DNA of 64,000 nucleotides, taken from assembly GCA_021234155.1 (NCBI GenBank), contig JAJEKV010000026.1:4078644-4142643 (forward strand). The letters run 5' to 3'. This document shows positions 1-64,000 of the stretch, in pieces; positions within the stretch are counted from its first letter, which is position 1, and each line of letters opens with the position of its first letter. Origin of the DNA: Isoetes taiwanensis (lineage: Eukaryota; Streptophyta; Lycopodiopsida; Isoetales; Isoetaceae). Made by a program: the position numbers and the translations under genes. The notes beneath the pieces were generated by a model. It was given only the letters and a program-made list of their open reading frames with translations. It was not told the origin of the DNA and made no database searches.

Positions 1-1286
1 CGCTTGAACCTTTGCATCCGGCATGTGAGAAGAGACTGGTTGAAGTGGTTAGTCAAGAACGTGAAGAACAAGGAGATAAGGAACCAAATGTTTAAGGAAT
101 TGGGTGAGATCATGTATGGAATCAAGTGTCCCCGTGTAACAATGAATATGGAGAGGATTACAAGGAGAATTTGTTAAAGTAGAAGCTTTGAGAAAGTTGG
201 AAACCCCGAAAAGGAAAGTATCCTCAAGATCCCAGATTGGCCTCCTACATGAGTCGTGAGTGGACTCAAGAATATATGTGAATGGGTGTTGGCCACAAGA
301 ATGTTCCCCATTCAAACCAAGAAACCAATGCCAATAGAGGGTTGGCACAAGATACTAAAGATGCGCCTGGGCATCTCCAAATCTCGTCTGAAGGGAAGAA
401 GGAGGATGGACTGGCTACTACATATGCTTGTCAATGAAGTTGAGGCACATACAACATACTCAAGGTAATTTGCAAAAAGATAACGTGTTTTGTATACTTA
501 CGTGTGCACTAACACACCACGTTGTTTCATTTACAAGCACAATGTGGGGATGAAAGAGGCCGGTTTTGTCATAAACACATCACAAGAGAAAATTATAGAA
601 TCGGGCTATTCGAGGGGCGAGGGCGATTGGGATGATGCGGGGCCACCTTTGTAGACCTCGGAAGGAGGGCGAGGCATATGTCCGGACTCTTGATCTCAAC
701 CGCCAACCGTACTTTGTGAGTGGGGCACACAGAATTGGGCGAAGTTGTGATTGCCCATGGGGTGCCAAAGGTAACCTTTGCAAACACCAAGTTAAGGTTA
801 TTCAACTAATGGACAGATTCTGAGAGAGCAGGACATCTTGAAGGTTCTAGGTTCGATTATGGAAATGCAAGTGGTGGCATGGAGCACTTGCGCCCTTGTA
901 CACACTGGGTCCCCCGGAGATTCACTTGAAGAGATAGTTAGTCTAGAGGATGACATTCTCCTATGAAGAAAGTTGGGTTGACCGTAGAGGAAGCTAGGGC
1001 CTCACTAGAATCGTGTGTTGCAAGGGTTATGGGGCCGGGCCTCCAAGGATCCCAGCCTCCTCATAGCCACAGAGGCGATGATGAGACAACTTCGACACCG
1101 TGCTTGAGAGGATGGACGAAAGAGGATGGACAAGACACAACTATAATGTCTTTGTCAGTGCTGGAGGAAGAGGAGGCATATGGAACGAGCCTTGCAAGGA
1201 TGAAGCCACTCTTGGAAATAGGGAAGAGGGGGCCAAAGGACAAGAAACGGAGTTGGAAGGAAGTTGAGATGGAGAGCCTTGCTTAG
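1..1286 (+). pseudogene. MULE-type transposase, 3' part, with SWIM zinc finger
   Basis: This is the degenerate C-terminal part of a Mutator-like (MULE/FAR1-type) transposase running in from the left edge. Bases 1-174 read RLNLCIRHVRRDWLKWLV and on to a stop. Frame changes lead to 256-468 (EGWHKILKMRLG, then GRRRMDWLLHMLVNEVE), the block that normally follows the DDE catalytic core. Bases 632-823 hold a SWIM finger, CDCPWGAKGNLCKHQ, with the CxC...CxH spacing. Bases 963-1286 give a basic tail ending near KDKKRSWKEVEMESLA. The catalytic core itself is outside the window. Several frameshifts and stops lie between the blocks, so this copy cannot make an active protein. The family assignment rests on the SWIM finger and the conserved pre-SWIM block. 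Confidence 0.72.
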
Positions 1287-1321
1287 ATGGTTTGTAATAT
1301 CTTTAGTTTTGCACGAATACT

Positions 1322-4170
1322 ATGGTTTTTAATTTGATGAGTTTAGCATATGCACAAAATACTATAAGTATGAATACTCTGTGTACAAGTACACAATGTA
1401 TTAATACTCTACGTATAAGTACTGTAATTTGTAAAACTACTCGTATAAATACCATGCGTACAAAATACTATAAGTATGAATACTCGGTGTACAAATACAC
1501 AATGTATTAATACTCTATGTATAAGTACTGTAATTTGTAAGACTACTCGTATAAATACTATGTGTACAAAGTACTATAAATATAAATACTCTGTGTACAA
1601 ATACACAATGTATTGATACTCTATGTATAAGTACTGTGATTTGTACTACTCGTATAAATACTATGTGTACAAAATACTATAAGTATGAATACTCTGTGTA
1701 CAAATACACAATGTATTAATACTCTATGTATAAGTACTGTAATTTGTAAGACTACTCGTATAAATACCATGCATACAAAATACTATAAGTATAAATACTC
1801 GGTGTACAAATACACAATGTATTAATACTCTATGTATAAGTACTGTAATTTGTAAGACTACTCGTATAAATACTATGTGTACAAAATACTATAAGTATGA
1901 ATACTCTGTGTACAAATACACAATGTATTGATACTCTATGTACAAAGTACTGTAATTTGTAAGACTACTCGTATAAATACTATGTGTACAAAATACTATA
2001 AGTATGAATACTCTGTGTACAAATACACAATGTATTAATACTCTATGTATAAGTACTGTAATTTGTAAGACTACTCGTATAAATACCATGCATACAAAAT
2101 ACTATAAGTATAAATACTCGGTGTACAAATACACAATGTATTAATACTCTATGTATAAGTACTGTAATTTGTAAGACTACTCGTATAAATACTATGTGTA
2201 CAAAATACTATAAGTATGAATACTCTGTGTACAAATACACAATGTATTGATACTCTATGTACAAAATCTTTGTAATTTGTAAGACTACTTCATTATAAAT
2301 ACTATGTGTACAAAATACTATAAGTATTAATACTCTGTGTACAAATACACAATGTATTAATACTCTATGTATAAGTACTGTAATTTGTAAGACTACTCGT
2401 ATAAATACTATGTGTACAAAGTACTATAAATATAAATACTCTGTGTGCAAATACACAATGTATTAATACTCTATGTATAAGAACACTATTTTGTAAAGCT
2501 ACACGTCTGTCTAGAGTACAAAATACTATAAGTATGAATACTGCGGTACAAGTACACAATGTATTAATACTCTATGTATAAATAATTGTAATTTGTAAGA
2601 CTACCGTGATAAATACTATGTGTACAAAGTACTATAAATATAAATACTAGGTACAAATACACAATGTATTGATACTCTATGTATAAGTCTTGTAATTTGT
2701 AAGACTACTCGTGATAAATACTATGTGTACAAAATACTATAAGTATGAATACTGCGGTACAAATACACAATGTATAAATACTATGTATTAATACTCTATG
2801 TATAAATCTTGTAATTTGTAAGACTACTCGTGATAAATACTATGTGTACAAAGTACTATAAATATAAATACTCGTGTACAAATACACAATGTATTGATAC
2901 TCTATGTATAAATCTTTGTAATTTGTAAGACTACTCGTGATAAATACTATGTGTACAAAATACTATAAGTATGAATACTCACGTGTACAAATACACAATG
3001 TATTAATACTCTATGTATAAATCTTTGTAATTTGTAAGACTACTTCATATAAATACCATGTATGTACAAATACACAATGTATTAATACTCTATGTATAAG
3101 CTTTGTAATTTGTAAGACTACTCATTATAAATACTATGTGTACAAAATACTATAAGTATGAATACTCTGTGTACAAATACACAATGTATTGATACTCTAT
3201 GTACAAGTACTGTAATTTGTAAGACTACTCGTATAAATACTATGTGTACAAAATACTATAAGTATGAATACTCTGTGTACAAATACACAATGTATTAATA
3301 CTCTATGTATAAGTACTGTAATTTGTAAGACTACTCGTATAAATACTATGCATACAAAATACTATAAGTATAAATACTATTTGTACAAATACACAATGTA
3401 TTAATACTCTATGTATAATTACTGTAATTTGTAAGACTACTCGTATAAATACTATGTGTACAAAATACTATAAGTATGAATACTCTGTGTACAAATACAC
3501 AATGTATTGATACTCTATGTAAAAGTACTGTAATTTGTAAGACTACTCGTATAAATACTATGTGTACAAAATACTATAAGTATGAATACTCTGTGTACAA
3601 ATACACAATGTATTAATACTCTATGTATAAGTACTGTAATTTGTAAGACTACTCGTATAAATACTATGTGTACAAAGTACTATAAATATAAATACTCTGT
3701 GTGCAAATACACAATGTATTAATACTCTATGTATAAGAACACTATTTTGTAAAGCTACACGTCTGTCTAGAGTACAAAATACTATAAGTATGAATACTCT
3801 GTGTACAAGTACACAATGTATTAATACTCTATGTATAAGTACTGTAATTTGTAAGACTACTCGTATAAATACTATGTGTACAAAGTACTATAAATATAAA
3901 TACTCTGTGTACAAATACACAATGTATTAATACTCTATGTATAAGTACTGTAATTTGTAAGACTACTCGTATAAATACTATGTGTACAAAATACTATAAG
4001 TATGAATACTCTGTGTACAAATACACAATGTATAAATACTCGGTGTATTAATACTCTATGTATAAGTACTGTAATTTGTAAGACTACTCGTATAAATACT
4101 ATGTGTACAAAATACTATAAATATAAATACAATGTGTACAAATACACAATGTATTAATACATTTTGTAAA
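1322..4170. repeat. ~106-bp AT-rich tandem satellite (about 27 units)
   Basis: The unit contains ACTACTCGTATAAATACTAT, TGTGTACAAAATACTATAAG and GTATTAATACTCTATGTATA. The word AATTTGTAAGACTAC recurs at 1741, 1847, 1954 and 2060, so the period is 106-107 bp. Each unit is built from shorter ~18-20 bp sub-units ending in AATACT or ATACAC. Units in the middle (about 2500-3120) carry small indels, while flanking ones are nearly identical, which suggests separate rounds of homogenisation. The short ORFs here are repeat artefacts. Confidence 0.95.
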
Positions 4171-4195
4171 ACTACTGGTCGAAATAAATCCCGAA

Positions 4196-4402
4196 AGTCG
4201 TCAACTGTCCGGTGGAATCACCAATTCGTGATTCCACCGGATGGAAACGCCTCCGCCATCATTGCATGCCGCAGGCAATGATGCTACTTCAAGTCAGATG
4301 TCAAGTCAGTTGTCTGCCATTATGCAGGACGGCTAACTGACGTACGCAATGTGTGGTGATTCCGAGCGGAATCGCTGGTGGTGATTCCACCCTACGTAAT
4401 CA
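4196..4402. repeat. GTGATTCC palindrome cluster, left copy
   Basis: A perfect inverted repeat lies at 4208-4241: TCCGGTGGAATCAC, a 6-base loop, then GTGATTCCACCGGA. Three more GTGATTCC / GGAATC units follow at about 4350-4395. The cluster directly abuts the end of the satellite. The same motif family fills parts of 5.9-11.2 kb. Confidence 0.8.
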
Positions 4403-5159
4403 ACCTTGGGCATCGGACCAAGACCGTCCTCTTAGTATTCACTCATAATTCTCGAAGACGCTCGTTGGCGCCCGATCTTCGTCTGCTCGGTTATGGCCAT
4501 TTGCCCCGGTAGCCATACTCGACGGGTCCTAGTGGTGGACCTCGGTTTTCCGAGGCCCTCAAAGATTGCAGCCTTGAGAATGCAGGGCGCCTCCGGTCGA
4601 AAGCATTGGTAGGCGCCCCGCCCATTCCTATCGCCATACCGCCGGGACGGGGTTGTGAATGCATCGATTTCTGTGAAGGTTTCCAACGTTTTTCACACAT
4701 CCCCGGGCACCTAGACGCTTTAATGAAGAGTGGGCAAAGAATGCGTTTTGCCTACGTTACTTTAATCGCCGGAAGGAAGAATCTACGGGTTCAAAGCCGG
4801 TGAAGGTGGAGTGCAAGGATGAGCGGATGGCGGTGAGTTTGCTTTCCGGTTCCCTGCTGCAAGGAGACAAGTTTTGGGAGGGTTGACTGGTCTACCAACA
4901 AGGTGTGAGTTCATACACTGCTGTTCATTTGATGTTCTGTATTGTCGCTGCAACTAATGTTCTTTATTGCTGCTGCATGAACCACGCAGAAAAAACGAGC
5001 CCGCCCCAGTTATAGTGCATAGCTCGCGACTATCAATGATGGAGGACCGTCCCTTTTTGGTTTCGTTCGCCGATTCGTTGATTTTTGATTTCTGGTAGCT
5101 ACCTTGCTACACGCCTTCTTGTGAAAATCTGATTTAAGTTAATTGTTACGCAATCTCTT
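4403..5159. other. No supported gene
   Basis: This stretch has mixed base composition and short overlapping ORFs on both strands with no recognisable motif. I see no repeat unit, tRNA or coding-like pattern that survives inspection. Confidence 0.5.
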
Positions 5160-5890
5160 GATTGGCTTCAAATACTATGCATATTGTGAATGTACATATG
5201 GTAATTTTTGATGAGTTTTGCACAATATGAGTTCCTGACATGATATGTTTTGCATAGATACTCAATGTACAGAATCTAAGGTTGAAGATGAATACTCGAC
5301 GTATAAATACTCTGCAAAATACTATACATTATACATACTATTAGTACAAACACACACAATAACGCAAATCACTAAAGGTTTGAATACTATCGTATAAAAT
5401 ACTAAAAGTATAAATACCATTTGTAGAAAATACCGTATGTATAAATCGTGTATAAATACCATGTGTAGAAAATAATCGTGAAGCATAAATACTCGCGGTA
5501 CAAATACCATGTGTAGAAATACTCGTGTATAGCGATTGTATAAATCTGCAAATTACTATAGGCTTGAATACTATCTGTATAAAATACTAAACGTATAAAT
5601 ACCATGTGTAGAAAATACCGGTGAGTATAAGTACTACGTGTATAAATAACATGTGTATAAAATACCGTAAGTATATAAATACCGCGTATAAATACCATGT
5701 GTAGAAATACTCGTGTATAGGCGCGCAAAAGGAGTATACATTTGAATACTATCTATATAAAATACTAAATATATAAATACCATGTGAGGCATAAAATACC
5801 ACAAGTATAAATACTGCTTTATAAAACTTTAATATATTAATACTCTGTGCAGAAGTACGAAGCTCTATGTACAATACTTGAAGTATAAAT
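5160..5890. repeat. Diverged tandem repeat related to the 106-bp satellite
   Basis: Units with TATAAATACCATGTGTAGAA and AAATACTAAA recur every ~55-70 bp. The sequence shares the ATAAATACYATGTGTA core of the 1.3-4.2 kb satellite but is much more degenerate. It is probably an older array separated from the main one by later insertion of 4.2-5.1 kb. Confidence 0.75.
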
Positions 5891-6129
5891 ACTCCCATGT
5901 ATATCACGTTTATACTGCCTATGGAATCACGATTAATCCTGCGTATGGAATCACAAGAAGAAGCCATAATCGAGAAGCGTCGCACCAAAAAAAAACAGCA
6001 GTGTTTAACGGACAGGGTTTAGCAGCAGGGTTCAACCAAAAAAAGAAACACCAGGGTTTAACAGACAGTGAATATCAGACATGTATAGATGCTCAAAAGG
6101 AAACTGCCAAGAAGACGGCAGTGTCCGCT

Positions 6130-6691
6130 TCATTCGTTACCAGCAGCTAGCCAGTGGAGGTGTGGGAACGCTTCCTCTGCATCAAACATGCAATTAGTTA
6201 CATCCAGCAAAAAAGAAAAATCGTGAAGCAAGAGGCGCAGATGGCTCACCTTGACGCTGGTCCAGTTAGTTCGGCCGGTGGAAGGGTCTTTGCAGCAGCA
6301 AACCGGAAACACGAAGTCGTCATCTTCTGGTTCATCGAACTCAAACGCGTCCTTGGAACATCCGCATGCGAAGCTTTTTACCGTTGAATGAAGAGATGCA
6401 AACAAATTCTTGGCCCAATCACCGTCACATTCTTCGTGACCGAATTCCGGAACCCTAGAAACTTTAACTTTCGAATTTTCGAGCCATTGGATTTCCTCAA
6501 AGGCACCCTCACGCAGCGACCCTCTTGCCTCGGTATGGCGGCGGAAACCGGGTGGGACCTCTGGCGGCAAAATAACCGACGAAAGGCGATCCTGCAGCTC
6601 TCGAGCCCGCTGCGGTACGGAAATTATCCAAGTAGCGAAGATCAATCTTGTAAACCCGTCCTCTATAACAATTGGTGGACAGTCGCCATTC
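6130..6691 (-). CDS. Unassigned open exon (about 185 residues)
   Basis: An open frame runs on the minus strand from a splice-acceptor-like CTTGCTTGTAG (AG at 6692-6693) to a TGA at 6130-6132. It starts NGDCPPIVIEDGFTR and later has a Cys-rich acidic stretch, FACGCSKDAF followed by EPEDDDFVFPVCCCKD. The length, a mixed composition unlike the surrounding repeats and the acceptor at its start suggest a real last exon, perhaps of a transposon gene. I do not recognise the family. It is the longest open frame in the 4-11 kb interval and lies downstream, on the same strand, of the Ulp1-type relic. Confidence 0.35.
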
Positions 6692-6919
6692 CTACAAGCA
6701 AGGCTCGATGTTAGAGCAGCGAAGAGCGCATAAAGAAATTCCTTACCGAACCACGGGAAAGAAGGAGAACTTCCTTACAAGAACAACAGAAACCACCGGG
6801 AACTATCGCAAGGATATGGCGCCTAACAATCGGATCAAAGCGCCGGAGCTGGAGCTAAGCACCAAAACCAAAACATATGATTGAATTGGAAGCGCCCGGA
6901 AGCTTGTCCGTCGGGGCTC

Positions 6920-7100
6920 GAAATTCCCAAGCGGAATCACCGACTAAGGCTAAATTCGTTGTCGTCTAGGGGCCAACGTGGCACCTGCATATCGGCGTCG
7001 ACGTCACCGGTTTAGCTTTGGCGAATCCATGCGGTGAAGTACTAAATTATTTTTGTCGATTGTAGGGGCCAACGTGGCACCACGGCATTCGTGAACGTCG
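6920..7100. repeat. Two related ~100-bp blocks, tGTCG(T/A)..tAGGGGCCAACGTGGCACC
   Basis: GGGGCCAACGTGGCACC occurs at about 6968-6985 and again at about 7064-7081, each preceded by a TTGTCG-type word and CTAAAT(T/C). This gives an imperfect direct repeat with a period near 96 bp. A GGAATCAC unit sits at its left. Confidence 0.55.
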
Positions 7101-7221
7101 CGTCATTTCGGTCGGGCACAAATCCTAGTAGTGAGGGCAATAGATGGCGGCGGCTTGGCATTTATTACGTACGTCGCTCCACGTCACCGACTCGAGCGAT
7201 GATGATTCGTCGCAAACCACA

Positions 7222-7520
7222 GCCTTGTGATTCCACGGGAAAGAATAGCCCACATGTGATTCCACGGTATGGAATAACATACGAGTGATTCCACGGAGTT
7301 GAATCACGACAGTGTGATTCTACGGAATGGACGCACCATGGAACCACAGCCTTGTGATTCCACGGGAAAGAATAGCCTAAATGTGATTCCACGGTATGGA
7401 ATAACATACGAGTGATTCCACGGAATTGAATGACGACAGTGTGATTCTACGGAATGGACGCACCATGGAGGTGATTCCACGGTTTGGAATCACCGTGGTG
7501 TGATTCCGCATAGAGGAATC
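7222..7520. repeat. 127-bp tandem duplication of GTGATTCC units
   Basis: The block beginning CTTGTGATTCCACGGGAAAG at 7224 is repeated at 7351, a period of 127 bp. Each block contains four GTGATTCYACGG sub-units about 30 bp apart. The array closes with a palindromic GTGATTCCACGG...GGAATCACC unit near 7471-7494. Confidence 0.85.
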
Positions 7521-7924
7521 GAGCATGCAACTCAAATTCAAATTCAAAAAAGTTCCCGCTCCAAAATCTTTCAAATTCAGATTCAAAAAACTTCATCAGA
7601 TCATATACAGTGGTGTGGGAATTAAAACCAGCAAAGCTGGGAATTTTCGTTCTCTGTACAATAGCAAGGTTGAAATCATGGGCCATTTTTTCCTCGGGAC
7701 GGGTAACCAAGCCACCCTCCTCGGTCCAATCTCCACAGGGTAGATGAAATGTGCTTTTCCTTTCTTTGGGCCTTGATCAAATAACTACAGCATGGCGGCA
7801 AATGTCGACCTTGTCATGTCGATTTCCCTCGCCCAAACCATTTGGATGTGTCAATGACCAAAGCGCCCGAAGTTTAGAATGAAACATCACGAAATTAAGT
7901 AAAATTGCATACATAACACTCACG

Positions 7925-8400
7925 AGAATGATCTTCGAGTTGCAAATGTCCGGAAGAACCTCTTCACAAAACAAATTGTGTATATCCCACAATCACAGGT
8001 GTTCTCTGGCGGGGGCACATTCAAGGGGACCACAGGGGGCATTGTGAAGGCTTGTGGATTCAAAATTCCATCTCTTCATAATATACGCTATGAAACCGGC
8101 GCAAACATAGCAATCGGGGGAAGGCAAATTCGATCTCATAGCTGTAAAATTGATCTTACATGGTCGCGAAAGATCTTAAGTTGGAGTGCATGGGCCATTG
8201 AATCCGGATCAAACACCACAGGGCACGGGGTTTGAAGCCTCCGGCTTGCCTCTTCGTTGGATACCAATATAAACAGGCTCCAGTGGTTGCTGCAAAACAA
8301 GTTTATGAAATCCAATGGCCTACCTGTTAACTTCCGAAATCGAATTGTATACCTGCTCATAACGGGAAGTAGTAGAAACCGACATTTTGCATCCGCCAAT
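7925..8400 (-). pseudogene. Ulp1-type (C48) cysteine protease relic
   Basis: On the minus strand all three catalytic elements of a Ulp1/SENP-like protease appear in the right order. First is NHWSLFILV with the catalytic His (codons at 8280-8288), then PCPVVFDPDSM with the Asp (about 8190-8220). Last is PLNVPPPENTCDCGIYTICF with the catalytic Cys (about 7975-8015), followed by VKRFF. In this family these lie in NHW, LDSL-like and DCG boxes. A splice-acceptor-like TTTTGCAG sits just before the His block. The region between the Asp and Cys boxes has a frame change and stops, so it is probably broken. Plant Mutator elements and CACTA elements often carry Ulp1 genes, so a transposon origin is likely. 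The MULE remains at 1-1286 are on the opposite strand and need not belong to it. Confidence 0.65.
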
Positions 8401-10320
8401 GCACTTTGCTAAAAGGTTTGGGTGGGATTAGATTACTGAAAATTTCATAGGCACTGAACCGACCCTCAAAGAGTTTTGCAAGAAGAGGCCAAAGGCGGGA
8501 TGGATGGAAAAAAACATCGGCACCTCTTATTACGGGGGATGGCATGAATTAAGGCTCTGTGAAGGGCATTCTACGATGAAGTGAATGATATTGTCAAACC
8601 AAGCGAAAAATCAGCTTTGAACTTACGGAAGATAGGCACCAACGATTCCTCGTTGATTCTCGCAGTCCACATCGTCTTCTACACCGGCAGACCTTGTCAT
8701 GAAAACACGGGCAAAATTGGCATAGATCCGAAATTCAGATCTTTGCCGATTTTTTCCCTACTCGAATTCTTTGTCTTTGCAGATTGTTAGTGGATACTTG
8801 AATGTAAAATTACAGGTCCAATTCACGGAAACAAGGCTGTTTGGTAAGCAAATCTGAGAATCAAAAATGTGGCCTCAGTCTATGCATCATGGGAATCTCA
8901 ATAATTGTCCCCTCCTCTTGAAGCCCAGTAGAGGGTCGGAAGACTTTCTTTGTTTGAATAGCATGCCTTGAGACCACGAATGTAGCTGGGCGTCTCAAAA
9001 ACAATGTGATTAGGAGCTATGCAATCTTACATTTTATTTGCACCCCTCTTTTTCTGGGTGTTTTCGGGCTTTCTTGACCCGGGGGGGAGCTTGCATGTTC
9101 TTTTGGGGGGGGATGGAAATTCCCCCCGCTTGTGCGACTTCCATACCGAAATCATCTCGGTCGACTGTTCGCTCTCTACCCAAAAGCAAGTCGGCCCTCA
9201 ACTCTTCAATGGTAACATTGAACCTTCTAGCAATGTTATTTCTTATTCTTTGCCCTCTTACATTTCCTCCAAACTCTCCTCCACCATCGCCTTATCTCCC
9301 CTGTTTGCATGACCCAAGCAGCCTTGTTTGCCGGTTTGAGAATCCCATGCTCTATTTGCTCCTCGCCATGGCTTCGACCCCACGCCTGGCCCTTGCCAAA
9401 ATCCGTCTCAGTTGTGTTGCCCTGAGGTAATCCTCATCTACACTCATTTGCAGGCTTCACCAATTCAAAATCCCTCTTCTTCTTCGCTAACTTTCGGGGG
9501 CATTGGGTTTCCTTCCCGAATTCTTCTTTGGCGGCTTGTAATCCCCCCATGTTGTGCAGCTAACTGTGGATTTCCAATCCCACTTCTTGGAGTAACCGAT
9601 CACGGTTGTCGAATTGGATTGCCACCGACCATCACCCGCGATCGAATTTCCGGTTGGGAATATCTCGCCATGTTTAGGGATTTTCCGGGGGGCGTTTTCT
9701 ATGGCATCATTTGCATAAATCCCGCCGACACTCTATCGCTTCGCTTCATTGCAATCAACATCCTCTTGAGGCCTTTGGAGCAGACCTTTCGCGGGCATCT
9801 GCAACCCCCAAATATTTGGGAAAAAGCGAAGCTTGAGCAATGAGCTTAGCAGAACGTAATCCGAAGAATCGGTTATGCTCCAAACTGCGCTGCGGTGTCC
9901 CAAAACCATGAACTGCAAAAGCCTTACCGGAGGGGAGTCCACCTCGAATCAATAGGCTCTTCTTGCAAGGGATTGTTCACGTGGAACACAAAGGCGAATT
10001 TGCATCGGATTCAACTCGGAAGTTCGCCTGCGCGAGGTTTCAAGACTTCATGCCTATCCGGAAACGGATTGAAGCGACAAAAACACAAGAACAGACGCTA
10101 GAAGGAACGGGGCCGGGAAGAAGCGGGCCGCCCGGAAGGCTGTGAGAAATCGTATGTTGACGCCAGCGAAAAAGGGGCCCGAACTAACCCGCGAGAAAAC
10201 GAATGTTTCAAAGATAGAAAGGAAATTTCGGTGTGATTCCTTCGGATGGGCGCGATAAATGCAAGGGCTTGACGTGGAGGACGATGATACGTGGAGCCGG
10301 GCTTCAATCATGACATTGTC
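8401..10320. other. Low-confidence coding relics, minus strand
   Basis: The minus strand shows stretches of plausible but interrupted coding sequence, for example about 9590-9740 (reading KTPPGKSLNMARYSQPEIRS) and lysine/arginine-rich pieces. They could be the degraded N-terminal part of the protease gene at 7.9-8.4 kb. No motif identifies them, and plus-strand ORFs in the same place look like shadows. Confidence 0.25.
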
Positions 10321-10439
10321 GGTGCAGGTATCACGGTCATAATTATGAGTCGCCAGAGTTCAAAATATCCCAAGGACATAATTAAAATAGCCAAAATATC
10401 CACGACAAATCGGCGGTTAGGATGCGTCCGCGACAAATT

Positions 10440-11190
10440 GGCGATCGGGATCGTCACCCATTTGCAGTGATTCCGTCGAATGGAAAATCAAAAAACCGTG
10501 ATTCCGTCCCCCGGAATCTTCATGTCGTGATTCCACGGAGTTGAATATCGCAGAGAATGTGATTCCATCTTGCGTAATCGCGTTGGCGTGATTCTTACAT
10601 TTGGAATCGAATTTGGTGATTCAGCGGTGCGGTATCCTACGGATTTGTGATTACGTCGAATGGAAAATCAAAAAGCGTGATTCCGCCCCGGAATCTTCAT
10701 GTCGTGATTCCGCGGAGTTGAATATCACAGCATGATTCCATCTAGCGAGAATCGCGTTGGCGTGATTCCTACGTTGGAATCGAATTTGGTGATTCAGCGT
10801 TGCGGTATCCTACGGTTGTGATTACGTCGAATGGGGAATCAAAAAGCGTGATTCCATCCGAGGAATCTCTATGTGGTGATTCCATCTAGCGAGAATCGCG
10901 TCGGGGTGATTCCTTCGGTGGGAATCGGGGTTTAGTGATTCCGCGTGGTATCCTAAGGTCGTGATTCCTTCTAGTGGAATACAAGAGTTGTGATTCTATC
11001 CGACGGTTTCTACCCGTGGTGATTCCGCCGGAAGGTTTCGAAACCGACGGCCAGGATACACCCGGCTGACCGACGGCTGGGATGCGTCAGAAGCTGCACG
11101 TTGCGTTGTCAGTGTACGGTTACGGGGTCGCCAGAACGGACCCCGTTTCCCCGGGGTCGTGATTCTGCGGCAAGGAATATCTTGCGAAGG
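10440..11190. repeat. Higher-order GTGATTCC array (~170-180 bp units, ~30-bp sub-units)
   Basis: The block that starts GTGATT(C/A)CGTCGAATGG recurs near 10467, 10647 and 10818. Each copy passes through the same order of sub-units: CCGGAATCTTCATGTCGTGA, GGAGTTGAATATC, GTGATTCCATCT, GCGTTGGCGTGATTC, and GGTATCCTACGG. Each sub-unit is a weak palindrome of GTGATTCC...GGAAT(C). The array decays after 11000. Confidence 0.85.
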
Positions 11191-11300
11191 AATCACAATA
11201 ACCGGGGTAAAAATATTTCGACGCGTAAAAGTATATTTCTTGTAGAGACTTCTTCGAGTTCCATGCTAACTCAAGATAGAAGACCGACTTATTATGGTTG

Positions 11301-11433
11301 TAATATCATTTCACATCTCGTGATGTAGCATCATTAATATTTTGCATCATGTAATGTTGCCCTTCATAATATCATTTCACATCTCATGATGTAGCATTAT
11401 TAATATTTTGCATCATGTAATGTTGCCCTTCAT
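11301..11433. repeat. 66-bp tandem duplication
   Basis: TAATATCATTTCACATCTCG at 11301 recurs at 11367 with the following 50 bases nearly unchanged (ATGTAGCAT, ATTAATATTTTGCATCATG, TAATGTTGCCCTTCAT). There are two copies. Confidence 0.85.
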
Positions 11434-14400
11434 CACATAGCAAAACAAACATGCAAGAGAAGCTTGCACTATAAGCAATGCTTTGACATTGTCAAAGAGA
11501 TTCACAAGACAAAGGACAATAGAATGGCTGAAGTTTCAACAAATTGGAGTAGTAATGTATATAATAAATGAACTTGCAGCACTTAATGTCTTTATAATTC
11601 CACTTATTTGTCAGTCATGTGCAATGTTTCTAAAGGTGTTAACACCTATTCCTTTACTTCTTCATTCCAGACTACTTGTGCAATGTTTCAACAGATGTTG
11701 ACAAATATTATTCCTTAAATTTTTCATTCCTTCCTTCTCTGCATTGTTGTGCTGCTTTTATTGAGTCGTCCAAAGTCTTTTCTTTGCATCTTCAAGTTAT
11801 TTGATCTTTTCACAGCATCTTCAAGTTGACCTTCCTCATTGCATTGACCATGTTGCTAGTTTTGGGCATCTGAATTATGTTCATTGCATTTAGTTCCCAC
11901 CATCACCATATTGAGTCGTGCCTTTATCACACTCACACCTATTCTATTATGAAGCTTCCATAGCCTTCAAATGGTTTTTGGGTTCTAACTTGTTCAAAAT
12001 ACAACTTATCAATATAGGAGGAACAACTCTCTCCTTTGCTCTGATGTTTGCACAAGAGTAACTGACCACCTTAATTCATTGTCTATCTTTGACATGCCTC
12101 TAGAAAATCCTTCCCAACTTCTTTCTTAGTGTTTCCAAATGCCAACTTCATTTCTTTTTGAGCAATTCTAGGGACACTAATTAATGACTCATCCAGATTG
12201 CCACGGAGACTCTAAAGAACTCATATTGCGATATTGAAAAACCTCTAACATCCACGAGGTTGCAAATGCACAATTAAGTTGCCAAAATAACTACGCTTCT
12301 TCCACCTCTTGTTCAAAAGACATCTCTGTCATAATCGGTGTTGACTAACAACACAAAATCCACATTGTCAAAAAAACAAAACAACTAAGCGGACCACAAC
12401 TAAACCGGGCAACTTAACTAAACCCGGGCAATGTCTAATTTGGACTAAGCTTTTATAAATGTTTCGAAAGTCTACTCAATAGACTTCTAGATTTCTCATA
12501 AAAAAGCAAGGTAGTCATCTTTCTATATCTTGCCAAGTGATAAATGAATACCAGGGTTTATTCAATTAAAAAAAAAATTCAATTCAAAGGTAAGTCCACG
12601 ACTTCGGCATGGAACAATGTGAAACAATATTCCTACCAATACTATCCCATTAAATCATTAGAAATGCAGCTAACCTTGGGTGACCGACCAACATCCCCTT
12701 TGCATGCAACATGTTGAGTGAAGGGGAAACCTCTAGCCTTTTACATTCTTCACTGTGTTGTGGCAAAAGGAATAAAAACTTGTAATTAGATGAACAAGTG
12801 AATCATAAAAAGTTGTACCTTTTGAAGCTTTTAGTGACCACTCTAACGTCTGTAGAGCTCTTGTAAGAGGAGAGGTGAGTATCTACACATAATCCCATGT
12901 CTTGTCTTTTGCACTTTTCAACTCCACTTTTTCAATAAAACGTAAAACTAAGGCTTACAACTTCACTTCCAATTTTGCGAGCTTTGGGCCCGGTGCATGT
13001 GCTGTGTATTTAAGAGAAGAATATGATAACATTAAAAGGAATAATATGGAAATGCATTCTATGCTCGATAAAAGTTTACGTTAGAAAAAAAGACTAAGTC
13101 CACACTGCTTTGAATGCCTAAAGCCGCACATCAAAAACATCATTAGAGAAGGGCGTGTGCCCATGGCGATAAGATGCACCAGATTGACGTTTTTAGTGTC
13201 CAAACCACATTGCGATTATTAAGCATCCGCCACAATCGCAATCCTTTTCTCGGTGCTAATTTTCTCGTTTGTCGCCCTCGCAATGGGCACTTTCGAGCTT
13301 TTTTTCTAAATCCAACCATTAAAAAGCACCGCTGATCGTTCTCCGGCAAGCAAACAATATTGCAAACCCAAGCACTCCGACTATCTTTGTGGCTCGACAA
13401 ACGACCTCAAAGGGAAAGCTAAGGAACAATAGAATCGCCATATCTTCGTTCAAAAGCAAAGCCTGAATCGAAGCTAGATAAGAAGTTGGAGTTGAGTGAA
13501 GGGGTGCAACCCGCCGTAGTCACCAAAACTGGATCAGAAGCTAGAAGAAGTCGAAGAAGAGCTGAACGGGGATGCAACTCCGTCATAGCCTTCAAGAGCC
13601 GTCGGATGGTCTGGACTTGCTAGGTTTCTTCCACCATACTTGGCGCATTTGCTAGTGCCGAAGAATCCATCGATCCAAGATCCATTGTAGGGCACAAATT
13701 TTACGTATGGCAATCACTTCCGCGTCGGGATCTCGGCAGACAAATAATGCCAAAGATTGAGCAACAAAAGCAGTAACAACAACCGTGAAAGCAACAAAAA
13801 CAAGTAACAACAAAATTGAATGGTTTCAAAACTATCGTTTTGCTCTTGCCGCTTCATTTGTGCAATTCAATATCTTACCCGAGCCGACCTCGTAATCATG
13901 TATTTGAGTCCGATTCTAAAATCGTGAGGCAATGTAAAATCGGGGAAACATTCATGAGCAGATATTGTTTGGAAATCGGGAAACATTCAGCAAGGGTCTT
14001 AGGAAATGGAAATAGCAAGCTATGCTTCTCATGAGCAGATCCGGTGAGCTGATCGCGACCTCCAAATCCGCTACCAAAACGGATGTTGAATCGTATCCGC
14101 CATAGCCGAGGAAACCCTAAATTGCCAAAGCCAGAAGATGAAAAAATATCATAGGCATCTCGACCGTTAATCCTTTAACTCAAAATCTGGGCCGTCGAAA
14201 ATTTTAGGGTTTTATGCACGACATACACTAAAACTTTATAATAAAGGATTATTATAACCATCATTCATTTAAATTGAGTCATTTAAATTGAGTTTATGTC
14301 TGTTCCAAAAGCATGCCACTTTTGCATACCCATCTTTGAATGTGGTGTTGTGGTGTATGAGATGATGTTCTGTAAGAGTACAGGTTTTACCTTTTTAATT

Positions 14401-14699
14401 TAATAGGTGTTTTACCTTTTCCTTTGATTCTTGCACATCACTTTAACATATCCATTAATTTGATCGGTAAGAAGGTACACTACATCATGAATGAACTAAC
14501 ATTATTGCATTGGGGTGCAAGATACCACACTAGCCACACATTTTAAGGTGCTATGTTACTGGACTTGATAACATGAAGCTATGAGATACATATGAAGTAT
14601 AAATTGATTGCTTAGTAACCTATGATGTGCCACGCATCAAATTGCATAGTGCCTTCTGCACATCCTTTTGGGTATCTTATGTATAATAGACCTTACATC
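11434..14699. other. No supported gene
   Basis: This is AT-rich sequence with scattered short ORFs of unremarkable composition on both strands. I find no conserved motif, tRNA, clear repeat or intact frame. Text near 13.4-14.2 kb is less AT-rich but full of stops in all frames I followed. Confidence 0.5.
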
Positions 14700-16161
14700 C
14701 CTTTTGTTTGAAATGTTATGGTCATGTGGGTTTGGATAAGACCATATCACACAATCTACTAGCTCCCTTCTCGGTGGGTCAGAGGGATTCATGCGCCATC
14801 TCTTGTTCCAACAATCCTATACAACTCTTTATCATCCAAGCTTTTCTTCTTGCTCACTGGTGCCCAATACTGAACCATGAACCATGGGCGTTCATTGCTA
14901 TCCACATCAGTACATGGGTCAGTTAGTGCTTGTCCTAGCCAAATTGGGCAGATATCTTGATCAGGCCTCACAAGCACAAAGCAACATTTGTGTATATCAT
15001 CAAAAGGTGTCCACTCTGGTAGACCATGTCATTTTGGCCGTGCACTTTTATTGCCAACGTACTAGTTTTTCATTGCTTAATAGTCTCCCACCTGGACCAC
15101 CAACTTATGGATCTAAAGAATCTTTCCACCTATTAGATGGTAGAAAACCATCTATCAAATAGAATTCTCACTTGAAGTCTTTGTGAGTTTGCTGAATATA
15201 CTCTCCCAATATGCAATCAAGATATGCAATGATCTTCTTTTCACTTCAGACACGTTATTTTGCTCTTGCATGTGTTTCGAATGTGCAATATATGATTGTA
15301 TACCCTTTTGAAATTGCACGACATCTTTCACTGACTTGTATGGTGCCATAGGCTTTAGGTAGGATAGATCGGCCTTGTTCATGTTTCTTCCACATTTCTA
15401 TACCCTGAATTGGTTCCCACGACTGATCTGATGGTCGAAATTTATGTTGCATGATTGGAATGCCATCCCTCATACAGAACTTGAACTGCAGTGGTTTAGA
15501 ATGTTCAGTAAGTGTTTGTTTACCATCAATCATGTACCTTTCTACAAATCCTTTCCAATTAGGTACTTCATCTATTAAAAATGCAACTGGTGAAGGCAAG
15601 ATAGTGGTAACTGATTCCCTGCTCAAACGACTTGAAACATTGCCAAACAATGCATCAATATCATCATGTGTATGTCCGACCATCATGAAGCCCACCTTCA
15701 CACATTCAAACACACCCATTGCTGTTAAGTATGAACAAGCTTGAAATAACCATCTATTTTTGTTCTCCTTGAAAGCAATTGTCTAGTTGGAGGTACAATT
15801 CTGATGGTAACTTCTTTGGCTATAGTGGTTGTTCTCCTTGAAGCAATTGTCTAGTTGGAGGTACAATTCTGGTAATAATTTCTTTGGCTATAGTGGTTGG
15901 GCTATCCATGTCTTTTCTATGACATGCAATCCCTTGTTTGTGAGCCTCAAATGCATCTTTGTCCATCAAAGCTCCAAGCAATTCACCTGGTAAAGGTTTA
16001 TTTTTTATGGAAGTGCTATCAATTCTACGTTCAATATTCCTTAGGCATTTGAAGATAGATCCAACATAAAAATTAGGGCCATCTACCCAAAGCTCCAATG
16101 TAAAATGACCATATGTTCCAGCACCATGACCATGAGTTAGCATCCCACAACTTTTGGGCAC
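14700..16161 (-). pseudogene. Transposon protein with VGHTHDDID motif (DUF7869-like), copy 1
   Basis: The minus strand reads through several blocks in order. 16161-15820 gives HGHGAGTYGHFTLELWVDGP. 15719-15255 gives MGVFECVKVGFMMVGHTHDD, IDALFGNVSSRLSRE and a Gln/Phe/Lys-rich stretch, and 15382-15155 gives IAYWESIFSKL. 14977-14789 gives MLVRPDQDICPIWLGQALTD. The VGHTHDDID motif followed by a Ser/Arg-rich helix is characteristic of a widespread plant transposon-associated protein family (DUF7869-type; name from memory). Frames change between blocks, partly where introns would be and partly at real damage. A ~70-bp tandem duplication at about 15773-15890 (TTGTCTAGTTGGAGGTACAA twice) breaks the frame. 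A second copy with the same C-terminal order lies at 60396-61377. Confidence 0.6.
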
Positions 16162-16900
16162 TGGATCTAGTCTAGGAAGAAATGTTTTATGTTGGTCTCT
16201 ATTTTGTCATGTATGATGCACAGATACTTGTCAAGCTGCATGTAGGTAAAAGTATGCCACTGCCAATACAAAGATCTACAAGACTTTTGTTTAGTATGAT
16301 GGTCTGCTATCTGCTGCCTTATGTGCATTCATTGGCTTACTAAAATTGTTGATGTTAGTGCATCTCATAACTCAATGCAAACATTGCATTTAGAAAATGG
16401 CATGCTCTGTGCCACTACAACATCACTGATATGCTTTGATCATAGTCTACTGAAGCAACCCGATACTCTTTAGTACTGAATTCACTTCAACAAGACATTC
16501 CTTCTGAATATATTGCTGACTTAATACTCGCATTGCCTCTCACAAGGCCCCCAAAAAATATTTGTTACCAATTTTTTTTGTAGCAATTTTTATATAGAAC
16601 CACTATAATAAAGTAATATTATTTTGTGGGTTAATATGTTGAATAATCATGAATAGTTATATAATGCGGTTCTTAGGTGTGATTTATCGTTTTGATTTAT
16701 TACCACTGTTTACCTAGATGGTTTCCTTGATAGTGCTTTAGTTCTATTCTATTCTATTCTATTCTATGTTTTAAGCAGGTGGTCCAAAAAGTAATATAAT
16801 AGATAAAACAATATTGTTTTTCTAATGAAGTTATCTACATTTTTTTTCATGAACCATTGTTGTTCCATGCAATAAAATGGCTCTTTTTCCATCGAAATAA
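16162..16900. other. No supported gene; short TTCTA microsatellite
   Basis: AT-rich sequence. A (TTCTA)n run lies at about 16743-16768. No coding signal was found. Confidence 0.5.
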
Positions 16901-17079
16901 TCAAGGCTTGCATCTTTTTGTTGAAGGACGTCAGACTTTATTCAATCAAGGAGTCAAATACAAGTATAAATGCAGAGACAGGAATAAAATCTCAGCGGAT
17001 AAGCAGAGACCCGCCGAGTGAAGCAACTTGCCTAAGCATAAGAGTGCACATCCAAATACTCCTCAAGGCTTGCATCTTT
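16901..17079 (-). mobile_element. 5'-truncated retroposon copy with 15-17 bp target duplication
   Basis: The body at 16918-17064 matches the body at 18601-18745 base for base over ~140 bp (for example GTTGAAGGACGTCAGACTTT and AATGCAGAGACAGGAATAAA). It is bounded by TCAAGGCTTGCATCTTT at 16901-16917 and again at 17063-17079, a target-site duplication. A short T run at the left is the tail of a minus-strand insertion. AATAAA lies just inside the tail in the minus-strand reading. This copy lacks ~85 bp of the 5' end present in the longer copy. Confidence 0.8.
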
Positions 17080-17569
17080 AAGTCTATTTGGTATTAAGAA
17101 CAAATCAATAGTATTTGGAATGCTGCCTAGGTTGTGATTTAGTAAACATAATAAGACATGCTCAACCTGGGAAGCATTGCCATTTAGACGACATAAATGG
17201 TACGAATCATTGTAAGTTTTTCCATCACTTGGTTACAATTTCTCTTGATATTTTTCTTCTCTTTGTACTAGTTTATACAGCAAATCCAATTATTACTTTA
17301 AAAATAGAAAGACTGATATTTTGGATAAGACCATTAGGAAGATTGATGCAAGTTTTGTGTTGAAGTCATTAAAACAGTATTGATGGATCCCTGCGATATT
17401 TAGGAAAATAAACTATACAATGTATATCCAAAGCTCAATTGCCCAGGGATTTGAACCCTGGTATTTCTGACATATTTAGCAAAATTTAGACTTATTCAAG
17501 TCTAACTGATGTGTTTTTGCGCAGTTTTATATACAATCTTGAACGACAATGGTACAATCTTTTCCATTC
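17080..17569. other. No supported gene
   Basis: A palindromic CCAGGGATTTGAACCCTGG at about 17441-17459 resembles a tRNA T-arm on the minus strand, but no matching D-arm or acceptor stem is present. Nothing else was found. Confidence 0.4.
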
Positions 17570-17668
17570 GCAATGCCGGGCACATGTTTACTAGTATATA
17601 ATGGCAACACTGGGCACACGTCTACTAGTACAATGGCAACGCCGGCCGCACGTTTACTAGTATATAAC
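17570..17668. repeat. Three ~33-bp tandem units
   Basis: Units of the form CAATGCCGGGCACATGTTTA CTAGTATATAATGG have their ACTAGTA words at about 17590, 17624 and 17656. The array lies directly 5' of the retroelement module that begins near 17705. Confidence 0.75.
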
Positions 17669-17704
17669 TAAAAAAGGATATTATATTATCGACATGTGGT
17701 CCTT

Positions 17705-20109
17705 TTTTTTTTTTTTTAAATGTAATTCTTCTTGATTTTTTCTTCCTTGGGATTACTAGGGGATCTATATTATTTTAATTTGCTCCTTTCGCTTATCTCC
17801 TCCTTAACATCTTCTTTGTCCTAATGTATTCTTTCCCTAGGTCCTCCCTGGTATCGTCTACCTTTATGTTTAAATCCTTTTTCTGATTTTTCTATTTTCT
17901 TTACCAGTGTAAGTTCTATCTCACGTTTAGGGTTAGCTCGGCCAAAAAATCTTTCTGTTCGATGGCTGGAGATGTTTTCGTACTCATACTAACAGATCGC
18001 AATTGTCATGGCCATGGTTTTGACGGTTCGCTACCATGTCAGGGTTGCAGCAAAACTTTCCATTTCGGCTTCTTATACCTGAGATCTTTAGATAATTTTT
18101 CCCTACTTATAGTTTCGCTTGCTCTCCATTGTTAGCCGGCTTGTTCCTTTTGTGGATGGGAAGAAAGAAGGGCGGCTTAAATAAAGCCACCATCGTCAGG
18201 TTACAAAAAGATAGAGAAATGGCTGAGAAAAGGAAGAATCTCTTCGGTTTGGTTTCCATAAGCACGCTAAAGCTTCATTACATCTCATAAGTCCGCTCCT
18301 ATTGAAGGTGAAGATAGCTCGCGACCAATCATAATTACATTCGGGATATTTTGCCTAGTATGGCAAAGACAATTTGTTTCCAGTTCTCTCGAGATCCCCC
18401 TTCTTTCTTGATCCTGCTCAACATGATAGTGTTGCTCCTCAAAATGTCGTCAATCAGGTTGCCACATTAATTTTTGGTTCCCACAAGCTGCCTTATGGTT
18501 TTGGCTAACCGGTTATGTTCTTTAATTCTGTTGGGTTTCATATTAAATGCTTCATTCTGTGCTAAAGAATCTAGAAAAACCTTTTTTTTTTTTTTTTTTT
18601 GTTGAAGGACGTCAGACTTTATTCAATCAAAGAGTCAAATACAAGTATAAATGCAGAGACAGGAATAAAATCTCAGCGGATAAGCAGAGATCCACCGAGT
18701 GAAGCAACCTGCCTAAGCATAAGAGTGCACATCCAAATACTCCTCAAAAATCAATCGCCTCTTGCGAGGGGCAAGTGAAGAACAATGATACGACTTTACA
18801 ATGTAACCTTGAGCTTCTAGAAAAACCTTTGATGCCTAACCCCTTCTCTTATCTTATTTAAACATTTGTCTTATTCTGCCCAGTGCTTCTTTTCTAATTT
18901 ACTCATTAGTTATGTCTTTCATTCTCAGACAGGTGCTGCTTATTCCTTATGTTCTTTAAATCTGCTATGCTGCCAGGATTTGTTAAATTACCAGTGACCC
19001 TTCTAGAATCTCACTTTAAACTACATTATTTCTTGACAACTATGTTTGGCCCTTGATCCACGTTTCTGTTGATCTGCAATTTTTCTGCTCATAATGTATT
19101 ACTTTCTAAGTTGCCTATGGTGAAAGGCATTAAATTTGGTTCTTTAATTGCATTTGGGTTGCATATTATATTGCTTCATTACGTTCTAAAGAATCTAGAA
19201 AACCTTTAATGCCTAACCTCTTCTCTCATCTTATTTAAGCATTTTTATTACGCTTGAGTTCTTCTTTTCTAATTTTCTCATTGGTTATGTCTTCCAATCT
19301 CAAAGTGTTTGCGATTTTCCTTATGTTCTTTAATTCTGCTAGGCTGCCCTGATTTGTTAAATTACTTGTGACCCTTCTAGAAACTTTCACTTTAAACTAC
19401 ATTATTGTTTCGACAACTATGTTTGGCCCTTGGTCCACGCTTTCACCGATCCGCAATTGTTTTTGCTCATAATGTATTACTTTATAAGTTGCCTATGGTG
19501 AAAAGCGTTAAAATTTGTTTTGTCCTCTGCTTTGCACATGTAGCTTAACTTATTACCCTTCTCAGGCTAATTTTGTTATGGTTCCACTGCAGGTAACCGG
19601 ACTAAACCCTCCATGTGGTTTCTTGGCTTGGTCTCGAGCATGGTTTCTGCTCATATCTACAATTTCTTCCGTGTGGTGATATTCTACAGACTTCGGATTG
19701 TAGTTGATGTCCTTTTTTGATAATCTCTATCTAAATGGTTCTTCTGGTCTACTTTGGTTCTATGTTGCAAAAAACATCTTGCTGGCTTTAGTGCCTTGTT
19801 ATATCAGTCTTAATTCTGACCTTTATATAGATATTTACGTTTTTAATTTTTTGCTATTACGCATCTCTTGGTTCATTATATGAGTCTGTTTTTCTACATA
19901 CTTCAATTTACGTGTAACAATATTCTTAGTTGTGAATATAACTTTCTTGCTATGCTGTTTTTATTGCTTCTAGTATTAAGTCCTGTTATGTTATTACTTT
20001 TCTTTTCCAATCTTTCCCTACTGTTGTACATTTTTTTCCTTTGTTCATATTTTACTTTACTTCATATGCTACTAGGTTTTTGGTTTCTCCCTTTTTTTCT
20101 CTAGGATAT
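17705..20109 (+). mobile_element. Retroelement 5' module, copy A, first half
   Basis: This segment is near-identical to 46690-48800 for ~2.1 kb once its own insertion (18585-18830) is discounted. It begins after a T run with ATGTAATTCTTCTTGATTTT in both copies. It carries the same ATG-led basic exon (MGRKKGGLNKATIVRLQKDR in copy B), but here that exon has frameshifts. Pyrimidine tracts followed by CAG and GT sites suggest a gene with several introns. The match stops at CTCTAGGATAT (20109), where an LTR element is inserted, and resumes at ATATCTTGTCG (31493). Confidence 0.85.
18570..18830 (-). mobile_element. Retroposon with poly-A tail and 15-bp target duplication
   Basis: TCTAGAAAAACCTTT occurs at 18570-18584 and 18816-18830, while copy B (near 47524) has it once. 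Between them lies a T run (18585-18600, the poly-A tail of a minus-strand insertion) and a ~215-bp body that shares ~145 bp with the copy at 16918. The 5' end (minus strand) starts AGCTCAAGGTTACATTG. I see no convincing A or B box, so this is either a LINE 3' end or a non-tRNA SINE. Confidence 0.85.
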
Positions 20110-21697
20110 TGTGACGTCCCCTACTCATATACGGTGCACTCACCGTATACAAACAGAGTTCATCCCCCATACCAGCTCCATGCTAATATAGGGCCCTCCA
20201 CGTATCACAAGAACCTTGAAGAGTTCAATTGGGAAGAATGAAGGGTCCTTTACCCTGCCTCCCTCGTGGCCTACCTAGTCAGCGAAGCGTAAACATACAT
20301 GTCAAGAGTACATACATCAACATCATATGACCATCACGAAGGATGGTCCTCCACATATCTGCATAGACAAAGATCAAAGACATCACATAGGGAATCCTAC
20401 CCAAGGCTCGGACTCAAAGGGATGATGACGGCTTGGGTCTCCGTTGAGTTCATTGCGCATGTAATTCATGGCAATGGATTTGGGCGGGTATAAGAACATG
20501 GCATAGGGTTGTCCACTCCATCCGCCCTCCCGTGCACACTTTGCGAGTAGTAGGTCAAAAGTGTGGGACTCGATCAGAGCCTCACGGATGCATAGCCAAA
20601 GGGCTACTCCCCGGGTCATCATCCCAGTTCGATGGGGCAGGTAGGGATCACTCCTCCGTGAGATCTACATGCCGACTCAAGGTGACTAGAGGGCCACCGC
20701 CCGTATTCGATTGAACCCATGGAAAGTCATGAACACCACTTCACGGGTAAATGAGCCCATGCCTTACCCACACTCAGTGGTAAGCCATTAGACCTAGTCA
20801 CAATGATCCCCTTTAGGCCTTACACACCGGAGGGATCGCTCCCAAGAGTCAACACTAACCTCCTTCTTAGCCGGTCCCTGCCCCTTCACCCACAAACTGT
20901 GTGTGGTTCTTGTACACAGGCCTAATCTATGGTGTGCTAGAGAGGCTAATCTAGGAGCATCTACTACCAAGCTTTGAAGTCTCTACCCCCTTCCCAATAC
21001 AAGGAGTTCACAGAGATACATCATCCATATACATCACGTAAGAACTAAAGAACATAGATCTAATCTATATCATAGAGTTAGGTTCTTTAGTTAGAGTCCG
21101 GTATCTACTCATCTAGAGATCTAGATAGTCGCTAAAGGCGATTTAATAGGCTAAACCCATCGATACAATGACCGGAAAACGGTTTAGACCATTAAATCGA
21201 CTACATACCTGATCCATGAGTTGCTCCTCCTCGACCGAAGTTCGACCATCCCACCGAACCGCCGAATCAAGGGAAACTAATGGTGCCATTCTCTCGAGAC
21301 GAGTCCGGGAGGCGGTTTTGACTCATAGAGCAGCCAAAACAGAGCTCTAAAACCCTAGGAAATAAAAAATGGGCAAGTTAGGGTTCTTCTACTTAAATAG
21401 GCAAGGGTTGGGACTTAGGGTTTCCAATTATCCCTTTAGGCATGTGGGATAATTGGAAATGGGCCCACTTGCCTTTAATGGCTAGGTGGCCAAATGTGCC
21501 TACATGGAAATGTGTGCACCTTTAATAAATGTGCATGTGCACATTAATAAGAAGTGCACATACCTAGCAAGTTGCCCCTAGGGCTACTCACCGCTACACG
21601 CGTCTACAGACATCGCCGGGCTTGAGGGAGCGGTATGCTGCGACGAGACAAGACAAGATACGCCCGGGACCGTGATAATCGTGGCCGGAACGCCACA
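20110..21697 (-). repeat. 3' LTR (left copy in window)
   Basis: It starts TGTGACGTCCCCTACTCATA and ends CGGAACGCCACA on the plus strand, so both ends fit TG...CA with a short imperfect inverted repeat. It is ~90% alike to the LTR at 29907-31491, with many small indels, mostly loss of 2-6 bases in one copy. Confidence 0.88.
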
Positions 21698-21710
21698 TTC
21701 TCCCCACCTT
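21698..21710 (-). other. Polypurine tract of the LTR element
   Basis: On the minus strand AAGGTGGGGAGAA ends exactly at the 3' LTR start TGTGGCG. A second GGTGGGGAGA lies ~40 bp further inside (about 21741-21755). Confidence 0.75.
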
Positions 21711-24700
21711 GAAATGATGTTGCCCGCAAAGATCGCGGGTCTCCCCACCTTGAATCTTCCTAACCCGCAATCAACCCGATGCATACATATACTACTATTA
21801 TACTTACACATTTATTAAGATTACCTTAAGGTAATTAAATTATTATTACGCCATTACATTATCAAATAACTTGTCAATTCAGAACTTCTATTAAACAGGT
21901 ACTTATTAGTCCTCGCTATTATAACATTTAGTTTATCACAATTTAACACTTTCATATACAATTATTATTTAAGGTACTCTTCATTCCTTGCAACACATTC
22001 CAACAAAATTTGTGTTGCAAGTCCTCAAGACCTTAAAAATCCTCGCAGATTAATTTTACAATATCTATAATTACATACTTACTATTACTATCTTAATTAT
22101 TAGAATTACTCTAAGGTAATGTTTAAGACATTCTTGTACTATTTCATTACCCAATTAACTTATCACTTCATAACTTAATCACGCAAGGTAATTATTAACC
22201 TTACTTAACACAACATTTAAGTTTATCAAAGTTTATCAATTTCATACAAAATTTACACTTCTAAGGTACTTTTCATCCCTTGCAACACATTATGACTAAA
22301 TTTGTGTTGAAAGTTTTCAGAGCTCGACCTCCTTGCCCTCCTGAGCCTATTGGCCTCAGTGCTCCACTCCACGCTATTATTACTATTTTAATTATTAATA
22401 AAATTTTGGTTATATGGTGACCACCCCACCTATCTACATGGATGCATGGCTAATCTCCTATGAGGGAAGAGGGTGAATCTTCCATTATGGTCGTGTGGAG
22501 ACAACGCCTATATGCCTATATGTCAGCCATGCCTACACCTCTAGTTGCCCAAATGGAGGATATCTTTCCCGGGGGGCGGAAGGATAGCTTCCTCCTATCA
22601 AAGCATATATGGGGCTAAAGGTGCTTTCCTATCAATGCATTCCTGAATGACCTCCTTTCTTCGGGAGGTCGCCTACTCCGCGGGACGTAAGTAGACTTTC
22701 TAATCTACCTTCCACTCGGGCCCAAGCGAAACGCTGGGCCATGCCTACATTGACATTACACCACGCTCTAGAGATCACCGTAGTGGTCTCATCATCGGTA
22801 ACAATGCATGCAACCCCTACCTAGCATAGGTTGCATGCGTAGATTAAGCTTAACTATACAAGCATTTAATCTACACACACAAAACCACATGCCCGAGCCA
22901 ATTTTTGTCGCTCCTTTAATGCATGTGATTAACATAATTACCCTAAGGTAATATTTATGAATTAACATTATCATAGTATCGGATACATTACTCCGATAGT
23001 ACAATTATATTTACTCTAAGCTTTGCAATATTTAACCACTTTTAGATCAAAGATTATTTGAACAATAACCCCGATTTAGACCTATTGTTACATAGACAAG
23101 GTTTTAATTATCATACACAAGAATTAGATGTGCTTCTTATTCTCTTCCTTGGGTCCTGCAGATACCCTTGGAAGTATATCCCTAAGATGCACTTAAGTAT
23201 ATTTGAATTCTATTTTCTATCTATATTTATAAGGACCCCAAGGTCATATGGCTATCCTTGAAGGAATTGCATCCCATGTAAGGATTAATTAACATGCTAC
23301 CTCACATTATCGTTGTTATTTAACTTATTTCCGCATGATACATATACGCATGCTAATTCCATGCAATTATTAGGATCTATATTTAACTTATTTATAAGAC
23401 ACATTAAAGCTTATAATGCATGCTGACGCCTTTTACCTAGGCTAGAATGCATCCACCCATTGAGGCCGAAAGTAATTTGAGATGACTTGGTCGTTGCATT
23501 GCTCCCATAGTTTTGCTCCACTTCATTGGTGTAGATAGCTATGCCGGGCCTCGCATGTTGAAGACCTCCCGAGCTATCTATCTATCTATCTTGGCGCTTA
23601 TTCGCTTTCGCCATTGCGGAGTGAACTCTATTCTATGGGTCAACCAATTCGATGCAAGTACGCTCAATCATAAGATTGAGCCCTCCCACTTTCTTCAAAA
23701 AAGAAAGTGGTCCTCAAGATTTTTCAATGACGTTGTACACAACGCCATATCTATTCTCTCCCCTTAAGAGGTTATATGCTTCTTACTTAGCACATTAATT
23801 TACTAGCCTTAGCTAACATATATAACCATCTAAGATGGATGCACATATTATGTTATCATTTATTTCAATATAGCTATGGGTTACCTACTTAGTTAGAACG
23901 ATTCTAAACCACAAGGTTTTGTCATCATGACAATTCCTTTTGTCTCAAAAGACTATTTGATTACTATAATTTTATTTTAGATGTACCTTACATGTATTAT
24001 TCTTTTATATTCTAGAGATTCCCCTTTCTTAGTTATTTAGCTCTTGGAATATTCCTACCAATCGAATTGATGTCATCGTGAACAAGTTGGCCGGACTTGT
24101 TAGATTACTTTTTCTTTTCGTTGATTATTCTTTGGAGGTACTAGATTTATACATGGTTAACAATTATCCTAGTAATGATTCCTTCTTAGCGAGGAGATCA
24201 ATCTCACCAAGTGGTTTCAACACGCTGGATGTCCGTTAACAATCGTATAATTATAGTTACTCCTATGCATTTCCTTCCCAATCCTTTGACGCTTTAGCTC
24301 AATATTGGGGCAATCCTTTTAGCCGTAATATCCGAAATGCCTTCTAATCCCAATATGGATGTTACCGCCCATACATTAACCTACTAGGCCCCATGGCCTT
24401 AGATGCTTGAGCTTGCTAGAAGCTCATCCACTCGCTGTTCGCTTGAAGTAGCAAGGTAACGCTCTTCCGAAGTCGCCGATACTTCAGCCTCCTTGACTCA
24501 AGGGCTCCTCCTTGTCGTAGAGGTTGACTTTGTTCGCTAGAAGCCTCTCATTGCTGGTGGCTTTGATGGTGTAGTTGATCACTTGAATCTTCCATGCCGC
24601 TTCTTCAAAAAAGATGGCGCCATTGAAAAGATCTTTCATCTTGAACTTTTTTGTCTTGGCGGCTAAAGGACGACTCTGTATCCGATATTGTTTCTTCGAC

Positions 24701-27700
24701 TCCATCGATGTCTCATACGTCGAGTCCTGTTGTCGTTATCGTGTTGATTGCTTCACCCCTGCAACTTGCATGACATCTCTTCCTTTGATCTGTTACGCTA
24801 TGGGAGGGAAGGAATAACAAAGGAACTATACATGCAAAACATATAGCTTACATAGTTACAATTACTACTAGAGCTATTAGGTCTCCCTTTGTGCCTCCCT
24901 TCAAGTTGCACACCTACTCCTTGGCAATGTCATCGCTGTTCCTCCCACGCAATGGTGTTGATGATCTATATCCTTCTATTTGTACGTCAGCTCATACTCC
25001 GGGGTAACTTGTTGATATGCTTGGGCCCTCCGATGTTTGTCGGCTATGGCACAACACGCTTTGCATCACATTCCAACTAAAGGTGTGCTTGTCGTTGATG
25101 CTTCGACATTTCACCGCTTTCCCGATCCCCGTTTCTCGGGCGGTAATTGTTCTTCCTTCATGATACTTGAGCTATTTGAGCGCCCCTTGAGGTCGCGGCG
25201 CGCGATTCCTTTGGCTATACTCCTCCGGAGTTGTTCTCTTTCGCAGCTTGTTCTTTGAATCGCCCATCCTTGGGTTCACCAAGTTGCATGCAAGTCCGTG
25301 TGTGCAAGTCATCGGCTCGCCGCCTAGATGCTTCTCCATCGAAGCTTCTAATCTTCCTTGTTTGCTCCCTCGATCACATGGCTTGGACATTGTCACGCTC
25401 CGCCATGCTATGCCGCCTTCTTGTCTTGAGGTACCCTCCGTGACTTTGATTGTGCTCGCCGGGCTTTGATCCTCCCATTTGCCTCTAGGGGAGCTCGTGG
25501 AAGAAGTCGGTTGCTAGCACTTCTCCAGCCTTTCAGCCTCGACCTTTGTCTCTCTATGCATGTCGGCCTCTCTAGCAAGTAAAGCTTCATGGCTCTTCTC
25601 CCCGGCCGGGCGATGTTGTTCGGATGATGGATCCTTATATCTCAGCGCAGCCTTTGATCCTTGAGTTGAAGAAGTACCGCCTTTAGATATACTCTTGTCG
25701 CTGAATAGCCCGGCTATTATCTTGAACTCTTTTTGCCGAAGGTGCTTCAGTTGCTATCCTTGTCGTTAAGGCGTCGAATGCTTCTACCTTGGGCATTTGA
25801 CGCGGCCACATGTCGGAGATATGGTCGGCTTCTTCTCTTCTAATTCATCGTAGGAGTACCGAATAAGCCATCACCTAGTTCTTGAAGGCATATCTCCTCG
25901 TCGCTGTGCCTTTTGTAAGTGCATCTCCATCTAATCCACGCGGTCATAGCGATTCCCCTATATTACCACAAGGTGGAATTATGGTCGCCGAGATGTTGTC
26001 TTCTTTAGTTGGCTCGTTGATGTCTGGCGCTCCTCCTTCTATTGTTGAGGCCACTCGTGTCATAAGTTCGCCAAGTGTTGCCGCCGCCACATGATGTAGT
26101 GTTAAGGCCCCGACGATGTCCCGTGCAAATACTGATGATCTTGACATGACCGGTATTATCTCTTATTCGACATTGGGTGGACGAAGTTGTCTTCTACTTC
26201 GTGTCACTTCCGGAAGTGTTTGAGTCAAGGTTTGTTTGGCCTCCGGCCGTTTCTCCCTCAGACTTGCTCTTCCATTTTGATCTTGGGCTATAGTTGTGCT
26301 TCTATGCTTTCTCTTTGGTAGTCGAAGTGAAGGAGCTTCCCGATCTAAGCTTAAACTGTAAAACATGACTCTAAACCCCCTGTTTCTCCACTATATATGT
26401 GGACATCCTAGATATACAATAGACATATACGATTTACATTGGGATTTTAATTCATCCACTTTTTGCAAAACAACTACGAAGATCTACCTAATTATTTATA
26501 CCCTCTAGGTTTTCCCCTTCCTCCTATCGTGATTTGATTCTTCTGGTTTTTGCTGCATCTTCTTCGCTCGTTGTTGACCGGATTTCTTTGAGATGTCGCT
26601 ACTATTGTTGAGCTTCATGTTCCGATCCGAGCTGATCACCTCAAGTTCTGCGAAGAGTGTTCGCCGATGTGATCCCTTGAAAAAGATGTTCCTCCTTATT
26701 GTGTATATTCGCCGCTGAGGAATGCGTGAACCGCCACGCCCCTACATGCGTGTATCGCTGTAAGATTGTTGATTTGCGGTGCCATTGATCGAGCTTGAGT
26801 AGGATCACCTAGCTGTTGCAGCTTGGGCATTCTTGGATGTCTTCAAGCTCGAGATCATGGTCGGTAGGCGTGCATTGGCATTCCTCCGCAGTTGAATTTC
26901 CGGTCGCGACTCGTTGCTTGGGCTTTGCTTCATTCCGAGGTGCCTCCCTGCGGCCTCGAAGTGTGGTCATCTCTATTGTCCCTACCATGGCTCCTTTCGG
27001 GTCGCCTTTGCATGATTTGTATCTCTTTGGCTAGGTCGCCTCCTCCTCCGGCCCTTTTGGGTCCTATCCATTCGAAGTCTCGCGACTCCTTACCGACATA
27101 TTAAAGCCGATCTTCCTTTGGTTTCTAGGTGTTTTCGGGTCCCGAATTTTTGTTCGAGACAGAATATTCTCCTCCTTGATCTTGCCCCCTAACGCCGATA
27201 TAGGCCTTCAAGTTGGAGATGTTCCCCGAGCGCGCCTCCTCCCCTCGTGGTCTCCTCGGCCGGTGCAAGGGGCTAGAAGCTCATCTTGGTCAGCCTTTAC
27301 TAGGTGCTTTGTGGTTGCCTAGCTTGGTTACTCCTTTCGTTGACGTTGCATGACATTCGCTTTTGAGCTCTTTGGGCTGCAATGTCGTGGTTGTCTTCCC
27401 TCCGGTTTTTATACGCCCTGTGTTGCCATGACTTCTCCCTCGACGTAAGATTATGCCTTCCTCGACCCTAGCTCGCGGATGCTAACGCGGCATCGATGTC
27501 TAACGTGTTCCGCGACTGTATTTTGCTGCCTTGCATTCCTCCCTTTGAAACTCATGTGCGTTGAGTCCAAGGAAGGGCCGAGATCCTCTTTTCGATGTGA
27601 CCTCGCCGTGATAGCCGGGAGGTTGACACCTAGAAAATTTTTGATGCCGTTTGGTTACCAAATATTCTTCCCATTTGATGAAGATTGATGATAGGCCGGT

Positions 27701-28618
27701 GGTGTCCCGTTTCTACCCGCTTGTCGGGTTGAGGTGTTTGTCATTGTGCTTCCCCTCTTGGTGCTTTTCCGGCCTCCTCTCCTTATCTGCCTCAGACATC
27801 GGCCGGGACCTTGATGTCTTCAAGGAATTGCGCCTCAAGCTCTCACGTGGCTCGCCCCGCATGCTCAAAGGCCAGATTTCCTAGAGTCTAAGGTCTACTT
27901 GAAGGGCTCTCCTACAACATTCCGGGCTCTATAAGCAAGCAAGGTGGCTCGAGCAAAGACACCGGAGGCATATCTATAATCTACAAGTCTATGGATATTA
28001 GGACGGTGGTATGGCATGAAATGAGGATTGTTTTGCAAGACCTCCATGATGTTTGAGGCATACTCTAAGGTCCTAACAAAGTTGGTTTGGGGAGTCCAAT
28101 CTCTACACTTGGAGCGGCTTGGGCGGTTCTAGACTCTAGCTTCTTTCTAGGTATCCCGGCAATAGGGAGTGTCAATGTGGCGGCTATATAAGTCAAACTC
28201 TATTAGAAGGACAATGTAATTAGGTCAAGGTTTATGCCTTTGGCATGAGCAGAGGTGATAAAAACCGGCAGTTGGACTTGGGTTGCTAGGCCGAGGTCTA
28301 GATGACTATAACAAAGGGGTGTTCTTGGGCACTTCCATCTAGGAGTAAGGTATCAGCTTCGAAATGAGAGCAATACTTTATGAAGCTACTAATGGGGTAG
28401 GCTTCTATCTACAAACAAACTACAGCTTGGAAAAACAATTCAAGGGTTTGGGCAATTTTGGTCAATTTGGGCTAGGGTTTGACATTTCTAGCCTAATTTG
28501 AGGTCATGAATGGATTCTAGGCTATCTAATGGTCCTATTGCAACAATTTTCAGACGATTTGGAGCTCAGAGCTCAAGTTATGGAGGTTCAAAGTTTGGAG
28601 GTTCACTGTGTGCTGCCC

Positions 28619-28870
28619 GCGCTTCAAAACTAACTTTTTGTTTTTGCACCAAGCGCGAGCCTGTGAGACATCAGTCTCATTTCGATCAAAGGTGTCTAAT
28701 TTGGGTAAACTAATGGTGTAAGGGTGATGGGCTCATCAAATTAGGCAGAATCGACCCCTTTATTGGGTCAATTTGGAGTCGCTTTTGGTCAAGTTTGGGT
28801 TAGGTCTCACGCCTTCATGCCTCGCTTCAAAACTAACTTTTTGTTTTTGCGACGGTGCCGGCTGTGAGAC
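28619..28870. repeat. Two copies of a GTCTCACAGC-family hairpin unit
   Basis: GCTTCAAAACTAACTTTTTG followed by TTTTTGC...GTGAGACATC occurs at about 28620-28672 and 28823-28872. The second copy is preceded by GGTCTCACGCC, giving GTCTCAC...GTGAGAC arms. A third, better-preserved hairpin lies at 29615-29681. Confidence 0.6.
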
Positions 28871-29413
28871 ATCACACTTTTTGGTCCGAGAGTATCCTAT
28901 TTTACTAAAATAAAAACTACTACTTGCTAACTCGTCCTAATTAAGCAAGATTTGACACATAAACTACTCAAAATTATCATGTATTAACAAAATTATTGAT
29001 TATTTACAACATATCTCTTTGGGGATCTCCCTTAATTAAACTAGCTAATTACATGCCTTCCCTCATGAGGGTTACTCGCCGCATGAACAAAGGTGTCGTT
29101 GAGTCTTCAAAATGTTGGACCGGGCTTCGCCGCCTCCGCTTCTTGAGCCTTGGCCTCCCGCCTCGTTTCTGCCCTCTCCTCTTCTTGTTTCCTTCAAACC
29201 TCCTTGGCCTCGGGTCAATTTTCGCTTTGTCGAAAGTCGAAGCGGTCCGCTTTGGTGCGCATCATGTCGACGGAGTCCCCGGTGTCTATCGAGATGTTTG
29301 TCTCTATCTAGCTTAAGGGCCTTGGTTCTAAATCTAAGGCTTAGCCATTAATATTATCTAACATTATTAAAGCTTAAATCTAATTAAGAATTATAATTCA
29401 AACGCGAAACGCA

Positions 29414-29496
29414 TGCCCTCGCTGGTTGGCACGGGGGTTTGGGGGGGTTCAACCCCCGTGGGTGGGAGGTTCAATTCGCCACCAAGGGAATCCTTT
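29414..29496 (+). other. tRNA-like relic (possible SINE head)
   Basis: GCCCTCGCTGGTTGGCACG resembles a tRNA D-arm/A-box region. A strong hairpin GGGGGTT...AACCCCC follows, and GGTTCAATTCG (29468-29478) resembles a B box. The ends CCCT and AGGG can pair like an acceptor stem. The anticodon arm is not canonical, so I do not call a functional tRNA. Confidence 0.35.
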
Positions 29497-29614
29497 TAAG
29501 ATGAGGTTCAAAGAGATTGAAAAACTAGACTAGTCTAGCTAGATCCTAGGCTAAGATTCGAATTACCAAGTTACTTTTTTAAATTTTATAACTTTTCAAG
29601 CTGTTGTCATCAAT

Positions 29615-29681
29615 GTCTCACAGCTTGCGCCTCGTCGCAAAACTAAAGTTTAGTTATTGAACCAGGCGCGAGCTGTGAGAC
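29615..29681. repeat. Small foldback, 18-bp arms
   Basis: GTCTCACAGCTTGCGCCT (29615-29632) is complementary, with one mismatch, to AGGCGCGAGCTGTGAGAC (29664-29681). The loop resembles the body of the two units near 28.6 and 28.8 kb, so all three are members of one miniature family inside the LTR element. Confidence 0.7.
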
Positions 29682-29893
29682 CACCTTACCTGGCTCATTC
29701 TTTTTAGTTTTATTAAGTTCCAATTCACCTAACTGTGCTAATATTAAATTCCAATCCACTTAACTGTTACTAGCTTAGCATAAACTACAAAAATGAGAAA
29801 AAAATTTCCCACTTTTCGAGGTTCGTGGATCCTATCAAGTTAGTACTATCGGGAGCATGGGCGATTGCTTTGCTCTTGGTCTCCAAGAACATT

Positions 29894-29904
29894 GCTCGAT
29901 ACCA
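29894..29904 (-). other. Primer-binding site of the LTR element
   Basis: The minus strand reads TGGTATCGAGC just inside the 5' LTR. The usual plant initiator-Met primer site is TGGTATCAGAGC, so this differs by loss of one A. It settles that the element is on the minus strand. Confidence 0.7.
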
Positions 29905-29906
29905 CC

Positions 29907-31491
29907 GTGGACGCCCCCTACTCATATGATTGCACTCACCAGGATACAAACAGAGTTCATCCCCATACCAGCTCCATGCTAATATAGGGCCCTCCACGAT
30001 CACCGCAACCCTTGAAGAGTTCCAAAGTTGGGAAGAATGAAGGGGTCCTTTACCCCCCGCCTCCCCGTGGCCTACCTAGTCGCGAAGCGTAAACATACAT
30101 GTCAAGAGTACATACATCAACATCATATGACCATCACGAAGGATGGTCCTCCACATATCCGCATAGACAAAGATCAAGACATCACATAGGGAATCCTACC
30201 CAAGGCTCGGACTCAAAGGGATGACCGACGGCTTGGGTCTCCGTGAGTTCATTGCGCATGTAATTCATGGCAATGGATTTGGCTGGTATAAGAACATGGC
30301 ATAGGGTTGTCCACTCCATCCGCCCCTCTCCCGTGCACACTTTGCGAGTAGGTCGGAAAAGTGTCTGGGACCCGACCGTAGGCCCCACGGATGCATAGCC
30401 AAAAGGGCTACTCCCGGGTCATCATCCCAGCCCGATGGGGCAGGTAGGGATCACTCCCTCCGAGATCTACATGCTGACTCAAGGTGACTAGAGGGCCACC
30501 GCCCAGATTCGATCGGTGAACCCACCGGAAAGTCATGAACACCACTTCACGGGGTGTCGAGCCCATGCCTTACCCACACCTGGTAAGCCATTAGACCTAG
30601 TCACAATGATCCCCTGTAGGCCTTACACACCGAGGGATCGCTCAAGAGTCAACACGAACCTCCTTCTTAGCCGGGCCGGCCCCTTCACCCACAACCGTGT
30701 GTGGTTCTTGTACACAGGCGAATCTATGGTGTGCTAGAGAGGCTAATCTAGGAGCATCTACTACCAAGCTTGAAGTCTCTACCCCCTTCCCAATACAAGG
30801 AGTTCACAGAGATACATCATCCATATACATCACGTAAGAACTAAAGAACATAGATCTAATCTATATCATAGAGTTAGGTTCTTTAGTTAGAGTCCGGTAT
30901 CTACTCATCTAGAGATCTAGATAGCTGCTAAAGGCGCATTTAATAGGCTAAACCTAATGATACAATGACCGAAAAACGGTTTTAGACCATTAAATCGACT
31001 ACATACCCGATCCATGAGTTGCTCCTCCGACCGAAGTTCGACCATCCCACTTTTGAACCGCTTTCGAATCAAGGGAAACTAATGGTGCCATTCTCTCGAG
31101 TCCGGGAGGCGGTTTTGACTCATAGAGCAGCCAAAACGAGCTCTAAAACCCCTAGGAACGAAAATGGGCAAGTTAGGGTTCTTCTACTTAAATAGGCAAG
31201 GGTTGGGACTTAGGTTTCCAATTATCCCTTTAGGCATGTGGGATAATTGGAAATGGGCCCACTTGCCTTTAATGGCTAGGTGGCCAAATGTGCCTACATG
31301 GAAATGTGTGCACCTTAATAAATGTGCATGTGCACATTAATAAGAAGTGCACATACCTAGCAAGTTGCCCCCTAGGGCTACTCACTGGCTACGCCTACAG
31401 TACACGCCGGTTGGAGTGGCGGTACGCTGCGATTTAGAGAAAAGATAAAGATAACGCCCCGGGACCAGATAATCTTTGTCCGAACGTCCTG
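29907..31491 (-). repeat. 5' LTR (right copy in window)
   Basis: Direct repeat of 20110-21697, beginning GTGGACGCCCCCTACTCATA and ending CCGAACGTCCTGT. The divergence between the two LTRs means the insertion is not recent. Confidence 0.88.
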
Positions 31492-32225
31492 TATATCTTG
31501 TCGATTCCATTATTATGTTTTACTTAGTCAATTTTTTATTTGTTTCTTATCATTGCTCATTATTCTATCCATTTTAAAGTCTTCTATACTGCTCGGCTGT
31601 TACACCTATGTTCTACTGTGCTTGGTTGACCATCTTTTCCTGTTTTCTCTTGTATCTATGTATGTATCTCTTATTCTTCTTTCCTTTTTTTTCTTGTTAT
31701 GGATTCTTATCAAGGCTTGGATAAGGTTCAACACCTAATCTTATCCAAGGATGCAACTTTAAAGCTGGATTTCCCAAATGGGATTTCTTGTCTTAAATCT
31801 GATGTCTTTCAGACTGGACTGGGGGTTTTTTAATGTTACCTCAGTTTTCAAGTTTAACTTGAGACCTTGGTTTGGATCTTGGTGTTTCTTCGTCAATCTT
31901 CTTACTAATTTACTATTTTGGTTTTTTCAGAATCCTTTGAATATTGGTAGTGATGCTGATTTGAATAATATATGGATTAAAGAGCTGGTTGCTTTCGGTT
32001 ATGACCAATGTAATATTTCCAGCCCGAACCTGGCAGTCCAGACCTTAATTGCTTGTATCAGGAGTAAGGATGTCCATCTGTTTATCATTCATAAAGAGAA
32101 GAGTCTCGTCGACAAGAACAAATCTCTTGTTAGTTACTTTGGTTTTAATGGGTGGTTCTCTACATTTCATAAAATGAAGATTGCGAATTTCAAGCTTGAG
32201 CCGTGCAAAACTCTTCACTACAAGA
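31492..32225 (+). mobile_element. Retroelement 5' module, copy A, second half with two coding exons
   Basis: This continues copy A after the LTR element. An ATG at 31699 opens an exon reading MDSYQGLDKVQHLILSKDAT and ending near 31817. A pyrimidine-rich ...GTTTTTTCAG acceptor (31930) starts the next exon. That exon reads NPLNIGSDADLNNIWIKELV, then CIRSKDVHLFIIHKEKSLVD, and ends near LEPCKTLHYK at ~32220. The first exon is shared with copy B (49849-49970, MDPYQGLDKVQHLIL). I cannot assign a domain. The sequence breaks off at ~32225 into an unrelated minisatellite, so the module is 3' truncated. Confidence 0.65.
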
Positions 32226-32990
32226 GAAGGGGTCAATTAGTGTCACTTTTTGTGTCAATTTTTGGCCTAAAAGTGCAAATCAAATTTTTTGAAGGACTGA
32301 CATTATGGGTGACGCATACTGGTGACACAAAAGTAGCAATAATAATGTCACATATATTGTCGGCACCTTTGTCACTTATAGTGCCACTTTTAGCGTCATC
32401 GGTATCGCCACCTATAAAGTCAATTACAACACCACGTTTACTGTCGCAATTAATGGCAGTTGTAGAGTCGCCGATAGAGTCAGATATAGCATCATCTATT
32501 ATGACATAAATAATGTCAAATATATCATCATATACAATTTCACATATAGTGTCATTTATAATGTCACATGTAACACCATTCATAACGTTAAGATTATTGT
32601 CATGTGTAAAGCCACTTGTAATACCACTCATAGTGTTAAGATTATTGTCATGTGTAAAGCCACTTGTAATACCACTCATAGTGTTAGGAGGTTTGTCATA
32701 CCACTCATAGTGTTAAGATTATTGTCATGTGTAAAGCCACTTGTAATACCACTTGTAATACCACTCATAGTGTTAGGAGGTTTGTCAATAATTGTCCCAT
32801 ACATAGTGTCAGTATGTCATCTATTTTGTCGTTGTCAATGCCATGTTTTGATCATTGTTGTTAGATATTGCCACATATAGTGTCACTTACTAGGTCATAT
32901 CATTGTCCACTAATGTCACAATTTATGTCATTTTTTAAGGCATATACAATGCCATCTACAAAGTCAATTATATTTCAACGAATGACCTAA
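32226..32990. repeat. TGTCA minisatellite with a 48-bp higher-order unit
   Basis: TGTCA / TGACA / GTGCCA words recur every ~15-20 bp (for example TATAGTGTCATTTATAATGT). From 32587 the order GTTAAGATTATTGTCATGTG TAAAGCCACTTGTAATACCA repeats with a 48-bp period at 32587, 32635 and about 32713. The last copy has an internal duplication of ACTTGTAATACC. Long open frames across this block (32233-32679 minus and the 3' half of 31778-32509 plus) come from the repeat. Confidence 0.85.
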
Positions 32991-33218
32991 AGCAACCAAT
33001 CAATTGATTTCAATCGTTTCATTATAAGCAAATGATTTATACGGCAATTAGTTTCATGAACATTAAAACTTCAAAGAAAATAACCAAGACATTATTTGAA
33101 AAACAAAATCATTCAAGCTTTGTTTTGAAAGCATAATCATTCAAATATATAAATGTATACAAAATCATTCATATTTCAAACTTTTATATTGTTTATAAAT
33201 CAAACTTAAAAACTAAGA

Positions 33219-33767
33219 TCATAGCAAAATGTTGAAAGTTAAACTGAATAGAAGTTTATGGTCGCTCAAGCGGTGAAGGTTCGGGTTCCTCTCCTTAAGA
33301 TATATGTTTTTGCAAACATCTTCCACTGTTTTTTTCTTCCGAGGTGGTGTTGTTGATCTCCTCTCAGCACTCTCACTTTCATCTTCATCACTGTCACTAA
33401 CATCCTTCTCATTATCACTATCCGAAGAGCTGCTGGTAGGGGATGCGCTGCCACTTAAAGATTCATCACTGGAGGAAGTTGTATTGACACTACTTCCTAA
33501 CTTATACTCCTCAGCATCACCATCTCCTTCTTTGATGATATAATCAGCCGAATCATTTTCCTAGAAATTCAAATATAACATTTTATTATTGTTTCTTGAA
33601 CGTGAGTACAATTCAAAATATACAAATAAAAAATTGCACCTTTTCTGGAATAAGCCAATGATGTCTAATTCTTCTGAATCTGATCCAATGCTCGGGACAT
33701 CAATATTGGCGCTGGGATTACTCACTTCCATGTCTAAGTTATTCTTTGAAGTGCATGCTTCATCGTC
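33219..33767 (-). CDS. Last two exons of an acidic-protein gene (unknown)
   Basis: Two minus-strand exons join cleanly. 33767-33640 starts after TTTATAG and reads DDEACTSKNNLDMEVSNPSA, then IGSDSEELDIIGLFQKR up to a GTGCAA donor. 33560-33219 starts after TTTCTAG and reads ENDSADYIIKEGDGDAEEYK, then a Ser/Asp/Glu-rich tract (SSSSDSDNEKDVSDSDEDES), a basic PPRKKKTVEDVCK and a stop. There are no stops inside either exon and the phase agrees across the intron. A further coding-like piece upstream on the same strand (about 33900-33980, MQKYMDANIQIQRFEAWICS) may be another exon. The acidic-then-basic tail suggests a nuclear protein. I do not recognise the family. Confidence 0.5.
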
Positions 33768-34059
33768 CTATAAATTAAATTAAATCTCAAAACATCCATG
33801 TAGGACAAGTAGACTTCCCTTTAATGTCGGTTTGAAGCATTTGGTTGGCTCAAAAATGAGCATTAACTGAATAGAATATAAGAAAGCTTTCTCCTATGCA
33901 GGAGCAGATCCAAGCCTCAAATCTTTGAATTTGTATATTTGCATCCATGTATTTCTGCATGCTCAGAAAGATCACATTTAGAAGTTGAACCTCAAATGTG
34001 ATAGTTAATAAACATTTTGTACTTATCTGTGTAAAACCCGTCATTTGTAGAAGCATTCA

Positions 34060-35600
34060 GTATACTTTCATGCTTCTTTTCTCACCATATGTCCTATGAA
34101 TCAGAAATAAAGGAGGTGGAGTTCCGGTTACCTGCACCCAACATCAAAAATAAGCGTCAGAACGGTTATCATGAAGAGGATAGCAGGTAAGGCTTTGAAC
34201 ACCACGATTCATCACCTTTCACCTTGTTCTGTTTGAAATAAAGCTTAATTGAAGAAAATATATAACTCAGATAACTTTCAGCATGTAAAACTTTCAGCAT
34301 GTAAAGCTACAAGGGCAAGCATTTTCAGCAAGTTTTGAGATAAAGCTTGCTTGCATGATGCACAAGGCAAATAGAAAATCTGGTGAATCCAATGCATTGA
34401 GTGAAACTCAATTTTGGGTGCCAACACATGAAGTCAAGTTCATAATAACTCTGGTTCAACTGCAATGCAATGCGCGCAATAGCATAAGTTTGATATTTTT
34501 TTAAGGAGACAGAGAGATTTGATGCATGAGAGATTAATGCAATATTCTATAATAATAGATCAGTACTTCGGATCTTTGCAGATATATTTAGAAAGATAAA
34601 GCAGTAATGGGAAGATTTATGCTGACAAGCTGTTCCAACATGCTCGGTCATAACAATCCACAAATGGCAGCATCTCATGATTGAAAGCATGGCCTTGGAG
34701 GCATTTACCTGCACTTAAAGCTTAGATGTGATCGTCACATCACATGTTTTAAGCAGTAGATCTTAGGTTTAGAATATAACTTACTAACACGTGTGTTGAA
34801 ATAACTTACTAACATGTGTGTTGAAATAACTTACTGTAAAATTTGACAGTCAAATCAGATGTAATATCTTAGATCTCCGTCTCTAAGCAAGTGATACTAC
34901 AACAGCACAACACATATAGATAGGCTGACCTTTTTGAAGCACATCATTTTATATTTGTATCATTTGTTGTGTCTGCATTTTCATAGCTTCACAGACTAGG
35001 ATATTTCTGTTGTCCAGGCCCATTGAGGTCCAAGCGCATGAGAATGGAAATTAGACATGTCTGCAATGTCCACAGTGATGGAGACCAGCAATCTAAGTGA
35101 TGGAGCTTAGCTCACGTACGAGTGCAATATTGACACGGCATCTTGGAAGTAATGGAACAACATATAACAGATTGAATGACCGGATCTACAACGGAGAAAT
35201 GTTGCTTGCATAATCGTGAACTTTCCACAATGAATAAAGCTGGAACAGGAAGATGTTTGTGGCAAAATGACGTAGAAAAATAGCTATCTTCTGATTCAAA
35301 TCTAATAGAACATGCCCAAGTAAGCTCTTGAAAGAGATCATTGCTAGGTCTGTAGAGCACAGAAATGATGCCGCTCAAAGAAGAAAACCCTAGAAAAACT
35401 ATTTAAGTCACAAATATTTGGCTTCCCATATGATAACCACCCCCGTGATTAGCCAAGAGAAGTGCGCACATCATGTTTAAGCTTTACGAAGACATACCTC
35501 TAGTTGTTTTTGAAAATGACGATAATCCATACCAAAAGGTGTGCATGCAAATAATAAAGTAAATACCAACAAGTGGCATACATGCAAACAAAGGGCTAAG
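34060..35600. other. No supported gene; small direct repeat
   Basis: This could hold introns or upstream exons of the 33.2-kb gene, but no frame is convincing. GTGTGTTGAAATAACTTACT is directly repeated at about 34790-34830. The minus-strand frame at 35112-35378 shows no known motif. Confidence 0.4.
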
Positions 35601-35614
35601 CCATTTATATATAA

Positions 35615-36190
35615 TAAGAAATGCTAAGAAAAAGCATCCGATGGTTTTAAGTACGCCCGATTTGGGTTGGCCTCCCGTGGAAACCCTTCCGGCTTTCCAT
35701 GGAAACCCTTCCGAGTTTCCATGGAAACCCTTTCGGCTTTCCATGGAAACCCTTCCGATTTTCAATAAAACCAGGAAGGGTTTCCACGGAAAACCGGAAG
35801 GGTTTCCATGGAAACCCTTCTCGTTTTCCAATTTTTGAAATTGGAAGGGTTTCCATGGAAAGCCGGAAGGGTTTCCATATTGGAAAATCGGAAAGGTTTC
35901 CATGGAAACCCGGAAGGGTTTCCACGAAATTATTTTTTTCAAAACATTTACACACGTGAGCCTTTATGGCTCACGCTTTTCGACACGGACACCCGACATT
36001 AAGGCGCACGTCCATCGAGCGCACGTCACCCAAAATTCAAATTTTGAGTGGAAACCCTTCCCGATTTCCTTGCATGATGGAAATTGGGAAGAGTTTCCAC
36101 AGGAGGAGGAAAATAGGAAGGGTTTCCACAGGAGTAGGAAAATATGTAAGGTTTCCACATGAGGAGGAAATTAGGTTAGGTTTCCACATG
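35615..36190. repeat. GGAAACCCTTCC foldback array, left
   Basis: Tandem ~26-bp palindromic units, GGAAACCCTTCCGGCTTTCC and relatives, run rightward to ~35760. They then run as the reverse complement (GGAAGGGTTTCC) to ~35935, so the block can fold on itself at several levels. A weaker series (GGTTTCCACA.GAGGAGGAAA) continues at 36047-36190. The left flank has AATGCTAAGAAAAAGCATCC and CCCGATTTGGGTT. The long ORFs called here on both strands are artefacts of the repeat. Confidence 0.85.
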
Positions 36191-36199
36191 CAGTTAGAA

Positions 36200-36905
36200 A
36201 CTCCATGGGGTAATATTAACTAAGAATTGAGACCAGCTTTAATCTCAAAAATTCTGGCACTTAACACCCAATATAACATGACCTCAAAAATTCTGGCACT
36301 TCACATGGTTTGATGTGTTATGATAGTGTGTTGGCATTGTGATGATGCCACACACATCTTTGTGGTTTGATCTTGTATCCAGGTTATGCTATTTTGAGTA
36401 TATGACATGCTTGGATCGTCTCTGTTTTTTTTCTTTGCTAGGTTGGTTGCAACCGAAGTCTTGGATGACCTATATTCGTATGAATATGTAAGAGCTTCAA
36501 GCATAAAGCGTTGGATGCTTTGCTGCGGCGAAGCAGCAATTTGTTTTGAACTAGCTGTGTGAGGCTTAAGGAAGTCTATCCTAGGCAAAAGGAGGAATGT
36601 GGTATATGTAGGGATTCCAACACTAAAGTCGTAAGAGAAATCAAATACATAACAAACAATTTGAAGGATCGAAGACAAGTTGCTAAAACCATGAGCGAAA
36701 GCAACAAGTATATTCTAGTAATCTATTGCATTCCAATTCAAATTTAAAGTCATTCCATTCATCACTACCAATTCATGAGGGCAACCCATAGTGCCACAAC
36801 ACTTTGTTTGTTAATAGTTTCATAGTTTTCATTCTTCAATCTATCTTTTTATGATCTAATTAAAAACTTGCATGCAGACATTGTTCTGTTGTGACCTAGA
36901 AGCTA
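36200..36905. other. No supported gene
   Basis: A short direct repeat, CTCAAAAATTCTGGCACTT, occurs at about 36243 and 36284. No coding signal was found. Confidence 0.45.
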
Positions 36906-37581
36906 TTACATGCAAGAAGGGTCTAAAGAAATTACATCTCTCTGATGTATCTTCTCAAATACTGTTTGTGCATCGCCTACAGCCTCGCAATTATTATACA
37001 TAGAAATCAATGCGTTTCCAACATTAACTTCTTTGTCTAGCCCAACTTCAATACTATAGACATGAATAAGCCTACCCTCTGTTATGAACTCAAAACTGGT
37101 GCAAACACTCAATACGGTCATAACAGTGATGTTTTGTTTGGATGCATATTCTCCAGCTGCATTTCTCGGAAAATTTTGATCGCCTGTTGGCAATATCCAT
37201 GCTTAGCATACGCTCCAACCATTGAAGTCCAGGATACTATGTTGCTAGTTTCCATACTGTCAAAAGCAATACATGCATCATATGTTTTTCCACACTTACC
37301 ATACATGTTGACAAGAAGGCTTCCCGTAAAGAACTGAACATGAAGTCCACTGTAGATTAGTTGCGAATGTACCCACTTCCCAAGAGGAAGGGCCTTTGGA
37401 TAAGAGCAAACGTTTTGCAAACAAGTGTATGCAGATGTAAAATCAAAATTAAAGCTCCTTTGATCAGGTAAATGATCTGCTCAGCCAAAGAAGTCTGCTT
37501 CCGGATAACACTGAAAAGAGAGATTACCTTAGCATTTTTTCGGTGCCCAGAAAATGACAAGAATGCCGTTACCAACATCAA
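36906..37581 (-). pseudogene. PLS-type pentatricopeptide-repeat protein fragment
   Basis: Minus-strand blocks align to consecutive PPR motifs. Near 37400 it reads GKWVHSQLIYSGLHVQFFTG, then LLVNMYGKCGKTYDACIAFD, then IVSWTSMVGAYAKHGYCQQA. In another frame, from ~37120, it reads ITEGRLIHVYSIEVGLDKEV, then NALISMYNNCEAVGDAQTVF and FEKIHQRDV. These match the vHs..i..G...d.fv..aLi.mY.KCG..eda..vF pattern of plant organelle RNA-binding PPR proteins. A frameshift near 37130 and another near 37420 break it, and neither end of a full gene is present. It lies inside the interval bounded by the GGAAACCCTTCC arrays, so it may have been carried as a captured fragment. Confidence 0.75.
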
Positions 37582-38457
37582 GAGCCATGAATCGGATCCT
37601 ATGTCATAAAGGAACTATGAAATACAATCATGGCGTGATCATGTAGTTGAAATTTAGAATCACTCTATATATGTCGAATCCCTAAATCGTTTACATGAAT
37701 AATATTCCAATCTGATGTGCCAAATGCTCTGATTGATTGCCAAAGAGATTGCTGCTGCATGACTTCTGCATCCTTCACTGCCTCATTCAACCACCCAGAA
37801 TGCCTGCTGAGAAGACGGTCATAAAGGACGCTACAGCTAAGAAGCCAAAAGCTTAGAAATTTTCATACCTCAATGATTCAGTCGAACGCTGAAATTTTCG
37901 ACTGGCATAACGAGATCTCCACATTCCGTCTCCAACTAAATGGTAAGTGCTTTTAACTTATCAATTGATATTTGGGTCTATTGTAACATGAATAATATGG
38001 AAGCCCTTGTCTTCTTTCGTTTGAAGCAGATCACTGGTATTTGCTACCGCCATGCACTTCTTACCATTACTAGCCTGCTATGGCACTAAGAAAGCAAATT
38101 ATGCAGGCACAAACAAGGCAGTAAAAAGAAAGAATGTTTGCTCTTCATGAGATGCTAAAAGCTACAGATCCAAAATACAAAAACAAGTTCATATCTGCAG
38201 ACTTTGCCCAGGAAGAAACAAAAGAAGAGAAATAGATGAAAATGGCATACCTCGGTTCCCAAACTCTGAATCCGGATCCATAGCCTGCATACGAATACTG
38301 CGTGATCAAAGGATTGAGGGACACATTGACGGATAAAGGAATATAAACACAAGAAGATAAAAGTCGCTAAAGTCAGATGCCTAGCATTTGAGAAGACCTA
38401 CCAAATGAAAGTTTGGCCGATTTGGGTCGGCACAGATGAAGAAGAAGCAACCCTAAA
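37582..38457. other. Intergenic; one short coding-like stretch
   Basis: On the minus strand about 37830-37675 reads an uninterrupted YDRLLSRHSGWLNEAVKDAE and on to QQQSLWQSIRAFG. It has no start codon and no family I can name. The rest shows nothing. Confidence 0.3.
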
Positions 38458-41400
38458 CATTAGGGTTTTTTTGAGATTAAAAAAGGGCCTTCAAAATATG
38501 CCAACTAAGCCAAATGAAGATAAATGAACCACCAATCAGAAATCAGAGCCTGACGGGTCCAGTCAGCAAAACTGTTATAACTAATTTACTGAATCACATT
38601 TTCTAGCATAACTGTTGATAGAAAAGTCCAAATGAGCTCTCGTTTAGTGCAATAGATAGATCTCGTTGAGATCTTTCCAACCTTAGGTGCTTTGCACATA
38701 TTTTAACACTAGACCTGTCTCTGGAACCATTCCTGATCCATGGACCAGAACTGGCCCACATGACCTCTGCCACTTAAACCCATGTAACTCATAACAGAAA
38801 TTTCGATTTTGAACTATACCGCCACCATTTGAGTCTTCACTTGTTTCTTAATGACCTCTGAGAATTTCAAGACCAATGGGGTCACCTCTACCTTGTGGTG
38901 ATTGCTCAAACATTAGAGAATTTGGCAGTCTCTGCACCAGTCCAGAACTGCCTTCTTCAATTTTTCTAGCATAAAGTGACCTAAACCTTGCTAAAGTTGG
39001 AGGTATTTGCCTGTTTATCATAGAACACATTGAGTTTTATGTTCCCATATTTTCTTGCTATCATCTGACATTGGTGGAAGCCGCCAAACCCTATTTTGGT
39101 CAAAAAAGCTGCTTGAGGTTCGAGAATTATTTGTCTCTTATTATAACAAGTTTTAACTTAATTCTTGTGGCCATGAGTTGCTAACTATACGAGCTATAGT
39201 CTTATGATTTTTTGGAGTGTTTATAAGTCATGTTAACCTCACAATTTACTAAAAGAATCTACGATCTGTAATCTGTGACACAAGTATATGTTAAAATGCT
39301 CAAATAACAACCATCCATAATACCATGAGGGTAATAAGTGATGCATTCTACTTATATCTACATAGAATATAACTCTTATCAACTTACATATAGGGTAACT
39401 AGAGTGTAACCATGCAATTTTTGGGATTAAAACATGATGTACAACTGCAGGATTAACACATTAGAGTATAAAGTTGAGTTAACTCCACAATTATAGCTCC
39501 AAAACTCCACAACGGTCATAGTTAGTGATGTTTATTGATGAATTAAGTGAATGTTGTGAAGTTTAGCCATGACAATATGTAATTAGACCATATGACATTA
39601 TATGTATGTTTCTTTAGTTCATGGAAGAGACACTACCTTTCCCCATATAAGCCTATAAAATAGTTGAAAATGTGAACATTGACTTATATGGAGATCTCTT
39701 ATATAGGTTGTATGTCCTTATTGAAAAAAATACTGAAGAAATCATGTTTATTTCTTACTAGCATAAACTTTATATCTGTGTTGCTGCTATAAAGCATTGT
39801 CATCCAAGTAGAATAATGTTACATGTAGGTTATCTTTCATGTATATTATATTTTTCATGGATGCGTACCTTTCTTGGCAATATAAATCTCTAGTTGCATG
39901 TTAAAGTACACATGTTATTTCTAAGGTTTTAATTTATATAAGCATGCATCACCATTTATGGTCCATGAGACCAATTGTATAGAGCATATATCTCTCACTA
40001 GCCTTATCCATTTTGCCCCATAGAGTGATACTATGGCTTTTTAGCTTCGATCACATGATTTTTGAAAGGTGTAAGTGGAGGTCCATGTAGCTTCAATTGG
40101 TCATAAGTACCTCATAAATTCTCAATTCTTTGTGCTTCAACCTTACCCTTAAATTACGCAAGCTCACATAGTCAACTAATTTTCTCCTATAGAGAATCAT
40201 ACAAGTAAACTATATGCGAAAGTTGAGATCAAAATTGATTAAAGTGATGCCATTATTGATTTTTAAACTTTCAATCATTTGGACCAATGATGGTCTATAA
40301 CTGGACTGCAGATAGCAGTCTATCTTGATGTTTTATAGAAAAAGTTTTTCATATTTTTCCTTGGTTCTTTTTGCATTTGTTTCTTGATATGAGATACTTC
40401 GAGGATGTGATTTTGTAAAGTCACACCTTTAAGGCACAAATCTAGAATAAACATGGAAGACATAATATAATTGATGCTATTTATTTTAATACAATCCTCA
40501 AGATAATGACCAACAGATATTTTTTGTGAACAAAATGGTTCAGGAGCTACTCATGTCCCAAAACTCAACGTGAGATGGACTAACATAAGTATATTATTGA
40601 TTTTTAAATGGACTATGGACCCAAGAATGTGGGTGTATGTAAATCGTTTTTTGATTTTTATTTACCATGTCTTTTACTCTTTTCACGAGCTTGTTTTTGC
40701 ATTGGTTTCATATTCTTATGAACTTTCATAATGTGATTTTTTGGAGGACAACCTAGAGTCATATATATCAATGTTACCCATTTGTATAAATTCCCTAAAA
40801 TTAAAATTAGAAGTAAAAGTCAAAACATCAAATTCAAACTCAACAAACATTTTTCTAGGATGGAGGACCTCGTGAACTACTTATATGCCAAATTTGAGCT
40901 CAAAATTTATCTCCTTCCAAAAGTTGTTGTTTTTTATACAACGCTTTCGGGAACCAAGATCTTTGGTTCTCGAAGCGCGTAAAACGCTTCCGACCCTGTC
41001 ATGTTTGAATGGCTATATCTTCCTTCACAGACTTCGAATTGAGATGCGGTTTTTTGTGTCTTGCGCTATATCTCGTGTAGAAAAATCACATTATAGCCAA
41101 AAAAATCAAAAAATCTTTTCGTTAAGACAGTTTTACTTTGTGTGAACATGAAGCTTTTGGTACTTGACCCCCTTGGGTTTGCTAGTGCATAACTCACAAG
41201 AACGGGAGCTGATACATTTTTGTGTATTTTTTGTGTGAACCATAACTGCCATATATGAACTCCTAGAAAGGCTTTGGCCAGTTTTTGTGCCCTTGATTTT
41301 ATATGATTTTTTTTGTAAACCTTCAAAATGCCCTTTAATGGTCCATCATGGGACAGGTCTAGTGTTAACCACTTATGATTGTCAAAACTCCAAAAAATAT

Positions 41401-41670
41401 GGTTTTTACTATTTTTTACTATCCTACAGGGCTAAAAGATATGCAAAACCACCCAAGGTTGGAAAGATCTCAATGAGATCTATCTATTGCACCAAACAAG
41501 AGCTCATTTGGACTTTTCTATCAACACCTATGCTAGAAAATGTGATCCAGTGAGTTGGTTATAACTGTTTTGCTGACTGGATTACCAGTTCTGTTTTCTG
41601 ATTGGTAGTTCATATAGCTTAGTCAGCAGTTCTTAGAAGGCCCTTTTATGATCTCAAAAAATCCCTAATG
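38458..41670. mobile_element. 3.2-kb element with ~280-330 bp terminal inverted repeats
   Basis: The left arm (38458 to ~38745) starts CATTAGGGTTTTTTTGAGAT. The right arm (~41334-41670), read on the minus strand, starts CATTAGGGATTTTTTGAGAT. The arms stay aligned through AAGTCCAAATGAGCTCT, AATAGATAGATCTC and TTGAGATCTTTCCAACCT. They remain alignable to TTAACACTAGACCTGTC, with a ~50-bp insertion in the right arm. The 2.6-kb interior is AT-rich and has no convincing gene. It is a non-autonomous TIR or foldback DNA element. No clean target duplication is visible. Confidence 0.8.
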
Positions 41671-42169
41671 AAAAGAACTCGTTAGGATTTGTGCAGGCAT
41701 TTCAAACATTGGCATTTGATTTGAAGAATCAAAAGACCGTGCCGGATGATTCCCATCCGTAAGAACTATAGCCCATATTTAGGGCTTCGTTTCCACACCT
41801 TGGCGCACAATCCATCCGCCATTTTCCATGTTTTTTCTGAGACGTTCATTCTTTTTAGTAACTTGCTCTGATTTTTAAGCCGAACTCCAGAAATCGAACG
41901 CTTCATTGAATCTTTTTTGGACTTTCTAAATCACTGAACTGAAATGCATCTTTGAATCCCCTGAATCGCCACAAACACTTTCTTGAATCCTTGCCTCAGA
42001 AACGCTTCTTAAATCGTTGCCGGTGAGGTGAAACCTTGAATCTCCAATTGCAGCCGGAGAAGAGGTGAGAAGAAAAGAAATTCTTTCTAAAAGCCTCTTC
42101 TAAAATAGCCGTGGGAATTAAATCTGGTCATTAATTAACGGCCGCGGATATCTTCTTCCGAAAAATTCC

Positions 42170-42360
42170 AATTTCAGTGGAAACCCTTCCGGGGTTCTAA
42201 TATGAAACCCTTCTGGATTTCATATAGAACCCCGGAAGGGTTTCCACTAATTTATTTAATAACCCCAATCGGGGGGAGATAGTGTGAGTGAAAAGCATCC
42301 CTTACATAAATGCTAAGTAAAAGATAAAAGCATCCCTTAGGTAGATGCTAAAATTTCATA
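42170..42360. repeat. GGAAACCCTTCC foldback, right
   Basis: GTGGAAACCCTTCCGGGGTT followed by its near-perfect reverse complement, AACCCCGGAAGGGTTTCCAC (42178-42246), forms a long hairpin. An inner AATATGAAACCCTTCTGGAT / ATTTCATAT pair lies inside it. To the right come CCCCAATCGGGG and repeated AAAGCATCCC / ATGCTAA words. Read in reverse, the order matches the left edge of the 35.6-kb array. Confidence 0.8.
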
Positions 42361-42484
42361 AAGTGGGTCCTATCTATCATGAGCAATCATGCTATAGGCC
42401 CTAGTTGTTAAGGTCCATAGAAATAAAAGCTTGTTTAGGCATTTCCTATAGAACCGTAGTTGTCAAGATCCATAGAAAAAAAGC

Positions 42485-45400
42485 TTGTCTAGGCATTTTG
42501 CCAAAATTCACTTTGATATGGAGGCTGTTCTTTTTGCTAGGACATGTTTAGAAGATGACTTGGGAAGGAAGTTTGTTATTGGCTTGAAACACCTTGAAAA
42601 AGTTCATGATATGAAGTCTTCTCTTCATGTTAACGCGGATACTGATTCTAATACAGATAATTGTTTGAATGATAGTGTGAGAAACTGCCTTTTTTCTGAC
42701 GAAGATTTAATTGATGATGAGATACCCGAAGGTGATAGAATTGATTGTAACAGCCAAGAGGTGGATGACCAGGAGGAAGTTCCTACTTTAACCCTTCAGA
42801 ACTCATCAAAATTTCCTATTATTCTAGACCAAAATGTTGAATGTTTTGCTGCTGTTTGGAATCATGCGATTTAGAGAAGCCAAAACTTTGGTGCGCTTGC
42901 GCCAATTAATATTGATACTTGGAAAGCCTTGGCTGGGATTATTGACGATGAAGTCAGATCTGCTACTGTTAAGGCAGCAAAGCTTGAGAAGTATTTCACG
43001 AAAAAGGAAATTAACCTACCTGTACCTGCTGATTTCTTTGGACAACCATGTCTTTATGGTACTGCTTGGCACATCAGCCAAAAAGGGAATATGGCCTACT
43101 CTAATGACACGAGAGATGGATTTTTTCTAAAAAAACTATGGAGAATGCATTGCCCTTTTTTATCTTGTAGTTGTGATAAATCAGTCAAGAAGAATGACAA
43201 ATCTCTGGAATGCAGAAGTGGAATTGTTTGGATTGACCAAGCTGTATGGTTCATCTTGAACAACTTGGATATTGTTTTTCCTGACTCTTCGCCTATGGTT
43301 AAGATGGTCGGCCTCACCAAGCTATTGCATAATGTGCTGAAACCAGCTATTCTTGCATACATTTCTTATCTTGAAGTTAGGAAGATTTTTATCAACATGA
43401 CTCTTTATTATGCTGATTCTCCTAACAGTGACCTTAAGGCTGCCTTTGGCAACAACAAACTTGCTGATATTGCAGAAAAAACACTTAGGCCTGTTGCTTT
43501 TAGGCATAGCCAGATCGCCAAAAGGAAATATACCCCTGCCACCATGGATGGATCCTCAAACGGTACCTCTTCAAATTTGTTCACTCCGAAGAGACCTCCA
43601 AGAGTGACCAGTGTAGTACCGTACTTCCATACGTACAGAAGTTTTTTACGTTTTTTACGTATGATACCTCTTAACGTACTCGCAGAAATTTAACGTACCT
43701 AAAAAAATTTCGGTACGTTAAAAGTTCAGAGGTACGTTACGTACCGTACCTATAAAAAATGTACGGTACCTTAGAAAAACCTTGAAAAAACTTAAAAAAC
43801 CTTTAAAAAACGTAAAAAACCTGTAAAAAACGTACCGTACCTCAAAAAAACGTAACGTACTTCAATTTTTTTTTTTTTTTTTGGTTGATCGCAGAATGCA
43901 TAAAACCATTCCGTACGTACTGTACGTCCAGTCCGGTACGGTAAGTACCCAGAAGGTACCGTACGCGTACGTAACCTACACTGAGAATGACCTCTGATCC
44001 TCGCCTTTCCATTAGCATTGGTACAGCTTCCAACAACATTGATGACAAAACTGATGCAGATCGCAATTTGGATGATTATTCTGTCACCAAGGGTGGGAAC
44101 AAAATAATTTCTTTGGATGGTGGTATTCCGAACAAGTTAGACTACACTGACATTACAAGGTTCGTTCTATTTATGCTTTTCATATTCTCTTTTCAGCACA
44201 ATTGTTTATACAATATGTTATCTGTTCTGAGCTATTAGATAGGCACCAAGGGTTTTTTATGGGAAGAGTTTTCCCTTGGTGTCTAGTTGTTTTAAAAAAC
44301 TTTTAAATATCAATATCCTTATTTACTTGGGGGCTGCTCTGCTCCAAAACTATACTATCTCTGATTATTCCTTTCTTCCATAAACTATATTTAACCCTTT
44401 TAACTTATTCCTAGTTCTGTCTAGATACTCCCTACTAAACTATTAAATATTTTTTTAGGATATCCTTCGTAACACAAGATCAGTGGTTAAAGACTGCAAT
44501 CGAAGAAGGCATTTGATTACTGAAAAATTAAAAGACAAGACTAAAGTGGTTCACAATACGTTTTTTTCGAAGGCCTTGGAGAAATTCAGTATACGAAGTA
44601 TTTTCAGTGATGTCCTAATGGCGTCTATCCCTTTTCTAACCGTTGATTTGTTGGACAATACCCTTTTTGGATGGAGATATCTTAACCAACTAAGGGATAA
44701 GCTTTATCGTCCCTTTGATGTTTTTGCTGATGGTTTTCCCAAGAAATGTCCATGTCAAAATCCTACTTTGGCTAAGTTCATTAATCCTGCAGTTGGTCAT
44801 ATACGTACGATGGACCTTGATATTATTCATTGCCCAAAGCTTAAATTAGCTTTGTCTTATGGTCTCAACCATATTCCGGACTCCTCTTTTTCCAAAGCTC
44901 AATTTACTGTTGACTTCAAAGCTACCGTTGAACAGTTTTTTGCTGTTCACCAGTTCCGTATGTTGCATTTGTCTGATATGGAGATTGAAACTATTAAAGA
45001 TAAGTTGGTGGACTTAGCTGGCAGTCGTATTTCTGACTTCAAGAGCAAAAATAATTCTAAAAGATTCCTTTGGGATGATGGTAATGTTAGAAAAAACATC
45101 TATTGCCTGAAGAATAATCTATATATTTCAGAGGTTGACAAGGCTGGGAATAATGCTTCTTTTATTTGCCAGAAACACGTTAGGGAAATGGCCCTAGTCA
45201 GACTAGACAGCCCTGATTTTGAGAAAATTCCATTTAGTGTCCAAGAGATCAAACATGAATGTATTGATGGGATCTCTAATTTGTTAAATCTCCAGCATCC
45301 TTCATGTAATGGGTTACCCTACCTTATGGGTATTTTCAAGGCTCACAAAGGAGAGTATAGGTGGCTTACGAATGCTCACAACACTGTCTTCACCGAAATC

Positions 45401-46513
45401 TCTGATTTGTTGACATCTATGTTAAACAACTTTGTCTCTCTCTGGCCAGAGATTTGCCATTGGAATACTGCAGAGGCTAGACTTTGGCTGAAAGATAAAG
45501 TCAATCCATGTTGGCTCATTAATTCTTCGTATGATTTTGTTCTGAATTTACCAAAAAACATTTTTAATGTGTGCTCCATGGACATCACTAAGTGTTATGA
45601 GAACATTCCTCTCGAAGGGAGTGATGGAATTATGGAAGTCATTTCAGATGTAGCCTTCCTTGTATGGGATTTCATGTCTCGAAAATTGCCTTTAGGACAA
45701 CTTGTAGTCTTAAACAGATCAGCTTCTTACAGTGTTAAATGGAAGAAAATCATTGATGGAAAAGTTAATGGTACTATTATTTCAAAACAGGAATTTTGCA
45801 GAATCAACAGTTGGCTTTTAGGCCATTGCTATCTCCAAATGGGTTCCCAGATCTGGAGACAGAAAAAGGGCATTCCGATGGGTTTTTCAAGCAGTCCTGC
45901 CTGGTGTAATTTGTACTTAGCATGGTTTGAACTTAGGTTTATCTCCAGACTTGCTCTTCTTGGAAGGTTTAATGATATTACCAGGTTCCAATTTTCATTT
46001 AGATATATTGATGATTCGTGCATTATTAATGGTGGTGATCTGAAAGAATTCTTCTGCAAAGATGCTGAATTCTCAGTTTATAACATGAACCTTTTGGGGC
46101 TTAAAGATGAGACAATTTATCAGAGGAACTCAGTATTGGGTATGGATGTTAACTTCCTTAATATTTCTGTTCGGATATTGGATCCTCATAATGGCTTGTA
46201 CCACTTCTTTCGATATGATAAAAGGAAAAATCCTAGTTTTAAGGTTAACAGGTTTATCAAGGCACTTGGATGTAGACCTTATGGTCAAACATCAAAAGTC
46301 ATAATTTCTCAGATTTTCCCATATGTTTATGCACATTCAAATTGTGTGACTGCTGCTGAAGACATCTTTGATTTAGTTGTTGCTTTCTGCAACAATGGCT
46401 TCATCAAAGAAGATATCACAAGGATTGTTTTCCGTACTCTCAAGTCTAATAACTTTCCTGCTCTGCCCTTTGACATTGAAGACATATCTAGAATTCTAAG
46501 GAGTTTGCTATAA
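42485..46513 (+). pseudogene. Penelope-like reverse transcriptase gene, 5' truncated, interrupted by a MITE
   Basis: The C-terminal exon (44479-46513) encodes a complete RT core, counted from 44483. Motif A is CSMDITKCYENIP with Asp at residue ~367, motif B is KKGIPMGFSSSPAWCNLYL at ~461, and motif C is FRYIDD with the two Asp at ~510-511. A thumb-like region, FKVNRFIKALGCRPYG then FPYVYAHSNC, follows. The IPMG...S..CNLYL..FE plus YIDD combination and the tail pattern resemble Penelope-like elements. I see no GIY-YIG endonuclease, so it looks endonuclease-deficient or of another RT clade. Upstream coding (from ~42500) runs in one frame with a single TAG at 42872-42874 and continues to 43608. 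After the MITE the frame resumes at 43992. A 319-bp intron (44160-44478, donor AAG|GTTCGT, acceptor CACAAG|A) keeps the frame. Confidence 0.75.
43601..43991. mobile_element. hAT-type MITE (375 bp) with 8-bp target duplication
   Basis: The element is 43609-43983. Its ends are CAGTGTAGTACCGTAC and, on the minus strand, CAGTGTAGGTTACGTACGCG, an 8-bp perfect terminal repeat. Flanking 8-mers are AGAGTGAC (43601-43608) and AGAATGAC (43984-43991), matching at 7 of 8. An 8-bp duplication and CAGTG-type ends are hAT hallmarks. The interior is rich in GTACGT/ACGTAC palindromes and AAAAAACGT words and encodes nothing. Removing the element plus one duplication (383 bp) restores the host reading frame exactly. 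Confidence 0.85.
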
Positions 46514-46575
46514 GTCCTTTTCTCGTTACTTTTCTCTTTTTGTTATAATAGTTTATTTTCAAAAGGTTACGAGTT

Positions 46576-46623
46576 GGGTAGAGTCCCTGTGTTACAACAG
46601 GGCTCTACCCTCCCTGTTGTAAC
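46576..46623 (+). other. Alternative hairpins in the RT gene's 3' UTR
   Basis: GGGTAGAGTCCCTGT (46576-46590) pairs with ACAGGGCTCTACCC (46597-46610). Alternatively GTTACAACAGGG (46591-46602) pairs perfectly with CCCTGTTGTAAC (46612-46623). The two folds use the same middle segment and exclude each other. They lie ~65 bp after the RT stop codon and ~70 bp before the next module starts. Confidence 0.6.
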
Positions 46624-46919
46624 ATCTTGTTTATCACCAATGTTTGGCTTAACATAGGGACTCCCCAATCTGGGGTAGGAGGCAGGTTTTTTTTATGTAA
46701 TTCTTCTTGATTTTTTCTTCCTAGGGATTACTAGGGGATCTATATTATTTTAGTTTGCTCCTTTCGCTTATCTCCTCCTTAACATCTTCTTTGTCCTAAT
46801 GTCCCTGGTATCGTCTACCTTTATGTTTAAATCCTTTTTTCTGATTTTTCTATTTTCTTTACCAGTGTAAGTTCTATCTCACGTTTAGGGTTAGCTCGGC
46901 CAAAAAATCTTTCTGTTCG

Positions 46920-47462
46920 ATGGCTGGAGATGTTTTCGTACTCATACTAACAGATCGCAATTGGCATGGCCATGGTTTTGACGGTTCGCTACCATGCCAG
47001 GGTTGCAGCAAAACTTTCCATTTCGGCTTCTTATACCTGAGATCTTTAGATAATTTTTCCCTACTTATAGTTTCGGCTTGCTCTCCATTGTTAGCCGGCT
47101 TGTTCCTTTTGTGGATGGGAAGAAAGAAGGGCGGCTTAAATAAAGCCACCATCGTCAGGTTACAAAAAGATAGAGAAATGGCTGAGAAAAGGAAGAATCT
47201 CTTCGGTTTCCATAAGCCTGCTAAAGCTTCAGTTCTGTCTCATAAGTCTGCTCCTATTGAAGGTGAAGATAGCTCTGCACCAATCATAATTACATCTCGG
47301 GATATTTTGCCTAGTATGGCAGCACAATTTGTTTCCAGTTCCTCTGAGATCCCTGTCTTTCTTGATCCTGCTCAACATGATAGTGTTGCTCCTCAAAATG
47401 TCGTCAATCAGGTTGCCACATTAATTTTTGGTTCCCACAAGCTGCCTTATGGTTTTGGCTAA
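46920..47462 (+). CDS. First exon of the retroelement 5' module (copy B)
   Basis: The frame is open for 180 codons from ATG 46920. A more likely protein start is ATG 47115, which gives MGRKKGGLNKATIVRLQKDR and then EMAEKRKNLFGFHKPAKASV, a basic N-terminus. The best donor is AATCAG|GTTGCC at 47411/47412. Upstream residues (CQGCSKTFHFGFL) show a CxxC but no known domain. The copy in module A (17962-18507) is the same exon with at least two frameshifts, so this is the better-preserved version. Function is unknown; by position it would be an N-terminal extension or a separate ORF1 of the retroelement. Confidence 0.4.
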   Translation: MAGDVFVLILTDRNWHGHGFDGSLPCQGCSKTFHFGFLYLRSLDNFSLLIVSACSPLLAGLFLLWMGRKKGGLNKATIVRLQKDREMAEKRKNLFGFHKPAKASVLSHKSAPIEGEDSSAPIIITSRDILPSMAAQFVSSSSEIPVFLDPAQHDSVAPQNVVNQVATLIFGSHKLPYGFG

Positions 47463-48977
47463 CCGGTTATGTTCTTTAATTCTGTTGGGTTTCATATTAA
47501 ATTGCTTCATTCTCTGCTAAAGAATCTAGAAAAACCTTTGATGCCTAACCCCTTCTCTTATCTTATTTAAACATTTGTCTTATTCTGCCCAGTGCTTCTT
47601 TTCTAATTTACTCATTAGTTATGTCTTTCATTCTCAGACAGGTGCTGCTTATTCCTTATGTTCTTTAAATCTGCTATGCTGCCAGGATTTGTTAAATTAC
47701 TTGTGACCCTTCTAGAATCTCACTTTAAACTACATTATTTCTTGACAACTATGCTTGGCCCTTGGTCCACGTTTCTGTTGATCTGCAATTTTTCTGCTCA
47801 TAATGTATTACTTTCTAAGTTGCCTATGGTGAAAGGCGTTAAGCTGGTTCTTTAATTCTGTTGGGTTGCATATTATATTGCTTCATTCTGTTCTAAAGAA
47901 TCTAGAAAAACCTTTAATGCCTAACCTCTTCTCTTATCTTATTTAAGCATTTTTTATTCTGCCCAGTGCTTCTTTTCTAATTTTCTCATTGGTTATGTCT
48001 TCCAATCTCAGGCAGGTGCTGCATTTTCCTTATGTTCTTTAATTCTGCTATGCTGCCCTGATTTGTTAAATTACTTGTGACCCTTCTAGAATCTTTCACT
48101 TTAAACTACATTATTGCTTGACAACTATGTTTGGCCCTTGGTCCACGTTTCTACAGATCTGCAATTGTTTTTGCTCATAATGTATTACTTTCTAAGTTGC
48201 ATATGGTGAAAGGCGTTAAGCTGGTTTTGTCCTCTGCTTAGCATGTAGCTTAACTTATTACCCTTCTCAGGCTAATTTTGTTATGGTTCTACTGTAGGTA
48301 ACTGGACTAAACCCTCCATGTGGTTTCTTGGCTTGGTCTCGAGCATGGTTTCTGCTCATATCTACAATTTCTTCCGTGTGGTGATATTCTACAGACTTTG
48401 ATAATCCTTTTTTGATAATCTCTATCTAAATGGTTCTTCTGGTCTACTTTGGTTCTATGTTGCAAAAAACAAAATGGTTGCTTTAGTGCCTTGCTATATC
48501 AGTCTTAATTCTGATCTTTATATAGATATTTACGTTTTTAATTTTTTGCTATTACGCATCTCTTGGTTCATTATATGAGTCTTTTTTTCTACATACTTCA
48601 ATTTACGTGTAACATTATTCTTAGTTGTGAATATAACTTTCTTGCTATGTTGTTTTTATTGCTTCTAGTATTAAGTCCTGTTATGTTATTACTTTTCTTT
48701 TCCAATCTTTCCCTACTGTTGTACATTTTTTTCCTTTGTTCATATTTTACTTTACTTCATATGCTACTAGGTTTTTCGTTTCTTCTTTTTTTTTCTCTAG
48801 GATATCTTGTCGTTTCCATTATTATGTTTTACTTAGTCAATTTTTTATTTGTTTCTTATCATTGCTCATTATTCTATCCATTTTAAAGTCTTCTATACTG
48901 CTCGGCTGTTATACCTATGTACTACTCTGCTTGGTTGACCATCTTTTCCTGTTTTCTCTTGTATCTATGTATGTATC

Positions 48978-49820
48978 TTTTGCTACATATTCTAAACGAG
49001 GTGCACCCTGGACTACCACAGTCGCCGGATCTGTCAATCCTACGGCCCAGACTGTATATTGGAGCCTCTGGACACCTCTCGTTTCGATTATGCTCAATTA
49101 TGATTGGGGACGCCTATGATTTTAAGATGTCAAATACGAGTTTGCCTAAGGTTTTGATAGTATGTGGAGCCTCTATACAGTTTTGCTTAAGCTTTTAGAA
49201 TATGAAATACGGGGATTCGAACCTCTACCAAAATAATTCAATGTCCTAATAAGACTACTTTAACCAATCTAACCAATGAGCTAATGTGACTATTTTTTAT
49301 CTTAAATCCATGTTTTTTTTTTTATAATAACCCATTGAATTGTTTTTGGGATATGGTCTATGGTTTCAAGAATTATATCTATATCAAATCCCCCTGGAAC
49401 CCCCTGTTATTTTGCTACATATTCTAAACGAGGTGCACCCTGGACTACCACAGTCGTCGGATCTGTCAATCCTACGGCCCATCAGATATTGGAGCCTCCG
49501 GACAGGCGCCTTATGATTTTAAGATGTCAAATACTTGAGTTTGCCTAAGGTTTTGATAGTATGTGGAGCCTCTATACAGTTTTGCTTAAGCTTTTAGAAT
49601 ATGAAATACGGGGATTCGAACCTCTACCAAAATAATTCAATGTCCTAATAAGACTACTTTAACCAATCTAACCAGTGAGCTAATGTGACTATTTTTTATC
49701 TTAAATCCATGTTTTTTTTTTATAATAACCCATTGAATTGTTTTTGGGATATGGTCTATGGTTTCAAGAATTATATCTATATCAAATCCCCCTGGAACCC
49801 CCTGTTATTTTGCTACATAT
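48978..49820 (-). mobile_element. Tandem pair of tRNA-derived SINEs
   Basis: Two ~400-430 bp direct units (48978-49410 and 49411-49807) end in a partial TTTGCTACATAT (49808-49820). On the minus strand each has a tRNA-like head. It contains TAGCTCATTGGTTAG (A-box type, at 49269-49283 and 49669-49683) and GGTTCGAATCC (B box, at 49213-49223 and 49612-49622). A ~130-bp 3' body follows. Copy A of the retroelement lacks this insertion (ATGTATCT|CTTATTCTTC), so the boundaries are firm. Unit 2 lacks ~35 bp that unit 1 has near 49050-49090. Confidence 0.75.
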
Positions 49821-49848
49821 TTATTCTTCTTTCCTTTTTTTTCTTGTT

Positions 49849-49963
49849 ATGGATCCTTATCAAGGCTTGGATAAGGTTCAACACCTAATCTTATCCAAGG
49901 CTGCAACTTTAAAGCTGGATTTCCCAAATGGGATTTCTTGTCTTAAATCTGATGTCTTTCAGA

Positions 49964-49970
<7 letters not shown>
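49849..49970 (+). CDS. Small exon MDPYQGLDKVQ (copy B)
   Basis: ATG at 49849 opens a frame reading MDPYQGLDKVQHLILSKAAT and then LDFPNGISCLKSDVFQTG. It is cut by the retroposon at 49972. The same exon in copy A (31699 onward) is followed by an intron and a second exon, so this one is truncated. No domain is recognised. Confidence 0.45.
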
Positions 49971-49972
<2 letters not shown>

Positions 49973-49997
<25 letters not shown>

Positions 49998-50200
49998 GAA
50001 GGATGAACAAAAAGTTATTTATCAAAACTAGGAATACAAAGAAGTACATGTCTCAACTAGCAATGTAAGCACAAGACGAGGCCCCAAAAATATGAGCCTG
50101 AAGCACTATGTACATACTCCAAACATAAGAGACTCTAGAAAAGAATTAATTTGATGATATTAGATCCAAATATAGTTTTTCGTATCTTTTTTCAAGGAAG
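49973..50200 (-). mobile_element. Retroposon 3' end with long poly-A tail (minus strand)
   Basis: A run of ~25 T (49973-49997) follows the interrupted exon. The next bases on the plus strand are GAAGGATGAACAAAAAGTTA and TTTATCAAAACTAGGAATAC, which read on the minus strand as the 3' end of a polyadenylated transcript. It is a different family from the 16.9 and 18.6 kb copies. I cannot find the other end or the target duplication. Confidence 0.55.
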
Positions 50201-51227
50201 TAACACTTATAAGCCATTAGTATCTTAGCATGGGCTATATTAATAATATACGGATGAGTAAATTCAATGGCAAATGTTTAGTCTACGACATTCCCAGATT
50301 GGCCACAGGAGGCAACCACACCAACATGAAATTCTTTTCTGTTTATCTTGGGTCCATGCATCTGAGTAGCACGTCAAGGGATTACATTGGCTATGTAGTG
50401 TATACATTACTTGACATATCAATGCGGTGGAGAACTTTAACTTAAAATATATTTACCAAAGGTTAGGCAAGTGAGTAAGTACAATTTATTAACCATTAGA
50501 GCCCCTACACAGTACTTATAAAAAGAAGGGGAGGGTAAAGGTGGAACTAAAATTTCTTTATAGGTCTTGCTTCACCTTAAACGAAACAAAATTTTCTTTT
50601 TTGCTTTTTCCTTTTTGGTTATTTAATTGGACATGGTCTATGGGCCTTGCATTGTCCACCTTATACCAAACATAGAATGTTAGATTCTGACAAATATTGA
50701 ACATCTATGTTATAATAATCAGATAAATAGAATATATAATGTTCAAATCACTGTTAAGATTATACATCCGAGATGTATTTTTCTTATTGAATTGGACATC
50801 TATATTATAATGAACATATAAATAGAATGTATAACGATCAAATTTCTTTAAAAATTATACACTAAAAAAAAACTTGTACAATAGAGATGGCTAGATAGAA
50901 TCCAAGCTATTAACCATCTTCTTTTCCCAATTAAAATCCCAACTATCGTCTTGCTAAGATTGCACTAATGTGTTTACCTTGATATTCTGAATTTAAGACT
51001 AATAACATTGTCGCAACATTAGACATTCTAACTTGGCTATTGGTAATGCATGCGATTCGACACCGTCGGATCGCCATTTTGGGGAGAGACAAGGCTATAT
51101 ATACGTTTTTGGGCTCTTTCTCCATTATTGGCGTCTTCTCACAGCAGTTTTTTGGTCTCAGTTCCCTCCCTTCCCACCCTAAGTTGTTTACGTTCATGTT
51201 TTTTCATTTTGATTTGTGATTCCATAT
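50200..51227. other. No supported gene
   Basis: AT-rich. AATAGAATRTATAAYGWTCAAAT recurs at about 50728 and 50821 as an imperfect duplication. No coding signal was found. Confidence 0.45.
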
Positions 51228-51361
51228 CGCGTGGCTCGCGTGACCAGCCCCTCTGTATTTGAGAGGTTATGTTGTTTTAAGATATGATATTATGTCGCGT
51301 GGCTCGCGTGACCAGCCCCTTCTCTTATTGGAGGATTGTGATTTGTCATGGACCAGCCCCC
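51228..51361. repeat. Short direct repeats GTGGCTCGCGTGACCAGCCCC
   Basis: TCGCGTGGCTCGCGTGACCA followed by GCCCCT occurs at about 51228-51255 and 51296-51321. A partial ATGGACCAGCCCCC lies at 51348-51361. The core CGCGTGGCTCGCG is palindromic. Confidence 0.7.
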
Positions 51362-51759
51362 TTGGGAGGCTTCGCCGAGCCGGCGTAATGGCTTCTATTT
51401 TTTGAGTTAATTGCTTCTTTTTGTGTTGTTTCTTTTCAAGTCATCTCATCCTATGGCGACTTTCTTGCGTTACTTTTCTAACGTCTAATGCATTCTGTTT
51501 GCTTTCTTTTCTCCTAAGTTTTCAGGTGATCATGGCTATTTCTTTTTTTTGAGATGCATCGTCTGATTTGCGACCTCCATCTTGTGCTTCGTCGACTTTT
51601 TCATCAATGATCGTCATTTTGATGGCCGGGGCTTTTCCTTTGGAGCCGTCGGGCGAAGGTTTATCATTAGGGTTTTCCTCGAAAACCCGAAAGGGCGGGG
51701 TTTTTCATCCCGGTGATAAACTTTCGCACGTTGCCTCCTATTTGCCTTTCTTATTTTAC

Positions 51760-52453
51760 GCCATCTCCTCCCATTCCCACAATGCATAGGACACGTACAC
51801 CAGACTTGCCTATGTTTAGAAATTCTAAAACTTTATCCTTGCCAGCAAGGATGTCATCAACTGAAGCAGGCAAGCCAGCAGGAGTATTACATGACTTTTC
51901 CTGTCTCTCAAGCATTTGATTTTGTTTATCTTTTAGCTTTTCCTGTCTCTCAAGCATTTGATTTTGTTTATCTTTTATTAGCAGTTGATTGACGTCATTA
52001 TTCAAACGGTGCAAGGTGTTGACAAGGCGATCAAGCTCAACATTTATATGCTGAGCGTAAAACAATTTGTACAGGGATGTGCAACATTGCCTGTGTACAA
52101 AGAAACTTAAGAAACTGCAAAAGGGATTCCAAACAAGTTTGGGAATTACAAACATCTAAAGGAATTCCAAACAAGTTTGGAAATTACCTGGATTTGTTGA
52201 GGCTGTAAGCCTCTGCATAGAGCTTCGGTAAAGCTTGGCGGACCCATCTTTCCCAATCTCCTCTATCATCTGTGGGAAGTTGATCGATGTTTTTCTGGAG
52301 TTTGTCAGCATAATGTTGGACCTCAATCAACTTGTCGGATGTTTCAAAACTTGCTGCAACAATGCCTACTATAAAACTAATAACTTGGGATATCTGAGTA
52401 GCTATAGGCACTCCATCCGTCAATTGACTTATAATTTGAGCTGTGTCAGCCAT
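51760..52453 (-). pseudogene. 5' fragment of an NLR (NB-ARC) resistance-type gene
   Basis: Exon 1 (52453-52188) starts at ATG with MADTAQIISQLTDGVPIATQ and runs to a CAG|GTAATTT donor. Exon 2 (52090 to ~51760) follows an ACACAG acceptor and keeps the frame. It contains a 14-residue tandem repeat, KDKQNQMLERQEKL twice, predicted coiled coil. It then reads VDDILAGKDKVLEFLNIG and VRVLCIVGMGGDG. The last segment is the beta-strand and first half of a P-loop (normally GMGGxGKTT) of an NB-ARC ATPase. The gene stops there, at ~51760, replaced by unrelated sequence. So the ~190-residue N-terminal signalling domain is present and the whole ATPase and LRR are missing, unless an intron begins at GC|GTAAAA. 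Confidence 0.6.
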
Positions 52454-52544
52454 GAGCCGCGGATCTACCTGCACATCCGCTTCAAAACCCCGTTGGACAA
52501 TTTCATTGATTTAATATCAGCTTCTGATACAAGTAACTACTTAA

Positions 52545-53500
52545 ACTTGTTGCACAAAACATTCTATTTTGAGTGTGTACATTCCATTTTTAGAACATTC
52601 TATTTTGCGTGTTTGTAAAGTTCCACAAAACTTTCTATTTTTAGACTGGGGTACTTGCCTAGGAGTATCTGGAACATTTTACAACATTCTATTATAAGTC
52701 CTTGCAAACTTTTAGAAAACTTCCTATTTTTAGACTATGGTGCTTTTTATTTTTAGGCTGAGGTGCTTATCTATGAGCATCTGGAATATTCCAGAACATT
52801 CTGTCTTGAGCATTTGCAAAGTTCCAAAAAACTTTCTATTTTTAGACATTCTAGAAGATTCTAGGACATTCCAGAAGATTCTAGAAGATTCGAGAAGATT
52901 CTATTTTGAGCATATGTAAAGTTTCAAAACTATTTTTAGACTGAGGTGTTTACCCTAAGCATGTGGAACATTCTAGAACATTCTATTTTGAGTGTTTGCA
53001 AAATTTCAAAAAACTTGCTAATTTTATACTGAGATGCTTACTCAGGTGCATCTGGAACATTCTAGAACATTCTATTTTGAGCATTTGCAAAGTTTCAAAA
53101 AAGTTAATACTTTTAGACTGAGGTGCTTGCCCAGGAATATTCTAGAACATTCTATTTTGACTTTTTGCAAAGTTTTAGAAAACTTTTTATTTTTAGACTA
53201 GGCCATACTTTCTATTGTTAGACCAATGAGCATCTGGAACATTCTAGAACATTGTATTTTGAGCATTTGCAAAGTTCCAAAAACTTTCTATTTTTAGACT
53301 AGTGTACCTTCTTATTTTTAGACTGAGATGCTTGCCCAAAAGCATCTGGAACCTTCCAAAACATTCTATTTTCAGCATTTGCAAAGTTTCAAAAAACTTT
53401 CTATTTTTAGACATTCTAGAAGACTCTAGGACATTCCAAGACATTCTAGAAGATTCTAGAAAATTCTAGAGCTATCTAGAACATCCTAGAGCATCCTTGA
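52545..53500. repeat. Left arm: ~80-110 bp tandem repeats rich in heat-shock elements
   Basis: About ten diverged units of the form CTGGAACATTCTAGAACATT CTATTTTGAGCATTTGCAAA GTTTCAAAAAACTTTCTATT TTTAGACTGAGGTGCTTA. Each unit holds alternating GAA/TTC modules. An arm of the same units in the opposite orientation lies at 57064-57540, on the other side of the methyltransferase gene. Confidence 0.85.
52847..52902. promoter_or_regulatory. Eleven-module heat-shock-element array
   Basis: ACATTCTAGAAGATTCTAGG then ACATTCCAGAAGATTCTAGA then AGATTCGAGAAGATTCTA. TTC and GAA triplets alternate at exact 5-bp spacing for 11 modules, 10 of them perfect (the fourth is GGA). Four-module sites also occur at 52783-52803, 52964-52984, 53053-53073, 53133-53153 and 53235-53255. 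A functional HSE needs three such modules, so HSF binding is plausible. Use in vivo is inference. Confidence 0.55.
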
Positions 53501-53885
53501 ATTATTTAGCCCTCGCCCTTAACTATAAACAAGGCTGCAAATTAAACGGGAGTGTTGCAGCACTCCCGTTTCAAAGATTCCTTAAAAAAAACACGTCTCT
53601 TTCAAAGTTGGGCTTTTTTAATAGAAGTTTAAAATTTCAGGAGTATCAGTTTTTTTTTGGGCCTATTTTTGGGGTCCCTTTTGGACACGACCTTGGTTTT
53701 GTGAAGTGAAGCACGTGAAAATGGCAAAATTCAGAGACGAGTACGTAATTTTATGAAGGTGGATGTAGAAAAAACACAAATTTAGTAAAAATAATAATAA
53801 TTTCTTTACAGTTTTTGTGTTACATCAATAATAGCAATAATCAATGTATCAATGTCAATCAATAACTACAGCATAAGTCAAAGAT

Positions 53886-56800
53886 CTAAAGCATAGTCTT
53901 CTTCATTTTTCTTGCTCGTCTCAGCTTGTCAGATTCTCTCTTTTCATCTTTTTCTGGTGACTTAGGCTTCTCTGTGTTGGTAGTTTCTTCCGGTATTGCA
54001 GCTAGAGCTACTTCTTTCAGCTCTGCAAAAGTAGCTTCGTCATCCAAGGAGCTTGTAAATGGAGGCTGTATCTCTGAAGATGTCATCTTGGCAAAATCAG
54101 ATGAAGACTTGGCGCCCAGCTCTTGATTCTCGTCTGGTAGAGTTGGTAAGGCAAACAGTCTCATCTTGATGAAGTTCATAGCCTCCTTATCAATGTCAAC
54201 GGCTACACAGTTACGGCCCTTCCTAAGTGCACAAGCAATCGTTGTACCAGAGCCGGAAAATGCATCGAGCACCCAATCTCCTGGTCGTGAGAACATTGCC
54301 AGAAGATGGTTAATCAACTTTTGTGGCTTTTGATAATGATTCACTATTCTCCCTTGTGCACTAGGGTCCTGCAGCTTCTGCAATACCGCTGGAAACTTCA
54401 ACACGTTCGAGAAATTTTGGCACGCTGCTGTGTTGAAATGTTCCATTGTACGCTTTCCATCGAAACTCTAGTAAGCGACATGGAGATATTCAACCTTACT
54501 CGGCAGTGTCGGCCCTCCGCCATGGTAATTAATATTTGTTTTATACCTAAGGAACAAAAAAAAACAACAGAGGAGTTAACTTGGACCGAAAGAAACGTAT
54601 TTCCGGAATAGAAACTCCTAACAAGAATGTGAAAATGCTAGTATATGTAACTATAAGTAAAAGTACGTAAAGAAACAAAAAGACATTTGTATTCCCGAAT
54701 AAGTACTTACCAGACCAGGTTTTCATATCCAGCTTGCACTGGGGAACCAAAGTGATTCTTGAAGGTAGCTTCAACTAGTCCGGATTGCATGCTTGAGTGA
54801 AAAACAACTAGCCTCCAATGTTTCGCCGTGGTAATTTGCTTAATTCCGTCGACGAAAGCATTAAACTCAGAGTTTTCAAATGGCTGGTCGTCGTAGCGGC
54901 TGTCTTTAAGCTTGAAGCCATATGGCAGGTTAGCTATTATCAAGGTAAAATCTTGGGGCTTTATTGATTTGGACAACTTCGTGCAGTCACCGTGTACTAT
55001 ACAAAACAGGTTGTTTTGATCGAACATGGTAAAACATTCGTAGTTGGAGGGCTCATTATCCAAAACACGCCTGCCCGCTAACGTCCTCTCCTCCCGTGCT
55101 GTTCTGACCAGGTGCATGAAGCCCTCTGGCAGGCCCTTGTTTTTCTTTTTGCTCTGCAAGAAAGAACGTCTCTGTAACAAGAAAAACGAAAACTTAGAAA
55201 ATAATTCAACATACCCAGCCTTCAAAATTTGGTGCATATTGGATAATCCTTTCGTCCGAGGTTGCGATAGGGTAGAGTTCTTTACATCTTTCCCAGTTGT
55301 CAACGTTCAATTGTTCCATCAAGCATGTTTGACATGTGATGACGTTTTTTTGGCTAAAAAATAACCACAACATTAGAAGAAAGACAAAAGGAAATCAATA
55401 AGATGGAAACACTTTAGAACACTACAAGTGGTGAACAGAGGCAGCTGTTGCCTACACGTCAAACCACAATCCTATTCTGGAATATGGGATCATTTTTAGA
55501 ACAGGCAGTAGTGTATTTCGAATACGTTTTGCTTTTTTTTAGCAGCTAAAGTGTATTCCAGAATACACTTTAGCTTTAGCTTAGAGAAATGTACACTTCG
55601 GAAAACAAAACTAGCAGCAAACAGAGGAAGAGGCGTATTCTGGAATACATTTGTGCATTGGTAATCAAACGTGCCATGAAGCATTTTTTAAATTTTCTAA
55701 ATATGACATCTTGTTATCATTTTAGAGAAGAAAAGCAAATGGTGTTCTGTTATTCTTACTTGTGCAGCTCCTTGGACATTTCTTCTACAGTAAATTCCTT
55801 GTCGACAACCTTCTGCAGTAACCTTTCGAGTAAGTCCATATCTGTGAAGCCCTGCATTTCTCTCCAGACGGTTATTGTCATTTCTTTCTACGGAACGTCG
55901 GATCCTTTTTTCTTATCGGAGACCTTTCCTTTGCTTTTCAATTCTCCACGCTCGAACATGGTAAAAATTTCGTTTTGTAGGTCCCAAATCTGCAAAGAGA
56001 TAAACGAGGCTAGTGGGAGGGCTGTAGGGTCATTCTGGAATACAAAAGATACTTACTCTGTCATCTCTGAAGGCTAGTTGAAACCAGTTGTCGTGTGCTA
56101 TGAGAGACTGCCATTTATTAGCCTCGTCGTACTTGAGGCACCACTCGACAGTACACGCTTCCTTCAGCTCTAAAGAGTTTGCTGGTTTTTTTAAATCTTC
56201 TCCATATTTTTCTTTAAATATTACAAACTCCCTATGCATGAACCTGATCTTGTCGACGAAGCTCATTTTAAGTTTATACTCGTTGTCAGCATTGTGTGTG
56301 TTGGCAACGATCTTCGCTTCTTCGTCTGTCAGGCCACAGTAAACAGCACAGAGGACAGAGAGATATCTCGGGTTTTTTTCCTCCTTGTACAACTGCCTCC
56401 TTGCTTTAAAATTGTGGTCCCCCCCAAGAACATAATGCATATAAGTGTGCATTTTCCCTGGCATAGTCCTTGGGGTCCATGCACTGGGATCTGTCTATGA
56501 GAACGACAATCGGAGCAACATGGGCATTGGGGTTGCTCCTGATTCTATCCTTTAGGTTCCTTAAATGGTCAGCGTAGATCTTTCGAACCTGAAGAGGGCG
56601 GTTACCAGCTTCATTTTTTGGTGGCAACCTCATGGAAGTTACTAGCAAGTAAATTACTCCTTGCACATATTTGTGCAAGTTTATTTCTTCCATCCGCTCT
56701 GAGGTCTTGTCCACCTTTTTTTCCTTGATGGCCACACCTGGTGCGTTGCCCTTTCCCTTCTTTTTTTTCGCTGTTCTTCTGGAATTTCCTGCACAACAAT

Positions 56801-57055
56801 TTCTTGCACTTTGCGTTTTTTAGGTTCTTTTGCTGCAACAGTGCCTCTTGGCCGCCTCATCCTCTGATGCTCTTCTGATGTACTGGGACTTTCGTCCCCT
56901 TCTTCCTGACTGGAGGCATCGTCTTGCCTCTCTTCCTCCACTATGCTGCACCCAAAATCCTCGCTTTGAGTGGATTGAATTCTTTGTACAATTTTCGACA
57001 ACCTCAGCTTATTTATGTAATGCGTCATGTATTTGTACAAAGCTGGAGGTGCCAC
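53886..57055 (-). pseudogene. ParB-like domain fused to beta-class DNA N4/N6 methyltransferase, five exons
   Basis: Exons (minus): 57055-56057, 55989-55760, 55353-55215, 55171-54711, 54546-53886, all joined by GT-AG introns in phase. The N-terminus is acidic/basic linker. A ParB/sulfiredoxin-like fold follows: VRKIYADHLRNLKDRI, APIVVLID, YVLGGDHNFKARRQLY and LTDEEAKIVANTHN. Exon 3 has CQTCLMEQLNVDNWERCKEL. Exon 4 carries catalytic motif IV, IIANLPYGF. Exon 5 has QKPQKLINHLLAMFSRPGDW then VLDAFSGSGTT, the SAM-binding motif, then VAVDID. Motif IV before motif I is the beta-class order (PF01555 type). Bacterial and phage proteins share this ParB-methylase layout. Damage: in-frame TAG at 55888-55890 and 54468-54470, and frameshifts near A8 at ~56770 and near G7 at ~56420. 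The 5' end abuts the right repeat arm. Confidence 0.8.
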
Positions 57056-57063
57056 TCTGCCAA

Positions 57064-57540
57064 GTCTAAAAATAGAAAATTTTTGGAACTTTGCAAATGC
57101 TCAAAATAGAATGTTTCAGAATGTTCCAGATGCTCACGGGTAAGCATCTCAATCTAAAAATAGAAATTATGGTAGTCTAAAATAGAAAGTTTTCTAACTT
57201 TGCAAAAAGTCAAAATAGAATGTTCTAGAATATTCCTGGCCAAGCACCTCAGTCTAAAAGTAGTATCTTTTTTGAAACTTTGCAAATGCTCAAAATAGAA
57301 TGTTCTAGAATGTTCTAGATGCACCTGGGTAAGCATCTCAGTCTAAAAATAGCAAGTTTTTTGAAATTTTGCAAACACTCAAAATAGAATGTTCTAGAAT
57401 GTTCCACATGCTTAGGGTAAATACCTCAGTCTAAAAATAGTATGTTTTTGAAACTTTGCAAATGCTCAAAATAGAATCTTCTAGAATCTCTAGAATGTCC
57501 TGGAAACTTTTGCAAATGCTCAAAATAGAATGTTCAAGCC
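57064..57540. repeat. Right arm: inverted counterpart of the 52.5-53.5 kb repeats
   Basis: About six units read CAAAATAGAATGTTCTAGAA TGTTCCAGATGCTCAC, CTAAAAATAGAAAGTTTT and TTGAAACTTTGCAAATGCTC, the reverse complement of the left arm. Four-module HSE sites lie at 57106-57130, 57216-57236, 57297-57320 and 57386-57406. The arm starts ten bases upstream of the first codon of the ParB-methyltransferase frame, so it occupies the promoter position of that gene. Confidence 0.85.
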
Positions 57541-58805
57541 TTATGCAATTAAATTGAGAAAATCCCACTTCCCATTTTTTTATTTCACGAACTCATTTTA
57601 ATGTAAATCTTTATGAATTGAGAAGGAAAGTAATCTATTTATTGCACTCATTGAAGAAACATTCTTAGGTAGACATGCTTACATGAACATATTAGTTTCA
57701 TAGCTTAGGTGTATAAAAGTACTAAATATAATAATGAGATTTTTTAGAATACCTAAGAATGTCAAGCAACATGATTTATTAAAAGGGCTTACATGAACAT
57801 TTTACTTTCACAGACTTAGGTGCACTAAATTAACAATGGATATTTAAAATACCTAAGGATATCAAGAAACATATAAGATAAGAACTAAAACATGAAGAAA
57901 GGCAACTTTTAAATAAGATTTAAAAAAAAAACAAAAAAACCCTTATATAAAAGATGTGCATGTGTTTTAATTATCTTATCACGCTTTTCTAACATGTGTG
58001 CATAGTTCAATGATGAGTATTCCCGTAAACATCCCACTAAAGAATGTGATATTCATATACCACAATGCAGAAAGAGAGTGTAGCTTTAACTTCTTGACTA
58101 TTCTTTAGTTCAAGATCCCCAAATGCTTTAACTTCTTGGCTATTCTTTAGTTCATGATCCCAAAATACACATCCTTATTCAATGGATTATTATTACTTGA
58201 ATAAATATTTATTTCGACTCCTTTACTCTTCAAAATTCCATTTCTTCAATTACCAGCTCGCATGGTAGTAGAAGGTGTTGCTTGGTCGTATAATATCACT
58301 CGATGCATGCATGCTATTAGCAAGCTTTATGATCAAATGCATGGAGCATACCCAAGCATGCCAACCAGTCTAACGAAAGCCTTGGAGCTAAGATGTAGCT
58401 CAAAACATACCATAGACTCATTAGGAAAATTGTCATAAGCCATGGATTTAATTCTTCTATTAGGCAAAAAAAACTATAGGTAAAAGTACATGAGCAATAT
58501 GGGACCAACTATATAAAGATCGTAATAATTAGTCGACATTGAATAAGATACAAAAATCAAGCCACCAACTTGAAATTTTACAAACATAGCTTGTAGCTTA
58601 ATCCAGTGACACCATGGATTGTGAGTCTTCGAATCATGCTATTGGTGTTCCCATTATGGGCCATATAACATGTCTGCATGCATCATGGGTTAATGTTTTG
58701 CGCCCCCAAATTTATAGGGCCAAATGCATTTTTTGGGTCAGTTTAATGCATTTATCTATCTATATATAGTAATAATAGAGTTTTAGGATAGTCTGTGCGC
58801 ACTTT
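57541..58805. other. No supported gene
   Basis: AT-rich. A weak direct repeat (GCTTACATGAACATWTTASTTTCA and TTAGGTG) occurs at about 57678 and 57788, and GCTTTAACTTCTTGRCTATTC occurs at about 58084 and 58126. No coding signal was found. Confidence 0.45.
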
Positions 58806-60200
58806 TAGCCATCGATTTTTTTATTTTATTTTGGTTCCTTGGATTTTCGGTTTCACTTTTCTTCGATGCGATGCCTCACTCACTTTCTTCCTCTCACCCA
58901 GGTGTGGCTTTTGGAAGCATTCACAAGATGTACTGCACTGTTCATTTCTTATAGTCGGATTTGCATTTTGAAGGCTATCTAAATCAACTTGGCTAGGTTT
59001 TACCAGTTGCAATAGTCGATTTGCACCTAGTCGGATTTGCACCGGCCTGGCTAGGTTTCAGATTTGCAGTGGAATGGAATGCTCCATGGTCAGATATGTC
59101 TTCTGAATGGACATACCGCGGAATGGACTACAAAATCGTCCAGAACTAGGTAAGAGATCTATGGAACTTTGATATTTTGGTGATAGACATTAAGTGGTTC
59201 TAACTTGTACTAGGAGTATTTGTGCTTTTTCAGCCAAATGAAAATGGGCTCCATGGCCTTTGCCAGGAAAAAAAAAAAGAAAATTGCCAGAATATTTGTT
59301 TGAAGAGGTAAGATATCACAGTGCATTACTCCTTGATAGATTGTAACCTAGGCAGCTCTTTTGTATGTTGGAACAAAAATTATGATGGAAAATACAGAAG
59401 CACTGGAATCTTCAGGAGAGCAGTCAAACTGTTTAATTGAAAAACAAATGCAGATTGTAGTATCTCCTTTGGAAGACTCTATAAGCTTTGGAAGCCATAG
59501 CTAGATAGACAAACTGCTGGATTTGATGTCATGTTCATTCGTTTTAATCTTCCCCTTTCTGTTTCCGACTCTACAATCTGGTTTGGTATTTTGTTTGTGG
59601 CAGTGAAACCATGAAAGAGAGGCAGTAAGAATTTGAAACGAATTAAAGTCTACTACGTAAAGTCTGCAGAATCTACGAACTTGCGCCGTCGATTTTTTTA
59701 TTTTATTTTGGTTCTTTGGATTTTCGGTTTCACTTTTGTTCGATGCGATGCCTCACACACTTTCTTTCTCTCACCCAGGTGTGGCTTTTGGAAGCATTCA
59801 CAAGATGTACTGCACTGTTCATTTCTTATAGTCGGATTTGCACTTTGAAGGCTATCTAAATCGACTTGGCTAGGTTTTTCCAGTTGTAATTGTCGATTTG
59901 CACTTAGTTGGATTTGCACCGGCCTGGCTAGATTTCAGATTTACAGTGGAATGCAATGCTCCATGGTCAGATATGTCTTCTGAATGGACATACCGCGGAA
60001 TGGACTACAAAATCGTCCAGAACTAGGTAAGAGATCTATGGAACTTTGATATTTCGGTGATAGACATAAGTGGTTCTAACTTCTACTAGGAATATTTGTG
60101 CTTTTTCAGCCAAACGAAAACGGGCTCCATGGCCTTTGCTAGAAAAAAAAAAAAAAAAAAAAAAAAAGAAAAAGAAAATTGCCAGAATATTTATCTGAAA
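58806..60200. repeat. Two ~500-bp direct repeats with A-rich ends
   Basis: 58810-59304 and 59686-60200 match almost throughout (TCGATTTTTTTATTTTATTT, CACCCAGGTGTGGCTTTTGG, CGTCCAGAACTAGGTAAGAG). Both end in ...CCATGGCCTTTGC..G, an A run (11 and ~26 A) and GAAAATTGCCAGAATATTT. The spacing is ~876 bp. The shared sequence beyond the A run argues for segmental duplication of one retroposed copy rather than two insertions. Confidence 0.8.
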
Positions 60201-60395
60201 AGTCGCATTTAATTAAAGTGGGTCAAATCTCGAATTTTGGGACTCGGACTGAAAATGGTACTCATATTATAGAAAAAAAAATTCTGAATTGAATGCTTGA
60301 ATAGAATTACACATCACACACAAAGAACTGGGTAACTTATTTTCCTCATAAATTTTACAAACCACTAGTTGAGAAAGTTTTCAAGCTTCTCAATA

Positions 60396-61377
60396 TTATC
60401 TACCCTCATACAATGATATAGCATGGAGGTTGCTCATGGCTTTGTCCATCTCCCTTTTTGGGATCTTGTGTGTCTTGTCCTTTGCAATGTGAGAACTTGG
60501 ATATGACCATACCACACACTCCACCAATTCCCTCCTTTGAGGATCAGCATGATTTGCCCTCCACTTCTTCTCCCAGGAGTCGGTGTATTGCTCCTTCAAG
60601 TTGCCCTTCTTGTGTCTTCCAATGGGCTCTCAATATTGAATTTGGAATCCAGGACGCAACTCCTCTAGTGGTGGTTACATTAGAGAGTGCCACCCCTAAC
60701 CATATTGGACAATCCTCATCATCAGGCCTTACTAGCACAAAGTATCCGTCCTTGATGTCCTCAAAGGGATCCCACTCAGGAAGATCAAACCACTTCGGCT
60801 TTGAGGCCTTACTTCCCACAAACCATTTGGAACCATTGTTAGGACCCAAGTGAACATTCTTAGACGTGCTTGCACCTTGAGAACCCTCCCATCTGGACCT
60901 TGGCAAGAACCCGTCTCTTAGCTCCCCCCCACCCCCCACATGGTTGTTCAGTTTCTAAGCATGTCACAACTTTCTCCCAGTAATTGATTAGGGAGTCCAT
61001 GTGATTTTTCTTAAGAGTGGAGGTGTGCTTTCCATTTCGAACATCATCCCAGTGCGTTATATCAGTAGATCCATCCACTAACATGTACTGTAATAATGGA
61101 ACCATGATATGGCATGATCAGGTGCAAATACTAAACTGATGAAGGGGATTTGAACCCCACTTGTTCCAAGATCTCATGAAGAGTTGAACCCCATCTATTT
61201 CAGAAATCCTTGAAGAACAATAAACAGTTTCAAATGTACTCCAAAACAAGGTCTGCAAAAAAACCAAGTTAATGAGCGTCGTGAATAAAATGAAGAAACA
61301 ACAAATAACATATGTTGGTTGAGACAATGCAGCAGAAAAAGACATATCTTTTGCCAAGATGAAGAGCGGGTTGACAC
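60396..61377 (-). pseudogene. Transposon protein, VGHTHDDID family, copy 2 (C-terminal part)
   Basis: Minus-strand blocks, in order, are as follows. Near 61190 it reads SEIDGVQLFMRSWNKWGSNP. 61105-60860 gives MVPLLQYMLVDGSTDITHWD then LINYWEKVVTCLE. 60939-60544 gives DPFEDIKDGYFVLVRPDDED then CPIWLGVALSNVTT and SWIPNSILRAHWKTQEG. 60599-60396 gives the tail. The RPDDEDCPIWLG block matches RPDQDICPIWLG in copy 1 (14789-14977), and INYWEKV matches IAYWESI. A short C/G-rich frame break lies at about 60930 (CCCCCCCACCCCCCAC). The VGHTHDDID block of this copy is missing. Function is unknown; it is a transposon relic. Confidence 0.55.
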
Positions 61378-61469
61378 AGACAGAGCGGAGCCTTCGCCAT
61401 GGCCACCGCCTCCAGCTTCACCAACTGCACTATTCTGCCACGCCGAGCCCTAAACCTAAAATGCAACCC

Positions 61470-63005
61470 TAGCCATTTTGTGCTGCAACCCTAGCCATGC
61501 CACAACTATTTAGGTGGAAAAGAGAGAGATGAATATTGTTTACATATATATATATATATATACAAGTCTTTGTACTATGAGGGAGTGTACGAAGTCGAAT
61601 GTACATACATTGGGAAGTATAAATTTTCCAAATTTCTATAAGATTTTTACATTTACCAACATTCTAATAAGACTATCCAATATTCCTGAGAGATTGTATA
61701 AGATTCTAAGTTTAAGGGATGTGGTCTTTTTACTACCAACAATCAAGGGAGCACATGGTCAAAGAAGTTATTGGCAATATTGTCACCAAATCTCAAATTA
61801 TTTTGCGTGTACACGTATGAGGGATCCTTATCTTCCAATTGAATAAATTGGCTTTCAATTAAAATGATTTAAAAATATAATAGTCCCGCAATGCATTAAC
61901 ATTCACAAATTGTGTAGGCTGCAACTGGAATGCATGCACTTCCTATAACCTATTCGAAAAATAAGCATGTAGATTCCAGAATCTATAGTTTCTATGTGAG
62001 GTTCATTATTTTATGAGCATGCAAATACCATAAGACTTTGCCAGCGCAGCCACAAGAAAGAAGAGCTCCTAAGCCTCCTAAGTATACGGACAATGTGATC
62101 GAAATTTTTCCATGAAAATTTTTTCATAAAGGTTTTAAGTTAAAGTGAAAGGCGTAGTCGCAATCTACCTCTCTATCAACATCTAGTCAAACTCACGGTC
62201 AATCTATTGCTTCCATTTCTATGAAATCTCTAGTCAAACTCCCACCAAAAGTTCGGCCAAATAACGATCAAATGTGCAGTCAATTTTTGGTAGAGAACTT
62301 GTGAAAAATTGTTAGAGGACTGCATTAGACTCTACACATTGGTATACACATGATATTATCGTTTAGACTATCTTAAATTAATCGTTCACATGTGAACCAT
62401 ATGTTTCTTCATATCTAAACCTAGCAGAAATCATCATGCCAGAAGATGCAACTAATATTCTGCTTAGCTCTAGCTGAAGCGGGAATAACATATCCAAATG
62501 CCACAAAACATGGAAATCAATAGACTACTCCGAGGCCATGTTTAAGCACAAAACAAATTGCCCTAAATATTTTGGAACCCTTTCTTGTCCTATTTGTTTA
62601 TGGCAACAACCTAAAATAATGCTCTACGTTCTGAAGCTTCCTTTTGCAACCTCAATATGTCATCCCGACGTCTCAACATTGTGGTAATTTTAAAACATAT
62701 AAAATACAACCATGTAAAAAGTTTCACCAACCCATTTAGGGGATAGAAGTCCACAATGGGCGCCCATGCGCTGCTTTTACGTTCATATTCATTTCTAAAA
62801 AGCAGTCAAAATTTCAAATAATGAATTAGACAACCAAATCGTCAAAACATTATATGTAATGTGCTAGTTTATGACAACCGAACATATTTATATCTAACCT
62901 GACAAAACCTTCTAACTACTAGCACTAGCTCATCGTATAAGTTAGGTTGAGTTGATTTCATTGAGATTAACCTAATTAGTCCATAACGAGTATAGTGGGA
63001 TGCAT
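61470..63005. other. No supported gene; (TA)n at 61543-61562
   Basis: AT-rich sequence with a short TA microsatellite. I see no coding pattern, tRNA or tandem repeat. Confidence 0.45.
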
Positions 63006-63118
63006 ATCGTCACAATCCTATAAGTTACTTAACCCTATAAGTTACTTAATATCGTCACAATCCTATAAGTTACTTAACCCTACAAGAAACTTATCGCGGC
63101 GGCCTATCGGCCGCCGCG
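63006..63118. repeat. Direct repeats leading into a perfect GC hairpin (possible CACTA end)
   Basis: ATCGTCACAATCCTATAAGT TACTTAACCCTA occurs twice (63006 and ~63050). The second copy runs into CCCTACAAGAAACTTATCG and then CGCGGCGGCC-TATC-GGCCGCCGCG (63095-63118), a perfect 10-bp stem. CACTA-superfamily elements end in CACTACAAGAAA, and GCGGCGGCC-type subterminal motifs are frequent there. Here the first A is C, so this would be a mutated or truncated end. Confidence 0.4.
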
Positions 63119-63326
63119 AACGTTTCTCTTTACTGGCTTAGTGTTAGTTCCAGACCCAAGCATTATGAAGGGCATTTCAAAATAAAAATTTTCGAGAACC
63201 ATTTTTTAAATTGGTTAAGAAAAGCAATGGTAAGAAGCACCAAAGACATTAAGAAAAAGGAGATATTGTTGTTCTTTACCCTCGAAAACTATTACAACAA
63301 ATCCAAGAGAACCAGGAAAAGCCAAC

Positions 63327-63441
63327 AGAACAGTCTGGGAATGGATGTGGTGCAAGAAGCAAAAGCCTTTGGATGCCAAGTTGCATATTATTCCAAGAAC
63401 CAGAAGCCAGATTGTGCTTTCCCGGATGTTCCTAATTATTA
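63327..63441 (+). pseudogene. Hydroxypyruvate/glyoxylate reductase exon fragment
   Basis: The frame reads QQNSLGMDVVQEAKAFGC then QVAYYSKNQKP and FPDVPNY before a stop. In plant D-2-hydroxyacid dehydrogenases of the HPR2/HPR3 type, the end of the Rossmann GxGxxG loop is followed by ...AFGC.v.YySr..KP..... The first glycines are lost here. No neighbouring exons are recognisable, and the Asn-Tyr-stop ending has no clear donor. It is an isolated fragment, either a relic or a TE-captured exon. Confidence 0.5.
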
Positions 63442-63808
63442 ATCATATTAACTAGGAAATTACAATCTGAAAAAAAAAGGCAAGTGCCAAGTAGAAAATT
63501 TTGGTTTATATAAATTACAAATGCTTCAATGAAGAATTTGTTGGTTTTGCTATGCAAACAGCATTATTGGCTAGTCTCGTCCATTTTGTTACATAAAAGT
63601 AGCAGGTCAACAACACGGGCATAAGAAGGTGACCTGAAATTCATAACATAGGTGACAGTATTGCCATGCAACTACTTGTTCGAGTTGTACAGTGTCAAGT
63701 GAGATTGCTATGTTTTATGGTTGAATTATTACAATAAGGAAGAAATGTTTGTCTGCATCAAAAAGAGTCACCGCACAAGCATGATAGGTATTCATATTGC
63801 ACTGGTAC

Positions 63809-63951
63809 CTTAATCGTGAGGCTCCAAAGTGCTCAGAAAATGTGATTATATCTGGTATATTATCCATATTAAATCCTGCAGCAATGGAACGGACAAATGA
63901 AATCCGGCACGCTTTTAAGCATTGATCCGGCAGCAGCAGAACCCCGCACAT
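63809..63951 (-). CDS. Exon of a COP1-interacting-protein (CIP7)-like gene, partial
   Basis: The minus strand reads RISFVRSIAAGFNMDNIPDI then ITFSEHFGASRLR, ending at an AAG|GTACCAG donor (63808). Plant CIP7-related proteins have a conserved segment of the form mafARAVAAGF.id.i..Li.FaE.FGASRLr, which matches in order and spacing. The donor sits exactly after SRLR. The gene would enter from the right edge on the minus strand. Downstream exons are not visible in the window, and the start of this exon is not resolved, so it may be a relic. Confidence 0.5.
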
Positions 63952-64000
63952 CCCTTAAAGATTAGATTAAAATTGTGCACCATATAGATGCTTAAAAGAC

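Follow-up and report, generated by a model that had tools for sequence, protein, structure and literature searches.

In a 64,000-nucleotide stretch of Isoetes taiwanensis DNA (the window), the exons of a gene for a ParB-like domain and a DNA methylase lie between two inverted minisatellite arrays, and the question raised is whether gene and arrays together form one mobile element, as an earlier note on this DNA proposed. Both the exon pieces and the inverted arms of repeats exist as described, yet they are not one element. Comparison with other genomic copies shows the window copy to be a decayed, 5′-truncated member of a high-copy cut-and-paste transposon of this species; its homology with those copies is limited by a terminal repeat at 53528 and by a truncation point at 57071.

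Complete copies of the parent transposon are 7.2–8.3 kb long, have terminal inverted repeats and carry two divergent genes, one for a DDE-like transposase (DUF7869) and the other for the ParB-like/beta-class DNA methylase. The right terminus with its hairpin is common to 18 of 20 fetched copies (≤5 differences allowed), 7 of the 8 copies examined carry its inverted counterpart as their left terminus, and a 4-bp target duplication is found in all six copies for which both ends were read. The transposase has an RNase H-fold core with acidic catalytic residues and, with its terminal inverted repeats and target duplication of fixed length, the parent is a DDE-type DNA transposon. Sola1 elements have a target duplication of 4 bp; this length and the ParB-methylase gene agree with Sola1 as a candidate superfamily. 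A fold comparison listed no Sola entry and is uninformative on Sola membership, and a literature search found no paper naming DUF7869. In the family the ParB-methylase gene is regularly present on a mobile DNA element that resides in a eukaryote, and the idea of a DNA element equipped with a DNA-modifying enzyme holds for the parent. The reported absence of a transposase is right for the window copy, which lacks one because it is truncated, and wrong for the family.

The window copy also lacks the N-terminus of the protein. What remains is five coding exon pieces on the minus strand with four GT-AG introns, as had been read from the sequence earlier, though not an intact gene: there are two frameshifts, the one near 56765 being in an A-run, and two in-frame stops (Table 1). 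In an exon alignment of 17 rows (16 other genomic copies and the window copy) only one row is open across all five pieces. That the gene is undamaged and TAG is read through under a variant genetic code was considered and rejected, relatives being open at the TAG positions under the standard code, and short introns hiding the first frameshift or the stops were rejected on inspection, since they would be 32–39 nt.

Table 1. Positions of features in the window (strand "." where none applies)
Feature	Position	Strand	Remarks
Left arm, ~85-bp minisatellite	52545–53490	+	Heat-shock-element-like GAA/TTC runs; outside transposon
Truncated right half of DUF7869/ParB-methylase DNA transposon	53528–57071	-	5′ side lost; homology with other genomic copies ends at both positions
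Right terminal inverted repeat and hairpin	53528–53572	-	ACGGGAGTG..CACTCCCGT; last letters CTTGTT
Exon 5	53886–54546	-	AdoMet-binding motif DAFSGSGTT; in-frame TAG 54468–54470
Palindrome core, intron 4	54690–54701	.	TATTCNNGAATA
Exon 4	54711–55153	-	Methylase motif IV region: NLPYG in window, D[LI]PYG in relatives
Exon 3	55215–55353	-	
Palindrome core, intron 2	55473–55484	.	TATTCNNGAATA
Palindrome core, intron 2	55554–55565	.	Minus strand reads AGTGTATTCTGGAATACACT
Palindrome core, intron 2	55636–55647	.	TATTCNNGAATA
Exon 2	55760–55989	-	In-frame TAG 55888–55890
Exon 1, remaining part	56057–57071	-	ParB-like domain ~56057–56620; frameshifts ~56765 and ~56440
Arm/truncated-transposon junction	57053–57071	.	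Within shared CTATTT..AGACT (microhomology)
Right arm	57063–57540	-	Inverted copy of left-arm part 52869–53300

The arms are indeed oppositely oriented arrays of one ~85-bp repeat. They show 97% complementarity over 246 bp (52929–53174 against 57196–57441) and about 90% over a longer stretch (52869–53300 against 57505–57063), a similarity far beyond chance. Such a pair on either side of the gene is what terminal inverted repeats of one mobile element would look like, but that reading is now highly improbable. Between the arms the transposon has its own terminus at 53528, with the hairpin common to most copies, and this terminus is ~30–45 bp off the left arm, so the gene does not sit exactly between the arms. 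In all seven copies read at the position of 57071 the gene runs on upstream into further transposon sequence without arms; the right arm does not adjoin the first codons, as had been thought, and instead replaces part of a frame that continues in the relatives. Complete copies have other terminal repeats, with target duplications. Finally, 44 host stretches from ~33 copies (243,499 bp) gave no match to the arm sequence; copies of the gene without arms were what the earlier note had named as speaking against its own proposal, and the pairing around the window copy looks accidental.

The window has 12 runs of at least 3 alternating GAA/TTC pentamers, all of them inside the arms, against means of 0.03 and 0.01 after shuffling; they are not independent because the arms repeat one unit. 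A heat-inducible promoter was considered as a function for the arms; this lack of independence speaks against it, as does the right arm not being the native upstream sequence of the gene. From the ~33 copies and the one junction, the following history may be proposed. A complete transposon would have inserted ~30–45 bp away from a minisatellite that was already there and had many sites like heat-shock elements. The transposon would afterwards have lost its left part through a break, and fold-back repair into the minisatellite, primed by the CTATTT..AGACT microhomology, would have added the inverted right arm.

The methylase part is recognisable even in the decayed copy, with a match to PF01555 (N6/N4 methylase; E 1.5e-17, 64.8 bits against a curated cut-off of 26.7) and one to phrog_67 (E 1.9e-24), and PF01555 matches all 150 genomic candidates scored. 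In beta-class methylases motif IV (D/N-P-P-Y-like) precedes motif I (FxGxG). Here D[LI]PYG, in exon 4, comes before DAFSGSGTT, in exon 5, and the protein is accordingly predicted to be a beta-class N4/N6 DNA methyltransferase. Between subfamilies its dN/dS is ~0.02, a rough ratio as dS is near 2 and near-saturated, and by this measure the methylase of the parent family is under very strong purifying selection. Though a gene open through all its exons in so few rows could be cargo captured by chance, with no role in the element, there is very little to be said for this in view of that ratio and of the terminus at the end of the gene, shared by 18 of the 20 fetched copies (which were, however, found through their methylase).

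The ParB part of the fusion claimed earlier stays below cut-off both in the window copy and, with better scores, in relatives. The window copy scores below threshold with DUF6551 (E 0.068) and TIGR03764 (E 0.019). Four of four relatives match TIGR03764, with a best E of 1.8e-4 that still falls short of the curated cut-off, and all four match DUF6551 (best E 0.0053), whose kinship with ParB is an assumption. A profile search with the ParB part found no ParB chain in the PDB, a protein search with the ParB region of the damaged window copy left no candidate with E ≤1 out of 4,071, and comparison with one bacterial ParB-methylase, P0002, gave nothing useful. There was no close relative among 36 protein-search matches, which cover 9–26% of the query. 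Among viral contigs one search gave no match, and another gave two loci matching in the AdoMet motif region alone. After these searches, the ParB-region one made with a damaged query, a lack of annotated relatives is weak evidence.

A candidate site for the ParB-methylase is a 22-bp palindrome, AAGTGTATTCNNGAATACACTT, which recurs in the region separating the genes and within introns 1, 2 and 4. Its core is conserved and its centre free. Its exact copies number 3,039 genome-wide, wherever they lie, and the reversed control gives 0; none is in the aligned exons. The core TTCNNGAA looks like half of a heat-shock element.

Are these arrays passive minisatellites, spread through non-coding parts and functionless? 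In intron 2, and likewise between the genes, they have a 42-bp period and resemble tandem expansion. The sites in introns 1 and 4 are single or paired and non-tandem, though, and with ≤2 mismatches allowed the core is present in 17 of 17 rows in each of these introns and in 0 of 17 in intron 3, despite divergence of the intron sequence around it and synonymous sites near saturation between subfamilies. With the palindromic layout, conserved in its core and free in its centre, this makes a functionless origin unlikely. A more serious possibility, though still a less likely one, is that the palindromes are bound by the transposase or by a host factor, as promoter or enhancer, and that the methylase has its target elsewhere, for instance in transposition intermediates or host DNA. 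The many sites between divergent genes are where a promoter is expected, the core is like half of a heat-shock element, and transposases often bind iterated subterminal motifs. Against this, sites are also within introns of the methylase gene itself and there is none in seven left-end or two right-end stretches, and iterated palindromes are classic binding sites of ParB-family proteins. Judged from sequence, it is most likely that the ParB-methylase would bind the palindromes and mark its own element.

On the self-marking model, the ParB-like part would bind the palindrome between the genes and in the three introns, and the methylase part would then methylate the DNA of the element in cis. The mark may protect the promoter region that the genes share, together with the body of the element, from host silencing; alternatively, it may let the transposase recognise its own copies. 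A truncated transposon copy, a self-marking parent and a fold-back history of the arms taken together are, on balance, the favoured explanation of the locus. That this land-plant family uses marking of bacterial type in full, its ParB-methylase recognising its own iterated palindrome, writing N6-methyladenine or N4-methylcytosine there, labelling copies and countering silencing, is put forward tentatively, at somewhat under even chances.

ParB-methylase transposons of green and red algae were reportedly described by Iyer 2011 and Petroll 2025. The available part of one account places ParB and N4/N6 methylase genes on transposons of brown, green and red algae; in Sola1-1_Ec32 of the brown alga Ectocarpus such a gene is on the strand opposite the transposase, and the authors raise the possibility that its product binds the transposon it comes from and modifies it (PMC12477816). 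The kind of element is thus not wholly new, although the earlier note proposed a new one; a family of this kind from a land plant, with iterated palindromes, does seem to be new. Gene content and opposed strands are alike in the two elements, whereas Sola1-1_Ec32 is 21.5 kb long against 7.2–8.3 kb, and the Isoetes family has a land plant as its host; the accessible text on Sola1-1_Ec32 makes no mention of iterated palindromes, of selection or of a mosaic structure (PMC12477816). Bacterial and phage ParB-methylases (phrog_67; Bce_0392, PMC5512222), so far as their description was accessible, similarly combine a ParB-like domain and a DNA methylase in one fusion protein encoded on mobile DNA, but they are prokaryotic and the Isoetes gene is in a eukaryotic transposon. 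The proposed model is also like that of certain Arabidopsis transposons, in that a transposon-encoded sequence-specific factor alters methylation over its own element. These we take to be VANDAL elements. Their anti-silencing VANC proteins are sequence-specific, with targets that are often tandem repeats, and change DNA methylation over the element (PMC5735166, in part); with VANC methylation is lost, whereas in the Isoetes model a mark would be added.

If the full model is true, a eukaryotic transposon would here be operating a system that tells self from non-self. Self-marking has already been suggested for the algal elements, with no target site proposed in the text available. The Isoetes family, with a defined protein, a 22-bp site and many genomic copies, would permit a test of bacterial-type self-marking by eukaryotic transposons. 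It also bears on where 6mA or 4mC in the nuclear DNA of plants comes from, transposon-encoded enzymes being a possible source.

On the evidence of its relatives, the methylase gene in the window is a transposon gene. When the host genome (1,658,258,908 bases, 1,110 contigs) was searched with PF01555, there were 1,443 first-look candidates, and all 150 of those scored match; 20 loci of 10 kb each were taken from the candidates for comparison. Aligned to the window, their homology stops at a single point, 53528. The common terminus there, a hairpin with CTTGTT or a near variant after it, is present in 18 of the 20 with up to five differences allowed (it was not found in L009 or L010), and the DNA past it is different in each copy (19 loci shown). 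Upstream of the position equivalent to window 57071, 11 of the 20 still resemble other copies for at least about 3.4 kb. The left end of the copy nearest the window by DNA (91%), AACAAGATTGCGTATTAAACGGGAG, is the inverse of the right end, and left ends were found in six of seven further copies, the exception being L023. The six copies with both ends each have identical 4-bp flanks (AAAC, TAAG, GGTT, AACT, CTAA and TTTT), and the length of copies with both ends is 7,197 to 8,288 bp.

The inverted arms of one ~85-bp repeat that the earlier note described are real (52869-53300 aligns with 57505-57063, including 246 bp at 97%), but they are not the element's terminal repeats: neither arm has a match in 44 host stretches, which total 243 kb and come from about 33 copies (some span just one side of a copy), and the element has its own terminus. 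Nor does the right arm touch the first codons of the gene, as the earlier note had it: in each of the seven close copies that were read across this point, transposon sequence runs on upstream. The junction of this arm with the truncated gene falls inside a shared CTATTT..AGACT, and the arm is part of the left arm, copied in inverted orientation. The pairing of arms and transposon fragment looks, from these comparisons, accidental. A complete transposon would have inserted beside the minisatellite and its left part would then have been lost, with fold-back repair; of the whole account, this sequence of events is the most tentative. Heat-shock-element-like runs, with up to 7 contiguous GAA/TTC units, are real but a property of the minisatellite, all 12 in the window falling within the arms.

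Features of the window
Position	Strand	Feature
1354-4145		Long minisatellite, 106-bp unit, about 26 copies
15258-15782		Second DUF7869 transposase fragment (E 3.1e-21); perhaps another element family
17710-21680, 29910-31474, 46687-48805		Large dispersed direct repeats, 91-94% identity; putative elements
44459-46510		684-aa open frame with reverse transcriptase, YIDDS motif (RVT_1 E 2.7e-5, below cut-off); possibly Penelope-like or other unusual retroelement
51754-52155, 52184-52510	- (second frame)	Frames resembling the beginning of a gene for a P-loop protein (GMGGDGVK); left arm directly upstream of the second
52545-53490	+	Left arm
53528-57071	-	Truncated right half of transposon
57071-53886	-	Five exon pieces of methylase gene
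57063-57540	-	Right arm

The claimed five exon pieces with GT-AG introns were borne out, the four introns being 67, 406, 61 and 164 nt long. The claim of a ParB and methylase fusion held for the methylase part, with a clear match to PF01555 (N6/N4 DNA methylase) in the C-terminal half (E 1.5e-17, profile search) and with the CcrM, MboIIA and RsrI methylases as top matches in PDB comparison. ParB profile scores of the window copy are below threshold, and the gene is disrupted: exon 1 has two frameshifts, and TAG interrupts the reading frame twice. Since the assembly was built with Nanopore reads, the frameshifts could in part be sequencing errors; the TAG stops are harder to explain in this way. 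All four relatives tested match TIGR03764 (ParB family; best E 1.8e-4, below its curated cut-off) and DUF6551 (best E 0.0053); some of the four also have matches to two ParB partition PHROGs. ParB was absent from the results of a PDB profile search with this part, which has the conserved motif YVLGGNHSFKARRQLY. With moderate confidence, this part can be regarded as ParB-like.

For selection, estimated as dN/dS over exons 2 and 4 with part of exon 5, seven of nine copies considered passed the length filter. Of their 21 pairs, 14 have a dS estimate, with ratios of 0.02-0.16, and seven are saturated. Comparisons across subfamilies give a dS of 1.7-2.4 and a dN of 0.04-0.05, for a ratio of 0.02 that is rough at such dS. 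Among 17 aligned sequences (16 other copies and that of the window), all five exon pieces are open in one and all four GT-AG pairs retained in 11. The transposase (DUF7869) half is far less diverged than the methylase half of the same elements (for L018 and L024, for example, dS 0.18 versus 1.81). Because identity falls at differing points in different pairs (six compared), the elements look like recombinant mosaics. L018, L013, L020, L023 and L024 are mosaic-looking, their transposase halves almost alike and their methylase halves near-saturated at synonymous sites.

Repeated within the element is a 22-bp palindrome, AAGTGTATTCNNGAATACACTT, with 3,039 exact copies wherever they lie in the genome (reversed control, 0). 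At 21 loci there are 246 copies of its core, TATTCNNGAATA, in 147 kb ending at the 3′ terminus, a figure that counts in some upstream flank of truncated copies, and none in the 59 kb past it. The window has four cores in its 64 kb, all within introns 2 and 4 of the methylase gene. The 17 aligned sequences have 118 in introns (76 in intron 2, 29 in intron 4 and 13 in intron 1) and none in 41.9 kb of exons or 5.8 kb of 3′ region; introns shuffled 100 times had none. Nineteen permuted half-sites were absent from introns and reached at most 3 occurrences in 200 kb of 20 loci, versus 238 for the real core. With up to two mismatches allowed, the core is in introns 1, 2 and 4 of all 17 sequences and in intron 3 of none. 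It is absent from seven stretches around left ends and two around right ends. A second palindrome group, spaced partly in 42-bp steps, lies between the transposase and methylase genes. Outside these sites the introns are strongly divergent between subfamilies (eight sequences). Persistence of the palindrome amid neutral sequence that is close to saturation suggests that it is a bound site.

The main rival as to the binder is the transposase or a host factor. The best reading of these sequences is that the ParB-methylase would itself bind the palindromes. ParB-methylase transposons are already known from algae (PMC12477816); the searches made of open-licence PMC papers yielded no land-plant counterpart and no iterated target site, and a text search of the Isoetes taiwanensis genome paper (PMC8566536) found neither ParB nor Sola. 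VANC proteins of Arabidopsis transposons (PMC5735166) are an earlier example of factors that an element encodes and that have targets arranged as tandem repeats. VANC causes loss of methylation, whereas the ParB-methylase is proposed to add it: once bound, it would methylate the element that encodes it, with the greatest benefit around the intergenic region.
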